Assembly (NCBI RefSeq): GCF_016428645.1
Contig: NZ_JAELXW010000076.1
Span: 1 to 48,481, forward strand
Source: Glycomyces salinus
Lineage (GTDB): Bacteria; Actinomycetota; Actinomycetes; Mycobacteriales; Micromonosporaceae
DNA: 48,481 nt
Direction: 5' to 3'
Below, one piece after another: positions 1 through 48,481 of the stretch (positions are counted from its first letter, which is position 1; each line of letters opens with the position of its first letter). Both the position numbers and the translations under genes were made by a program. The notes below the pieces were generated by a model. The model ran no database searches, was not told the origin of the DNA, and was given only the letters and a program-made list of their open reading frames with translations.

Positions 1-36
1 CGGCTCAGGCGCTGTCGCCCGGGCTTTGCCGGTGCG

Positions 37-483
37 TCAGCCGATCAGGCCGTTGGAGTCGTCGATCTGGGTGACGTCCTTGACGTTGCACTTGGCGGAG
101 TTGCCGAGCACGCCGGTGGCGTAGCCGCCGATGCCGCCCATGGCGTCGACGCAGCGGGCGTCGACGTGGACCAGCGGGGCGCCGTAGGAGGCGACCAGGG
201 CCGACTGCTTGTCGTGGAAGACTGCGTCACCGTAGGAGCTGCCGAAGTCGCCCGAGCTGTTCGAGCCCTCGGAGTCGCCCATGTCGTGCCCGTTGCCCTC
301 GGTCATGCCCCAGGTGACACCGGCCTCGGAGGTCACGGCGTTGAGCACCGCGCCCGCGTCGTCGGTGACCGGAGCGATCGCCTCGGCGGCGTCGGAGAAC
401 TCCGCGGCGGCGGCGGGGGTCGCCATCGCGGCCGCGGCAGCGGCGCCGGTCACAATGGACGCGAAGGTGCGTGAAACGTTCAT
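37..483 (-). CDS. Small secreted Ala-rich protein, possibly rodlin-like
   Basis: A 148-residue protein with an N-terminal signal peptide (Ala-rich core ending near ATPAAAAEF) and a mature part of about 120 residues rich in Gly, Ser and Asp. The mature part carries only two cysteines (in DARCVD and AKCNVK), about 25 residues apart, which could form one disulfide. The size, secretion signal and cysteine pair recall actinomycete rodlins, but I see no decisive motif, so this is a weak inference. The ATG at 483 is preceded by purine-rich AGGAAAGG and AAGGA. It lies downstream of the FUSC gene on the same strand, 164 bp away, with its own candidate promoter. Nothing else shows its role. Confidence 0.7.
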   Translation of the reverse strand: MNVSRTFASIVTGAAAAAAMATPAAAAEFSDAAEAIAPVTDDAGAVLNAVTSEAGVTWGMTEGNGHDMGDSEGSNSSGDFGSSYGDAVFHDKQSALVASYGAPLVHVDARCVDAMGGIGGYATGVLGNSAKCNVKDVTQIDDSNGLIG

Positions 484-519
484 TCCTTTTTGGCCCTTTC
501 CTGTCGGTAAGCCTACTTC

Positions 520-547
520 GACATATTCAACGAGAAAAGGATCACAA
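520..547 (-). promoter_or_regulatory. Candidate promoter of the small secreted protein gene
   Basis: On the minus strand TTGTGA (542-547) and TATGTC (520-525) are separated by 16 nt in an unusually A+T-rich stretch, about 37 nt before the ATG. By-eye call only. Confidence 0.35.
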
Positions 548-647
548 GGATACGGGTATAAGGGACATTCTTCGCTACTCGACCGCACTTCCGGCGGGAA
601 GAAAGAGCCTGTCGACACCGATCCTCGGAAACGGCGCGCCACTCGAT

Positions 648-2729
648 TCAGCGCCGGTGCCAGTCGGCCATAAGGTGGCCGGCGTCGTCCAGGGCCTCGA
701 TCAGGTTGTCTATCTCCCACCGGAGCACGCTGCGGCGGGCCCGGGTCTCGGCGTCCCCATCGGCCAGCTGCCCGTCGAGCCTCCTGGCCGCCTCCTCCAG
801 ATCCACCGGCAGCGGGGGATCCTCGCCCCTGGCCAAGGCCGCCAGACGGCGGTAGGCCGCGTCGACGGCCTGTGAGAAGTCGTCCACCCCCGGCAGGCCC
901 TCGGCCTCCCCGCGCCCCACGCTCGCGTTGATCGCCACCAGCGCCCGCGCCGCCCGCGACAGCGCGGCCTCGGCGCCCACCGCGTCGGCCGACAGCGGGC
1001 CGGGACCGGCCACCGGCTCGGCCTTGGCCTGGTCGGCCGCCGTGGCCAGCGCCGCCCGCTTGTCGCGCACTTCGTCGATCACGGCGTGCATGAGCTTCGC
1101 GTCGTAGTCGGCCGGGTGCGCCTGCCGGTCCAGGGCCAGCCGCGCGTAGTCGCTGTAGCCGTCGACCAGGTCGGCGACCCGGTCGCGGAGCCTGCGGGTC
1201 TGCCAGGTCGGCATCAGCATGTAGAACACGATCGACAGCGACGCGCCCAGCGCGGTCGAGGAGGCCCGGTCGACGGCCGCGCCCAGCGCGTCGTCGCCCG
1301 ACAGGTCGATCTGGAAGACCGTGAACCCGGCCACGGCGGCGGCGAACACCAGCATCGACACCGGCCGCGACGCGTACGCCAGCAGCGCGAACGCCAGCAC
1401 CACCAGGCTCAGCGCCATCGCCTGATGCGGAATGACCAGGCTCAGCAGCGAGGCTGCGACCACGCCGCCGAACGTCCCGACCGCCCGGGTCACCCCGCGC
1501 GTGAGCGTCCCGGCGAAGTCGGCCTGGAGCACCAGCCACGCCGTCAGCGGGATCCAGTAGCCGTGCCCGAACGGCCAGGCCACGCCGACCGCCGTCGCCA
1601 AGGCGATCACCCCGGCGCGCCGCAGCGAGTGGTGCACGACCGGGTCCGACCAGCGCAGCCGCGCCGCCAGCTGCGCGATCGACTCCCGCACCTGGCTGCG
1701 CGCGTACCGCAGCGCCGGGTCGGCCACCACCTCGTCGGAGCCGGTGGCGATCCGCGCCGCGTAGCCCTCGGTGTCGTGCAGGACCCGCAGCAAGCCGCTG
1801 ATCTCGACCGGGATCGTGCCGGTGGAGGTCGCGACCGGGTTCTGCGCCAGCCCCTCGAGCAGTTCGTCCCAGTCGAGGGCGACCGGGCGCTTGGCGGTGA
1901 TCTCGGCGGCGAAGTGCCGCAGCAGGCGGGCGGCCAGCCGCAGGGCCTCGGACTGGAACTCGACGGTGTCGGAGTCGCGCGCGTTCGCCCTGGCCCTGGC
2001 CGAGGCGACCCGTCCGATCGCGGTCGAGATCGCGTACATCTGGGAACGGGCGTCCACGATCGCGCTCGGCAGCGCCCGCCGCCGGTCCAGCTCCCTGGCG
2101 GCCTCGGCGAGGGCCTCGGTTCGGAACGGCACGTCGACGTCGTCGGCCAGCGCCTCGGCGTCGTCGGCCAGCGACCGCCATGCCCCGGCCAGGATGCGCC
2201 GGTCCTCGGCCCACCGGTAGCGCGGCGGCAGCAGCGCCATGAGCGCCTGCACGGCCCCGCCGCCGCACACCGCGATCGCGGCGGCGAGGGCGTCGGTGTC
2301 GGCCACCAGGTGGCTCGCGAGGAAGAACGCCAGGCCCGAGACCGTCAGCGTCACCCCGGTCGCGTTCGAGACCGAGCCGAGGAAGGTCAGCGCCGCCGCG
2401 TAGACGGCCGCGGCCGCCACCAGCGGCACCGGGTGATCGATCGCGCCCAGCGCCACCCCGCCGGCCCCGACCAGACCGATCAGCAGCGGCAGGCCAGGTT
2501 CGGTGCGGGTCCCGGGCGTGAGCAGCCCGACCCCGCCCAGCCAGGCCCCGATGACCGCGGCCGCGCCCCAGCCGGGGACGTCCAGCGCCTGCACCACGAC
2601 CATCGCCACGGCGATCCCGCAGGCGGCGCGCACGGCCAGCACCGGGGCGGCCTCCCCGGGCGTCCAGGCGCGCAGGTCGTGGCCGACCCGCCTGAACGAC
2701 TCCGCGATCCCCGGATTGAGCACACGCAC
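648..2729 (-). CDS. FUSC family inner-membrane protein (aromatic acid/drug exporter-like)
   Basis: A 693-residue membrane protein with two hydrophobic blocks, roughly residues 28-165 and 370-500, each with several transmembrane helices. Long charged cytoplasmic segments lie between and after them. This duplicated layout is that of the fusaric acid resistance (FUSC/YccS-like) family. The second block holds [18 protein letters not shown] followed by [14 protein letters not shown], close to the family signature around the WxxLT and RxxGTxxG motifs. Family members are linked to efflux of aromatic acids or toxic compounds; the substrate here is unknown. The GTG at 2729 is the longest start. A GTG at 2723 lies 6 nt after a TAGCCT box and would be a leaderless start. 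It is divergent from guaA. Confidence 0.85.
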
Positions 2730-2774
2730 AGGCTAGCCGCGCCTCCCGGTGTGAGCACGGGTACCAAGTACCCT
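2730..2774. promoter_or_regulatory. Divergent promoters for the FUSC gene and guaA (leaderless-type -10 boxes)
   Basis: Plus strand: TACCCT at 2769-2774 lies 6 nt before the guaA ATG. Minus strand: TAGCCT (2730-2735) lies 6 nt before the GTG at 2723. TAnnnT immediately upstream of a start codon is the usual layout of leaderless actinobacterial transcripts. guaA has no Shine-Dalgarno sequence (GGTGGC only). Confidence 0.5.
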
Positions 2775-2780
2775 GGTGGC

Positions 2781-4325
2781 ATGCAACAACCGGTGCTGGT
2801 GGTCGACTTCGGGGCCCAATACGCGCAGCTGATCGCCCGGCGGGTCCGGGAGGCCCACGTCTACTCCGAGATCGTGGCCTCCACGATGAGCGCCGAGGAG
2901 ATGCTCGCCAAGGACCCGGCGGCGATCATCCTCTCCGGCGGACCCTCGAGCGTGTACGCCGAGAACGCCCCGCACATCGACGAGGGCGTCTACACTTCCG
3001 GGGTGCCGATCCTCGGGATCTGCTACGGCTTCCAGGCCATGGCCGCCTCGCTGGGCGGCACGGTCACCAAGACCGGGCTGTCGGAGTACGGCGGCACCGA
3101 GCTCAACGTGAGCGCCGAGTCCAGGCTCCTGGCCGGTCTGCCGGAGAAGCAGTCGGTGTGGATGAGCCACGGCGACTCGGTCACGGCCGCCCCCGCGGGG
3201 TTCGAGGTCGTCGCCTCCACCTCGGGCACGCCCGTGGCCGCCTTCGAGAACCTCGAGAAGCGCCTGGCCGGGGTCCAGTACCACCCCGAGGTCGCCCACA
3301 CCCCGCACGGCCAGGCCGTGATCAGGCACTTCCTGTACGACATCGCGGGCCTCTCGCCGTCGTGGACGAACACGGCGATCATCGACGAGCAGGTCGAGGC
3401 CATCCGCGCCCAGGTCGGCGAGAAGCAGGTCCTGTGCGCCCTCTCCGGCGGGGTCGACTCCTCGGTGGCGGCGGCCCTGGTGCACCGCGCCGTCGGCGAC
3501 CAGCTCACCTGCGTGTTCGTCGACCACGGGTTGCTGCGGGCCGGCGAGGCCGAGCAGGTCGAGAAGGACTACGTGCAGCTGACCGGCATCGACGTGCGTG
3601 CCGTGGACGCCTCCGACCAGTTCCTGACCGCGCTGGGGGGCGTGGCGGACCCCGAGGAGAAGCGCAAGATCATCGGCCGGGAGTTCATCCGCACCTTCGA
3701 GACCGCCGCCCGCGGCATCGCCGACGAGAAGGACATCGAGTTCCTGGTCCAGGGCACCCTCTACCCGGACGTGGTCGAGTCCGGCGGCGGCACCGGCACC
3801 GCGAACATCAAGAGCCACCACAACGTGGGCGGGCTCCCCGAAGACCTCCAGTTCGACCTGGTCGAACCGCTGCGGGCCCTGTTCAAGGACGAGGTCCGCG
3901 CGATCGGCCAGGAGCTGGGCCTGCCCGAGGCGATGGTCTGGCGCCACCCCTTCCCGGGGCCGGGCCTGGGCATCCGCATCATCGGCGAGGTCACCCGCGA
4001 GCGGCTGGACCTGCTGCGCGCGGCCGACGCGATCGCCCGCGCCGAGCTGACCGCCGCCGGGCTCGACCGCTCGGTCTGGCAGTTCCCGGTGGTCCTGCTG
4101 GCGGACGTGCGCTCCGTCGGCGTCCAAGGCGACGGCCGCACCTACGGCCACCCGGTGGTGCTGCGCCCGGTGACCAGCGAGGACGCCATGACCGCCGACT
4201 GGTCGCGGCTGCCGTACGAGCTGCTGTCGAAGATCTCCACGCGCATCACCAACGAGGTGCCCGAGATCAACCGGGTGGTGCTGGACGTCACCTCCAAGCC
4301 GCCGGGCACGATCGAATGGGAATAG
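2781..4325 (+). CDS. guaA: GMP synthase (glutamine-hydrolysing)
   Basis: Converts XMP to GMP with ATP and glutamine, the last step of guanine nucleotide synthesis. The 514-residue length is normal. The N-terminal class I glutamine amidotransferase domain shows the nucleophile in [10 protein letters not shown] and the His-Glu pair in QYHPEVAHT. The ATP pyrophosphatase domain has the P-loop [11 protein letters not shown]. The C-terminal dimerisation domain ends with the family motif around residues [12 protein letters not shown] and PPGTIEWE. The ATG at 2781 is chosen because the amidotransferase fold starts at [15 protein letters not shown] and a TACCCT box sits 6 nt upstream. The next gene starts 31 bp downstream with its own promoter-like box. 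Confidence 0.98.
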
Positions 4326-4344
4326 GCATTCCTTGAAGAGGTCG

Positions 4345-4350
4345 TACAGT
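4345..4350 (+). promoter_or_regulatory. Leaderless-type -10 box of the tandem Nudix gene
   Basis: TACAGT followed by 6 nt (TGAGGG) and ATG. The purine run could also serve as a very short ribosome site, so leaderless translation is likely but not certain. Confidence 0.45.
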
Positions 4351-4356
4351 TGAGGG

Positions 4357-5280
4357 ATGCAATTCCGGATAGCTGCGTACGGGGAGGTACGTGACGAGAA
4401 CGGACGGCTCCTGCTCACCCGCCGCGACCGCACGGGCCGCGGACCGGGCCCCTGGCACCTGCCAGGAGGCGTCATCGACCACGGGGAGCCTCCAGCGCGC
4501 GCCGCAGGGCGTCTGGTGCGCGAGCACACCGGCTTCGAAGTCGAGGTGGGGGACCCCGCCGCGGCCGTAGCCGTCGCCAGGCGCGGCACGCACACCAACG
4601 CCATCATCTACCGGGCCGCCCCCGCCCCGGGCGGGCCGGACCCGGCCTCGGTCGCCGGCGACGAGGCCGTCGAATGGGTCGACCCGGCCGAGGCCGCGGC
4701 CGATCCGCACTCGCCGTTCGTGTCGGCCTGCCTCGGGCTGGCCGACGACCGGCTGGCCGGGCGGGTCGACAAGTCGCCCACCGAGTTGCGCCCGACCCCG
4801 CCCACCAAGGCCAAGAAGGGGCGCCGCCGCCGCGGACAGCGCTTCGGCGCCTACGGGGTCGTCGCCGACGCGGCCGGGCGGATCCTCCTGGCCCGCATCT
4901 CCGACGGCTATCCGGGCGGGGGCACCTGGCACCTGCCCGGGGGCGGGGTCGACTTCGGCGAGGCGCCCGAGGCCGCGGTCTTCCGCGAGATCTACGAGGA
5001 GACCGGCCAGGACGCCCGCGTGGGCGAGCTGCTCAACGTCACCTCGTTCCGGCACCGCCGCGCGATCGGGCCCGAAGGCTACCCGCTCGACTGGCACGGG
5101 GTCCGCGCGATCTACTCGGCGACCGTCCCCGACCCATCGGCGGCCCAGGTGGTCGAGGCCGCGGGGGGCTCGACCAGCGAGTCCCGCTGGTTCGACGCCG
5201 ACCGCCTGGCCGACCTGCCGCTGTCGGCGGCGGTCGAGGACGCGCTCCAAGTGGTCGATGTGACCAAGCTCGCCGCCTGA
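4357..5280 (+). CDS. Tandem-domain Nudix hydrolase
   Basis: A 307-residue protein with two Nudix folds joined by a basic linker near residues 150-160 (KAKKGRRRRGQR). The C-terminal domain has an intact Nudix box: GGGVDFGEAPEAAVF followed by REIYEETGQ, with all catalytic glutamates. The N-terminal domain has the same spacing (GGVIDHGEPPARAAG then RLVREHTGF), but the RExxEE glutamates are changed to L and H, so that half probably does not catalyse. The substrate cannot be named from sequence; nucleoside diphosphate derivatives are the family norm. It stands alone between guaA and a convergent NACHT gene. I see no terminator-like stem in the short gap after the stop. Confidence 0.88.
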   Translation: MQFRIAAYGEVRDENGRLLLTRRDRTGRGPGPWHLPGGVIDHGEPPARAAGRLVREHTGFEVEVGDPAAAVAVARRGTHTNAIIYRAAPAPGGPDPASVAGDEAVEWVDPAEAAADPHSPFVSACLGLADDRLAGRVDKSPTELRPTPPTKAKKGRRRRGQRFGAYGVVADAAGRILLARISDGYPGGGTWHLPGGGVDFGEAPEAAVFREIYEETGQDARVGELLNVTSFRHRRAIGPEGYPLDWHGVRAIYSATVPDPSAAQVVEAAGGSTSESRWFDADRLADLPLSAAVEDALQVVDVTKLAA

Positions 5281-5331
5281 GCGGGTATTGGTCCGTTCGG
5301 GGCGCGACTCACGCCGAGGCGGCCGGACCGG

Positions 5332-7296
5332 TCAGGTGGCCGCATCGGAAGGGCCGATGACTCCGGGCGGCTCCGGTTCTTCGATTCCGCCGCGGGGCTC
5401 TCGGGGCACCGGAGCACGGCGGTCGTGCCATCGGGGGATCGAACTGGCGATGCTCGCGTGCCGCCAAGCGTAGGTGCCGCCCGCCTGCAGCCGCAGGATG
5501 CCGTGGGTATGGGCTTCCTCCAGGAAGGCCATGGTTCTCCACGGCAGCCGTCCGTCGAGCGCCAGCAGCGCCAGCGCCATGCCGTAGTGGACGAATGCCG
5601 CGGCTCCCGCCTTGCCGCCCTGGAGCGCGAGCAGCCACGGCAGACCGTATAGCAGACCACCGGCCAGGCCCGCGGTCACCCCGAACACGATGCCCATCCA
5701 CGTGTGCTCAGCGATCAGGACACCGACGATCAGGCACGGCGCTCCGTAGGCCAGGGCGAAGACGTACCCCACCCGGAAGTCCCGCTTGAGCAGGCTCTGC
5801 GGTGTCGTCGCCCGCGGGAGCGCGTCGGGCGTGGTGAACGCGTAGATGCTGCCGACCGGGATCGCGAACGCCAGCGCGAGCGGCAGGCCGGTCTTCGGGC
5901 CGAACGCGACCGAGCAGACCAGGGCCGCCACGGCGTAGACGAACAGGGCGCTCTTCAGCGCCGATTTCCACCGGTCGCGGGAGATCTGCACCATGAGCTC
6001 GGACGGCGGGGGCGGATCGTTCTTGTAGGCGAAGTATCCGAGCGCGATGGCGAGGGGCGAACTGAGGACGCCGCCGATCGGGTAGGCCGCGGCCGGGGGT
6101 ATACCCGTGCGGTCCAGGAGTCCACCGATGCCGAGGCCGACCGAGATCAGAGGCAGAAGCGCGCCCAGGGCACCCGCCGCGATCCTGGTCGGCTTGCGCA
6201 CCAGCAGCGAGAACTCCCACCAGGCGATCGGTGGTCTCGGTGCGGTCGCGGAGCGGCCGGAGAGGGTCGCGAGCCAGCGCATGGCCTCGGCGCGGCGGAG
6301 CTTGCCGACCTTCCGTTCCGAGGTCCCGATCTGCTCTTTGAATCGGGTCGGCGCGAAGTTGAGCAGGATGTTCTCGCGCAGCGAGTCGACATCGCCGAAG
6401 GCCAGCAGCGCCCGCGGATCGGACCGGTCCGACTCGACACCGTGCACCTTGGTCACCAGCGACAGAAGCAGCGGGGTGGAGAGCGCGGACGCCAGCGCGG
6501 TCCCCGGCCGGACCGAATCGAGCACCGCCGCCCACGGCTCGGCGTCCGGATTGTCGGCGTTCTCGCCGATGTAGCGGATGATGTCCTCGGGCCCGAGTCC
6601 GCTGAGCGAGACGACCACCGTGTCGCGTTGGCGAACGACGCCCTGCGCGGCCTGGTGGAACTCGGCTTCGCGGGAGGAGAGGATGAGGCCCGGGAGGTTC
6701 ACGCCTCCGGTGGCGATCTGACTGAGGACCGATCGTCGCTGGCGGACGGCCTCTTCTTCGCGCCGGCGTTCTCGCTCGGCGTGGTCGTGTGCTTTGCCGT
6801 CCCATGCCCGCGGCAACTGCCCGGGGATCTCGTCGAGCGCGTCGAGTATCGGCAGGATCAGCTTCTCTGACACCAAGCGCTTGGGCATGTCCTTGCCGTA
6901 CTCGGGGGCCTTGAGCCAGGTGTGCTGCTCGGCAAGCTGCGAGGCGAGCCAGTCCTCCAGCGGTTCGTCCGGGTCCCAGTTGCAGAGAGGGACGATCACC
7001 GGGACCGGTGCGGGCCCGTCGTCGACCGCGCGACTCCGCCTGAGGAGCGAAAGGAGCATGTAGATCGTGGATGAGGTCTTGCCGGACTCGGGCCTGCCGA
7101 CAACCATGATCGTTCGCGTCCCGTCCTCGTCGAGGAGGGCGGGGAGATCGGTCAGGGTTCCGCTGCGTTCGCCGACCGTCCCGCTGCGTCCGGGGACGGT
7201 GCTCCAGGGGACCTCTATCGGGTGGTTTCGTTTGGGGTCGAATCCGAGCAGGATGGCCTCGGTGGCCCACTGCGCCTCGATGGCCCGGGTGAGCAT
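5332..7296 (-). CDS. Membrane-anchored NACHT-domain NTPase
   Basis: A 654-residue STAND-type ATPase. Residues 60-300 form the NTPase: Walker A GRPESGKTS at 67-75, Walker B LILPILDALDE at about 146-156, and a sensor-like SSREAEF near 215. Residues about 355-590 hold at least six hydrophobic segments. The tail has a conserved-looking block (FLEEAHTHGILRLQ then TYAWRHASI) that I recognise from actinomycete NACHT-membrane proteins. Some prokaryotic NACHT proteins act in antiphage defence; that role here is inference. ATG 7296 is the first possible start in frame: the upstream frame has no ATG, GTG or TTG back to a stop. It has no evident partner gene; psd lies 238 bp upstream on the same strand. 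Confidence 0.85.
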   Translation of the reverse strand: MLTRAIEAQWATEAILLGFDPKRNHPIEVPWSTVPGRSGTVGERSGTLTDLPALLDEDGTRTIMVVGRPESGKTSSTIYMLLSLLRRSRAVDDGPAPVPVIVPLCNWDPDEPLEDWLASQLAEQHTWLKAPEYGKDMPKRLVSEKLILPILDALDEIPGQLPRAWDGKAHDHAERERRREEEAVRQRRSVLSQIATGGVNLPGLILSSREAEFHQAAQGVVRQRDTVVVSLSGLGPEDIIRYIGENADNPDAEPWAAVLDSVRPGTALASALSTPLLLSLVTKVHGVESDRSDPRALLAFGDVDSLRENILLNFAPTRFKEQIGTSERKVGKLRRAEAMRWLATLSGRSATAPRPPIAWWEFSLLVRKPTRIAAGALGALLPLISVGLGIGGLLDRTGIPPAAAYPIGGVLSSPLAIALGYFAYKNDPPPPSELMVQISRDRWKSALKSALFVYAVAALVCSVAFGPKTGLPLALAFAIPVGSIYAFTTPDALPRATTPQSLLKRDFRVGYVFALAYGAPCLIVGVLIAEHTWMGIVFGVTAGLAGGLLYGLPWLLALQGGKAGAAAFVHYGMALALLALDGRLPWRTMAFLEEAHTHGILRLQAGGTYAWRHASIASSIPRWHDRRAPVPREPRGGIEEPEPPGVIGPSDAAT

Positions 7297-7534
7297 CTCC
7301 GCGGTCCCGGCCGGGCTGGTGTCGGTCGGCGCGGCGGGGGCGGTGTCGACACGGCTCGCCCCTTTCGGAGAGGCAATGACACGCCGACGGGTCGGTGTCC
7401 ACGTATTGTCTCACGGCCGATCACGTTCTGTGTGGCGGCGGAACGGCGTCAGAGGTAGAGAATGTCCAATCTCATCGGTCCGGTCGACCAGGTCGCATCA
7501 GCCGGATCCGGCTCGCCGGACGGGACTAGGACGC

Positions 7535-8785
7535 TCAGATCCAGCGGGCCAGGATCGTCTCGCCGCCGCGGATCGGCTCGCCGGGCGCGACCTCGGCCTC
7601 GGCGGCTCCGGCCGGGAGGTAGACGTCGGTGCGGGAGCCGAACCGGATCAGGCCGAACCGCTCGCCCTTGGCCAGGGCCGCCCCGACCTTCGTGCGGTTG
7701 ACGATCCGCCTGGCCACCACGCCGGTGCGCTGGGCGATCACGACCCGGCCCCGCGGGGTGTCCAGGACCGTGAAGCAGGCGGCGTTGTGCTCCGACTTGG
7801 GGTTCGTGGCGGGCGCGTAGCCGCCCTTCTCGGCGAAGACGTCGGCGACCTCCCCGGCGGCGGGGGCGCGGTTGATGTGCACGTCGGTCACCGACAGGTG
7901 CGCCGAGATCCGCAGCCACTCGGACCCGGCCGTGCCGGTGGCCGCGCCGAACCGCTCGTCGAAGACGGTCTCGATCGCCGCGATGCGGCCGTCGGAGGCG
8001 GCCGTGACCGCTTCGGGCTCGTCGTCCTCGCCTCGCAGGTCGGCCTCGCGCTGCGGGTCGCGGAAGAACGCCGCCGCCGGGATCGCGGCGGCCGCCGGGA
8101 TCAGCCAGGCCCTCGACTTCGGACGGACCTTCTTGGTCAGCCAGGCCGCCCCGAACAGCATTCCACCGATGATGATCCCGTTCGAATCCACGTGCAGCGC
8201 GGGCGTCACCGGGACCGAGGAGGCGCGCCAGGCCGGGGCCAGCTCCTCGGCGGGCGCGATGCCGCGCGGTCCGGTCGGGCCCTCGGCGGCCGAGCCGATG
8301 CGGAGCCGGTGGATGCGCAGGGGCGGGAAGGACCGGACGATCAGCTCGGTGCCGATGCCGTACTCGGCGACCAGTTCGGCGATCTCCTCGCGGGCCGGGG
8401 CGGTCAGGGTCGCCCCGAACGACAGCACGCCGCCGGGCAGGACCTTCTTCCGCAGGGTCTCGATGTCGGCGATGAACGCCTCGGCCTCGACGGTGACCGG
8501 CGCGGCCAGCATCACCTGCTCGGCCGGTTCGGCGGCGGCCAGGTCCGAGACGACGGTGACGTTCCCGGCCGTCCAGGAGCCCTCGGCCTCCAGGGCCGCC
8601 CGCAGGTCCTCGGCGGCCGCCGGCTCGGCGACCACCGTGAGGCCGTCGGAGGGCATGAGCGCCTCCAGCGCCGCGGTCAGGACCGGGTTCCCCCAGGCCG
8701 CTCCCACCACCAGGCCGGATTTTGGGCCGCGTCGGCGGCTGAACTCGTCGGTGATGCCGCGGGCGGCGGCTTTCGAGATCGGCAT
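7535..8785 (-). CDS. psd: Phosphatidylserine decarboxylase fused to an N-terminal methyltransferase-like domain
   Basis: The C-terminal half (about residues 205-416) is a phosphatidylserine decarboxylase proenzyme, which makes phosphatidylethanolamine at the membrane. It has the aspartate of AASDGRIAAIE, the histidine of SVTDVHINRAP, and the self-cleavage site in IRFGSRTDVYLP. Cleavage before Ser384 would give a 33-residue pyruvoyl alpha chain. A short hydrophobic stretch near residues 190-250 fits membrane attachment. The first 180 residues are not part of the usual enzyme (about 200-240 residues in related bacteria). They look like a Rossmann methyltransferase fold: LVVGAAWGNPVLTAALE, then VVAEP, then LPGGVLSFG. 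The ATG at 8785 is preferred over an upstream GTG because TATAGT lies 7 nt before it. Confidence 0.9.
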   Translation of the reverse strand: MPISKAAARGITDEFSRRRGPKSGLVVGAAWGNPVLTAALEALMPSDGLTVVAEPAAAEDLRAALEAEGSWTAGNVTVVSDLAAAEPAEQVMLAAPVTVEAEAFIADIETLRKKVLPGGVLSFGATLTAPAREEIAELVAEYGIGTELIVRSFPPLRIHRLRIGSAAEGPTGPRGIAPAEELAPAWRASSVPVTPALHVDSNGIIIGGMLFGAAWLTKKVRPKSRAWLIPAAAAIPAAAFFRDPQREADLRGEDDEPEAVTAASDGRIAAIETVFDERFGAATGTAGSEWLRISAHLSVTDVHINRAPAAGEVADVFAEKGGYAPATNPKSEHNAACFTVLDTPRGRVVIAQRTGVVARRIVNRTKVGAALAKGERFGLIRFGSRTDVYLPAGAAEAEVAPGEPIRGGETILARWI

Positions 8786-8792
8786 AACCCAG

Positions 8793-8798
8793 ACTATA
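8793..8798 (-). promoter_or_regulatory. Leaderless-type -10 box of psd
   Basis: TATAGT on the minus strand, 7 nt before ATG 8785. A GGGAGG lies 16 nt upstream of the ATG, too far to act as its ribosome site. Confidence 0.5.
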
Positions 8799-8862
8799 GA
8801 ACCTCCCGGCCGTCCCAGCTCGCCCGACGGGCGCAAAGCGAGACCGCCTCATGTGCCCGAAA

Positions 8863-8890
8863 GGGAATCGATGACCGATTTGTCATCGTA
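8863..8890 (+). promoter_or_regulatory. ECF-sigma-like promoter or operator upstream of the first thioester protein
   Basis: GGGAAT and CGTA are separated by 18 nt, similar to promoters read by ECF sigma factors of the SigR/SigE type. The spacer overlaps an inverted repeat CGATGAC-N6-GTCATCG at 8869-8888. It lies about 110 bp before the gene at 9003. Confidence 0.3.
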
Positions 8891-9002
8891 CTTTCGGAGC
8901 ATCCTGCGAATCGTTCGTACCACCGGCCGAGCCGGGGCGCGGCGCCCGGTCGTTCCCCCTTCGTACCAAGAGGATCCCTACCCCACCGGAGGCGGAAGAC
9001 CA

Positions 9003-10142
9003 ATGACACGACCCTGGAGACTCGCTCCGCTCGCGGCCGGGGCCGCGGCGGTCGCGGTGGCGCTCGTCCCCGCGTCGGCCTCGGCCCAGGACGGCGGCGA
9101 GACCGAACCGATCAGCGGCGACGTCGTCGTCGAGGACGGCCTGGAGCTGACCGGCACGCTCGACGAGGAACCGTTCGACGTGTGGGCCAACGTCCTCGGG
9201 CTCAAGCCCCACGGCTCTGAGGAGATCCTCCAGGTCTACTGCATCGACATCCGCACCGACATCGACTTCGACTCCCCCTACGCGGAGGGGGAGTGGACCG
9301 AGTCGGGAGTGGCGAACCTGGAGAACGTCCGCTGGGTCCTGGCCCACGGGCACCCGAACGCGACCGCCGAAGACCTCCTGGCCGAGTCCGGCGCCGCCGT
9401 CCCCGAGGACTGGGACTCGGCCGCGACCGCCCGCGTCGCCTACGCCGGGACGCAGGCCGCCGTCTGGCACTTCACCGACGGCTTCACGGCCGCCGCCGAT
9501 CCGGTCATCGACGGCACCGAGGCGCAGAACCGGGCCGTCTCGGACGTCTACGAGTACCTGGTCTCGGGCGCCGGGCGCATGCCCGACCCGTCCGAGTACT
9601 TCGTGGAACTCGGGGGCCTCGACGAGGCCGAGTACGAGGACGGGCGCTTCGGCCCCTACACCGTCCGCTCCAACGCGGGCCCGGTCGAGCTGTCCGCCGA
9701 GGGCGGGAGCCTGGTCGACGAGAACGGCGACGAGGTCACCGTCCGCGACGACGGCGAGCAGTTCCACATCGTCCTCGACGAGGACAGCGAGGGCATCACC
9801 ATCACCGGCAAGGCCGCCTACGACCTGCCGATCGGCCGGGTCTTCCTGGCCACCACCGAGGAGTCGCTGAGCGAGCGGGCGACCAACCCGGTCAGCTCCG
9901 GTGAGTCCCAGAAGCTCATCCTCGCCCAGCCGCGCGAGTCCGAAGTCCCCGCCGAGTGGCGGTTCGCGCTCGACCTGCCCGAGAGCGGTGAGGAAGAGGA
10001 GCCCGAAGCCCAGCCGCAGCTGCCGGTGACCGGCTCGAACCTCACCCTCGCCTTCGCCGCCGGGTTCGCGCTCCTGATCGGCGGGCTCACCGCGGCCGTC
10101 GTGGCGCGCCGCCGCCCGTCAGCCGAACAGACCTTGCGATAG
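9003..10142 (+). CDS. Thioester-domain (TQXA) LPXTG cell-wall-anchored protein 1
   Basis: A 379-residue surface protein. It has an N-terminal signal peptide (cleavage near SASAQD) and a thioester domain at about residues 60-200. The reactive Cys-Gln pair is Cys80 in QVYCIDI and Gln151 in GTQAAVWHFTDG. A beta-rich domain follows (FGPYTVRSNAGPVEL onward), then an acidic-proline stretch. The sortase signal is LPVTG near residue 340, a hydrophobic helix and an Arg-rich tail. Thioester domains in Gram-positive bacteria form covalent bonds with host or surface targets; the target here is unknown. The ATG at 9003 has GGAGG 10 nt upstream. It is paralogous to the gene at 10552. No sortase gene is in the window. 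Confidence 0.93.
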   Translation: MTRPWRLAPLAAGAAAVAVALVPASASAQDGGETEPISGDVVVEDGLELTGTLDEEPFDVWANVLGLKPHGSEEILQVYCIDIRTDIDFDSPYAEGEWTESGVANLENVRWVLAHGHPNATAEDLLAESGAAVPEDWDSAATARVAYAGTQAAVWHFTDGFTAAADPVIDGTEAQNRAVSDVYEYLVSGAGRMPDPSEYFVELGGLDEAEYEDGRFGPYTVRSNAGPVELSAEGGSLVDENGDEVTVRDDGEQFHIVLDEDSEGITITGKAAYDLPIGRVFLATTEESLSERATNPVSSGESQKLILAQPRESEVPAEWRFALDLPESGEEEEPEAQPQLPVTGSNLTLAFAAGFALLIGGLTAAVVARRRPSAEQTLR

Positions 10143-10282
10143 CAGGCGGACGCGAGGCGCATCAGCCGCCCCGCGTCCGCTGCCGCCGGAGAGTCCGGGC
10201 CGCGTCGATCCGGATCCGGGGCAGGTCCACTGGGCCAGGTGCTCTCCGGCGGCTCAACAACTCGATTGGAACGCATGGTGCT

Positions 10283-10314
10283 GCCGGGGCCGCGAAAGCG
10301 GCCCCGGCATATTT
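10283..10314 (+). terminator. Intrinsic terminator after thioester protein 1
   Basis: A perfect 11-bp stem, GCCGGGGCCGC / GCGGCCCCGGC, around a GAAA loop (10283-10308), followed by ATATTT. Confidence 0.85.
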
Positions 10315-10376
10315 CGTCACTCGGGCGTCCATTCGCCACGGCCGCAGCCGGTCCGACAGTTTCGATACCGAATCGT

Positions 10377-10551
10377 TATAGTGTCGTGGTTCCCCGGTTT
10401 CCCCCGCCGGGCTGCGCCGCTCGCCCGAAACCCCAGCTAGGCGCCGCCCGCCCGGCCGGGCGGCAAGGGATGCAACCTTCGGGCGGCTACTAACGTGTCG
10501 TAGGCAGAATCAACGCGTCAATCCCTCGGAAAACAAAAGGGACTTCAACAG
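10377..10551 (+). promoter_or_regulatory. Promoter and long structured 5' leader of thioester protein 2
   Basis: TATAGT at 10377-10382 would start a transcript near 10389 with a leader of about 160 nt and no ORF of note. The leader holds a GC-rich self-complementary block near 10443-10464, with arms GCCGCCC / GGGCGGC. A small hairpin CTAC / GTAG lies near 10488-10504. The ribosome site AAAGGGA sits 9 nt before the start. The 3' part (CTAAC followed by TCGTAGGC) faintly recalls the end of the c-di-AMP riboswitch, but the other conserved blocks of that class are missing. The rest of the 10143-10551 gap holds only the preceding terminator. Confidence 0.4.
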
Positions 10552-11682
10552 ATGATGAGAAAAGCCCTGAAAGGGTCGCTGGCCGCCGCCGCGGGAATCG
10601 CGATCGGACTCGGAGCCGGCGGAACCGCTATGGCCCAGGACGACGAGATCCCCCCGGCAACCGGGCAGGTCGACTCCGAGCCCGGGATCCAATTCAACGA
10701 GATTCCCGAAGGCCACAGCCAGTTCGTCACCGCCCAGATGCTGAGTCTGAGCATCAACGGCGGCGACGACCGGACCGTCTACTGCATCCAGATCGACGTG
10801 GGCCTCGAGGGCCAACTAGACCACCAGGAGCGAGCCTGGGGCGACATCGACGTCGAGGACCTCCCTCTCGTCCTGGGCGTCCTGGTCAACGGCTACGACG
10901 GCTCCAACGCTGGGCACCTGATCGACGCCTCCGGCGCCGGTGACCACACCGAGGACCCGTACGGCGAGTTCAACGCCGACCAGGTGGCCTACGCCGCCAC
11001 CCAGGCCGCGATCTGGTCGCTGACCGACGGGTACGACATCGGCGAGGGCGACGTCTCGGTCGGCAACGAGGCGGTCGACACGTCCATCACGCTGATCCGC
11101 GACTACCTGCTCGACAACTCCGAGCCGATCGACGAGCCCCCCATGGTTCCCGAGGTCGAGGTCGACAACTCCGAGGCCGAACTCGACGGCTCTGTCGTCG
11201 GCCCCTTCACCATCAACACCAACTACGGCTCGATCGCCTTCCAGCAGCCCGAGGGCGCGACCGTCGTCGACGAGGACGGCGAGGAGGTCGGTGAGTTCAC
11301 CGACGGCCAGCAGGTCTGGATCGACTTCGGCGACAACGAGCCGTCCGACCTGACGATCAACACCGAGTCGGTCACCATCGTCACCCCCGCCGGCCGCGTC
11401 TTCGTCCCGGTCGACGCCGACTCCAGCGAAGTCGCCGGACAGAACCTCATCCTCGCCGAGGAGCACTCCGAGGAGGTCAGCGTCGAGGCTCCCTTCGAAC
11501 TGACCCTCGAGGACGTCCCCTCCGAGGAGACCCCGGCCCAGCCGCAGCTGCCGGAGACCGGTTCCGACCTGGCCCTCATCGGGGGCATCGGCGGAGCGGT
11601 CCTGGTCGCGGGCGTGCTCGCGATGGTGATGATGCGCCGTCGCCGCGCCTCGGCCGGTGGCGACTGGGGCGACGCGGCCTAG
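10552..11682 (+). CDS. Thioester-domain (TQXA) LPXTG cell-wall-anchored protein 2
   Basis: A 376-residue paralogue of the protein at 9003. It has a signal peptide ending near AMAQDD. The thioester pair is Cys78 in TVYCIQID and Gln151 in ATQAAIWSLTDG, so the glutamine sits at the same residue number as in its neighbour. A beta-rich domain (GPFTINTNYGSI) and an acidic segment follow, then LPETG near residue 333, a hydrophobic helix and an RRRR tail. The tandem pair implies duplication followed by divergence. Different leaders and promoters suggest separate control. The start is the first of two adjacent ATG codons; AAAGGGA is 9 nt upstream. The ligand is unknown. Confidence 0.93.
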   Translation: MMRKALKGSLAAAAGIAIGLGAGGTAMAQDDEIPPATGQVDSEPGIQFNEIPEGHSQFVTAQMLSLSINGGDDRTVYCIQIDVGLEGQLDHQERAWGDIDVEDLPLVLGVLVNGYDGSNAGHLIDASGAGDHTEDPYGEFNADQVAYAATQAAIWSLTDGYDIGEGDVSVGNEAVDTSITLIRDYLLDNSEPIDEPPMVPEVEVDNSEAELDGSVVGPFTINTNYGSIAFQQPEGATVVDEDGEEVGEFTDGQQVWIDFGDNEPSDLTINTESVTIVTPAGRVFVPVDADSSEVAGQNLILAEEHSEEVSVEAPFELTLEDVPSEETPAQPQLPETGSDLALIGGIGGAVLVAGVLAMVMMRRRRASAGGDWGDAA

Positions 11683-11712
11683 CGGCCCGACCCCGGACAG
11701 CTGAGACAATCC

Positions 11713-11747
11713 CCACACGCCCGCTGACTTCGTCGGCGGGCGTGTGG
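11713..11747 (+). terminator. Hairpin terminator after thioester protein 2
   Basis: Perfect 12-bp arms CCACACGCCCGC (11713-11724) and GCGGGCGTGTGG (11736-11747). No T-run follows; instead the next promoter box starts at once. Confidence 0.7.
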
Positions 11748-11753
11748 CATACT
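11748..11753 (+). promoter_or_regulatory. Leaderless-type -10 box of the aromatic leader peptide
   Basis: CATACT followed by TGCGGC (6 nt) and GTG at 11760. There is no Shine-Dalgarno sequence before this GTG, so a leaderless leader peptide is the likely reading. Confidence 0.45.
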
Positions 11754-11759
11754 TGCGGC

Positions 11760-11825
11760 GTGACTCAGAACGCGCGATTTTACTTTTACTACGGCACGGT
11801 CCGTCCGAGCCGTAGGTCGCGCTGA
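11760..11825 (+). CDS. Aromatic leader peptide (Phe/Tyr attenuator)
   Basis: A 21-codon ORF starting GTG and ending TGA at 11823-11825. Codons 7-11 (11778-11792) read Phe-Tyr-Phe-Tyr-Tyr, five aromatic residues in a row, followed by an Arg-rich tail. It lies 99 bp before chorismate mutase and 15 bp before an intrinsic terminator. A ribosome stalled for lack of charged tRNA-Phe or tRNA-Tyr on this run would change folding of the downstream RNA. This is the classical amino-acid attenuation layout. The control target (chorismate mutase, which leads to Phe and Tyr) fits the codon content. It is too short to be called by gene finders. Evidence is direct from sequence; the mechanism is inference. 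Confidence 0.8.
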   Translation: MTQNARFYFYYGTVRPSRRSR

Positions 11826-11838
11826 CTGCGAAACCTAC
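11812..11838 (+). promoter_or_regulatory. Pause/anti-antiterminator hairpin spanning the leader stop codon
   Basis: GTAGGT-CGC (11812-11820) pairs with GCG-AA-ACCTAC (11828-11838), placing the TGA in the loop. An alternative pairing, CGTCCG (11802-11807) with CGGGCG (11844-11849, allowing one G-U pair), would sequester the 5' arm of the terminator. That makes it a candidate antiterminator. Confidence 0.55.
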
Positions 11839-11840
11839 TG

Positions 11841-11869
11841 CCCCGGGCGAAGCGCCCGGGGTTTTCTCT
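11841..11869 (+). terminator. Attenuator terminator before chorismate mutase
   Basis: A perfect 9-bp stem CCCCGGGCG (11841-11849) / CGCCCGGGG (11853-11861) with a 3-nt loop, then TTTTCTCT. It is located between the leader peptide and the structural gene, not after a gene. Confidence 0.85.
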
Positions 11870-11924
11870 CGCTCAGGGCCCGAACCCGGACCAATGTTCC
11901 TGACATGCTGAAGGAGTAGCCCTG

Positions 11925-12194
11925 ATGTCCGCGACCACCGCCGAGCCGACCAGTACCGACGAGCTGTCGCAGCTGCGCGGCCGGATCGACGAACTCGACG
12001 CCGAGATCATCCGCCTGTGGCGCGAGCGCGCCCAGACCTCCAAGCGCATCGGCGAGATCCGCATGGCCAACGGCGGCACCCGCCTGGTGCTCGACCGCGA
12101 GCGCGCCATCCTCGACAAGTACCGAGACGCCCTCGGCGAGGACGGCACCCAGATCGCGATGCTAGTACTGCGATCGGGCCGCGGTCCCCTTTAG
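11925..12194 (+). CDS. Chorismate mutase, AroQ type
   Basis: An 89-residue all-helical chorismate mutase that converts chorismate to prephenate, the branch point to phenylalanine and tyrosine. It shows the AroQ pattern: LRGRIDELDAEIIRLWRER, then TSKRIGEIR, with the active-site Arg and Lys residues on helix 1 and around SKRIGEIR, and a later RERAILDKYR. The size matches single-domain actinobacterial enzymes such as Rv0948c, and the following pcrA and M23 peptidase genes repeat that M. tuberculosis order (Rv0948c-Rv0950c, from memory). The ATG at 11925 follows AAGGAG with about 8 nt spacing. Expression is probably controlled by the upstream Phe/Tyr attenuator. Confidence 0.93.
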   Translation: MSATTAEPTSTDELSQLRGRIDELDAEIIRLWRERAQTSKRIGEIRMANGGTRLVLDRERAILDKYRDALGEDGTQIAMLVLRSGRGPL

Positions 12195-12203
12195 CGACCA
12201 GCG

Positions 12204-12238
12204 TGCCGCGCCGGGCGAGTGTCGTACCCGGCGCGGCA
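12204..12238 (+). terminator. Terminator hairpin after chorismate mutase
   Basis: Perfect 12-bp arms TGCCGCGCCGGG (12204-12215) and CCCGGCGCGGCA (12227-12238), 11-nt loop, followed by TAATT. Its 3' end overlaps the candidate pcrA -10 box. Confidence 0.7.
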
Positions 12239-12242
12239 TAAT
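12237..12242 (+). promoter_or_regulatory. Candidate -10 box of pcrA
   Basis: CATAAT, 9 nt before ATG 12252. No ribosome-binding site is visible, so the transcript is leaderless or has a leader of a few nt. Confidence 0.4.
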
Positions 12243-12251
12243 TGGCCTTCT

Positions 12252-14486
12252 ATGAACGACGCTTCCGAAGCCCTCGTGGCCGGCCTCAACGAATCGCAAC
12301 GACAAGCCGTCGAGCACGCCGGAGCGCCGCTGCTCATCGTCGCCGGCGCGGGCTCGGGGAAGACCCGCGTCCTCACCCACCGCATCGCCTACCTGCTGGC
12401 CGAGCGCGACGTCCACCCCGGCCAGATCCTGGCGATCACCTTCACCAACAAGGCCGCCGCCGAGATGCGCGAGCGCGTCGCCGGTCTCGTCGGCGCCCGC
12501 TCCCGGGCCATGTGGGTCATGACCTTCCACTCCGCGTGCCTGCGCATCCTGCGCCGCGAGGCCCACCGGCTCGGCTGGAAGTCGAGCTTCTCCATCTACG
12601 ACGCCGACGACGCCCGCCGCCTGCTCACCCAGATCGTCAAGGAACTGGGCCTGGACTCCAAGAAGCAGTCCCCGCGCTGGCTGGCCGCCGAGATCTCCCG
12701 GCTCAAGAACGAGCTGATCGGGCCCGCCCGGGCCGCAGGCGAAGCCGAGGACGCCAAGGCCCGCCTGGTGGCCGACATCTACGCCCAGTACGACGAGCGG
12801 CTCCGCCTGGCCGGCGCGGTCGACTTCGACGACATCATCGGCGCCACCGTCGGCCTGTTCCGCGACTTCCCCGAGGTCGCCGCCTCGTACCGGATGCGCT
12901 TCCGCCACGTCATGGTCGACGAGTACCAGGACACCAACCACGCCCAGTACGCGCTCGTCCGCGAACTGGTCGGCACCGGCGACGAGGCCGCGGAGCTGTG
13001 CGTGGTCGGCGACGCCGACCAGTCCATCTACGCCTTCCGCGGCGCCACCATCCGCAACATCATCGAGTTCGAGCGCGACTACCCCGAGGCCGAGACCATC
13101 CTGCTGGAGCAGAACTACCGCTCCACCCAGAACATCCTCGACGCGGCCAACCACGTCATCCAGAACAACACCGCCCGCGGCCGGGAGAAGAAGCTGTTCT
13201 CCGACCTCGGCGACGGGCCCACGATCCTCGGCCACACCGGCGACAACGAGCACGACGAGGCCGCCTGGGTCGCCTCCCGCGTCGACGAGCTGGTCGACGC
13301 CGGGCAGACCTCCTTCGGCGACGTCGCCGTCTTCTACCGCACCAACGCCCAGTCCCGCGCCTTCGAAGAGGTCTTCGTGCGCCGCGGCATCCCCTACAAG
13401 GTCGTCGGCGGCGTCCGCTTCTACGAGCGCAAAGAAGTCCGCGACCTCCTGGCCTACCTCAAACTCACGGTCAACGCCGACGACACCGTCTCGGCCCAGC
13501 GCGTGGTCAACGTCCCCAAGCGGGGCGTCGGCGACCGCGCCGTCGCCGAGATCGAGGCCCTCGCGGCCCGCCACCGCATCTCGTTCCCGGCCGCGCTGCG
13601 CCGCGTCGACGAGGCCCCCGGCGTCTCGGGCCGGGCCCGCGGCGGCATCAAGCAGTTCTGCGAGATCCTCGACGCGGCCACCGCCCTGGCCGAGACCGCC
13701 CCGCCCGAGGAGGTCCTCGACAAGCTCATCGCCGACACCGGCTACCTGGAGGGCCTGGAGAAGTCGACGGACCCGCGCGACGAGGGCCGCATCGAGAACC
13801 TCCAAGAGCTCGTCGCCGTGGCCCACGAGTTCACCGAGCAGACGGCCCGCGAGGACGCCGCCGACGACCTGGCCCCCGACGTGGCCTCCTTCCTCGAGCA
13901 CGTCGCCCTGGTCTCCGACGCCGACTCCGTGCCCGACCCCGAGGCCGAGGACGGGGGAGTGGTCACGCTGATGACCCTCCACACCGCCAAGGGCCTGGAG
14001 TTCGACACGGTGTTCCTGACCGGCATGGACGACGGCCTGTTCCCGCACGAGCGGTCCATGTCCAAACCCGACGACATGGAGGAGGAGCGCCGCCTGGCCT
14101 ACGTGGGCCTGACCCGCGCCCGCAAGCACCTCCACCTGACCCGCGCCGGGACGCGCAACGTCTTCGGCCAGCCGGAGTTCTACGCCGCCAGCCGCTTCCT
14201 GTCCGAGATCCCCTCGGGCCTGGTCGAATGGAGCCAGTCGGCGCCGCCGCCGCAGCGCGTGGTGAAGCGGGGCGGGACGCCGTCCTTCGGGCAGCCGATC
14301 GCGATCCGCGACCCCGGCGACGTGCCGTCCCTCGAAGTCGGCGACCGCGTCAACCACGACAAGTGGGGCTTGGGCCGGGTCGTCGAACTCAAGGGCTCGG
14401 GCCCGCGCGCGCAGGCCCGCATCGACTTCGGCGACGGCGACCCCAAATGGGTGATCCTGCGGCTGGCCCCGGTCTCGAAGATCTGA
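12252..14486 (+). CDS. pcrA: ATP-dependent DNA helicase PcrA/UvrD
   Basis: A 744-residue superfamily 1A helicase for nucleotide excision repair and removal of RecA or stalled complexes. Motifs in order: Q-motif region LNESQRQAVEH, Walker A VAGAGSGKT, Ia TFTNKAA, Walker B VDEYQDTN, III GDADQSIYAFRGA, IV QNYRS, V TLHTAKGLEFDTVF, VI YVGLTRARKHL. The C-terminal Tudor-like domain (VGDRVNHDKWGLGRVV) is the RNA polymerase-interacting module of PcrA. The ATG at 12252 is preferred over one 33 nt upstream because it starts right before the Q-motif and follows the -10 box. The stop codon abuts the stop of the convergent M23 gene with no spacer. Confidence 0.97.
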   Translation: MNDASEALVAGLNESQRQAVEHAGAPLLIVAGAGSGKTRVLTHRIAYLLAERDVHPGQILAITFTNKAAAEMRERVAGLVGARSRAMWVMTFHSACLRILRREAHRLGWKSSFSIYDADDARRLLTQIVKELGLDSKKQSPRWLAAEISRLKNELIGPARAAGEAEDAKARLVADIYAQYDERLRLAGAVDFDDIIGATVGLFRDFPEVAASYRMRFRHVMVDEYQDTNHAQYALVRELVGTGDEAAELCVVGDADQSIYAFRGATIRNIIEFERDYPEAETILLEQNYRSTQNILDAANHVIQNNTARGREKKLFSDLGDGPTILGHTGDNEHDEAAWVASRVDELVDAGQTSFGDVAVFYRTNAQSRAFEEVFVRRGIPYKVVGGVRFYERKEVRDLLAYLKLTVNADDTVSAQRVVNVPKRGVGDRAVAEIEALAARHRISFPAALRRVDEAPGVSGRARGGIKQFCEILDAATALAETAPPEEVLDKLIADTGYLEGLEKSTDPRDEGRIENLQELVAVAHEFTEQTAREDAADDLAPDVASFLEHVALVSDADSVPDPEAEDGGVVTLMTLHTAKGLEFDTVFLTGMDDGLFPHERSMSKPDDMEEERRLAYVGLTRARKHLHLTRAGTRNVFGQPEFYAASRFLSEIPSGLVEWSQSAPPPQRVVKRGGTPSFGQPIAIRDPGDVPSLEVGDRVNHDKWGLGRVVELKGSGPRAQARIDFGDGDPKWVILRLAPVSKI

Positions 14487-15266
14487 CTACCCCAGCGGCA
14501 GCCCGGCCGACTCCAGGTAGCCCAGCGGCTCGACCGGCTCGCCGTCCACATGCACCTCGAAGTGCAGGTGGGAGCCGAAGGAGTGGCCGGTGTTCCCGGC
14601 GTCGGAGATGTGCTGGCCGGCCTCGACCCGTTCGCCCTCGGCGACGACGATCCGGGAGTTGTGCGCGTAGTAGGTCTCGATCCCGTCGCCGTGGTCGATG
14701 ACCACCAGGTACCCGAAGCCGGACTCCCATCCGGCGCGCGTGACCGTGCCCGAATAGGCCGCGTAGATCGGGGTGCCCTCGGCCGCCGCGAAGTCGACGC
14801 CGTTGTGGTTTCGGCCCCAGCGCCGGCCGAACAGCGAGGTGATCGAGATCTCGTCGAGCATCGCCGTCCACTTGATCTCGGCGTCCCGCACCGAGACCGT
14901 CGTGGCCGGTTCGGACTCGGCCCGGTCCGGGGACGGGGACGACTCGGCCGAGGGCTCGCCGGTACCGGCCCCGGCCGGTTCCCGTTCCCCGGCGGCGCTA
15001 ACGGCCCCTTCCTCGGGGACACTGGACTGCTCGGCCAGGGCGGCGATCTCGGCCACGGCCCCCGAGGTGGTCGACTCGGGATCGTCCGACGGCAGACCGG
15101 CCGCGGCGGCCAGTGCGACGGCGGAGGCCCCGGCCACGGCCGAGCCCACAACGGCGGTGTAGCGCCGCTGCGTGTCCTGGAACAGCGGAGAGAGCTCGGC
15201 GGCCCACGAGGCCCGGTGCTGGCCTCGTACGCGGTGCGGCCGCGCGGCGTGACGTCGAATACTCAT
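14487..15266 (-). CDS. M23 (LytM) family metallopeptidase
   Basis: A 259-residue exported peptidoglycan peptidase. A single hydrophobic segment near residues 38-60 (YTAVVGSAVAGASAVALAAA) acts as a signal anchor. A low-complexity Ser/Pro/Glu linker follows to about residue 120, then the M23 domain. Zinc ligands are visible in HNGVDFA and HLHFEVHV, with the usual GTVTRAGW and YAHNSRI stretches between. All catalytic residues are present. It is convergent with pcrA, in the same order as in M. tuberculosis. A TACATT box lies 12 nt upstream of ATG 15266 and there is no clear ribosome site. It could be co-transcribed with the heme oxygenase gene 48 bp upstream. Confidence 0.9.
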   Translation of the reverse strand: MSIRRHAARPHRVRGQHRASWAAELSPLFQDTQRRYTAVVGSAVAGASAVALAAAAGLPSDDPESTTSGAVAEIAALAEQSSVPEEGAVSAAGEREPAGAGTGEPSAESSPSPDRAESEPATTVSVRDAEIKWTAMLDEISITSLFGRRWGRNHNGVDFAAAEGTPIYAAYSGTVTRAGWESGFGYLVVIDHGDGIETYYAHNSRIVVAEGERVEAGQHISDAGNTGHSFGSHLHFEVHVDGEPVEPLGYLESAGLPLG

Positions 15267-15314
15267 GACAACCGGCTCAATGTAGCGCCGCCCGGGAGCC
15301 GGTCGCGAGATTGC

Positions 15315-16304
15315 TCACTGTCCGGCGTGTCGCAGCAGTCTCTGGGACTCGGTGAACAGCCGCACCACCTCCGGGCGGACCTCGGCGCGCTCGGAGAGCC
15401 TGCGCGCCCAGGGGATCCGCACCGGTTCGTCGCGGCCGCCGGCGGTCACGGCGTAGTCGCCGCCGTCGCCGTCCAGGCCGGTCATGCGGGCCGCGGTCGC
15501 CTCCGGGCGTCCGCCCGCGCCGCGGCAGATGACGAGCGTGTCGTCCGGGTGGTCCTCGTTCATGTGGCGGCAGATCGCCGCCACCGACTTCGGGCCGAAC
15601 GGATTCGAGCCGTCGTCGAGCCCGTCGGCCAGTTCGGACAGCACGGCCCCGTTGTGGTCGTAGGCGACCAGGACCTCGTCGATCAGTCGCCGCCGCTCGG
15701 ACTCGTCCAGTTCGAGCGCGTCCAGCCGGGAGCGGTAGGCGTCCTTGAACCCCTTCGGGTCCCGGATCGAGCCGAACTCGTAGAAGCCCGCCCCGGGCCC
15801 GTCGAAGCCGAAGGACTTCCTGGCCGCCTTGCCGAACGCCTGCCCGCCGGACAGGTCCCCGAGATAGCGGGTGTAGGAGTGGGCGATGTAGCCGCCGGGC
15901 CAGGAGGTCGCGACCTCTGACACGCGCTCGACGTAGCGCCGCGTCGACGGCAGCGGGTCGATCACGGTCCGCCAGCCCGGTCCGATGAGGAATTCGAGAT
16001 CGGCGGCGATGGCGTCCAGTCGCAGCAGTTCGTCGAACACGAACGGACCGGCCACCGGATCCTCGCGCCACCGCTCCCCGGCGGCCTCGATCGCCTCGTA
16101 CACGAAGTACTGCTGAGCGTGCCAGCGGGTGTAGTCGCTCAGTGTCAGAGTGCGGTCGAAGAGTCTGTCGAACACGCCCGGTCGCCGCGGCGCGTCGTCG
16201 GCGGTGGGGTCGAGCGACTGGTGGCGGGACCAGCTCGCCTCGCGGATCCGGGTCGAGAACGTCGGCGCCGCAGTGTCTTCGGTGGTCGTGGTGTCGGCAG
16301 GCAT
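15315..16304 (-). CDS. Heme oxygenase (biliverdin-producing) fused to DUF2470
   Basis: A 329-residue protein. Residues about 15-235 are an HO-1-type heme oxygenase, which opens heme to biliverdin, CO and iron. The proximal histidine is probably His28 (REASWSRHQ), and the distal-helix signature is YIAHSYTRYLGDLSGGQAFG. Residues about 240-325 are a DUF2470 domain (HMNEDHPDDTLVICRG, then the Arg-rich helix IPWARRL). DUF2470 is better known attached to the unrelated split-barrel (HugZ-like) heme-degrading enzymes. An iron-box-like site 39 bp upstream suggests induction by low iron through a DtxR/IdeR regulator, fitting heme as an iron source. No heme uptake genes are nearby. Confidence 0.9.
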   Translation of the reverse strand: MPADTTTTEDTAAPTFSTRIREASWSRHQSLDPTADDAPRRPGVFDRLFDRTLTLSDYTRWHAQQYFVYEAIEAAGERWREDPVAGPFVFDELLRLDAIAADLEFLIGPGWRTVIDPLPSTRRYVERVSEVATSWPGGYIAHSYTRYLGDLSGGQAFGKAARKSFGFDGPGAGFYEFGSIRDPKGFKDAYRSRLDALELDESERRRLIDEVLVAYDHNGAVLSELADGLDDGSNPFGPKSVAAICRHMNEDHPDDTLVICRGAGGRPEATAARMTGLDGDGGDYAVTAGGRDEPVRIPWARRLSERAEVRPEVVRLFTESQRLLRHAGQ

Positions 16305-16342
16305 ACGGTTCCCATCGTCTCGGGCGGCGATCTGAAAATCAG

Positions 16343-16361
16343 TAAGGCAAGCCTAACCTAC
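16343..16361 (-). promoter_or_regulatory. DtxR/IdeR iron box upstream of heme oxygenase
   Basis: Minus-strand GTAGGTTAGGCTTGCCTTA matches 15 of 19 positions of the consensus TTAGGTTAGGCTAACCTAA. The central TTAGGCTTGCCTTA is a near-palindrome. It lies 39 bp before the start codon. Confidence 0.75.
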
Positions 16362-16588
16362 TCAAGTCGAGGTGGCTACGGATTCTCACCCCCGGTCACC
16401 GCCGGACCCGTGAGCGGCACTCGAATCCGGATGCGGAAGAATGGTCCGCGTCGCACTCACCCGTACGGCTGAACCAGAAATAGCCTGAGAGTCACGTTCG
16501 CAGCCCTTCCCCTGTGGGAGAGGACTGTGGCACCATGGGCTTGACTGGTCCCCACGACTATCCGAACGACACAATCACGGGAGGCCTC

Positions 16589-16795
16589 GTGAATCCGAAG
16601 AGACTTTTCAAGAAGCTCGGCGCTCTAGCGGCGACCGGACTTCTCGCACTGGGTCTTCTCGCCGGGGTTGCCTCGGCCGCCTCAGCCAATTCGAGTGGGG
16701 AATTCGCCGGTGGCAGTTCCGGTGAGGTCAACTCCGCTGGAGGCGTCGGCGACATCGAGTACACGTCGGAGTCCAGCAGCGGTGAGGTCAACTAG
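16589..16795 (+). CDS. Tiny secreted Ser/Gly/Glu-repeat protein
   Basis: A 68-residue protein starting at GTG 16589 with GGGAGG 4-5 nt upstream. Residues 1-33 are a signal peptide (basic start NPKRLFKK, hydrophobic core, cleavage near ASAANS or VASAAS). The mature 35-40 residues contain three SSGE units (NSSGEF, GSSGEV, SSSGEV), no cysteine, and end in GEVN. I do not recognise a family. The gap of 38 bp to the GAF-GGDEF-EAL gene on the same strand suggests one transcript, which might link it to c-di-GMP signalling or simply to surface life. A longer reading from GTG 16514 is possible but would bury the signal peptide. Confidence 0.65.
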   Translation: MNPKRLFKKLGALAATGLLALGLLAGVASAASANSSGEFAGGSSGEVNSAGGVGDIEYTSESSSGEVN

Positions 16796-16833
16796 TGACC
16801 TCCCGTTCGCCCGGCACCCGATAGGGCGAGTCG

Positions 16834-19344
16834 GTGATCCGTGAGCGGTATCCCACCCTGTTCAAGGTCCTGCCGTGGCTGATCACCGGTCTCGTCCTCG
16901 GGGTGGCCGTCGGCGCCCTGGTGTGGTTCGGCCCGCCTGAGGTCTTCCCCCCGTTCGAAGTCGCGTTGCTCGTCGCGGCCTTCTTGGTCACACAGGGCCT
17001 GCTGGTCCAGTACAACGCGCGCGGCATGGGGTTCGCCTTCAACCTCACCGACATCCCCTTGGCCGTCGCGATCTTCTTCGTGCCGCCGTTCTGGCTGGTC
17101 GCGGCCAGGCTCGCCTCATCGCTGATCTTCTACGCCACGCGGTACGCGCGCCAGGAGATCGGCGTCCTCAAGCCGCTGTTCAATGTCGGCCTGACCGTAA
17201 GCGGCACTGCGGTGGTCGCCGGGATCGTCCAGGTGGTCGGGGTCGGCGGGGCCACCGATCCGCGCACTTGGGCCGTCATCGTCGGGGCGATCGTCGTCAA
17301 CGGCTTCGTCACCACGGTCTGGATCTCGACCCTGCTGCTCGCCCTCTCCGGCTGGGACAGTGTCGTCAAGGCATGGCAGGGCTACTTCCTGACCTTGATC
17401 GGTCCCCTGCTCGCCGCCAGCGTCGGCCTGATCTTCCTGGTGCTCCTCGACGCCTCTCCGTGGACGGCTTTCCTCATCGGCTTCATCTCGGGGGCCGTGT
17501 ACCTCTTGGCGCGCAGTTACATGCGGTTGCGCCGCCAGCGCCACATCCTCGGCGAGCTCAACAACTTCACCCAGCTCGTGGCCGACTCGGTGCGGTCGAA
17601 CCGCCTCATCGACGCCATGCTGGGGCGGCTGCGCGAGATCCTGTCGGCCGAGTCGGCCACGGTCTGGGTGCCCGCGGGAGGGCGCTACCCGGAGATCCGG
17701 CTGACCGCCGAACTCGACGAGATCGGTCTGACCGACCTCGACCCGGTCCCGCAGCGCCTCCAAAGAGAAGTCATCGACTCGGCGAAGCCGATGCTCATCG
17801 ACGCCAAATCAGGCACACGGCGCCAGCGCGAGATCCTCGACGAGGCCGGGTTGAAGGGCGCCATACTGGTGCCGCTCCGCGCCGGGGACGATGTATACGG
17901 TTGCCTGTCCCTGGCCGACCGCATCGGCGGGGAGCTGGCGCGATTCACCTTCGTCGACCTCGAACTGCTGGAGACCATCGCCGCGCACGTGTCGGTCGCC
18001 GTCGACAACTCCCGACTGATCGACCAGCTCGGCTACGACGCCAGCCACGACCCGCTCACGAAGCTGCCCAATCGGCGCAGATCCCTGGAGGCCCTTCAGG
18101 AGGCGCTTTCCATCACCGTGCCGGGCGAGGTCGTGGCCGTCCTCATGTTCGACATCGACGGGCTGCACGAGATCAACGACGCCCTCGGCCACGAAGCCGG
18201 CGACGCACTCCTGGTCGAGTTCGGCGAGCGGTTGACCGAGCGCGCCCCCGACGCCTCGTTCATCGGCCGCATCGACTCCGACGAGTTCATCCTCCAGACC
18301 CGCCTGCCCTCGACCGACGCCGCCGTCGAGACCGCCCGCCGCCTGCGCCAGGCGCTCAGCGGGCCCATCGAGTTCGGCGGCGTCGCCGTCGACGTCTCGG
18401 CGGCCGTCGGCGTGGTCACCCACCCCGACTTCGCCACCGACGCCGACGAGCTCCTCCAGCGGGCCGACACCGCCACCCGCCAGGCCAAGAGCTCCAGTGA
18501 CGGCGTCCAGGTCTACCACTCGGGCCTCGAGTCCGAGAGCCTGCGGCGGATCGGCCTGGCCGCCGACCTGCGCCGCGCCCTCGACCGGGCCGAGCTCGAG
18601 GTGCACTTCCAGCCCAAGGTCCGGCTCGCGACCGGCCGGCTGGCGGGGGCCGAGGCGCTCGTCCGCTGGTCCCACCCGACCTACGGGCCGGTGCCGCCCG
18701 AGGAGTTCATCGCCATCGCCGGGTCCACGGGCCAGCTGGGCCGCCTCACCGAGCAGGTCCTCGACGAGGCCCTGCGGTACGCGGCCGAATGGGACCTCGG
18801 TTCCGGTCCGCTTCCGATGGCCGTCAACCTCTCACCGCGCACGCTCGCCGACGTCGGCTTCCCCGGCCGGGTCGCCGAGCGGCTGGACGCCCACGGCATC
18901 GCCCCGGGCCTGCTGACCTTCGAGATCACCGAGGACGACATGGTCGCCGACGGCTCGCGGCTCTCGCCGGTCCTCGACCGGCTCCACGAGATGGGCGTCC
19001 GGCTGTCGGTCGACGACTTCGGCACCGGCTACTCGTCCCTGTCCTACCTGCGGCGGCTGCCGATCCAGGAGATCAAGATCGACATGCGATTCGTCCAGGG
19101 AATGGACACCGACGCCGACGACCGGGCCATCGTCAAGGCCGTCCTGGGCCTGGCCCGGCACTTCGACATCGACGTGGTCGCCGAGGGCATCGAGTCCCAC
19201 CGCACCCTCGACCAGCTGCGCGAACTGGACTGCGAGACCGGCCAGGGCTACTACTTCTCCCGGCCCCTGCCGCCGGACCGCTTCGTCGCCTGGCTGCGCT
19301 CGCAGGGCGACGGCACCGGGCCCGGCCGGCTCCATGTGGTCTGA
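16834..19344 (+). CDS. Membrane GAF-GGDEF-EAL protein, probable c-di-GMP phosphodiesterase
   Basis: An 836-residue protein. Residues 1-235 hold about seven transmembrane helices (MASE-like sensor). Residues about 245-400 are a GAF domain, about 405-560 GGDEF and about 575-825 EAL. The GGDEF motif reads DSDEF in IGRIDSDEFIL, so cyclase activity is doubtful, although FDIDGLHEIND is conserved. The EAL domain keeps GAEALVRW, NLSPR, FEITED, DDFGTGYSS, EIKIDMRFV, AEGIES and GQGYYFSRP, so c-di-GMP hydrolysis is likely. The degenerate GGDEF may bind GTP as an allosteric site, as in other hybrids. The start GTG 16834 is the first in frame. It follows the tiny secreted gene by 38 bp. Confidence 0.93.
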   Translation: MIRERYPTLFKVLPWLITGLVLGVAVGALVWFGPPEVFPPFEVALLVAAFLVTQGLLVQYNARGMGFAFNLTDIPLAVAIFFVPPFWLVAARLASSLIFYATRYARQEIGVLKPLFNVGLTVSGTAVVAGIVQVVGVGGATDPRTWAVIVGAIVVNGFVTTVWISTLLLALSGWDSVVKAWQGYFLTLIGPLLAASVGLIFLVLLDASPWTAFLIGFISGAVYLLARSYMRLRRQRHILGELNNFTQLVADSVRSNRLIDAMLGRLREILSAESATVWVPAGGRYPEIRLTAELDEIGLTDLDPVPQRLQREVIDSAKPMLIDAKSGTRRQREILDEAGLKGAILVPLRAGDDVYGCLSLADRIGGELARFTFVDLELLETIAAHVSVAVDNSRLIDQLGYDASHDPLTKLPNRRRSLEALQEALSITVPGEVVAVLMFDIDGLHEINDALGHEAGDALLVEFGERLTERAPDASFIGRIDSDEFILQTRLPSTDAAVETARRLRQALSGPIEFGGVAVDVSAAVGVVTHPDFATDADELLQRADTATRQAKSSSDGVQVYHSGLESESLRRIGLAADLRRALDRAELEVHFQPKVRLATGRLAGAEALVRWSHPTYGPVPPEEFIAIAGSTGQLGRLTEQVLDEALRYAAEWDLGSGPLPMAVNLSPRTLADVGFPGRVAERLDAHGIAPGLLTFEITEDDMVADGSRLSPVLDRLHEMGVRLSVDDFGTGYSSLSYLRRLPIQEIKIDMRFVQGMDTDADDRAIVKAVLGLARHFDIDVVAEGIESHRTLDQLRELDCETGQGYYFSRPLPPDRFVAWLRSQGDGTGPGRLHVV

Positions 19345-19351
19345 ACCGCAT

Positions 19352-19379
19352 CGGCCGCCCCGTTTAGGAACGGCGGCCG
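19352..19379 (+). terminator. Hairpin after the GGDEF-EAL gene
   Basis: CGGCCGCC (19352-19359) pairs with GGCGGCCG (19372-19379), extended inward by GTT/AAC after a CC bulge. No T-run. Confidence 0.55.
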
Positions 19380-19387
19380 GGATCATG

Positions 19388-19393
19388 TACTCT
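19388..19393 (+). promoter_or_regulatory. Candidate -10 box of tRNA-Thr
   Basis: TACTCT, 26 nt before the mature tRNA 5' end. No convincing -35. Confidence 0.3.
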
Positions 19394-19419
19394 TGTCAAG
19401 GCCGCGTGAGAGCGCGAGC

Positions 19420-19492
19420 GCCCCAATAGCTCAGTCGGCAGAGCGTCTCCATGGTAAGGAGAAGGTCAACGGTTCGATTCCGTTTTGGGGCT
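19420..19492 (+). tRNA. tRNA-Thr (GGT)
   Basis: 73 nt. Acceptor arms GCCCCAA / TTGGGGC. Anticodon arm TCTCC-ATGGTAA-GGAGA gives anticodon GGT. The T-loop GGTTCGATTCC is intact. CCA is not encoded. Confidence 0.96.
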
Positions 19493-19586
19493 CGGAAGCA
19501 CTGCTCTGACCACCTCGGTGAAGCTTGCGAACCGTAAGTCGGTCCAGTGTTTTGACTGCCCGTCCATTCGATGGCAGTGGGCACAC

Positions 19587-19658
19587 GGCGGTGTAGCTCA
19601 GTGGTAGAGCAAACGACTCATAATCGTTGTGTCGGCGGTTCGATCCCGCCCATCGCTA
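19587..19658 (+). tRNA. tRNA-Met (CAT), elongator type
   Basis: 72 nt. Acceptor GGCGGTG / CATCGCT with G-U pairs. Anticodon arm AACGA-CTCATAA-TCGTT gives anticodon CAT. The T-loop GGTTCGATCCC is intact. It lacks the three G-C anticodon-stem pairs of initiator tRNA. CCA is not encoded. TTGACT at 19552-19557 is a possible -35. Confidence 0.95.
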
Positions 19659-19665
19659 CGCCAAC

Positions 19666-19711
19666 AAGCGTTGACTACCCTAGCTGAGCTAGGCTGGCCA
19701 ACGCTTTATTT
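19666..19711 (+). terminator. Terminator after tRNA-Met
   Basis: Outer stem AAGCGTTG (19666-19673) / CAACGCTT (19699-19706), inner stem CCTAGC-TGA-GCTAGG (19679-19693), then TATTT. Confidence 0.7.
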
Positions 19712-19761
19712 CTGTTCGCACCCGCGGGCCCGGGGCCCGCACTCAGAGGAAGGCACTCATC

Positions 19762-19929
19762 GTGGCCAAGGCTACCGACGTTCGCCCGAAGATCACCATG
19801 GCGTGCGTGGAGTGCAAGGAGCGCAACTACATCACGAAGAAGAACCGGCGGAACAACCCCGACCGGCTCGAGCTCCAGAAGTACTGCCCGCGCTGCAAGA
19901 CCTCGCGTATCCACAAAGAGACCCGCTAA
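19762..19929 (+). CDS. rpmG: 50S ribosomal protein L33, zinc-binding form
   Basis: A 55-residue protein starting at GTG 19762, with GAGGAAGG about 8 nt upstream. It carries two CxxC knuckles (CVEC and CPRC) that bind zinc, so it is the C+ paralogue rather than the zinc-free stress form. The family pattern [26 protein letters not shown] is complete apart from the usual N-terminal variation. It leads the conserved actinobacterial rpmG-hadA-hadB cluster; hadA begins 18 bp after its stop. It is short enough to be missed by ORF filters. Confidence 0.97.
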
Positions 19930-19947
19930 GGTCCGCACCGCCCCGGC

Positions 19948-20376
19948 ATGCTCAACGCTTCGTATGTAGGCCGGTCCCTGCCGACCACCGACCCGGTTGA
20001 GATAACCGCCGAATCCGTCGCCCGCTTCGCGGCGGCGCTCGGTCTCTCCGGCGTGCCCGCCGCGTCGGGCGCGGTCCCGCCGACCTACCTGATCACCCTC
20101 ACCCTGCCCGCGGCCGAGCGGCTCGTCGACGACCCCGATTTCGGGCTGGACTGGTCGAAGGTGCTGCACCGCGACCAGCGATTCGCCTACCACCGCGAGG
20201 TGCGGCCGGGGACCTCGGTCACCTGCACCTCCACCATCGAGTCGATCAAGACCGTCGCCGGGAACGACCTGCTGTCCCTGCGCACCGACGTCGCCGACGC
20301 CGACGGCCTGGTCGCCGAGTCCTGGACGACATTGTTCGTCGCGGCGGCGACCGACGCGGCGGGAGAGGCCGCATGA
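19948..20376 (+). CDS. hadA: Hydratase/dehydratase subunit HadA-like (MaoC N-terminal, UPF0336 family)
   Basis: A 142-residue single hot-dog-fold protein of the FAS1 dehydratase-like family. In mycobacteria HadA pairs with HadB as the (3R)-hydroxyacyl-ACP dehydratase of fatty acid synthase II; in other actinomycetes the pair is conserved but less well studied. It shows VPPTYLITLTLPAAE and VLHRDQRFAYHREVRPGT, the substrate-binding block of the family, and lacks its own catalytic Asp-His pair. It starts 18 bp after rpmG and its TGA overlaps the hadB ATG (ATGA), so translational coupling with a partner subunit is likely. Confidence 0.9.
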   Translation: MLNASYVGRSLPTTDPVEITAESVARFAAALGLSGVPAASGAVPPTYLITLTLPAAERLVDDPDFGLDWSKVLHRDQRFAYHREVRPGTSVTCTSTIESIKTVAGNDLLSLRTDVADADGLVAESWTTLFVAAATDAAGEAA

Positions 20377-20789
20377 AGGAATTCACCCCGGGCGACGTGG
20401 TGTTCACCACCGCCTTCCCCGTCCAGCGCGCCGACCTGGCCGCCTACGCCGAAGCCTCCGGCGACCACAACCCCATCCACCTCGACCGGGCCGCCGCCGA
20501 GGCCGCCGGGCTCCCGGACGTGATCGCCCACGGCATGTTCACCATGGGCCTGGTCTCCCGGGCCGTCGTCGAATGGGTCGCCGAATCCGGCCTGGAGGCG
20601 AGCCTGACCGACTTCTCGGCCCGCTTCGCCAAGCCGGTCGTGGTCCCCGCCGAGGGCGGCACCACCGTCGAGATCGAGGCGAAGGTCCGCAAGGCCGAGG
20701 CCGACTCCGTCGAGCTGGCGATCACGGCCCGCTCCGGCGGCGAGAAGGTCCTCGCCCCGGCCCGCGCCACCCTCACCGCTCGTAGCTGA
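20373..20789 (+). CDS. hadB: MaoC-family dehydratase subunit HadB-like
   Basis: A 138-residue hot-dog protein with the hydratase-2 motif: YAEASGDHNPIHLD supplies the catalytic Asp and His, followed by VIAHGMFTMGLVSRAV. It is the catalytic half of the HadA/HadB heterodimer that dehydrates 3-hydroxyacyl thioesters. It overlaps hadA by 4 bp. Its last 17 bp overlap the end of the convergent dehydrogenase gene at 20773. In Streptomyces the next gene is usually murB (from memory); that is not the case here. Confidence 0.9.
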   Translation: MKEFTPGDVVFTTAFPVQRADLAAYAEASGDHNPIHLDRAAAEAAGLPDVIAHGMFTMGLVSRAVVEWVAESGLEASLTDFSARFAKPVVVPAEGGTTVEIEAKVRKAEADSVELAITARSGGEKVLAPARATLTARS

Positions 20790-21624
20790 AGAAGCCCTTC
20801 CCGGACTTGCGGCCCAGTTCTCCGGCCGCGGCCATGCGGCGCAGGATCGCCGGCGGGAAGAACTTCGCGTCGGCGGTGTCTTCGTAGATGTTCTCGGTGG
20901 CGTGCGCGATAACGTCGATCCCGGTCAGGTCCGCCGTGGCCAGCGGCCCCATCGGGTGCCCGAACCCGAGCCTGCACGCCGTGTCCAGGTCCTCGGCCGA
21001 GATCACCCCGTCCTCGACCAGGGCCGCCGCCTCGTTGATGAACGCGCAGATCAGCCGGGTGGTCGCGAAGCCCGCCACGTCCCGGTTGACGACCACGCAG
21101 GTCTTGCCGCAGCTCTCTGCGAACTCGCGGGCCCTGGCCAGGGCCTCGTCGCCGGTGTGCAGGCCCCGGACCAGCTCGCAGAGCTTCATCATGGGCACCG
21201 GCGAGAAGAAGTGGGTGCCCACGACCCGCTCCGGCTCGGACGCGGCGGCGGCTATCTCGGTGATCGGAATGGCCGAGGTGTTGGTGGCCAGGACCGTCTC
21301 GGCCGGGCAGATCGCCGAGAGCCGCCCGAAGACCTCCCGCTTGACGTCGAGGCGCTCGAAGACGGCCTCGACGACGATCTCGGCCTCGGCGGCCGTCTCC
21401 ATGTCGGTGGTGTGGGCGATGCGGTCCTGGGCGGCCTGGGCGTCGTCCTCGCCGACCCTGCCCTTCGCGACGAAGCGCCCGAGCGAGTCGGCGACGGCGG
21501 TCTGGGCCCGCTCCAGCGCCCGCGGATCGGTGTCGATCAGCGACACGCTCCATCCGGCCAGCCCCGCGACCTGCGCGATCCCCGAACCCATCAGACCCGA
21601 ACCGATTACCGCTATCTGAGACAT
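20773..21624 (-). CDS. 3-hydroxybutyryl-CoA dehydrogenase family protein
   Basis: A 283-residue NAD(P)-dependent 3-hydroxyacyl-CoA dehydrogenase. N-terminal Rossmann motif VIGSGLMGSGIAQVAG. Conserved blocks ATNTSAIPITEIA, VGTHFFSPVPMMKLCELV (catalytic His), NRDVAGFATTRL, and the C-terminal dimer domain with LGFGHPMGPLATADLTGID and GRKSGKGFFSY. The length is that of stand-alone (not fused) enzymes. It reduces acetoacetyl-CoA or oxidises 3-hydroxyacyl-CoA; direction cannot be told. It starts divergently from the cobalamin adenosyltransferase, with only 25 bp between the two ATG codons. It overlaps hadB at its 3' end by 17 bp, so its transcript is antisense to the hadB end. Confidence 0.95.
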   Translation of the reverse strand: MSQIAVIGSGLMGSGIAQVAGLAGWSVSLIDTDPRALERAQTAVADSLGRFVAKGRVGEDDAQAAQDRIAHTTDMETAAEAEIVVEAVFERLDVKREVFGRLSAICPAETVLATNTSAIPITEIAAAASEPERVVGTHFFSPVPMMKLCELVRGLHTGDEALARAREFAESCGKTCVVVNRDVAGFATTRLICAFINEAAALVEDGVISAEDLDTACRLGFGHPMGPLATADLTGIDVIAHATENIYEDTADAKFFPPAILRRMAAAGELGRKSGKGFFSYER

Positions 21625-21632
21625 GGCCAGAG

Positions 21633-21640
21633 GCTATACG
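21633..21640. promoter_or_regulatory. Shared divergent -10 element
   Basis: GCTATACG reads TATACG on the plus strand (9 nt before ATG 21650) and TATAGC on the minus strand (8 nt before ATG 21624). With 25 bp between the start codons, both genes would be leaderless or nearly so. Confidence 0.5.
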
Positions 21641-21649
21641 GTGGTCGGT

Positions 21650-22231
21650 ATGGCGGTCAATCTCACCAAGATCTACACCAAGACCGGCGACGACGGCACC
21701 ACCGGGCTCGCCGACTTCAGCCGGGTTCCCAAGACCCATCCGCGCCTGGCCGCCTACGGCGACGTCGACGAGGTGAACGCCGCGGTCGGGTGCGCGCTGG
21801 CGCTCGGCGGCGCGGAGGTCGCCGAGCGGATCACCGAGGTGCTCCTGGCGGTCCAGAACGACCTGTTCGACGTCGGCGCCGACCTGTCGACCCCCGTCGC
21901 CGAGGACCCGAAGCACCCGCCCCTGCGGATCGACCGGGACTACGTGACCCGGCTCGAAGGCTGGATCGACGAATTCAACGCCGAGCTCCAGCCGCTGCGC
22001 TCCTTCATCCTCCGCGGCGGCGCCCCGGGGGCGGCGCTGCTGCACCAGGCGTGCACGGTGGCCCGCCGCGCCGAGCGCTCGACTTGGACGCTCCTGGAGG
22101 CCGAGCCGGAGACCACGCACGAGCTGCCGGTCACCTATCTCAATAGACTGTCCGATCTGCTGTTCGTGCTGGCACGCACCGCGAACCGCGGTGAGGATGT
22201 GCTTTGGCGACCAAAGGGATCACAAGAGTAA
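21650..22231 (+). CDS. Cob(I)alamin adenosyltransferase, PduO type
   Basis: A 193-residue ATP:corrinoid adenosyltransferase that makes adenosylcobalamin. The N-terminal ATP loop IYTKTGDDGTTGLAD is clear. Further motifs are YGDVDEVNAAVGCAL, QNDLFDVGADLSTP, FILRGGAPGAALLHQACTVARRAER and the C-terminal YLNRLSDLLFVLAR. ATG 21650 is chosen because family members start 2-6 residues before the KIYTKTGD block; a reading from 21623 would run through the divergent promoter. No other B12 genes are nearby. Together with the neighbouring acyl-CoA enzyme it may serve a B12-dependent mutase, but that is a guess. Confidence 0.95.
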   Translation: MAVNLTKIYTKTGDDGTTGLADFSRVPKTHPRLAAYGDVDEVNAAVGCALALGGAEVAERITEVLLAVQNDLFDVGADLSTPVAEDPKHPPLRIDRDYVTRLEGWIDEFNAELQPLRSFILRGGAPGAALLHQACTVARRAERSTWTLLEAEPETTHELPVTYLNRLSDLLFVLARTANRGEDVLWRPKGSQE

Positions 22232-22301
22232 CTCCAGTAGACTTCTGCCCCTTTTTGCGCTGTGTTGCCAAATTGTTACTACGGGGATGGTCGGCGGGCG
22301 C

Positions 22302-22329
22302 TTGACCTACGCACTGTTACCGATAAAAA
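22302..22329 (+). promoter_or_regulatory. Promoter of the sugar ABC operon
   Basis: TTGACC (22302-22307), 16-nt spacer, TAAAAA (22324-22329), in an A+T-rich stretch 45 bp before ATG 22375. Confidence 0.5.
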
Positions 22330-22374
22330 TGAAGCGAAACTCCTCGATCCAACCTTGTAGAAAGGTCCCTCAGC

Positions 22375-23406
22375 ATGCTTAAGAAAACCCTTGCCGGTCT
22401 CGGGGCGGGAGCGCTTCTCCTCGGCATGACCGCCTGCGGCACCGAAGGCGGCGGCGGAAGCGGCGGCGACGGCAACGGCGGATGCGTCAGCGAAGGCGGC
22501 GGCGGAGCGAGCGACGACGGACTGGTCGTCGGCTTCGCCCAGGTCGGCGCCGAATCCGCTTGGCGCACCGCCAACTCCGAATCCGTGCAGTCGGCCGCCG
22601 AGGCCGACGACCGCATCGCCGAGCTCCAGTTCGTCGACGCCCAGCAGGAGCAGGAGAACCAGATCGAGGCGATCCGCACGTTCGTCACCCAGCAGGTCGA
22701 CGTCATCGTCCTGGCACCTGTGGTCGAGACCGGTTGGACCGACGTGCTCACCGAGGCCTGCGACGCCGGCATCCCGGTCATCCTGGCCGACCGCGGCATC
22801 GAAGACGCCGACGAGGACCTCTACGTCACCCGCCTCGGCTCCGACTTCGTCGAAGAGGGCCGCAAGGCCGGCGCCTGGACCGTCGAGACCTTCGCCGACG
22901 ACGACAACACCCGCATCCTCGAACTCGAGGGCACCGTCGGCTCGGCCCCGGCCAACGACCGCAACTCCGGCTTCTTCGACGTCCTGGACGAGGAGAGCCT
23001 GCCCTACGAGCTGGTCGACTCCCAGTCCGGCGACTTCACCGCCGAAGGCGGCAAGTCGGTCATGGAGACGTTCATCTCCACCCACGGCCTCGACGACATC
23101 GACCTCCTCTACGCCCACAACGACGAGATGGGCCTGGGCGCCATCCAGGCCATCGAAGAGGCCGGCTACACCCCCGGCGAGGACATCCAGATCATCATCG
23201 TCGACGGCTCCAAGGCCGGCTTCGAGGCCGGAGTCGCCGGCAAGCTCAACTACATCGTCGAATGCAACCCCGTCTTCGGCGAGCAGCTGATGGACGTGGC
23301 CGTGCAGGTCGCAGAAGGCGAGGAGCTCGACAAGTTCACCGCCGTCGAGGAGTCGGTCTACGGGCCCGACGACTTCGAGGCAGAGGTCGACAACCGGCAG
23401 TTCTAG
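22375..23406 (+). CDS. ytfQ: YtfQ-like galactofuranose/sugar-binding lipoprotein
   Basis: A 343-residue periplasmic-binding-type protein. The lipobox GMTAC makes Cys21 the lipid-anchored residue, followed by a Gly-rich tether. From residue 50 the fold matches E. coli YtfQ block by block: GFAQVGAESAWR, DAQQEQENQIEAIRTFV, IVLAPVVETGW, VILADRGIE, LEGTVGSAPANDR, SQSGDFTAEGGKSVMETFI, YAHNDEMGLGAIQAIEEAG. YtfQ binds galactofuranose, so furanose sugars are the likely ligand; specificity is inferred. GAAAGG lies 9 nt before ATG 22375. It is the first gene of a four-gene importer operon, followed by a long hairpin that may stabilise its mRNA so that the binding protein exceeds the membrane parts. Confidence 0.93.
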   Translation: MLKKTLAGLGAGALLLGMTACGTEGGGGSGGDGNGGCVSEGGGGASDDGLVVGFAQVGAESAWRTANSESVQSAAEADDRIAELQFVDAQQEQENQIEAIRTFVTQQVDVIVLAPVVETGWTDVLTEACDAGIPVILADRGIEDADEDLYVTRLGSDFVEEGRKAGAWTVETFADDDNTRILELEGTVGSAPANDRNSGFFDVLDEESLPYELVDSQSGDFTAEGGKSVMETFISTHGLDDIDLLYAHNDEMGLGAIQAIEEAGYTPGEDIQIIIVDGSKAGFEAGVAGKLNYIVECNPVFGEQLMDVAVQVAEGEELDKFTAVEESVYGPDDFEAEVDNRQF

Positions 23407-23428
23407 CCCCGTTTCGCACAACCGAATC

Positions 23429-23458
23429 GGCCGTCCGGGCGCAAGCGCCCGGACGGCC
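23429..23458 (+). terminator. Intercistronic hairpin after the binding protein gene
   Basis: A 13-14-bp perfect stem from GGCCGTCC (23429) to GGACGGCC (23458) with a CAAG-type loop. There is no T-run, so it is probably a partial terminator or mRNA stabiliser within the operon. Confidence 0.6.
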
Positions 23459-23513
23459 CGAGCCACGCCAGCGACCCTGCCGGCAGCTCTGTCCAGACAG
23501 AAGGTATGAGCCC

Positions 23514-25031
23514 ATGTCCGACGCGCCGATCGTCCAGATGACCGGCATCACGAAGGACTTCACCGGCGTCCGCGCCCTCGACGGCGTCGACTTCACCCTC
23601 CGCCGCGGCGAGATCCACGCCGTCATGGGGGAGAACGGCGCCGGGAAGTCCACACTGATCAAAGTCCTCACCGGCGTCCACGACCCCGACGCCGGCCGGA
23701 TCCTGCTCGACGGCGAGCCGGTCCGCTTCCACAGCCCCGGCCAAGCCCAGGCCGGCGGCATCTCCACGGTCTACCAGGAGGTCAACCTCACCGACAACCT
23801 CTCGGTCGCAGAGAACCTCCTGGCCGGGCGCGAACCGCGCCTGGGCCCGTTCATCAACTTCCGCGCCATGCGGCGCAAGGCCAAGGCACTGCTCGACGAG
23901 ATCGGCATCGACCTCAACGTCGCCGCGCCCCTGTCGTCCTACTCGATCGCCATGCAGCAGCTGGTCGCCATCGCCCGCGCGATCGACATCGACGCCAAGG
24001 TCCTCATCCTCGACGAGCCGACCTCCTCGCTCGACCGCGACGAGGTCGCCGTGCTCATGCGCGTCATGCGCTCCCTGGCCGAGCGCGGCACCGCCATGGT
24101 CTTCATCTCCCACTTCCTCGACCAGGTCTACGAGATCTGCGACCGGATGACCGTGCTGCGCAACGGCACCCTCATCGGCGAGTGGGCCGTCTCCGAGCTG
24201 CCCGAGTCCGAACTCATCGGGCACATGCTCGGCCGAGAGGTCCAGACCCTCGGCGCGCTCGAGCACCGAGCCGCCCGGCACCGGCCCGACGACGACGTCC
24301 TCGTCTCCGCCCGAGGACTGGGCCGCAAGGGCTCGGTCAGCCCGTTCGACCTCGACATCCGGCCCGGCGAAGTGGTCGGCCTGGCCGGGCTGCTGGGCTC
24401 GGGCCGCACCGAGACCGCCCGCCTCATCGCCGGCGCCGACCGCGCCGACTCCGGCGCGCTCGAATTCCGAGGGGAGCGCCTCCGCGGCCACAATCCGCGC
24501 ACCGCCTCCGCCCGCGGCATCGGCTTCTGCCCCGAGAACCGCAAGACCGAAGGGCTCGTCGGCGACCTGACCGTCGCCGAGAACATGATCCTGGCCATGC
24601 AGGCCGCCCGCGGCTGGGCCCGCACCGTCCCGCCGGCCCGCCGCGACGCCCTCGTTGCCGAGTTCATCGAGAAGCTCGACATCCGCCCGGCCGACCCCGA
24701 TCTGCCGGTCAAGAACCTCTCCGGCGGCAACCAGCAGAAGGTCCTCCTGGCCCGCTGGATGCTCATCGAACCCCGGCTGCTGATCCTCGACGAGCCCACC
24801 CGCGGCATCGACGTCGGCGCCAAGGCCGACATCCAGCGCCTGGTCAACGAGCTGTCCGAGGACGGCATGGCCGTCCTGTTCATCTCCGCCGAGCTCGAAG
24901 AGGTCACCCGCCTGTCGGACCGCATAGCCGTCCTGCGCGACCGGGAGCTCATCGACATCCTCCACCAGGAGTCCGACATGACCACCGACCGCATCGTGGA
25001 GACGATCGTCGAGAAGGGCGGTGACAAGTGA
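23514..25031 (+). CDS. ytfR: Sugar ABC transporter ATPase, YtfR-like (two ATPase domains)
   Basis: A 505-residue double ATPase of the ribose/galactose type. Domain 1: Walker A GENGAGKST, a degenerate signature SSYSIAMQQLVAIARA, Walker B LILDEPTSSLD, His switch FISH. Domain 2: degenerate Walker A LLGSGRTETAR, which is usual for this class, signature LSGGNQQKVLLARW, Walker B LILDEPTRGIDVG. It energises uptake by the two permeases that follow. ATG 23514 has AAGG about 9 nt upstream. Its stop overlaps the next start (GTGA), so it is coupled to the permease. Confidence 0.95.
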   Translation: MSDAPIVQMTGITKDFTGVRALDGVDFTLRRGEIHAVMGENGAGKSTLIKVLTGVHDPDAGRILLDGEPVRFHSPGQAQAGGISTVYQEVNLTDNLSVAENLLAGREPRLGPFINFRAMRRKAKALLDEIGIDLNVAAPLSSYSIAMQQLVAIARAIDIDAKVLILDEPTSSLDRDEVAVLMRVMRSLAERGTAMVFISHFLDQVYEICDRMTVLRNGTLIGEWAVSELPESELIGHMLGREVQTLGALEHRAARHRPDDDVLVSARGLGRKGSVSPFDLDIRPGEVVGLAGLLGSGRTETARLIAGADRADSGALEFRGERLRGHNPRTASARGIGFCPENRKTEGLVGDLTVAENMILAMQAARGWARTVPPARRDALVAEFIEKLDIRPADPDLPVKNLSGGNQQKVLLARWMLIEPRLLILDEPTRGIDVGAKADIQRLVNELSEDGMAVLFISAELEEVTRLSDRIAVLRDRELIDILHQESDMTTDRIVETIVEKGGDK

Positions 25032-26083
25032 ACGCGTATCTGAAGCGGCTGATCTGGCCCCTGGCGGTCCTGGTCACGCTCATCGTCGTCAACATCGCCC
25101 AGACGGGCTTCGACTTCATCGTCCCCAGCGTCCACGACGGACGCCTCGGCGGCGCCTTCGTCAACATCCTGCGCAACTCGGTCCCGCTGCTCCTGATCGC
25201 CCTGGGCATGACCCTGGTCATCGCCACCAAGGGCATCGACCTCTCGGTCGGCGCCGTATACGCGATCGGCGCGGCCATCGCCTGCCAGTGGATCATCGAC
25301 CGCGACCAGTCCGCGTTCGGCACGATCCTGACCGCGGTCATCCTGGCCCTGCTGGTGGCCGCGGTCATCGGGGCCTGGAACGGCGCCATGGTCGCCTACT
25401 TCGGCGTCCAGCCGATCGTGGCCACCCTCATCCTCATGATCGCCGGAAGAGGCATCGCCCAGCTCATCACCGGCGGCCAGATCCCCTCGGTCTCGGACAG
25501 CACCCCGTTCGTCGAGCTCGGGCGCGGCGCCATCGCCACGATCCCGGTGCCGATCGTCATCGGCGTGCTCGTCTTCGCCGTCCTGGCGCTGCTGACGCGC
25601 ACCACCGCGCTCGGGATGCTCCTGGAGGCCGTCGGCGGCAACCCGGCCGCCTCCCGCCTGGCGGGCATCCGCTCCAAGGGGATCACGATCCTGGCCTACC
25701 TGGTGTGCGGGTTCTGCGCTGGACTGGCCGGCCTGATCGGCGCGGCCAACCTCGGCAGCGCCGACGCCAACAACGGCGGCCTGTGGATCGAACTGGACGC
25801 GATCCTCGCGGTCGTCATCGGCGGCACCGCCCTGATCGGCGGGCGGTTCTTCCTGCTGGGCACGGTCATCGGCGTGGCCATCATCGAGACCCTCAACGTC
25901 ACGATCATCAACGTGGGGCTGTCGAGCCAGTGGCAGTTCACGGCCAAGGCCATCGTGGTCTTCGTCGTGGCGGTGCTCCAGAGCCCCGAGTTCCGGGCCT
26001 GGCTGCTCAAACCCTTCCGGCGACCGGACGGCGGCGAACCGGCTCCCGAGCCGGCCGACGACAAGGAGGCTCTGGCGAAATGA
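25028..26083 (+). CDS. ytfT: Sugar ABC transporter permease, YtfT-like
   Basis: A 351-residue membrane protein of the ribose-type permease family with 8-10 hydrophobic helices. Signature blocks are LIALGMTLVIATKGIDLSVGAV, GVQPIVATLILMIAGRG, LEAVGGNPAASRLAGI and ELDAILAVVIGGTALIGG. It forms a heterodimeric channel with the next gene product. It starts at GTG 25028, overlapping the ATPase stop by 4 bp. The C-terminal 30 residues are charged and Pro/Glu-rich (GGEPAPEPADDKEA), cytoplasmic and probably disordered. AAGGAGG (26064-26070), inside its last codons, is the ribosome site for the next gene. Confidence 0.94.
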   Translation: MNAYLKRLIWPLAVLVTLIVVNIAQTGFDFIVPSVHDGRLGGAFVNILRNSVPLLLIALGMTLVIATKGIDLSVGAVYAIGAAIACQWIIDRDQSAFGTILTAVILALLVAAVIGAWNGAMVAYFGVQPIVATLILMIAGRGIAQLITGGQIPSVSDSTPFVELGRGAIATIPVPIVIGVLVFAVLALLTRTTALGMLLEAVGGNPAASRLAGIRSKGITILAYLVCGFCAGLAGLIGAANLGSADANNGGLWIELDAILAVVIGGTALIGGRFFLLGTVIGVAIIETLNVTIINVGLSSQWQFTAKAIVVFVVAVLQSPEFRAWLLKPFRRPDGGEPAPEPADDKEALAK

Positions 26084-27105
26084 GCACCACCGTCACCGAG
26101 CGCCCCTCGCGCACGACCCTGTTCGACGGCCTCGGCCGCTACATCCCCATCGGCGTCACCGTCGCGCTGCTGATCGTGATGTACCTGGGCGGCATCGCCG
26201 CCTTCCCCCGCTTCAGCAGCCCCCAGGTGATCGCCAGCCTGTTCATCGACAACGCGGCGCTGCTCATCATCGCCGTGGGCATGACCTTCGTGATCCTCTC
26301 GGGAGGCATCGACCTCTCGGTGGGCTCGATGATGGCGTTCTCGACCATGTCGATCGCGGCGCTGACCGTCGACCTCGGCGTGCCTGCCGAGGTCGCCGTG
26401 GCGGCGGTGCTGGCCTTCGGGACGCTCTCGGGCCTGTTCACCGGCGCGGTCATCCACTACTTCAACGTGCAGCCGTTCATCGCCACGCTGGCCGGGCTGT
26501 TCCTCTACCGCGGCCTGACGCTCCAGCTCTCCGACCACGACGTGTCCATGCGGGACATCGCGTTCTTCGACTGGGGCATGCTCCGCATGGACTTCGCAGG
26601 GGGCCAGCGCGACGGCGGGTTCAGCCTCCCGAACATCTCGTTCATCGCCCTCGCGGTCGTCATCGTGGCGTTCATCGTCCTGCACTACACGCGCTTCGGC
26701 CGCGGCGTCTACGCCGTGGGCGGCTCGGAGTCCTCGGCGCTGCTGATGGGGCTGCCGGTGGCGCGCACCAAGGTCGGGGTGTACGCGGTCAGCGGCTTCT
26801 GCGCCGCGCTCGGCGGCGTCGTGGCCGCCTACTACACCAAGAGCGCGAACCCGCTGGCCGGAGTCGGCCTGGAGCTGGACGCGATCGCCGCGGTGGTCAT
26901 CGGCGGGACGATCCTGACCGGCGGGACCGGCTTCGTGCTCGGCACCGTCGCCGGAGTCATGGTCATGGGCCTGCTGACGACGCTCATCGCCTTCCAGGGC
27001 GATCTGAGCTCGTGGTGGGCCCGGATCGTGGTGGGCGTGCTGCTGCTGGCGTTCATCCTGCTCCAGCGCTTCCTCAGCCGCTCGGGGGAGAAGCGGCGAA
27101 CCTAG
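26080..27105 (+). CDS. yjfF: Sugar ABC transporter permease, YjfF-like
   Basis: A 341-residue second permease of the importer. It shares the family blocks IIAVGMTFVILSGGIDLSVGSM, NVQPFIATLAGLFLYRGL, VYAVGGSESSALLMGLPV and ELDAIAAVVIGGTILTGG. The YtfT/YjfF pair of unlike permeases behind YtfQ and YtfR is the complete galactofuranose transporter set of E. coli, here in the same order. ATG 26080 overlaps the previous stop (ATGA). A perfect inverted repeat 15 bp after its stop ends the operon. No regulator or sugar-processing gene is linked. Confidence 0.94.
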   Translation: MSTTVTERPSRTTLFDGLGRYIPIGVTVALLIVMYLGGIAAFPRFSSPQVIASLFIDNAALLIIAVGMTFVILSGGIDLSVGSMMAFSTMSIAALTVDLGVPAEVAVAAVLAFGTLSGLFTGAVIHYFNVQPFIATLAGLFLYRGLTLQLSDHDVSMRDIAFFDWGMLRMDFAGGQRDGGFSLPNISFIALAVVIVAFIVLHYTRFGRGVYAVGGSESSALLMGLPVARTKVGVYAVSGFCAALGGVVAAYYTKSANPLAGVGLELDAIAAVVIGGTILTGGTGFVLGTVAGVMVMGLLTTLIAFQGDLSSWWARIVVGVLLLAFILLQRFLSRSGEKRRT

Positions 27106-27120
27106 TACAGCTCGCACGGC

Positions 27121-27150
27121 GGGGCCTCGGACCGATCGGTCCGAGGCCCC
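27121..27150. terminator. Bidirectional terminator between the importer and copB
   Basis: A perfect 30-bp palindrome with arms GGGGCCTCGGACCGA / TCGGTCCGAGGCCCC, between convergent genes. Confidence 0.75.
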
Positions 27151-27158
27151 GTCCCCGC

Positions 27159-29357
27159 TCAGGAAGCCGGGGTGAGGCTGACTCGGCGCAGGGTCTGGGC
27201 GTTCAGAGCGACCACGATCGTCGAGGCCGACATGAGCACCGCCCCGACCGCCGGGCTCAGCGTGAACCCGATGCCCGCCAGGACTCCGGCCGCGAGGGGG
27301 ATCGCGATGATGTTGTACCCGGCGGCCCAGCCGAGATTCTGGACCATCTTCCGGTAGGAGGCCCTTGAAAGCCGCCGCACGCCGCCGACGCCGCGCGGGT
27401 CCGAGGAGGCCAGGACCACCCCGGCCGACTCGATCGCCACGTCGGTCCCGGCGCCGATGGCGATGCCGACGTCAGCGCGGGCCAGCGCCGGAGCATCGTT
27501 GACGCCGTCGCCGACCATCGCGACGATGTGGCCCCTGGCCTGGAGATCGGCCACGGCCCGGTCTTTGTCGGCGGGCAGCACTTCGGCGAAGACCTCGTCG
27601 CGACCGGGCTCGAAGCCGAGGTCGTCGGCGACCGCCCGGGCGACGGCCTCCGCGTCGCCGGTGATCATGGCGATCTTGGAGACCCCTTGGGCCCTGAGGT
27701 CCTCGATCGCCTCGCGAGCCTCGGGCCTGACCCGGTCCTCCAGGGCGAGCGCCCCGACCGCGGCGGGCTCGTCGCCGAGCGCCACGAGGTACAGGACCGT
27801 CGCGCCCCTCCCGGACCAGGAGTCGACGTCGCCGTGAAGCTCTTGGGGCGGTTCGACCTCGAGCTCCCGCAGGAGCGCCGGGCCGCCGACCGCGTAGCGG
27901 CGGCCGTCGACGGTGGCCTCGACGCCCTTGCCGGTGCGGGAGCGGAAGTCCCGGGCCCTGGCGCCCTCGCCGTGCTCGTGTCCGTGGTGGTTGACGATCG
28001 CGCGGGCCAGCGGGTGCTCGGAGTCGGACTCGACCGCGGCGGCGATGTGCAGGACCGCGTCGGAGTCGAAGTCGGCCGTGCCGACGATGCCGGCAACGGC
28101 GTGCTCGCCGGCGGTCAGGGTTCCGGTCTTGTCGAACAGGACGGTGTCTACCGTCCTCATGCGCTCGATGGCGAGTCGGTCTTTGACCAGGATGCCCGTC
28201 TTGGCCGAGACTGCCGTGGTGATCGAGACGACCAGCGGGATGGCCAGCCCGAGCGCGTGCGGGCACGCGATGACCAGGACCGTGACGGTGCGGACCACAC
28301 CGTCGGAGACCGATCCGGCCAGCGACCAGGCGATGAAGGTGATCGCACCGGCGGCGACGGCCACGTAGAACAGGAGCGCCGCGAAGCGGTCGGCGAGCAC
28401 CTGGCCGCGGCCGCGGGAGGACTGGGCCTGGGAGACGAGACGCTGGATCCCGGCCAGGGCGGTGTCGTCGCCGATCGCGTCGATGCGGACGCGGACGGCC
28501 GAGTCGGTGGCGACGGTCCCGGCCACGACCCTCTCGCCGGTCTCGCGGGGGACCGGGCGGGACTCGCCGGTGATCATGGACTCGTCCATCTCGGCCGCGC
28601 CCTCGACGATCTCGCCGTCGGCGGGGACGCGGGAGCCGGAGCGGACCAGGGCGACGTCGCCGACGCGCAGCGACGAGGCAGGGACGGTCTCGGCCGATCC
28701 GTCGTCACTGACGCGCTCGGCCTCGTCGGGCAGGAGCGCCGCGAGGGCTGCCAAAGCGCCCCGGGCCTGGCCGACGGCCTTCATCTCCTGCCAGTGGCCG
28801 AGCAGCATGATGGTGACCAGTGCCGCCAGTTCCCACCAGAAGTCGAGGTCGAACAGGCCGAAGGCGGTGGCCAGGGACGCGATGAAGGCGACGGTGATCG
28901 CCGTCGAGATCAGCAGCATCATTCCCGGCTCGCGGTCGCGGACCTCGCTGACGCCACCGGCGAGGAACGGCCGGCCGCCGTAAAGGAACACGAACGTGCC
29001 GAGCACGGGACCGACGAGTTCGATCCCGGGGAAGTCGAGCGAGTATCCGAACCAATCCATGATCATCGGACTGGTGACGAGGATCGGCACGCTCAGGATG
29101 AGGCTGAGCCAGAACTTCTTGCGGAATGCCTCCGGGTCGTGACCGGCGTGCTTGTCGTGGCCGCCGTGCCCGGAGTGGCCCATGTCGGCCATGTCGTGCC
29201 CGGCGTGTCCGCCATCGCGGTGGTCTGAGCCGTGGTCGTGCCCTGATCGCTCCTCATGCCCGCCGGCTTCGGTTCCAGCGGCGGCGCGGTGGGAGTGCGG
29301 TGGGGCCTCACCCTGTTCGGTGTGCCCGGCGTGTCCGCAATCGTGGTGGTCGCTCAT
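27159..29357 (-). CDS. copB: Heavy-metal P1B-type ATPase, CopB-like (CPH motif)
   Basis: A 732-residue metal exporter. The first 80 residues are a His/Asp/Gly-rich cytoplasmic tail (many GH, DH and HGH units) in place of a CxxC domain. Eight membrane helices are expected. The metal site reads CPH in VIACPHALGLAIP, the mark of the P1B-3 (CopB) group, which exports copper or silver. Other motifs: actuator TGES in MITGESRPV, phosphorylation DKTGTLTA, SEHPLARA, MITGDAEAV and GDGVNDAPALA. ATG 29357 is chosen for GGGAGG 6 nt upstream; an ATG at 29393 lies inside the promoter. A CsoR-type operator overlaps its promoter, consistent with copper induction. No csoR gene is adjacent. Confidence 0.93.
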   Translation of the reverse strand: MSDHHDCGHAGHTEQGEAPPHSHRAAAGTEAGGHEERSGHDHGSDHRDGGHAGHDMADMGHSGHGGHDKHAGHDPEAFRKKFWLSLILSVPILVTSPMIMDWFGYSLDFPGIELVGPVLGTFVFLYGGRPFLAGGVSEVRDREPGMMLLISTAITVAFIASLATAFGLFDLDFWWELAALVTIMLLGHWQEMKAVGQARGALAALAALLPDEAERVSDDGSAETVPASSLRVGDVALVRSGSRVPADGEIVEGAAEMDESMITGESRPVPRETGERVVAGTVATDSAVRVRIDAIGDDTALAGIQRLVSQAQSSRGRGQVLADRFAALLFYVAVAAGAITFIAWSLAGSVSDGVVRTVTVLVIACPHALGLAIPLVVSITTAVSAKTGILVKDRLAIERMRTVDTVLFDKTGTLTAGEHAVAGIVGTADFDSDAVLHIAAAVESDSEHPLARAIVNHHGHEHGEGARARDFRSRTGKGVEATVDGRRYAVGGPALLRELEVEPPQELHGDVDSWSGRGATVLYLVALGDEPAAVGALALEDRVRPEAREAIEDLRAQGVSKIAMITGDAEAVARAVADDLGFEPGRDEVFAEVLPADKDRAVADLQARGHIVAMVGDGVNDAPALARADVGIAIGAGTDVAIESAGVVLASSDPRGVGGVRRLSRASYRKMVQNLGWAAGYNIIAIPLAAGVLAGIGFTLSPAVGAVLMSASTIVVALNAQTLRRVSLTPAS

Positions 29358-29390
29358 CGGGTTCCTCCCGGTCCTCGTGTCACCCTCGGG

Positions 29391-29418
29391 CATATACCTC
29401 AGGGGGGTATATGTGCAA
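29391..29418 (-). promoter_or_regulatory. copB promoter with overlapping CsoR-like operator
   Basis: Minus strand TTGCAC (29413-29418), 16-nt spacer, TATATG (29391-29396). The spacer holds an inverted repeat with arms ATATACC (29392-29398) and GGTATAT (29406-29412), enclosing a run of six G/C pairs. This is the layout of CsoR/RcnR-family operators. Confidence 0.55.
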
Positions 29419-29493
29419 GCTTGTTCAACGCCCCCTCCGCGAACAGTATTCCCGGGCCGGAGCGAACTATTCGATAGCTCAGGTCGCTCGGTA

Positions 29494-29531
29494 TTGCAGA
29501 GGTATGCATCAAGATGTAGTATCTCTACTAT
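29494..29531 (+). promoter_or_regulatory. Promoter and operator-like inverted repeat of the ABC-XRE operon
   Basis: TTGCAG (29494-29499), 17-nt spacer, TAGTAT (29517-29522). The -10 box lies in an inverted repeat TAGTA-TCTC-TACTA (29517-29530). The XRE protein encoded by the last gene of the operon is a candidate ligand, giving autoregulation. Confidence 0.5.
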
Positions 29532-29562
29532 CAAACGGGTGAGACCTATGACGGAGGTGATC

Positions 29563-30486
29563 ATGGCGAACTCACCGGCTCCCGGAGGGCCCGCCGTCGC
29601 CGTTTCCGATCTGCGGATGCGATACGGCGACAAGGACGTCCTCACCGGCGTCGACTTCGAGCTCCAACCGGGAGGCGTCACCGCGCTGCTCGGTCCCAAC
29701 GGAGCGGGCAAGACCACCACGGTGGAGATCCTCGAGGGCTTCCGGGCCCGCAGCGGAGGCGACGTCGAGGTCCTCGGAACCGACCCCGACCACGGCGACG
29801 AGCGCTGGCGCGCCCGCATGGGCATCGTGCTCCAGGAGTGGCGCGACAACCACAAATGGCGGGTCCGCGACCTCCTGGCCCACTTCGCCGAGTACTACCG
29901 CCCCTATTCCCGGCCGTGGGACGCCGATGAGCTGCTCGAACTGGTCGGCCTCACCGACCAGGCGGGACAGCGCATCATGACCCTCTCCGGAGGGCAGCGC
30001 CGCCGCCTCGACGTGGCCGCCGGCATCGTCGGGCGCCCCGCCCTGCTGTTCCTCGACGAGCCGACCACCGGCTTCGACCCCCACGCCCGCCGCGAGTTCC
30101 ACGATCTCATCCACAGGCTCTCCGACCTCGAGAGCACCACCATCCTGCTCACCACCCACGACCTCGACGAGGCCGAGAAGCTCGCCGAGCGCATCCTGAT
30201 CCTCGCCGGAGGCCGCATCATCGCCGACGGCTCGCCCGACGCGCTGGCGCGCGCCGCCGCCACCACCGCCGAGGTCAAGTGGATCCAGGACGGCAGACTC
30301 CAGGTACACGCCACCGACGACGCGACCGCGTTCGCGCGCAAGCTCCTCGCGACCGACGACGGCGCGGTCACCGACCTGGAGATCCACCGCGCCAGCCTCG
30401 AAGAGGCCTACCTGACGCTCGTGGAGCAGTTCGAGGCAGGCGAGGCCGACGCCGCGATCGACACGTTTCAGGAGGTCACGAAGTGA
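29563..30486 (+). CDS. ABC exporter ATPase (drug/antibiotic type)
   Basis: A 307-residue ABC ATPase of the CcmA/DrrA class. Walker A GPNGAGKTTT, Q-loop VLQEWRDN, signature LSGGQRRRLDVA, Walker B LLFLDEPTTGFDP, His switch LLTTHDLDEAE, and a C-terminal accessory region after residue 225. ATG 29563 is chosen over ATG 29548 because GGAGGTGATC, a perfect match to the 16S anti-Shine-Dalgarno, stands directly before it. It overlaps its permease gene by 4 bp. The exported compound is unknown; antibiotic or lipid export is typical. The promoter carries an operator-like repeat. Confidence 0.93.
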   Translation: MANSPAPGGPAVAVSDLRMRYGDKDVLTGVDFELQPGGVTALLGPNGAGKTTTVEILEGFRARSGGDVEVLGTDPDHGDERWRARMGIVLQEWRDNHKWRVRDLLAHFAEYYRPYSRPWDADELLELVGLTDQAGQRIMTLSGGQRRRLDVAAGIVGRPALLFLDEPTTGFDPHARREFHDLIHRLSDLESTTILLTTHDLDEAEKLAERILILAGGRIIADGSPDALARAAATTAEVKWIQDGRLQVHATDDATAFARKLLATDDGAVTDLEIHRASLEEAYLTLVEQFEAGEADAAIDTFQEVTK

Positions 30487-31334
30487 ACCCCACCGCACAC
30501 GCCTACCGGACCGGATGGCGGCGCGCGCTCATCGAGACGAGGATCTCGCTGACCACTCCGTCCGACCTCATGGGATTCATGCTCCCGGTCGGCATCATGG
30601 TGACCGTTCTGCTGTTCCTGCGCGGCGTCGACATCGAGGGCACCTCGGTCTCCCTCGGCTCGATGAGCATGCCGAGCCTGATCGGCATGATGATCGTCTG
30701 GAGCGGAGTCCTCGGGGTCCAAGGCGTGCTCGTCATGGACCGGACCAACGGGACCCTGCTGCGCGCCAAGTCGATGCCCGGAGGCATGACCGGCTACCTC
30801 ATCGGTCACCTCGGATCGATCGCGATATTCATCGCGTTCAGCGTCACGGTGCTCATGATCGTCGGCCTCGTCTTCTTCGACGGACTCGCCTTCGCCTCGC
30901 CCGACCGGTGGCTCCTCTTCGTCGCCGTCTTCGCGCTCGGCCTGGCCGCGACGATGCCCATGGGCGCCGTCCTCGGCGCGCTCATCGACAACCCGCGCAA
31001 CATGGGCCTGGTCATGATGCCGTTCATGGGCTTGATCGCGATTTCGGGGATCTTCTATCCGATCACGGCCCTGCCCGGCTGGCTCCAGGTGATCGGACAG
31101 GTCTTCCCGACCTACTGGCTCGGGCTGGGGATGCGGCACGCCATGCTGCCGGACGCCGCGGTGGCGGTGGAGATAGGCGACAGCTGGCGGACGCTTACGA
31201 TGTTCGTCGTGCTCGCGGCCTGGGCGGTCGTGTCCATGGCGCTGGCGCCGAAGCTGCTGAGCCGCATGGCCCGACGCGAGTCCGGGTCCAGCATGGCGGC
31301 GAGGCGCAAGCTGGTCGAGCAGAACTGGGGGTAG
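30483..31334 (+). CDS. ABC-2 type transporter permease
   Basis: A 283-residue membrane protein with about six helices. Blocks include SDLMGFMLPVGIMVTVLLFL, GVLVMDRTNGTLLRAKSMPGG and the ABC-2 signature region GIFYPITALPGWLQVIGQVFPTYWLGLGMRHAML. It pairs with the preceding ATPase to form an exporter. It starts at GTG 30483, overlapping the ATPase stop. The XRE gene begins 4 bp after its stop, so all three are one operon. Confidence 0.92.
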   Translation: MNPTAHAYRTGWRRALIETRISLTTPSDLMGFMLPVGIMVTVLLFLRGVDIEGTSVSLGSMSMPSLIGMMIVWSGVLGVQGVLVMDRTNGTLLRAKSMPGGMTGYLIGHLGSIAIFIAFSVTVLMIVGLVFFDGLAFASPDRWLLFVAVFALGLAATMPMGAVLGALIDNPRNMGLVMMPFMGLIAISGIFYPITALPGWLQVIGQVFPTYWLGLGMRHAMLPDAAVAVEIGDSWRTLTMFVVLAAWAVVSMALAPKLLSRMARRESGSSMAARRKLVEQNWG

Positions 31335-31338
31335 GACC

Positions 31339-31572
31339 GTGGCCGACGACGTCGTATACAACCGCATCGCGATGCTGCGTGCCGAGAGGGGCATCACGCG
31401 CCGCCAGCTCGCCGATGCGCTCGGCGTGCACTACCAGACCGTCGGCTACCTCGAACGCGGCGAATACAGCCCCAGCCTCCACCTGGCCCTCAAGATCGCC
31501 GAGTACTTCGAGGTTCCTGTCGAGGTCGTCTTCGCCACGAAACCGTTTCCGCGCCTCGGCGTGGAAGCCTGA
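31339..31572 (+). CDS. Small XRE-family transcriptional regulator
   Basis: A 77-residue single-domain helix-turn-helix protein: RIAMLRAERGITRRQLADALGVHYQTVGYLERGEYSPSLHLALKIAEYF, then the short tail VPVEVVFATKPF. It is like the small regulators often found next to ABC-2 exporters. It starts at GTG 31339 with weak GGGGGT upstream and is probably coupled to the permease. Likely role: control of its own operon through the inverted repeat at 29517-29530 (inference). The last codons and stop lie in a 24-bp sequence repeated immediately downstream. Confidence 0.9.
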   Translation: MADDVVYNRIAMLRAERGITRRQLADALGVHYQTVGYLERGEYSPSLHLALKIAEYFEVPVEVVFATKPFPRLGVEA

Positions 31573-31603
31573 GCTCGGTCCGCGCCTCGGCACCGAAACC
31601 TGA
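31549..31603 (+). repeat. Imperfect 24-bp direct repeat spanning the XRE stop codon
   Basis: Copies at 31549-31572 and 31580-31603, period 31 bp, identical at 20 of 24 positions. Both begin CCGCGCCTCGGC and end CCTGA. Copy 1 contains the gene's stop codon. Confidence 0.8.
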
Positions 31604-31632
31604 CCGAACCCGCAAAGGAAACCGGGAAACCC

Positions 31633-31669
31633 GGCCCTGCGCCTCACCCGAGGCGCAGGGCCTTTTGTT
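31633..31669 (+). terminator. Intrinsic terminator of the ABC-XRE operon
   Basis: A perfect 13-bp stem GGCCCTGCGCCTC / GAGGCGCAGGGCC with loop ACCC (31633-31662), then TTTTGTT. Confidence 0.9.
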
Positions 31670-31743
31670 CACTTGCGAGACACCGAAGCGTCGAACGGGC
31701 CTGCGAGCGTAAGAGCGATACCGACCCCACGGTGACTGGAGTT

Positions 31744-33255
31744 ATGACAGTGAACATCGCAAGACGACGACTGCTCGCCGCCGGAGCCGGCGGCGCGGTC
31801 TTGCTGGGCACCCCCGGCGTCTCCCATGCCTCCTCCCGGCCCCGGCTCACCCACGGCGTCCAGACCGGGGACGTCACCGAACGCAGCGCCATCATCTGGA
31901 CCCGCGCCGACCGGCACTCCAAGATGGTCGTCGAGGTCTCCGAACGCCCCGACTTCAAGCACGCCAGGACGATCCGCGGCCCACGGCTGAGCGAGAGGGG
32001 CGACTACACCGGCAAGCTCCGCGTACGCGGCCTGGAGCCCGGCGAGCGCTTCTACTACCGCGTCACCGCCGAGGGCGAGCACGACTCCGAGCCGCTGACC
32101 GGCTCGTTCACCACCGCCTCCGATGCGGCCGAGGACATCCGCTTCCAGTGGTCCGGCGACCTCGCCGGCCAGGGCTGGGGCATCAACCCCGACTTCGGCG
32201 GCTTCCGGATCTTCTCGACCATGGCCGAGTCCGAACCGGACTTCTTCGTCAACTCCGGCGACTACTACTACGGCGACGGGCCGCTGTCGGAGACCGTCGA
32301 ACTCCCCGACGGCTCGACCTGGCGCAACGTCGTCACCGACGCGAAGTCCAAGGTCGCCGAGACTCTCGGGGAGTACCGCGGACAGTACAAGTACAACCTG
32401 ACCGACGACAACCTGCGCTCCTACCTGTCCCGGGTGCCCATGGTCAACCAGTGGGACGACCACGAGGTGGTCAACAACTGGTACCCCGGCGAGATCCTCG
32501 ACCTGGACGAGTACACCGAGAAGGACGTCGACGTGCTCGCCGCCCGCGCCCGGCAGGCGTTCGCCGAGTACACCCCGAGCGGCCTCGGCCTCCACGGCGC
32601 GCGCCGCATGTACCGCAGGATCTCCTACGGCCCGCTGCTGGACCTGTTCGTGCTCGACATGCGCACTTACAAGGACATCAACGGCCCGAACGACTCCGAG
32701 GACGGCGGCCTCCTGGGCAGGCGGCAGCTGGCCTGGCTCAAGCGCGAACTGCGGTGCTCCAGGGCCACCTGGAAGATCATCGCCGCCGACCTCCCGATCG
32801 GCCTGGTCGTCCCCGACGGCTCGGCCGCGTTCGAGGGCATCGCCCAGGGCGACGACGGCGAGCCGGCCGGCCGCGAGGCCGAGATCGCCGACCTGCTGTC
32901 CTACGCCAAGCGGCACGAGGTCAAGAACATGGTGTGGCTGACCGCCGACGTCCACTACACCGCCGCCCACCACTACAGCCCTGACCGGGCCGCGTTCCAG
33001 GACTTCGACCCGTTCTGGGAGTTCGTCTCCGGCCCGCTCAACGCTGGCGGCTTCGGACCCAACGCCCTGGAGGGCACCTTCGGCCCCGAAGCGGTCTTCG
33101 TCTCGGCCCCGCCGCAGGCCAACACCTCTCCGGCCGGGGGCTACCAGTTCTTCGGCGAGGTCCACATCGACGCCGAGACCGAGACCTGCGAGGTGGCCCT
33201 GCGCGACATCGACGGCAACACCCTCTTCACCCGACCGATCGAACCGACAGCCTGA
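31744..33255 (+). CDS. phoD: Alkaline phosphatase/phosphodiesterase, PhoD family
   Basis: A 503-residue exported calcium/iron-type phosphatase. The N-terminus ARRRLLAAGAGGAVLLG is a twin-arginine signal, as expected for PhoD. An N-terminal Fn3-like domain (GVQTGDVTERSAIIWTRAD to about residue 125) precedes the phosphatase core. Metal and active-site blocks are WSGDLAGQG, FVNSGDYYYGD, NQWDDHEVVNNWYPGE, FVLDMRTYKD, LTADVHYTAAHHY and WEFVSGPLNAGGFGP. It releases phosphate from phosphomono- and diesters outside the cell. Start choice is uncertain: ATG 31744 is used; GTG 31750 has GGAG at better spacing (8 nt). Family control by PhoP is common, but I see no clear box. Confidence 0.93.
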   Translation: MTVNIARRRLLAAGAGGAVLLGTPGVSHASSRPRLTHGVQTGDVTERSAIIWTRADRHSKMVVEVSERPDFKHARTIRGPRLSERGDYTGKLRVRGLEPGERFYYRVTAEGEHDSEPLTGSFTTASDAAEDIRFQWSGDLAGQGWGINPDFGGFRIFSTMAESEPDFFVNSGDYYYGDGPLSETVELPDGSTWRNVVTDAKSKVAETLGEYRGQYKYNLTDDNLRSYLSRVPMVNQWDDHEVVNNWYPGEILDLDEYTEKDVDVLAARARQAFAEYTPSGLGLHGARRMYRRISYGPLLDLFVLDMRTYKDINGPNDSEDGGLLGRRQLAWLKRELRCSRATWKIIAADLPIGLVVPDGSAAFEGIAQGDDGEPAGREAEIADLLSYAKRHEVKNMVWLTADVHYTAAHHYSPDRAAFQDFDPFWEFVSGPLNAGGFGPNALEGTFGPEAVFVSAPPQANTSPAGGYQFFGEVHIDAETETCEVALRDIDGNTLFTRPIEPTA

Positions 33256-33259
33256 CAGA

Positions 33260-33298
33260 AATCTGAGGCGGGGCCGCGCAGCGGCCCCGCCTCAGATT
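33260..33298. terminator. Bidirectional terminator between phoD and the serine hydrolase
   Basis: A perfect 18-bp stem (33260-33277 with 33281-33298) and 3-nt loop. The arms start AATCTGAGG and end CCTCAGATT, so either strand has a T-containing tail. Confidence 0.85.
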
Positions 33299-33307
33299 CG
33301 GTGGTGT

Positions 33308-34543
33308 TCAGAGTAGTGCGGGTTCCTCGGACGGGAGTTGGTCGGTGAGGGTGGAGGCTTGGCCGGCTTCGAGGTCGTCGATGTCGAGGCCGCACATCGT
33401 GGCCAGGAGGAGCCCGGCGTAGGCGTATTGGAACTCCTCGGGGTCGGCGTAGCCGTGGCGGTCGTCGACGTTCATCGTGAACGTCATGTCGCGGTCCCCG
33501 TCGGGGGAGTGGAACGACAGGGTCTGGTGGCCCAGGCCGCCGCCGTTGTGGCCGATCGACGCCTCGCCTTCGGGGCAGATCTGGTATTCCATGAGCCCCA
33601 GCCCGTACCCGAAGCCGAAGTCGGTGTCGACGAACTCGGACGCCTCGTCCAACTGCTCGGCGGTCAGGAGGGTGCCGTCGAGGTAGGCGTCCCAGAAGTC
33701 GTTGACGTCTTCGGTGGTGGAGATCACCCCGCCCGCGGCCCACAGTTGGCTGTTCGACAGCCGCGTGGTGTCGAACAGCGGATCGTCCTCGTCGCCGGTG
33801 GTCAAGTACGGCACCGGGTTCGGGCCCCAGATCCCCCAGGCGCGTCCGGGAGGCAGGTAGGAGTCCCACATGCCGGCCGGCCAGAAGACTCGCTCTCGCA
33901 GCTCGTGGCGGAGCTTGCTTCCGGTGACCTCCTCGATGAGGAGCCCGAGCGCCATGTAGCCGGTGTTGGAGTACGACCAGTCGGTGCCCGGCTCGAACAG
34001 CTGCGGGTCCTGGGTGCCGATCTCGACCAGTTCCTCGGCGCTGTAGTGCTCGCGGTGGCCGTCGACGACGTCGCTGATGTCGTTGTCGATCAGCGACGGG
34101 TACAGGTAGCCGAAGTACTCGGGCAGGCCGCCGGTGTGGCTCAAGACCTGCCGGATCGTCGGCTCGTCCTCGTAGGGCAGGAGCCCCGGCAGGTGGTCGG
34201 AGATCCGGCCGTCCAGGTCGAGCTCGCCCTCGGCGTCGAGCTGGAACAGGACGGTGGCGACCATCGGCTTGGTGATGCTGGCGATGCGGAACCGATCGTC
34301 CTCGTCGACGTCGAACCAGGGCCACTCGAGGTTGCGGGGCCCGACCGAGTCCGACCAGGACTGGTCGCCGTCCCGGACCTCGGCGATGAGTGAGTATCCG
34401 GTGGCCTCATGGAAATCCTCGAGTTTCTGCTCGAGGAGCGCCTCGTCGAGGCCGGATTCGGAGGGTTCCTGTGCGGTGGCGGTGGCGGGGAGCGCTATGA
34501 GGCTCAAGGCCAGCGCACCCGCGATGGGGAGGTGTCTGCGCAT
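33308..34543 (-). CDS. Secreted serine hydrolase, beta-lactamase/DD-peptidase (S12) family
   Basis: A 411-residue protein with a signal peptide (LPIAGALALSLIALPATATAQ). Active-site motifs of the class C beta-lactamase/DD-carboxypeptidase fold are present: SITK (SxxK nucleophile), YSN in WSYSNTGY, and HNGG in IGHNGGGLGHQ in place of KTG. This pattern is usual for esterases and D-aminopeptidase-like members rather than true beta-lactamases, so antibiotic resistance should not be assumed. ATG 34543 is 6 nt after TAGCGT, and GGAGG is only 1 nt from the ATG, so leaderless translation is likely. It is the last gene of the minus-strand run beginning at mycP but has its own promoter. Confidence 0.9.
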   Translation of the reverse strand: MRRHLPIAGALALSLIALPATATAQEPSESGLDEALLEQKLEDFHEATGYSLIAEVRDGDQSWSDSVGPRNLEWPWFDVDEDDRFRIASITKPMVATVLFQLDAEGELDLDGRISDHLPGLLPYEDEPTIRQVLSHTGGLPEYFGYLYPSLIDNDISDVVDGHREHYSAEELVEIGTQDPQLFEPGTDWSYSNTGYMALGLLIEEVTGSKLRHELRERVFWPAGMWDSYLPPGRAWGIWGPNPVPYLTTGDEDDPLFDTTRLSNSQLWAAGGVISTTEDVNDFWDAYLDGTLLTAEQLDEASEFVDTDFGFGYGLGLMEYQICPEGEASIGHNGGGLGHQTLSFHSPDGDRDMTFTMNVDDRHGYADPEEFQYAYAGLLLATMCGLDIDDLEAGQASTLTDQLPSEEPALL

Positions 34544-34549
34544 GCCTCC

Positions 34550-34555
34550 ACGCTA
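34550..34555 (-). promoter_or_regulatory. Leaderless-type -10 box of the serine hydrolase
   Basis: TAGCGT followed by GGAGGC (6 nt) and ATG 34543. Confidence 0.45.
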
Positions 34556-34647
34556 GGGGCGCGGGGCGCCGCGAACCACACCTGCGAGAGGGATATTCGC
34601 ATCCCCCGATGGAGGGAGCCGCTTCCTCCGTTGGGAGTACTCGGGCG

Positions 34648-35076
34648 CTAACGAAAGAGGCCGCCCCCAGGGGGGGCGGCCTCGAGCCAGGAGAGGAAGC
34701 CGGTGATGGCGGAGTCGGTCATCGCCAACTCGAACTCGCCGCGCGAACTCTTGCATAGCAGGATCGCCACGTCGGGCGGGAAGATCTGGGCCTCGCCGCC
34801 GACCGGCTCGCGCCGCTCGGATACTTCGAGGTCGGTGCGCGCCAAGGTGTACCGGGGCCCCAGCGCGAGGGAGAACATGCGGTACCAGCGCAGCGTGCCG
34901 CTCTCGTAGACCGCGAAGCCGGGGGCCCAGCCGCGGCCGGGCATGCGCCGGGAGATCCTGGCGGCCATGGCCACCGAGCCGTAGCGCGACAGCGCCGAGC
35001 GCCGCACGTAGGCGAGGAGCAGGAACACCGCGACTGCCACCGCCAGAGCGGCGACGACGAGCAGTGCCTCCACCAT
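34648..35076 (-). CDS. DUF2550 membrane protein
   Basis: A 142-residue protein with one N-terminal transmembrane helix (EALLVVAALAVAVAVFLLLAYV) and a cytoplasmic domain with RRMPGRGWAPGFAVYESGTLRWYRMFSLALGPRYTL split by short loops. I recognise it as the DUF2550 family, which sits after atpC in many actinomycetes. Function is not known. ATG 35076 lies 2 nt after the atpC stop codon, so coupling is likely. The 3' end of the gene, which encodes AAPPGGGLF, contains a complete terminator hairpin with the stop codon lying beyond it. Confidence 0.88.
   Translation of the reverse strand: MVEALLVVAALAVAVAVFLLLAYVRRSALSRYGSVAMAARISRRMPGRGWAPGFAVYESGTLRWYRMFSLALGPRYTLARTDLEVSERREPVGGEAQIFPPDVAILLCKSSRGEFELAMTDSAITGFLSWLEAAPPGGGLFR
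34651..34683 (-). terminator. Terminator hairpin inside the 3' coding end of the DUF2550 gene
   Basis: Minus strand: perfect 12-bp stem GAGGCCGCCCCC / GGGGGCGGCCTC (34683-34672 with 34668-34657), CCT loop, then TTTCGTTAG. The T-tail contains the last codons, and the stop is TAG at 34650-34648. Confidence 0.75.
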
Positions 35077-35078
35077 GG

Positions 35079-35360
35079 TCAGGCCGCGGTGGGCTCGACA
35101 GCCTCGGCGGTCTCGGCCAGGACCGTGACGCCGTCGGTGGTCACCGAGAGGAATCCGCCATCGATCCGCCAGGCCCGCTCCGGCTCGCCGTCGGCCTGCA
35201 CGCGGACGACGCTGCCGACCTGGAGCTCGCCGAGCATCGGCTGGTGACCGGGGAGAACTCCGAGTTCCCCTTCGGTGGTGCGGGCGTAGACCGCGGTCGC
35301 GTCGCCGGTCCACACCTTCGACTCGACGGCTACGACCTCTACGTTCAGTTGCCCTGCCAC
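35079..35360 (-). CDS. atpC: ATP synthase epsilon subunit, short form, detached from the atp operon
   Basis: A 93-residue epsilon subunit of F1. It has the complete N-terminal beta-sandwich: LNVEVVAVESKVWTGDATAVYARTTEGELGVLPGHQPML and WRIDGGFLSVTTDGVTVLAE. It stops at PTAA, before the C-terminal helical hairpin found in most epsilon subunits (about 120-130 residues). That hairpin inhibits ATP hydrolysis, so this form lacks that control or the organism regulates F1 otherwise. GTG 35360 has AAGGAG 5 nt upstream. No atpD or other subunit gene precedes it: crp lies upstream across 204 bp. A TAGACT box at 35400-35405 is a candidate promoter. Confidence 0.9.
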   Translation of the reverse strand: MAGQLNVEVVAVESKVWTGDATAVYARTTEGELGVLPGHQPMLGELQVGSVVRVQADGEPERAWRIDGGFLSVTTDGVTVLAETAEAVEPTAA

Positions 35361-35399
35361 TGGCGCTCCTTACAGCAGATTCCGAGGTTGGTTAACGGA

Positions 35400-35405
35400 A
35401 GTCTA
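35400..35405 (-). promoter_or_regulatory. Candidate -10 box of atpC
   Basis: TAGACT on the minus strand, 39 nt before GTG 35360. The same hexamer is the best -10 for crp. No clear -35. Confidence 0.35.
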
Positions 35406-35515
35406 GACGCACGAGCGCGACTCGTCGAATCCGCCGTCGCCTCCGAGCCGCCCGGTGAGGCCGGTTCACGGCTCGGCGGCGGGGAACCGGACCCGAATAT
35501 CACCCGTAGAGATGA

Positions 35516-35547
35516 GGCGACCCCCGGCCGAACGGCCGGGGGTCGCC
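35516..35547 (-). terminator. Terminator after crp
   Basis: A perfect 15-bp stem GGCGACCCCCGGCCG / CGGCCGGGGGTCGCC with an AA centre, 17 bp after the crp stop. The tail (minus strand TCATCTCTA) is only weakly T-rich. Confidence 0.8.
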
Positions 35548-35564
35548 ACTGGATCGTCCGGGCC

Positions 35565-36242
35565 TCAGACGCGGGCGCGGCGCGCCAGGCGCTCGGGGTC
35601 CATGATGATGACGCTCTTGCCGTCCAGGCGCAGCCAACCGCGTCCGGCGAAGTCGGCCAGGGCCTTGTTGACCGTCTCGCGGGAGGCGCCGACGAGCTGC
35701 GCCAGCTCCTCCTGGGTCAGGTCGTGAGTGACGCGCAGCACGCCGCCGTCGCGGGTGCCGAAGCGGCTCGCCATGTGCAGCAGGGCCTTCGCGACGCGGC
35801 CGGGCACGTCGGTGAAGATCAGGTCCGCCATGGAGTCGTTGGTGCGGCGCAGACGGCGGGCGACGACCCGCAGCAGCTGCTCGGCGATCTCGGGCCGGTT
35901 CGCCAGCCACGGACGCAGCGCGGTCTTGGACAGCCGAGCCAGCCGGGTGTCGGTCAGTGCGGTGGCGGTGGCGGTGCGCGGGCCCGGGTCGAACAGGGCC
36001 AGCTCGCCGACCATGTCGGAGGGGCCCATGACCGCGATCAGGTTCTGGCGGCCGTCGGCGGAGCGGCGCCCGAGCTTCACCTTCCCGGACATGACGATGT
36101 AGAGACTGTCGCCCGGCTCGTTCTCGGTGAAGACGGTCTGGCCCTTGTTGACGTCGATGTACTCCATCTCTTTGATGAGCGACTCGACAGCTTCGGGGTC
36201 GACGCCCTTGAACAGCGCGGCCCTGGCCAATACATCTTCCAT
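35565..36242 (-). CDS. crp: Crp/Fnr-family cAMP-responsive regulator
   Basis: A 225-residue global regulator. The N-terminal cyclic nucleotide domain has the phosphate-binding cassette [21 protein letters not shown] dimer helix and the C-terminal winged helix follow, with [32 protein letters not shown]. It is nearly identical in key blocks to Streptomyces Crp and corynebacterial GlxR, which bind TGTGA-N6-TCACA sites. ATG 36242 is preferred over GTG 36254 because AAAGG lies about 9 nt upstream and the homologues start with M-D/E-D-V-L. It lies downstream of marP on the same strand; in M. tuberculosis crp lies upstream of nth. Confidence 0.96.
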
Positions 36243-36286
36243 GTCCGTTCGCACCTTTCTTCAACGCACCGCTAGTGCAAGTACTG

Positions 36287-36292
36287 AGTCTA
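36287..36292 (-). promoter_or_regulatory. Candidate -10 box of crp
   Basis: TAGACT, 44 nt before ATG 36242. The rest of the 36243-36578 gap holds a small palindrome CATTCG-TC-CGAATG (36363-36376) and the marP-side hairpins. I found no TGTGA-N6-TCACA site. Confidence 0.35.
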
Positions 36293-36526
36293 TGCCTCTT
36301 GTCCGCATTGCGGGAGCGAGACCCCCGTAAATCCACATGCGCACTGTCGGCGCCGATATCGACATTCGTCCGAATGAATGCGCCAGCGCAGTTCCGGGCA
36401 TCACACAGTGAGCGGCGGTACGGCAAGCGAGCAGGGGTTTCACCCGAAAATCGCAGTTTCGACCGGCGGCGACCGCTACAGCCTACCGCTTATGTGACGC
36501 CACGCCCAGCCTTGAGCTGCCGAACC

Positions 36527-36563
36527 GTCCGGATTCGCCCCCGGACGAGCGTGATTCGCTCGT
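36527..36563 (-). terminator. Overlapping hairpins after marP
   Basis: ACGAGCG-TGATT-CGCTCGT (36545-36563) and GTCCGG-N8-CCGGAC (36527-36546) share two bases and are mutually exclusive. They are 16-50 bp after the marP stop; no T-run. Confidence 0.45.
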
Positions 36564-36578
36564 GCGGTGTGCTCACGA

Positions 36579-37790
36579 TTACGTGCAAGAACCGGTGCCG
36601 ACCGGCTCTGTTGCATTCCTTCCCTCATCCAGCGACTCGGACGCCTCGGCCATCGTCAGCGCGTATCCGGTCTCGGGATCGTCGACCGCGGCAGCGAAGA
36701 TGACCCCGAAGACCTCCCCGTCCGAAGTGAGGATGGGGCCGCCGGAGTTCCCGCCGATGATCTGCGCGTACAGCTGGTAGACCTCGCGGGTGACCGTGCC
36801 GGAGTCGTAGATGTCCGGGCCCGAGACGACCCGCGACTCGCGGATGCGCGCGGCCGTCGGCGTGTACCCGCCGCCGCCCGGGTAGCCCAGGACGATCCCG
36901 TCGTCGCCGGATTCGGCCACCGAGTCGGTCAGCGGCAGCGCCGGGGCGTCGAGGCCGTCGACGCGCAGCACCGACATGTCGACCTCGGAGTCGAACACCA
37001 CCACCTCGGCCTCGAGCAGCGACCCGCCGGACTCGACCAGGACCTCGTCGGTCCCGGCCACCACGTGGGCGTTGGTCGCCACCAGGTCGTCGCCGAACAC
37101 GAAGCCCGAGCCCTGGATCTGCCGGTCGCACTCGGGGGCGCGGCCGTGGATCTTCAGCACCGACGCCTGGGAGTTCACCACCACCTGGGAGGCGGCCAGC
37201 TCGGGGTCGGGCGGGTCGACCGGGCGCACCGGGGTCGGGTCGATCCCGGAGAACACGTCGGGGAACTCCGAGGTGCTCAGCGAGTCGCGCATCGAGTCGT
37301 AGACGCCCCGGACCGCTTCGGGCATGTTCTCGTCGATGGTGCCCACCAGGCTCGAGTGGCGCACGGCACTGGCGACCGCGTGCATCCCCGAGCTCGCCAG
37401 CGGCGCGGCGGCCATCCAGGTCACCAGCAGCACGGCCAGCACCGACACTATGGGCCCGGCCAGGTGGTCCAGGCGCCGCCCGTTCCGGGTCCGAAGGCGC
37501 CTGCGCAGCTTGAAGCCGAGGGCGGTGAACAGGGCCTGGCCGCTGAGCGCGAGGGTGAACACGACCACGAGCGCGGCGACGAGCTTGGCGAGCGGGTCGG
37601 AGTACAGGTCGGCTGCGAACGGCGCGAGCTGGACTCCGGCCAGGGCGCCGCCGAGGAAGCCCATGAAGGTGGCCGCCGAGATGATGAAGCCCTGCCGGTA
37701 GCCGTTGATGGCGAACAGGAGCGCGAGCAGAACGATGATCACGTCGACCAGCAGGCCGCCGCCGGTCGTCGACAGCACCTCGTTCTCCAT
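36579..37790 (-). CDS. marP: Membrane serine protease MarP (CvpA-like membrane domain + trypsin-like protease)
   Basis: A 403-residue protein. Four N-terminal helices (about residues 10-130, CvpA/colicin V-type) anchor a periplasmic chymotrypsin-like protease. The catalytic triad is visible as His in ATNAHVVAG, Asp in SEVDMSVLRV and Ser in IGGNSGGPIL. Two cysteines, in PECDRQ before the protease and in the last residues GSCT, match the disulfide pair of mycobacterial MarP, which resists acid and oxidative stress by processing wall hydrolases. ATG 37790 follows GGGAGG by 3 nt; a GTG one codon earlier is possible. It belongs to the conserved nth-thioredoxin-Nudix-marP cluster. Confidence 0.93.
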   Translation of the reverse strand: MENEVLSTTGGGLLVDVIIVLLALLFAINGYRQGFIISAATFMGFLGGALAGVQLAPFAADLYSDPLAKLVAALVVVFTLALSGQALFTALGFKLRRRLRTRNGRRLDHLAGPIVSVLAVLLVTWMAAAPLASSGMHAVASAVRHSSLVGTIDENMPEAVRGVYDSMRDSLSTSEFPDVFSGIDPTPVRPVDPPDPELAASQVVVNSQASVLKIHGRAPECDRQIQGSGFVFGDDLVATNAHVVAGTDEVLVESGGSLLEAEVVVFDSEVDMSVLRVDGLDAPALPLTDSVAESGDDGIVLGYPGGGGYTPTAARIRESRVVSGPDIYDSGTVTREVYQLYAQIIGGNSGGPILTSDGEVFGVIFAAAVDDPETGYALTMAEASESLDEGRNATEPVGTGSCT

Positions 37791-37844
37791 CACCCTCCCT
37801 GGTTCGGGCCGAGCCTAATCCAAGCCGTCGAGGGGCGGGCCCGC

Positions 37845-38519
37845 CTACCGCGGGTCGAGCCGCATCATGCGGCCAGTGTTCCACGGCCTTGCCCAGTGGC
37901 CCAAGTCGAGGAGCCACGACAGTACCCCGGCGGTGAATCCCCAGATCAGCGGCACGCCGGGCACGGTGAAGCCGGGCCCGGTCCGGCCCGACGGGTAGCG
38001 CACCGATCCCCGGTTCGCCGGGTCGGCGAGCTCGGCGATCGGCACCTGGTGGGCCGCGGCGACCTCGCCGTGGTCGACCGGGTCGACCGGGTGCGGCTCC
38101 GTCCACAGCGCCAGCACGGGAGTGACCGCGAAGCCGGAGACGGGGATCCACACCGGAGGGAGCGTGCCGCCGACGGCGACGGTCGACGTTTCGACCCCCA
38201 GCTCCTCGGCGGCCTCGCGCAGCGCGGTCGCGGCGGCGTCGGCGTCGCTGGGCTCGGTCGCGCCGCCGGGGAAGGCGATCTCGCCGGGGTGGTGGCGCAG
38301 CCCGCCGGCGCGCTCCTGGAGCAGCACGGACGGGCCGGGCCCGCTCTCCCGCAGCAGGACCAGGACGCCGGCGGTGCGGGCGTCGTCGTCGGGGGAGTAC
38401 AGCAGCGCCGCGTCGCGGGCCGGCGCCGAGACCCGCTCGCCGGTCTCGGCGCGGGAGCTCTCCAGCAGCGGGCCCCACCACGGCGGTGCGGCGGCCTCCG
38501 GACTCGGTTCGGCGGTCAT
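37845..38519 (-). CDS. Nudix hydrolase, CoA pyrophosphatase type
   Basis: A 224-residue Nudix protein. The box GGATEPSDADAAATALREAAEELGV and the preceding LLQERAGGLRHHPGEIAFPGG together form the NUDT7/8-like CoA-diphosphatase signature, split here for brevity. Such enzymes cleave CoA or oxidised CoA to phosphopantetheine and 3',5'-ADP. The C-terminal PGVPLIWGFTAGVLSWLL is also typical. ATG 38519 overlaps the stop of the thioredoxin gene (ATGA), so it is translationally coupled. marP starts 54 bp downstream. Same position as Rv3672c in M. tuberculosis. Confidence 0.93.
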   Translation of the reverse strand: MTAEPSPEAAAPPWWGPLLESSRAETGERVSAPARDAALLYSPDDDARTAGVLVLLRESGPGPSVLLQERAGGLRHHPGEIAFPGGATEPSDADAAATALREAAEELGVETSTVAVGGTLPPVWIPVSGFAVTPVLALWTEPHPVDPVDHGEVAAAHQVPIAELADPANRGSVRYPSGRTGPGFTVPGVPLIWGFTAGVLSWLLDLGHWARPWNTGRMMRLDPR

Positions 38520-39085
38520 TCCAGGTCCAGTCCGAAGGCCGATTCGGCGGTCTCCGTCAGGCTCTCGGTGGTGACCCCGGGCTCGTTGACGACCTCGGCC
38601 ACGGTCCCGTCCGGGTCCACGAACGCGATCCCCGGCAGGCCGGGGACGCCGAAGGCGGTGCGGAGCTCCTCGTCGGCGTCGAACACCGACGGGAAGGTGA
38701 AGTCGAACTCCTCGGCGAACCACCGGCCCTTCTCCCGGGTGTCGGCGGTGTCGACGCCGAGGACGTCGATCCGGTCGCCGAAGGCGCGGTAGAACGCCTC
38801 GATCTCGGGGGCCTCCTCGAGGCACGGCTGGCACCAGCTGGCCCACAGGGTGACCACCAGCGGCCGGTCGCCGACGCCGACGGCCGTCTCTGAGCCCTCG
38901 CCCAGGCACGGCAGGGTCAGCTCGCCGACGCCGTCGATCGGGTTCGGACCGGATTCGCACCCGACCGACCACGTCGGCTGGGGGTCCTGGTCGGGGATCA
39001 GCTCCCGGTCGCCCTCGTCGCCGGGCTCAGAGCATCCGGCGACCGCGAGCAGGGCCGCGGCCGCGGCGGCGAGGAGGCGCCTCAT
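38516..39085 (-). CDS. Thioredoxin-fold (TlpA/ResA-like) lipoprotein
   Basis: A 189-residue exported thiol-disulfide protein. The signal peptide ends in the lipobox AVAGC (Cys18), so it is membrane-anchored on the outer face. The TlpA-like fold carries the redox motif WCQPC in [17 protein letters not shown] and the cis-proline region [15 protein letters not shown]. Two further cysteines (GCES and LPCLGEG) precede the domain. Likely roles are reduction of exported disulfides or cytochrome c maturation; the partner is unknown. ATG 39085 overlaps the nth stop codon. Equivalent to Rv3673c by position. Confidence 0.93.
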
Positions 39086-39846
39086 GCGGCGTCCTCGATT
39101 CCGGCCAGGGCCGCGAGCCGCGCCCGCTCGGCGTCCGAGCCGCGCAGCTGCGCGAGCGCGGCGGCCGGCTCGGTCGGGCCCTCGCCGTAGGAGGGGCACT
39201 GCGCGGCGAGGGTGCAGGCGCCGCAGGCGGGCTTGCGGGCGTTGCACACCCGCCTGCCGTGGAAGATGATCCGGTGGGAGAACATGGTCCACTCGCGCTC
39301 GTCGATGAGTTCGGCGAGCTGGAATTCGAGCTTGACCGGGTCCTTGCCCTCGGTCAGACCGAGGCGGCCGGTCAGCCGGATCATGTGGGTGTCGACGGTC
39401 AGGCCCGGGACGCCGAAGGCGTTGCCGCGGATGACGTTGGCGGTCTTGCGTCCGACCCCGGGGAGTTTGACCAGCTCCTCCATCCGCTGGGGGAGCCGGC
39501 CGCCGTGGCGGTCGACCAGTGCCTTGCCGAGGCCGATGATCGACTTGGTCTTGTTGCGGTAGAACCCGGTGGGGCGGATGATCCGCTCGACGTCCTCGGG
39601 GTCGGCCGCGGCGTAGTCGGCGGCGGTCCGGTACTTCTCGAACAGCGCCGGGGTGGTCAGGTTGACGCGCACGTCGGTGCACTGGGCCGACAAGATCGTG
39701 GCCACGGCCAACTCGAGGGGGTTCGCGTAGTCCAGCTCGCAGCGGGCATCGGGGTGGGCCGCGGCGAGGAGCCGGTCGATGACGCGGGCGCGGCGCTTCT
39801 TGGCCAGGTCGGTCTCGGTGCCATCTTGGCGAAGCTTGCGAGCCAT
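39082..39846 (-). CDS. nth: Endonuclease III
   Basis: A 254-residue bifunctional DNA glycosylase/AP lyase that removes oxidised pyrimidines. The helix-hairpin-helix [12 protein letters not shown] is followed by the catalytic Asp in TVDTHMIRL. The catalytic Lys lies in the preceding ELVKLPG stretch. The 4Fe-4S loop has Cys-x6-Cys-x2-Cys-x5-Cys in [19 protein letters not shown] 35-residue Ala-rich tail extends beyond the usual end. ATG 39846 has AGGA 7 nt upstream. It is the first gene of the nth-thioredoxin-Nudix-marP run and lies 28 bp after mycP on the same strand. Confidence 0.96.
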
Positions 39847-39874
39847 AAATTTGTCCTGCGGGCGTCGGCGGCGG

Positions 39875-41029
39875 TCACGCAGCCATGTTACGCGGAGCGG
39901 CCGCTTCGGCCGAATCCCTGCGGGGCCGCCGTGATCGCAGCAGCAGTGAGACGCAGAGCATTCCGGCCCCCGCCGTGAAGGCGGCGACCGGCCAGGCGCC
40001 GGAGGCCTCGGCGGCGGCGCGCATCTCGACCGGGGGCGGCGGGAGCAGGTCGGGGTCGGTCTCCACCGCGGCGGCCGCGTCCACGATCCCGGCTCCCAGG
40101 CCCGGCCCGGGGCGGCCGGCGGTGGCGGTCAGGAGCTGGCGGACCTCGGGCGCGGTCAGGTCCGGGTGGGCCGAGCGGACCAGCGCCGCGGCCCCCGACA
40201 CCACCGCCGAGGCGAAGGAGGTGCCGGTGACGGCCCGGTAGCCGCCGCCCGGTTCGGGCGCGGTGAGCTCGGCACCGGGGGCGGCCAGGTCGGTGGACCC
40301 GCCGGTGATGGCGGTGGGCCAGCGCCGGCCGGCCTGGTCGGTGCCGGTCACGGCCAGCACGCGGGCGTCGCTGGCCGGGAACCACACCTGCTCGTCGCCG
40401 CCGGCCTCGGCCTGGTTGCCGGTGCAGGCGACGACGACGACGTCGTGGGCGGCCGCGTAGTCGACCGCCTCCCGGAAGGCCGGGGACTCGTAGTGGCCTC
40501 CCAGGGACAGGTTGACGACGTCGGCGCCGTTGTCCACTGCCCATTCGACGGCCGCGGCCACCATCGAGGAGTCGTGGTACCGGTTCTCGTCGTCCAGGAC
40601 CCGCACCGGCAGGATCTCGGCGCCCGGCGCGACGCCGGAAAGGCCCGATTCGGGGCGGCCTGCGATGATCCCGGCCACGGCGGTGCCGTGGCCGACGGGG
40701 TCGGCGTGGGCGAAGGCGCGTTCGTAGTCGTCGTGGCCGACATCGCCGCCGAGGGCGAGCAGGCGCGGCTCGGTGCCGGTGCCGGAGTCGACGTAGCTGC
40801 GGCCCGGGAGCACCGCACCCAGGAGGTTCGGGTGGTCGGCGTCCACACCGGAATCGACGACCGCGACGGTCACGCCGGTGCCGTCGGCGGTCTCCCAGGC
40901 GGTCGCGGCGTCGATGGCGCGCAGGTGCCAGCCGAGCGGATCGACCGCCTCCGAAGGCGCAGACGGCAAGAGCGCCAACAGCGTAGCGCTGGCGCATGCG
41001 ATAGTGAAGCGAGCAAGGCGGTCCCCCAT
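39875..41029 (-). CDS. mycP: Mycosin, type VII secretion subtilisin-like protease
   Basis: A 384-residue S8 protease. Signal peptide [19 protein letters not shown], then the catalytic Asp in [14 protein letters not shown], His in [15 protein letters not shown] and Ser in [19 protein letters not shown] Pro-rich stretch (LLPPPPVEM) and one C-terminal transmembrane helix ([19 protein letters not shown]) follow. This anchored layout is that of the mycosins that stabilise ESX membrane complexes. No ecc or WXG100 genes are in the window, so either the rest of the locus is elsewhere or this is an orphan. It is divergent from the SseB-like gene at 41219. Confidence 0.92.
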
Positions 41030-41124
41030 GAGACCCGGATCGTTACACAGCGATATCGTTCAAGTACGGGAACGACACGCGAACGTCTTTATGATTTCGT
41101 TATTTTTGCCCTACTGACGGAAAC

Positions 41125-41153
41125 TTGACAACGCCCTCGCGTTACGGTGACGA
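41125..41153 (+). promoter_or_regulatory. Candidate promoter of the SseB-like operon
   Basis: A perfect -35 TTGACA (41125-41130) with TGACGA 17 nt later. A TACTCT at 41172-41177 is a second -10 candidate. Confidence 0.3.
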
Positions 41154-41218
41154 TCGCGAGGGGACGCCGCGTACTCTCGTCGCTGCCCCATCGAAGACCG
41201 ATAGGGGAGAAGGGCTGA

Positions 41219-43507
41219 ATGGGATCGATGTGGGAACCCAGTAACGAGACCGAGCACCGTCTCCGCGAGGCGCTGCGCGCTGACGACCAGGACGGATACT
41301 TCCGGATACTGTCGCAGATCGAGCTCGTGCTGCCGTTGTCCTATGAGGACCCGACGAGTGTCGGCGCCGACACCTGGGCCACCTGGACCACCGACGACCG
41401 CACCCACATCCTCGCGTTCACCTCAGAGACCGCTCTCGCGGTGTGTCTCCGGGACAACGCCGGCTCCTCCAGGCGGGTGAGGTTCAACGCCCTCGCCGAC
41501 GCCTGGCCCGACCAGGAGTGGTGGCTCGCCGTCAACCCCGGCCTCCCCATCGAGGGATACCTCCCGGCCTGGTTCGTGAGCCAGGTCGCCCAGGGCATGA
41601 CCACCGTCCCGGCCGACTCCCCGCCCGAACCCGGACACGGACCCGCGCCGACCGACCAGGCGTTCAGCCCGGTCAACCAGTCCGACCCCTTCGCCAACCC
41701 GATGGAGCCGGTCCAGCCGCGGCGCGACAACAGCTTCATGCCGGCCGCCCCGTCGGTCCCCGACGTCCCGCCCGCCCCCCGCCGGAACTCCGAGAACGAC
41801 CAGGCCGGCCAGTACTCGACCGTCGCCGGCGAGACTCCGGCCGGACTGCCCCTGCGCCAGCCGCCGACCGCCGAGCCGCCCGCCGCTCCGCCGCCGCCGA
41901 GCCAGGCCGACCCCTTCGCCGCCCCCGCGCCGGACCGCGGCGAGACATTCTCCGAGCAGCCCCAGTGGCCCGACGACCAGAACGAGTGGCCCGACGCCCC
42001 GGCCTGGCTGCGCGAGCAGCAGCCCGACCCGTCGACCCTCCCCGAGCGCAACCCCGGGGCCGGCTACCAGTCCCAGCCCGACCCGTTCGCCGCGCAGTCC
42101 CCGCCGCCGCCCGAGCCGAACCGGCAGCCCGACCTGTTCGCGCATTCCGACCCGTTCGCCCAGCCCAGCCGCCCGCCCCAGTCCGAGGCCGCGGCCCCCG
42201 ACTCCTTCGCGACCATGGGCAGCGCCTTCGGCAACCGGGGCGCCCAGGCCGACCCGCCCCCGACGCCCCCGGCCGAGCAGCACCACCACCGCGAGCAGGG
42301 CCCGACCCCGGTCGAGCTGACTGGCGCCGAGGCCGAGCCGCGCCTGGCCGAGGCCGCCTCCGGCGGCGACACCGCCGGATTCCTCCAGACCCTGCTGACC
42401 ACCAGCGTCGTCCTCCCCGTGGCCGACGCCGCCGCCACGGCCATCCGCGTCGGAGACCCGGCGTTCCGCTGGGCCAGCGACATCGTCGACGGCATCCACG
42501 GCATCACCGTCTACACGACGCCCGAGCGCCTGGCCGAGCGCGCCGGCGAGGACACCCCCTACACGACCGTGCCCTTCGGCTGGCTCATCCAACACTGGCC
42601 CGGCGTCGAGTACTCCCTGTACGTCAACCCCGGCACCGAGGTCGGGGCGAACATGTCCGGGCCAGAGGTCGAACCGCTGCTGAAGTGGGCCGAGGCCAAG
42701 GGCCTGCTGGACTTCGCCACCGAGATGGAGCAGCGCCAGGCCGCCGAGGCGCGCGCCGCCGAGGCGGAGTCCGCGTCCGGGCCCATCATGTGGCAGAAGA
42801 CCATCCCGCACCACCAGGTGTCGTTCTACCTCGAACGCGGCTACGACCGCGTCGGCGGTTTCGTCCACCCGTCCGACGAGGTCGACCACCTGCGCACGCC
42901 CGCGCAGCTCTACCTCGCGCTCGGACTCCTGCGCACCTCCGAGGCGTTCAGCCCCACCGACGACTCGGTCCACGTGCTGCGCTGGATCGGCTACCGTACC
43001 GACCTCTACCCGGCCGCGCTCGGCGGCAACGACAGCGCCGGGGCCGCCGAACGCGGCGGCTGGGTCGTCGAGGCCGCGCCGTTCCGCGGCGACGGCCTGG
43101 CCCCGTCCGAGTCCGGTGAGGAGCGCATCTCCGAGCACAAGGTCGACTCGGTGCGGCTGCCGCACGGCGCCAGGATCCTCCGCATCGACTCGCGCGGCGA
43201 GGTCACCGAGATCGCCGAGTTCGACTGTGACACCCGCGAGTGGGTCCCGGTCGAAGGCGCATTCGGGGCTCCGGCCGCGATCGAGGCCGGACCGAGCTCG
43301 GTCCCGAGCCAGCCCCGGGCCCAGATGTCCGAGCCGGATCTCGGCTCCGGGCCCATGGGCGAGGCCGCCCCCGGCCGCTACGAGGGCTCGGCCCTGGGCG
43401 AGGCGTTCGGCGGCGACCCGTCGGACGGCCACTACGATCTGGTCCGGCCCGCCCCCGACGAGCAGGCCGCATCGGTCCTGGAGAACCGCGAATGGAAGGG
43501 GGCCTGA
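41219..43507 (+). CDS. Two-domain SseB-like protein with Pro-rich DPF-repeat linker
   Basis: A 762-residue soluble protein. Two SseB N-terminal-type domains are visible: residues about 10-135 (LAVCLRDNAGSSRRVRF, then WWLAVNPGLPIEGYLPAWF) and about 375-500 (TTVPFGWLIQHWPGVEYSLYVNPGTEVG). They flank a 230-residue Pro/Gln/Asp-rich linker with repeated (S/A/P)DPFA units. A third domain near residues 525-590 has HHQVSFYLERGYDRVGGFVH and LYLALGLLRTSEAF, a block I have seen in secretion-linked actinomycete proteins. SseB-like proteins often lie in type VII loci; with mycP divergent next door, a chaperone or regulatory role in ESX export is inferred only. ATG 41219 has GAGAAGGG upstream. Confidence 0.75.
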   Translation: MGSMWEPSNETEHRLREALRADDQDGYFRILSQIELVLPLSYEDPTSVGADTWATWTTDDRTHILAFTSETALAVCLRDNAGSSRRVRFNALADAWPDQEWWLAVNPGLPIEGYLPAWFVSQVAQGMTTVPADSPPEPGHGPAPTDQAFSPVNQSDPFANPMEPVQPRRDNSFMPAAPSVPDVPPAPRRNSENDQAGQYSTVAGETPAGLPLRQPPTAEPPAAPPPPSQADPFAAPAPDRGETFSEQPQWPDDQNEWPDAPAWLREQQPDPSTLPERNPGAGYQSQPDPFAAQSPPPPEPNRQPDLFAHSDPFAQPSRPPQSEAAAPDSFATMGSAFGNRGAQADPPPTPPAEQHHHREQGPTPVELTGAEAEPRLAEAASGGDTAGFLQTLLTTSVVLPVADAAATAIRVGDPAFRWASDIVDGIHGITVYTTPERLAERAGEDTPYTTVPFGWLIQHWPGVEYSLYVNPGTEVGANMSGPEVEPLLKWAEAKGLLDFATEMEQRQAAEARAAEAESASGPIMWQKTIPHHQVSFYLERGYDRVGGFVHPSDEVDHLRTPAQLYLALGLLRTSEAFSPTDDSVHVLRWIGYRTDLYPAALGGNDSAGAAERGGWVVEAAPFRGDGLAPSESGEERISEHKVDSVRLPHGARILRIDSRGEVTEIAEFDCDTREWVPVEGAFGAPAAIEAGPSSVPSQPRAQMSEPDLGSGPMGEAAPGRYEGSALGEAFGGDPSDGHYDLVRPAPDEQAASVLENREWKGA

Positions 43508-43508
43508 G

Positions 43509-43871
43509 GTGAGGGACGGCTACATCGCGCGCTGGAACGGCGCCGAGTACGACTCCAGCCCCGACGGGGCGCACGTGCGGCTGTACTCGCCGACCGGCGG
43601 TGACGGCTTCGTGCAGGTCGCCGAGGGCCGCTTCCGGCGCGGCGTGCCGATCCAGGAGCTCGAGGACTTCTTCTACGTGCGCACCGTCTGCACCTGGCGG
43701 GGCGAGCCATTCCTGGTGCTGGGCGAGTCCGGCGACTGGCTGCGCCTCGAATACCAGGGCGGCCGCGCCGACGTGGCCATGAGCCTGGGGTTGGAGCCGT
43801 ACGACACCGGCGTCTACCAGATCTGGGCCCCCCGCGGCGAGGTCGACGAGATCACCGAGCAGTACCTCTAG
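43509..43871 (+). CDS. Small conserved hypothetical protein, partner of the SseB-like protein
   Basis: A 120-residue protein with no signal peptide or membrane helix. It is rich in aromatic residues and predicted beta strands: YIARWNGAEYDSSPDG, LEDFFYVRTVCTWRGEPFLVLGESGDW and MSLGLEPYDTGVYQIWAPRGEVDE. I recognise the pattern from actinomycete loci beside type VII secretion genes but cannot give a function. GTG 43509 follows the SseB-like stop by 1 nt, with GGCCTGAGG overlapping, so the two are co-translated. The single charged, compact fold would fit an immunity or adaptor protein; this is speculation. Confidence 0.8.
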   Translation: MRDGYIARWNGAEYDSSPDGAHVRLYSPTGGDGFVQVAEGRFRRGVPIQELEDFFYVRTVCTWRGEPFLVLGESGDWLRLEYQGGRADVAMSLGLEPYDTGVYQIWAPRGEVDEITEQYL

Positions 43872-44002
43872 GCTCGGCTTTCACCCGCCGCTCCCACCGC
43901 GGTGCCGATGCACGACCCCGCAGGTGCCCGCCGCGGGGCAAATCTCCCCTGCGACCGCTTTCATCCGGCGGCACTTTTGCTGTATGCTTCAGAAAAACCC
44001 TT

Positions 44003-44078
44003 GAGAAAGCGTTTGCCGATCGACGCGCGAACGGGCAGACGACGGGGGCGGACGCCCGCGGAGCCGCAACTTTATAGT
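44003..44078 (+). promoter_or_regulatory. Promoter region of the Gfo/Idh-DUF993 operon with LacI-like operator
   Basis: GAAAGCGTTTGC at 44005-44016 is a half-palindrome like LacI/GalR-family operators. TATAGT at 44073-44078 is a good -10, 20 nt before ATG 44099. No regulator gene is adjacent. The remaining 43872-44002 sequence contains only a TATGCT (43983) of doubtful meaning. Confidence 0.4.
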
Positions 44079-44098
44079 CAAGTCTGGAGCAGACCCCT

Positions 44099-45253
44099 AT
44101 GACAGAACGCATCAGCGTCGGCATCGCCCTGAACGGCGTGACCGGCCGCATGGGATACCGGCAGCACCTCGTCCGGTCCCTGCTGGCCATCCGAGAGCAG
44201 GGCGGAGTCGAGCGCGCCGACGGCTCGGTCATCTGGCCCGAGCTGACCCTGGTCGGGCGCAACGCCGAGAAGCTGGCCGAGATCGCCGCCCGCCACGGCC
44301 TGGACAAGTACACCACCAGCCTCGACGAGGCGCTGGGGGATTCGAGCATCGACGTCTACTTCGACGCGCTCTCCACCCAGCACCGGCTCGCCGCCGTGAA
44401 CGCCGCGATCAAGGCCGGCAAGCACGTCTACACCGAGAAGCCGATCGCGACCAACCTCGACGACGCGCTCAGCCTGGCCCGGAACGCCCGCAACGCCGGA
44501 GTCAAGAACGGCGCGGTGGCCGACAAGCTCTACCTCCCGGGCCTGCGCAAGCTCAAGCGCCTGGTCGACTCCGGATTCTTCGGCCGGGTCCTGTCGGTGC
44601 GCGGCGAGTTCGGCTACTGGGTGTTCGAGGGCGACTGGCAGGACGCCCAGCGCCCCTCGTGGAACTACCGCGCCGAGGACGGCGGCGGCATGGTCCTGGA
44701 CATGTTCCCCCACTGGTCCTACGTCTTCGAGGGCACGCTCTCCCCGGTCAAGTCCGTGACCGCCCACGTCACCACCCACATCCCCGAGCGCACCGACGAG
44801 TCCGGCAAGTCCTACTCCGCGACCGCCGACGACGCCGCCTACGCGATCTTCGAACTGGCCGACGGCACCGTGGTGCAGATGAACTCCTCCTGGGCCACCC
44901 GCGTCGACCGCGAGGAACTGGTCGAGTTCCACGTCGACGGCACCGAGGGCAGCGCCATCGCCGGCCTGCGCAAATGCCGCGCCCAGCACCGCGCCCACAC
45001 CCCCAAGCCGGTCTGGAACCCCGACATCGACCAGCCGATCGACTTCCGTTCGCAGTGGTTCCAGGTCCCCGACAACGAGGAGTTCGACAACGGCTTCAAG
45101 CTCCAGTGGGAGGAGTTCCTCCGCCACGTCGTCGACGACGCCCCCTGGCACCACGACTTCCTGGCCGCCGCCCGGGGCGTCCAGCTCGCCGAGGCCGGCT
45201 ACCGCTCGGCCAAGGAGGGCCGCCGCATCGACCTCGAGGAGCTGCAGCTGTGA
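44099..45253 (+). CDS. Gfo/Idh/MocA-family oxidoreductase
   Basis: A 384-residue NAD(P)-dependent sugar or inositol-type dehydrogenase. The N-terminal Rossmann part has GIALNGVTGRMGYRQHL and DVYFDALSTQHR, followed by the family lysine motif HVYTEKPIATN. The C-terminal domain has EDGGGMVLDMFPHWSY, with the catalytic Asp/His region. Substrate is not predictable, but the operon partners point to sugar or cyclitol breakdown. GGAG is 9 nt before ATG 44099. Its stop overlaps the next start (GTGA), making a tightly coupled three-gene operon. Confidence 0.93.
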   Translation: MTERISVGIALNGVTGRMGYRQHLVRSLLAIREQGGVERADGSVIWPELTLVGRNAEKLAEIAARHGLDKYTTSLDEALGDSSIDVYFDALSTQHRLAAVNAAIKAGKHVYTEKPIATNLDDALSLARNARNAGVKNGAVADKLYLPGLRKLKRLVDSGFFGRVLSVRGEFGYWVFEGDWQDAQRPSWNYRAEDGGGMVLDMFPHWSYVFEGTLSPVKSVTAHVTTHIPERTDESGKSYSATADDAAYAIFELADGTVVQMNSSWATRVDREELVEFHVDGTEGSAIAGLRKCRAQHRAHTPKPVWNPDIDQPIDFRSQWFQVPDNEEFDNGFKLQWEEFLRHVVDDAPWHHDFLAAARGVQLAEAGYRSAKEGRRIDLEELQL

Positions 45254-46341
45254 GCCGGAAGTTCGACTCGAGGGTGATCTACTCGGCCGCGCACGTCGTG
45301 GCCGACCCGCTCGCCGACAACGGACCGGGCCGCCCGGCCGCCGTCGACTGGGACGCCACGATCCGCTACCGCCGCCACCTGTGGGACCTCGGACTGGGCG
45401 TGGCCGACGCGATGGACACCGCCCAGCGCGGCATGGGCCTGGACTGGGAGGCCACCAAGGAGCTCATCCGCCGCTCGGCCGAGGCCGCCGGACCGGACGA
45501 CCTGCTGGCCTGCGGCGTCGGCACCGACCAGCTCCCGGCCGCTCCGACCACGATCGAGGAGATCCGCGCGACCTACCTCGACCAGCTCGCGGTCGTCGAG
45601 GACGCCGGAGCCGGCACGATCCTGATGTGCTCGCGGGCGATGGCCGCCACCGCCAAGGGCCCCGAGGAGTACAAATCGCTGTACTCCGAACTGCTCGGCG
45701 AGGTCAGCGGCAAGGCGATCCTGCACTGGCTGGGCCCGATGTTCGACCCGGCGCTGGAGGGCTACTGGGGCACCTCCGACCTGGGCGAGGCCGCCGACGT
45801 GTTCGTCGACATCATCGGTGAGAACGCGGACAAGGTCGACGGCATCAAGATGAGCCTGCTCGACGCCGAGGCCGAGATCGCGCTGCGCCGCAGGCTCCCG
45901 GACGGCGTCCGCTGCTACACCGGCGACGACTTCAACTACCCGCGCCTGATCGCGGGCGACGAGCGGGGCCACTCGGACGCGCTGCTGGGCATCTTCGACC
46001 CGCTCGCGCCCCTGGCCGCCAAGGCCGTCCAGCGCCTCGACGAGCACGACCCCGCGGGCTTCCGCGAGGTCCTGGACCCGACGGTCCCGCTGGCCCGCAA
46101 GGTCTTCGAGACGCCGACGTTCAACTACAAGACCGGCGTGGTGTTCCTGGCCTGGCTGTCCGGGCACCAGGACCACTTCAGGATGGTCGGCGGCCTGGAG
46201 GCGGCCCGCTCGGTCGTCCACCTCACCGAGGTCTACGACATGGCCCTCGAACTCGGCCTCTTCCCGGACGCGAACCTGGCCGAGTCCCGCTTCAACGCGC
46301 TGCTGAAGGTCGCCGGGCAGCCGGAGAGGCGGCGCCGGTGA
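45250..46341 (+). CDS. DUF993 / dihydrodipicolinate synthase-like protein
   Basis: A 363-residue TIM-barrel-like protein of the DUF993 family, distantly like dihydrodipicolinate synthase. Conserved blocks are YSAAHVVADPLAD, WDATIRYRRHLWDLGLGVADAMDTAQRG, ACGVGTDQL, DKVDGIKMSLLDAEAEIALRRRLP and GDDFNYPRLI. The lysine in GIKMSLL sits where the Schiff-base lysine lies in class I aldolase-type barrels, so an aldolase or hydro-lyase role is plausible but unproven. It overlaps both neighbours by 4 bp and probably acts between the oxidoreductase and the epimerase in one pathway. Confidence 0.88.
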   Translation: MSRKFDSRVIYSAAHVVADPLADNGPGRPAAVDWDATIRYRRHLWDLGLGVADAMDTAQRGMGLDWEATKELIRRSAEAAGPDDLLACGVGTDQLPAAPTTIEEIRATYLDQLAVVEDAGAGTILMCSRAMAATAKGPEEYKSLYSELLGEVSGKAILHWLGPMFDPALEGYWGTSDLGEAADVFVDIIGENADKVDGIKMSLLDAEAEIALRRRLPDGVRCYTGDDFNYPRLIAGDERGHSDALLGIFDPLAPLAAKAVQRLDEHDPAGFREVLDPTVPLARKVFETPTFNYKTGVVFLAWLSGHQDHFRMVGGLEAARSVVHLTEVYDMALELGLFPDANLAESRFNALLKVAGQPERRRR

Positions 46342-47150
46342 GCATCCTGGAGCGCTTCTCGCTCAACCACGCCACCACCAAGTTCTGGGACCAGCGCGAG
46401 GCCGTCGAAGCCTGCGCCGAGACCGGCAGCGGCATCGGCCTGTGGCGGGAGCCGGTGCACCAGATGGGCCTGGCCGAGACCGCCAAGCTCGTCCGCGACG
46501 CCGGAGTCCCGGTGACCTCGCTGTGCCGGGGCGGGTTCTTCACCGACCCGACCGCCGAGGCGATCGAGGACAACCGGCGGGCGATCGACGAGACCGCCGA
46601 ACTGGGCGCGCCGACGCTGGTGCTGGTCTCGGGGCCGATCCCTGAGGGCGGCACGATCGACACGGCCCGTGAAGGGGTCGCCGAGGCCCTCGCGGCCTTG
46701 GCCCCGTACGCCGCCGAACGAGGCGTGACGCTGGCGATCGAGCCGCTGCACCCGATGTTCGCCTCCGACCGCTGCGTGGTCACGACGCTGAACGAGGCCC
46801 TGGACCTGGCCGCGCCGCACCCGGCCGACGCGGTCGGGGTCGTGGTCGACACCTACCACATCTGGTGGGACCCGGAGGTGTGGAACGGCATCGCCCGGGC
46901 CGGCGCCGAGGGCCGGATCGCCTCGTTCCAGCTGGCCGACTGGATCACCCCGCTCCCGGCGGGGGTCCTGACCGGCCGGGGCCAGCTCGGCGACGGCTGC
47001 ATCGACATGCGCCGCTACTTGGAGGCGGTCGACGCCACCGGCTTCGACGGCCCCATCGAGGTCGAGCTGTTCAACGACGAGATCTGGGCCCGCCCCGGCC
47101 GAGAGGTCTTCGACCAGACCCGGAGCGCCTTCGAACGGGTCCTCACCTAG
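46338..47150 (+). CDS. Sugar phosphate isomerase/epimerase-family TIM barrel (AP endonuclease 2 fold)
   Basis: A 270-residue xylose isomerase-like barrel. Metal-binding acids are visible in AIEPLHPMFASDR (Glu), VVDTYHIWWDPE (Asp, His) and IEVELFNDEIWA (Glu). The block SLNHATTKFWDQREAVEACAE marks the N-terminal strand. Proteins of this group epimerise or isomerise ketoses, inosoles and related sugars. GTG 46338 overlaps the DUF993 stop. It is the last gene of the operon, followed by a nested hairpin that also closes the convergent hydrolase gene. Confidence 0.92.
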   Translation: MSILERFSLNHATTKFWDQREAVEACAETGSGIGLWREPVHQMGLAETAKLVRDAGVPVTSLCRGGFFTDPTAEAIEDNRRAIDETAELGAPTLVLVSGPIPEGGTIDTAREGVAEALAALAPYAAERGVTLAIEPLHPMFASDRCVVTTLNEALDLAAPHPADAVGVVVDTYHIWWDPEVWNGIARAGAEGRIASFQLADWITPLPAGVLTGRGQLGDGCIDMRRYLEAVDATGFDGPIEVELFNDEIWARPGREVFDQTRSAFERVLT

Positions 47151-47156
47151 AGCCTT

Positions 47157-47230
47157 CCTGATGCCCCCGGAAAAGGGCCCGTCCGCCACCGTCCCCCCCC
47201 CGGGCGGCGGGCGGGCCCCCGGGCGTCAGG
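47157..47230. terminator. Nested hairpin terminator between convergent genes
   Basis: Outer stem CCTGATGCCC (47157-47166) / GGGCGTCAGG (47221-47230). Inner stem GGGCCCGTCCGCC (47175-47187) / GGCGGGCGGGCCC (47206-47218) with one wobble pair. The loop includes a nine-C run. The outer arm overlaps the last codons of the minus-strand hydrolase. Confidence 0.65.
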
Positions 47231-47972
47231 TGCGGCGCACCAGGAACTCCGCGGTGGCCTCCAGCAGCCGCTCTCGCGCCGGCACCGTCTCGAAGGTGTG
47301 CCCGGCTCCCTCGAACCGGTGCTCTTCCAGCCGATCGGCGTACAGATCCCGGTAGCGCTGGAGGACCGTATCGGTGATGAGCTCGTCGTCGGTGCCGGTG
47401 GCGAGCATGACCGGCCCGTCGTAGGCGGCGTCGGCCCACGGGTCGATCCCGAGGCCGTCTTCCAGGAACCGCCGGTAGATCGGTGTCCCGCCCCGGTCGG
47501 TGTACCCGTGTTCGAGGACGTCGGGCCAGCGGGGGTCCTCGTCGAGTTCGTTCGCGGACACGGCGACCGCCGCCGGAGCCCACAGCGCCAGCGACCGGAC
47601 CGGATTCTTCGCGGCGACCAGCGAGGCGGTCAGCCCGCCCAGGCTCATCCCCATCAGCGAGATCCGCTCGGCGTCCACGCCCGGGAGAGCGGCGACCGTC
47701 TCCAGCGCCGCGGCGGCCTGGTCGACCTGATCTGAGACGGTCAGGTCCGCGAACTCGCCGTCCGACTCCCCGCAGGCGGCGAAGTCGAACCGGTAGGCCG
47801 CCAGTCCGCGCTCGGCCAGGGTCCGGGCGAGGCCGACGAAGATGTTGGAGAACTCCATCCGGCTGCTGCCGAATCCATGGCACAGGACCACCGCCGGAGC
47901 CGGGGTGCGATCGGGAAGGTGCATCATGCCGCGCAGCGTGCGGCCGCGATGAGAGAAGTCGAGGGCGTCCAT
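47226..47972 (-). CDS. Alpha/beta hydrolase
   Basis: A 248-residue cytoplasmic esterase/lipase-like hydrolase. Oxyanion region VVLCHGFGSSRMEFSN, nucleophile elbow LMGMSLGGLTASLV, acid in LATGTDDELI and His in EGAGHTFETV complete a catalytic triad. FDFAACGESDGEF is typical of the FrsA/YitV-like group. Substrate unknown. ATG 47972 lies 7 nt after TAGATT with no proper ribosome site, so it is probably leaderless. Longer readings upstream run into repeat-rich non-coding sequence and are not supported. Confidence 0.9.
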   Translation of the reverse strand: MDALDFSHRGRTLRGMMHLPDRTPAPAVVLCHGFGSSRMEFSNIFVGLARTLAERGLAAYRFDFAACGESDGEFADLTVSDQVDQAAAALETVAALPGVDAERISLMGMSLGGLTASLVAAKNPVRSLALWAPAAVAVSANELDEDPRWPDVLEHGYTDRGGTPIYRRFLEDGLGIDPWADAAYDGPVMLATGTDDELITDTVLQRYRDLYADRLEEHRFEGAGHTFETVPARERLLEATAEFLVRRT

Positions 47973-47979
47973 GCGCCTC

Positions 47980-47985
47980 AATCTA
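47980..47985 (-). promoter_or_regulatory. Leaderless-type -10 box of the alpha/beta hydrolase
   Basis: TAGATT followed by GAGGCGC (7 nt) and ATG 47972. Confidence 0.45.
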
Positions 47986-48080
47986 CCGACCGTCCGAGGA
48001 AATATTGGACCTGCAGGGCTGTGAATCACCGAAGTGCGGGGGCTGCGGGCCTTGGAGATCGCGAGAGTCGTAGTGGGCCG

Positions 48081-48177
48081 GGTTCGGTCGGGCGGCGACG
48101 GTGAGGTGGGAGGCGGTGTGGCGTCTCCTGTCGGCTGTCGGGTCGGTCTCGGTCGGGGTTCGATCTGGCGGCGACGG
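48081..48177. repeat. Imperfect 21-bp direct repeat in the terminal non-coding region
   Basis: Copies at 48081-48101 and 48157-48177, period 76 bp, differing at three positions. Both start GGTTCG and end GGCGGCGACGG. The whole 47986-48481 region is G/T-rich on the plus strand with no credible gene. Confidence 0.65.
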
Positions 48178-48203
48178 AATGGCGTGGGCGGCTTGTCGGG
48201 GAT

Positions 48204-48310
48204 AGTCTGCCGTGTCCCGGGCACGACGAGGGCCCGAACCCGGTCGGGTGGGTTCGGGTTGGTGTGTCGTGTGTGTGCTGGCCCCCGCCGCGGGTGCCTT
48301 CCGCGGCGGG
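48204..48310 (+). other. Promoter-like box followed by two strong hairpins (possible small RNA)
   Basis: TAGTCT near 48204-48209 is followed by stem CCCGAACCC (48233-48241) / GGGTTCGGG (48250-48258) and stem CCCGCCGCGG (48284-48293) / CCGCGGCGGG (48301-48310). The GT-rich stretch between them lacks a T-run. No ORF is involved. Low confidence that this is a transcript. Confidence 0.25.
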
Positions 48311-48420
48311 CGGCCTAAGAAGGGCGGCGGTCCGGGGTCGGAGCGTGTTGCGGTGCAGGCGGTCTCGCGAGGCGAGTCCTGCTCGGGTTCGGGGCGGGGC
48401 TCGGGTGTAGTCGGGGAGGA

Positions 48421-48481
48421 TCGTCCGGGTCCCGAGCGCGGTCGGGGTGCGGTGGTTCGTCCGGGTTCCGAGCGCGGTTCG
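48421..48481. repeat. Start of a 36-bp-period tandem repeat at the window edge
   Basis: TCGTCCGGGT at 48421 recurs at 48457 with CCGAGCGCGGT conserved after it. The second copy is cut by the window end, so the copy number is unknown. Confidence 0.6.

Follow-up and report, generated by a model that had tools for sequence, protein, structure and literature searches.

What controls the chorismate mutase gene of Glycomyces salinus, which follows a short reading frame crowded with phenylalanine and tyrosine codons? We analysed a window of 48,481 nucleotides, the whole stretch of DNA to which all positions below refer; the features described lie on its plus strand. Direct reading of the sequence revealed a leader ORF of 21 codons (MTQNARFYFYYGTVRPSRRSR, 11760..11825) with a GTG start and a TGA stop, whose codons 7 to 11 (TTT TAC TTT TAC TAC, 11778..11792) encode Phe-Tyr-Phe-Tyr-Tyr. 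Sequence comparison and folding models indicate that this leader and the RNA following it are very probably a ribosome-mediated transcription attenuator that senses Phe/Tyr before the chorismate mutase gene. A sequence-only reading of the window had listed the 21-codon ORF, a hairpin around its stop codon, a 9-bp stem with a T-run, an alternative helix and the hexamer CATACT 6 nt upstream, and all of them are present.

The downstream gene (11925..12194, ATG at 11925) encodes a protein of 89 aa and is preceded by the Shine-Dalgarno sequence AAGGAG (11911..11916). Its product, previously described as an aroQ-type chorismate mutase, exceeded the cut-offs of both NF005894 (99.6 bits; cut-off 73) and TIGR01808 (71.2; cut-off 52.15), which bears out that description. 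The best solved relative was Rv0948c (2qbv, E 3.8e-19, residues 7-89), and the C-terminal tail, GRGPL, fits the test for a GRG-L tail, which we take to be the defining mark of the actinobacterial AroQ (Rv0948c) type. By these profile and structure-relative matches, the gene under putative control belongs to the actinobacterial Rv0948c type of AroQ chorismate mutases. It was the sole CM_2 match found in its own genome, and chorismate mutase was present in 60/61 relatives, 142/150 genomes of the order and 29/98 genomes of the class.

The leader is preceded by a -10 promoter hexamer, CATACT (11748..11753), located 6 nt before the GTG and, across 22 genus genomes, identical to the window at 98% on average. 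A promoter scan returned no sigma-70-type pair before the leader; the -10 is clear and conserved and the -35 is weak. The transcript would start at or next to the GTG, and the leader mRNA would be leaderless. Such a start had been considered mechanistically unusual, a view that did not hold, as leaderless leaders have already been reported for actinobacteria, judging from titles in two reference lists: a leader peptide of C. glutamicum ilvBNC formed without a ribosome binding site (cited in PMC4046766), and mycobacterial leaderless short ORFs acting as cysteine attenuators (cited in PMC13236596). Further upstream on the same strand, an ORF ending at 11682 belongs to a surface-protein gene (10552-11682) that matches TQXA and LAVTG sortase-type domains below their cut-offs. 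A perfect 11-bp inverted repeat (CACACGCCCGC/GCGGGCGTGTG, 11714-11746) lies directly 5' of the -10 and overlaps the -35 and the spacer. The repeat region (11717-11747) had a mean identity of 81% to the window within the genus, and the repeat was absent by eye in other genera; the terminator of the surface-protein gene and an operator are both candidate readings of it.

The leader RNA can be drawn with five helical elements. Helix A (GCGCGA 11772-11777 with TCGCGC 11817-11822; span 11772..11822) is the outer part of the predicted protector in ribosome-free RNA, with 96.6% of alignment cells paired. Hairpin B (TACGGC 11790-11795 with GCCGTA 11809-11814; span 11790..11814) begins on the last Tyr codon and has inner CGG/CCG pairs (11797-11799/11805-11807). 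Helix C (GTAGGT 11812-11817 with ACCTAC 11833-11838; span 11812..11838) encloses the stop codon and is nested within helix D (CGTCCG 11802-11807 with CGGGCG 11844-11849, one G-U; span 11802..11849), the putative antiterminator arm that would take the 5' side of the terminator. Helix D was paired in 96.7% of cells, with ten cells changed on both sides, all at one pair. The predicted intrinsic terminator T (11841..11869) consists of a perfect stem, CCCCGGGCG (11841-11849) and CGCCCGGGG (11853-11861), followed by the T-run TTTTCTCT (11862-11869); the terminator scan counted 10 pairs including a G-U at 11840/11862, and 55 bases separate the end of the T-run from the chorismate mutase ATG. The RNA at 11760-11866 folds at -51.3 kcal/mol (z = -4.5), and the free RNA is predicted to adopt A and B, then T. 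Helices A and B, absent from the sequence-only reading, complete the predicted switch.

We propose that such a switch would operate as follows. Ribosomes would load on the leaderless end of the transcript. With Phe and Tyr plentiful, the ribosome would reach the TGA and cover the 5' arm of helix C, D would not form, the terminator would fold, and RNA polymerase would stop short of the chorismate mutase gene. Under a shortage of Phe- or Tyr-tRNA, the ribosome would halt on the last Phe-Tyr-Tyr codons (11784..11792), which folding with a placed ribosome predicts to be the sensing codons, and would cover the 5' arm of hairpin B; with B blocked, the CGTCCG and GTAGGT strands would be freed, D and C would form and take the 5' arm of the terminator, and read-through would follow. 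Without a ribosome, A and B would hold both strands, giving termination by default. The 5' end, the stalling, the read-through and the relative weight of Phe and Tyr in this scheme are what we infer.

To follow the fold as a function of ribosome position, the RNA 3' of the ribosome was folded codon by codon, ending at the 5' arm of the terminator, and the upstream pairing probability of that arm was recorded. Only the leaders that passed a perfect-stem terminator test were folded (100 of the 124 leaders that satisfied the strict criterion given below); the 24 that failed include all 13 of family f8 (Mycobacterium-like). In 95 genomes aligned on Tyr-Gly, with a footprint of 11 nt, the pairing probability was 0.52-0.53 with the A site at codons -7 to -3, and reached 0.77 at -2 (Phe in 87/95), 0.79 at -1 (Tyr/Phe in 87/95) and 0.69 at the Tyr. 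Beyond the Tyr it was 0.56 at the Gly, then 0.38, 0.29 and 0.23, and 0.35-0.37 further on. Varying the footprint from 9 to 13 nt left the peak between codons -3 and 0. When leaders were instead aligned on their last aromatic codon (100 genomes, 15 families), the profile was similar, with a ribosome-free value of 0.40, and the peak moved by at most one codon either way for footprints of 8-14 nt. When the intervening sequence was shuffled, the value on the Tyr of Tyr-Gly was 0.57, compared to 0.69 for the real sequence, and on the last aromatic codon real leaders gave 0.66 compared to 0.58 for composition-matched shuffles. The gain over composition is small in this model, and stronger evidence comes from the profile's shape.

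The same calculation in the 22 genus genomes gave 0.74 on the three codons, 0.20 for the naked RNA and 0.10-0.36 from the second codon past the cluster. In the Glycomyces window, the arm paired upstream at 0.76 with the ribosome on the last three codons and at 0.47-0.50 on the first two; the naked RNA gave 0.16 and a ribosome at the stop 0.15. The modelled RNA thus favours the antiterminator with the ribosome on the control codons and the terminator with the ribosome at the stop. These results are consistent with the earlier suggestion that the helix 11802-11807/11844-11849 blocks the terminator, since the two behaved as antiterminator and terminator in folding. Of the Phe-Tyr-Phe-Tyr-Tyr cluster, which is 98% conserved, only the last three codons lie in the predicted stalling window; the first two fall outside it.

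To assess how widely the leader accompanies chorismate mutase, we examined 160 genomes with upstream DNA, picked to span the families and genera seen. The strict criterion, fixed in the script, demanded an ORF 8-35 codons long in the 420 nt upstream, a stretch of 6 codons with three or more Phe/Tyr, and a -10-like hexamer 4-9 nt 5' of the start. A strict leader was found upstream of the chorismate mutase ortholog in 124/160 genomes (51/51 in family f1, that of the window), counts that represent non-independent events because the genomes share ancestry; first-order shuffles of the same upstream regions satisfied the criterion in 5/1600 cases. One genome with just 64 nt upstream (G237) is among the 160 and was scored negative. 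The hexamer-to-start spacing was 6 or 7 nt in 120/124 leaders, and a scan of both strands of the 48-kb window found the criterion satisfied at one further place. When 45 f8 genomes were added, 127/205 passed the strict criterion, 141/205 a relaxed one and 148/205 either (relaxed-only control, 17/1025).

Of the 57 genomes failing both criteria, 48 belong to f8. The family and genus labels are themselves inferred, f8 corresponding to Mycobacteriaceae, its genera g23 and g118 to Mycobacterium-like and Corynebacterium-like organisms, and f31 to Streptomyces-like organisms. Within f8, all 13 g23 genomes examined carry the leader before chorismate mutase, while the small-genome genus g118 has it in 0/4 examined, the gene itself looking leaderless there. 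Most f8 genera except g23 are without the leader (L264, L274, L282, L283 and many other f8 loci), and at several leader-less f8 loci the gene starts a few bases past a -10-like box, as read by eye. The leader of a Pseudonocardiaceae MAG (L084) reads MLNRRRFFYGYRIPVPVEA.

An alignment of the upstream regions of relatives had been set beforehand as a refuting test, and in it the aromatic codons and the alternative stems proved conserved. Mean identity to the window in the 22 genus genomes was 98% for the five aromatic codons, 98% for the -10 and 91% for the terminator hairpin, compared to 59% for the first 60 bases of the chorismate mutase match; the spacer (11870-11907) reached 62%. The aromatic codons and the stems can be followed across the order and into some further families of the class. 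Of 30 family loci, 25 have pcrA as a downstream gene of the same orientation, one has it upstream in divergent orientation, one has it upstream in the same orientation, and 3 do not have it within 1.5 kb; the leader is kept in 30/30 despite these changes. At L004, one extra base shifts the leader frame, which then ends earlier (RPKP*), at helix C, so that the stop position shows natural variation.

A leader so well conserved could owe its conservation to the peptide, that is, it could encode a conserved small peptide or a nascent-chain arrest peptide sensing a signal other than tRNA, with hairpins that are only a terminator. The core RF(F/Y)YG(Y/N/H)R is indeed strikingly conserved in many families, beyond the strict need of a codon sensor, and the last Tyr is almost always followed by Gly, Tyr-Gly occurring in 117/124 leaders. 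However, this constancy is accounted for by the RNA, because TAYGG is the 5' arm of hairpin B: a hairpin starting with TAYGG was present in 109/117 Tyr-Gly leaders, compared to 250/2340 shuffles. Moreover, the frame of the C-terminal half differs between genera although the bases are unchanged; the block GCCGTAGGTCGCGC reads SRRSR* in Glycomyces and AVGRA* in other genera of the family, and a peptide end that varies over constant bases points to selection on the RNA. The aromatic block also varies in the manner of codons (FYFYY, FYGYY, FYGY, FFYY, FFYG, FVFTYG). We therefore regard a peptide function as improbable.

Traces of covariation were also seen. Across families, hairpin B carries compensatory pairs, the third exchanging C-G for T-A, the sixth occurring as C-G, G-C or T-A, and more such exchanges lying inside. 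In the family alignment of 35 leaders, 97.1% of cells were paired in the protector plus terminator fold (slid partners 32-43%) and 95.9% in the antiterminator fold (slid partners 28-45%). Both-sided changes occurred at 4 and 2 pairs, respectively; 49/500 shuffles reached the antiterminator count, partners slid by +1 surpassed it with 4 pairs, and the protector/terminator fold slid by -1 had 12 both-sided cells, equal to the true register. The covariation scores of both folds were higher than those of all slid versions and all 500 shuffles. The alignment thus points to a mutually exclusive antiterminator, whose signal stands out less clearly from shuffles than from slid partners. Within the family, covariation is modest, and most of the apparent support comes from comparison between families.

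Two further explanations leave the predicted fold in place and change what it does. The element might merely terminate or insulate the surface-protein gene upstream, its ORF having arisen by chance, and chorismate mutase might be expressed from its own promoter; the end of the same-strand upstream ORF at 11682 would suit this, and the spacer at 11870-11907 could hold a promoter. Against it, the element accompanies chorismate mutase where the neighbours differ, that spacer is far less conserved than the -10 before the leader (62% vs 98%), and the ORF exceeds chance expectation, as the 5/1600 shuffles indicate, which makes this explanation very unlikely. We give equally little credence to a stalled ribosome that acts on translation of chorismate mutase, through masking of the Shine-Dalgarno sequence, or through Rho, and not on an intrinsic terminator. 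The f8 leaders do fail the strict intrinsic-terminator test, and the available text of PMC13236596 places the cysteine genes of M. smegmatis under translation attenuation, but a perfect stem with a T-rich tail stands between leader and gene in the window and in 100/124 genomes. Attenuation at an intrinsic terminator, as proposed above, accordingly remains by far the favoured explanation for the element.

To search for the element at other genes, an RNA model built on the 35 family leaders was run on 148 class genomes without a protein query and returned 27 matches at E up to 0.01. Among the best 18 matches outside f1, 6 lay before chorismate mutase (three by eye only), 10 before a TIGR01361 DAHP synthase and 2 (L307, L318) before neither; all 10 DAHP-synthase matches were also found at TIGR01361 loci. 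TIGR01361 was over its cut-off in 63 genomes, and 30 loci were fetched. A leaderless aromatic leader was present at 17/30 (f29 9/9, f28 4/6, f39 3/4, f52 1/1), while the loci of f20, f23 and f25 had it in 0/10, including L347, which has only 238 nt upstream and was scored negative. L338 and L346, scanned with corrected offsets, showed no leader. Loci with an aromatic leader before DAHP synthase in f28, f29, f39 and f52 are L305, L306, L308-L315, L322-L325, L329-L331, L333, L335, L336, L339, L342-L345, L349 and L350. In these DAHP-synthase leaders, the ribosome-free fold often sequesters the terminator arm already (0.20-0.99), which counts against a uniform default-off state.

The DAHP-synthase leaders also differ in codon content. 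Trp was present in 15/17 of them, for example in MQRNFWRFYGYRP, MRTAFWFWYGDG and MTRWFGYFTGSG. Under equal criteria counting Phe/Tyr/Trp, Trp-bearing leaders made up 15/17 at DAHP synthase compared to 8/129 at chorismate mutase, and 11/13 compared to 6/127 when Phe/Tyr only were counted, in a comparison across related genomes from which shared ancestry was not factored out. The presence of Trp in DAHP-synthase leaders and in few chorismate mutase leaders suggests that the codons may match the products of the controlled enzyme. This leads to a broader reading whose chances we consider about even: one ancient, retargetable attenuator family of Actinomycetes, which sits on the control-point enzyme of each lineage and in which a constant scaffold serves target genes and codon sets that change in step. 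The scaffold would comprise the leaderless start, the hairpin on the last Tyr codon, the antiterminator and the CCCCGGGC terminator, with Phe/Tyr codons for chorismate mutase, which makes Phe and Tyr, and Phe/Tyr/Trp codons for DAHP synthase, which feeds all three. The two sets of leaders may share descent or may have converged.

The searches at two further targets were negative. No strict leader was found at 30 loci from 41 genomes of the class II DAHP synthase (PF01474, the Glycomyces type), two of them with only 460 and 173 nt upstream, and 25 prephenate dehydratase loci (PF00800) from 26 genomes had no such leader, one unrelated-looking ORF being seen in L242. The shorter flanks at L208, L212, L231 and L233 (460, 173, 120 and 1399 nt) were scanned and contained no leader. 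A pattern search of the Glycomyces genome for a second copy with up to 3 mismatches returned only 11772-11794 itself. An RNA-model match in the same genome (C168:115184-115248, E 0.0059) proved on reading to be a terminator-like hairpin lacking an aromatic leader and was rejected. No Rfam family matched at its gathering threshold, and three sub-threshold matches to unrelated families were taken as chance.

The closest known system appears to be aroR-aroF of Corynebacterium glutamicum, where aroR was reportedly described as the attenuator of aroF by Neshat et al. in 2014. In E. coli, pheL-pheA and pheST combine a Phe-codon leader peptide, alternative hairpins and an intrinsic terminator with a Shine-Dalgarno-led leader, and pheA carries a chorismate mutase domain. 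The Glycomyces element resembles these E. coli attenuators in its Phe codons, alternative hairpins and intrinsic terminator and differs in its predicted leaderless start. With aroR-aroF it shares a short actinobacterial Phe-Tyr-Phe leader peptide, an aromatic amino acid gene and, on the present predictions, a ribosome-mediated mode of action and a leaderless start, but the target here is chorismate mutase instead of DAHP synthase; the comparison with aroR is by published description. No chorismate mutase leader was seen in the four g118 genomes examined, which are Corynebacterium-like by inference.

According to the available text of two papers, C. glutamicum aroF (DAHP synthase) has a Phe-Tyr-Phe leader (PMC11802643, PMC4046766), called aroR in the former, a review that also mentions the E. 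coli pheL-pheA and pheST attenuators. In the same portion of that review, aroR responds to Phe limitation and not to Tyr availability, and C. glutamicum chorismate mutase works in a complex with AroG whose formation Phe inhibits (PMC11802643). Within the phylum, Seliverstov et al. 2005 (PMC1262725) described trp, ilvB, leuA and cys leaders with end-product codons, which the present leader resembles in carrying such codons in a leader peptide upstream of amino acid genes; the text available from that study states that Actinobacteria showed no conserved RNA structures ahead of their Phe and Tyr operons. Putative tyrA attenuators of other bacteria are given in the accessible part of PMC1173090.

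The word "chorismate" does not occur in the main text, as available, of PMC13236596, PMC9094748 and PMC4633059, and no description of a chorismate mutase leader in Actinobacteria was found in the literature searched, although an earlier listing in supplements or subscription papers is possible. The claim that mixed Phe/Tyr leaders were undescribed stands within this literature for actinobacterial chorismate mutase and falls for the type as such, Phe-Tyr-Phe being known before C. glutamicum aroF. The kind of attenuator is thus known, and what appears new is how deeply it is conserved on chorismate mutase and how the codon set seems to follow the target.

These results suggest that in many actinobacteria, Mycobacterium-like and probable Streptomyces lineages among them, the Phe/Tyr branch gains a candidate transcriptional control that an earlier survey did not see. 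The control would be placed on an enzyme which, in the C. glutamicum work summarized in the available text of PMC11802643, is complexed with DAHP synthase in feedback control. The codons of a leader seem to tell which products its enzyme feeds, and such leaders could allow control points of the aromatic pathway to be annotated on the basis of sequence only.
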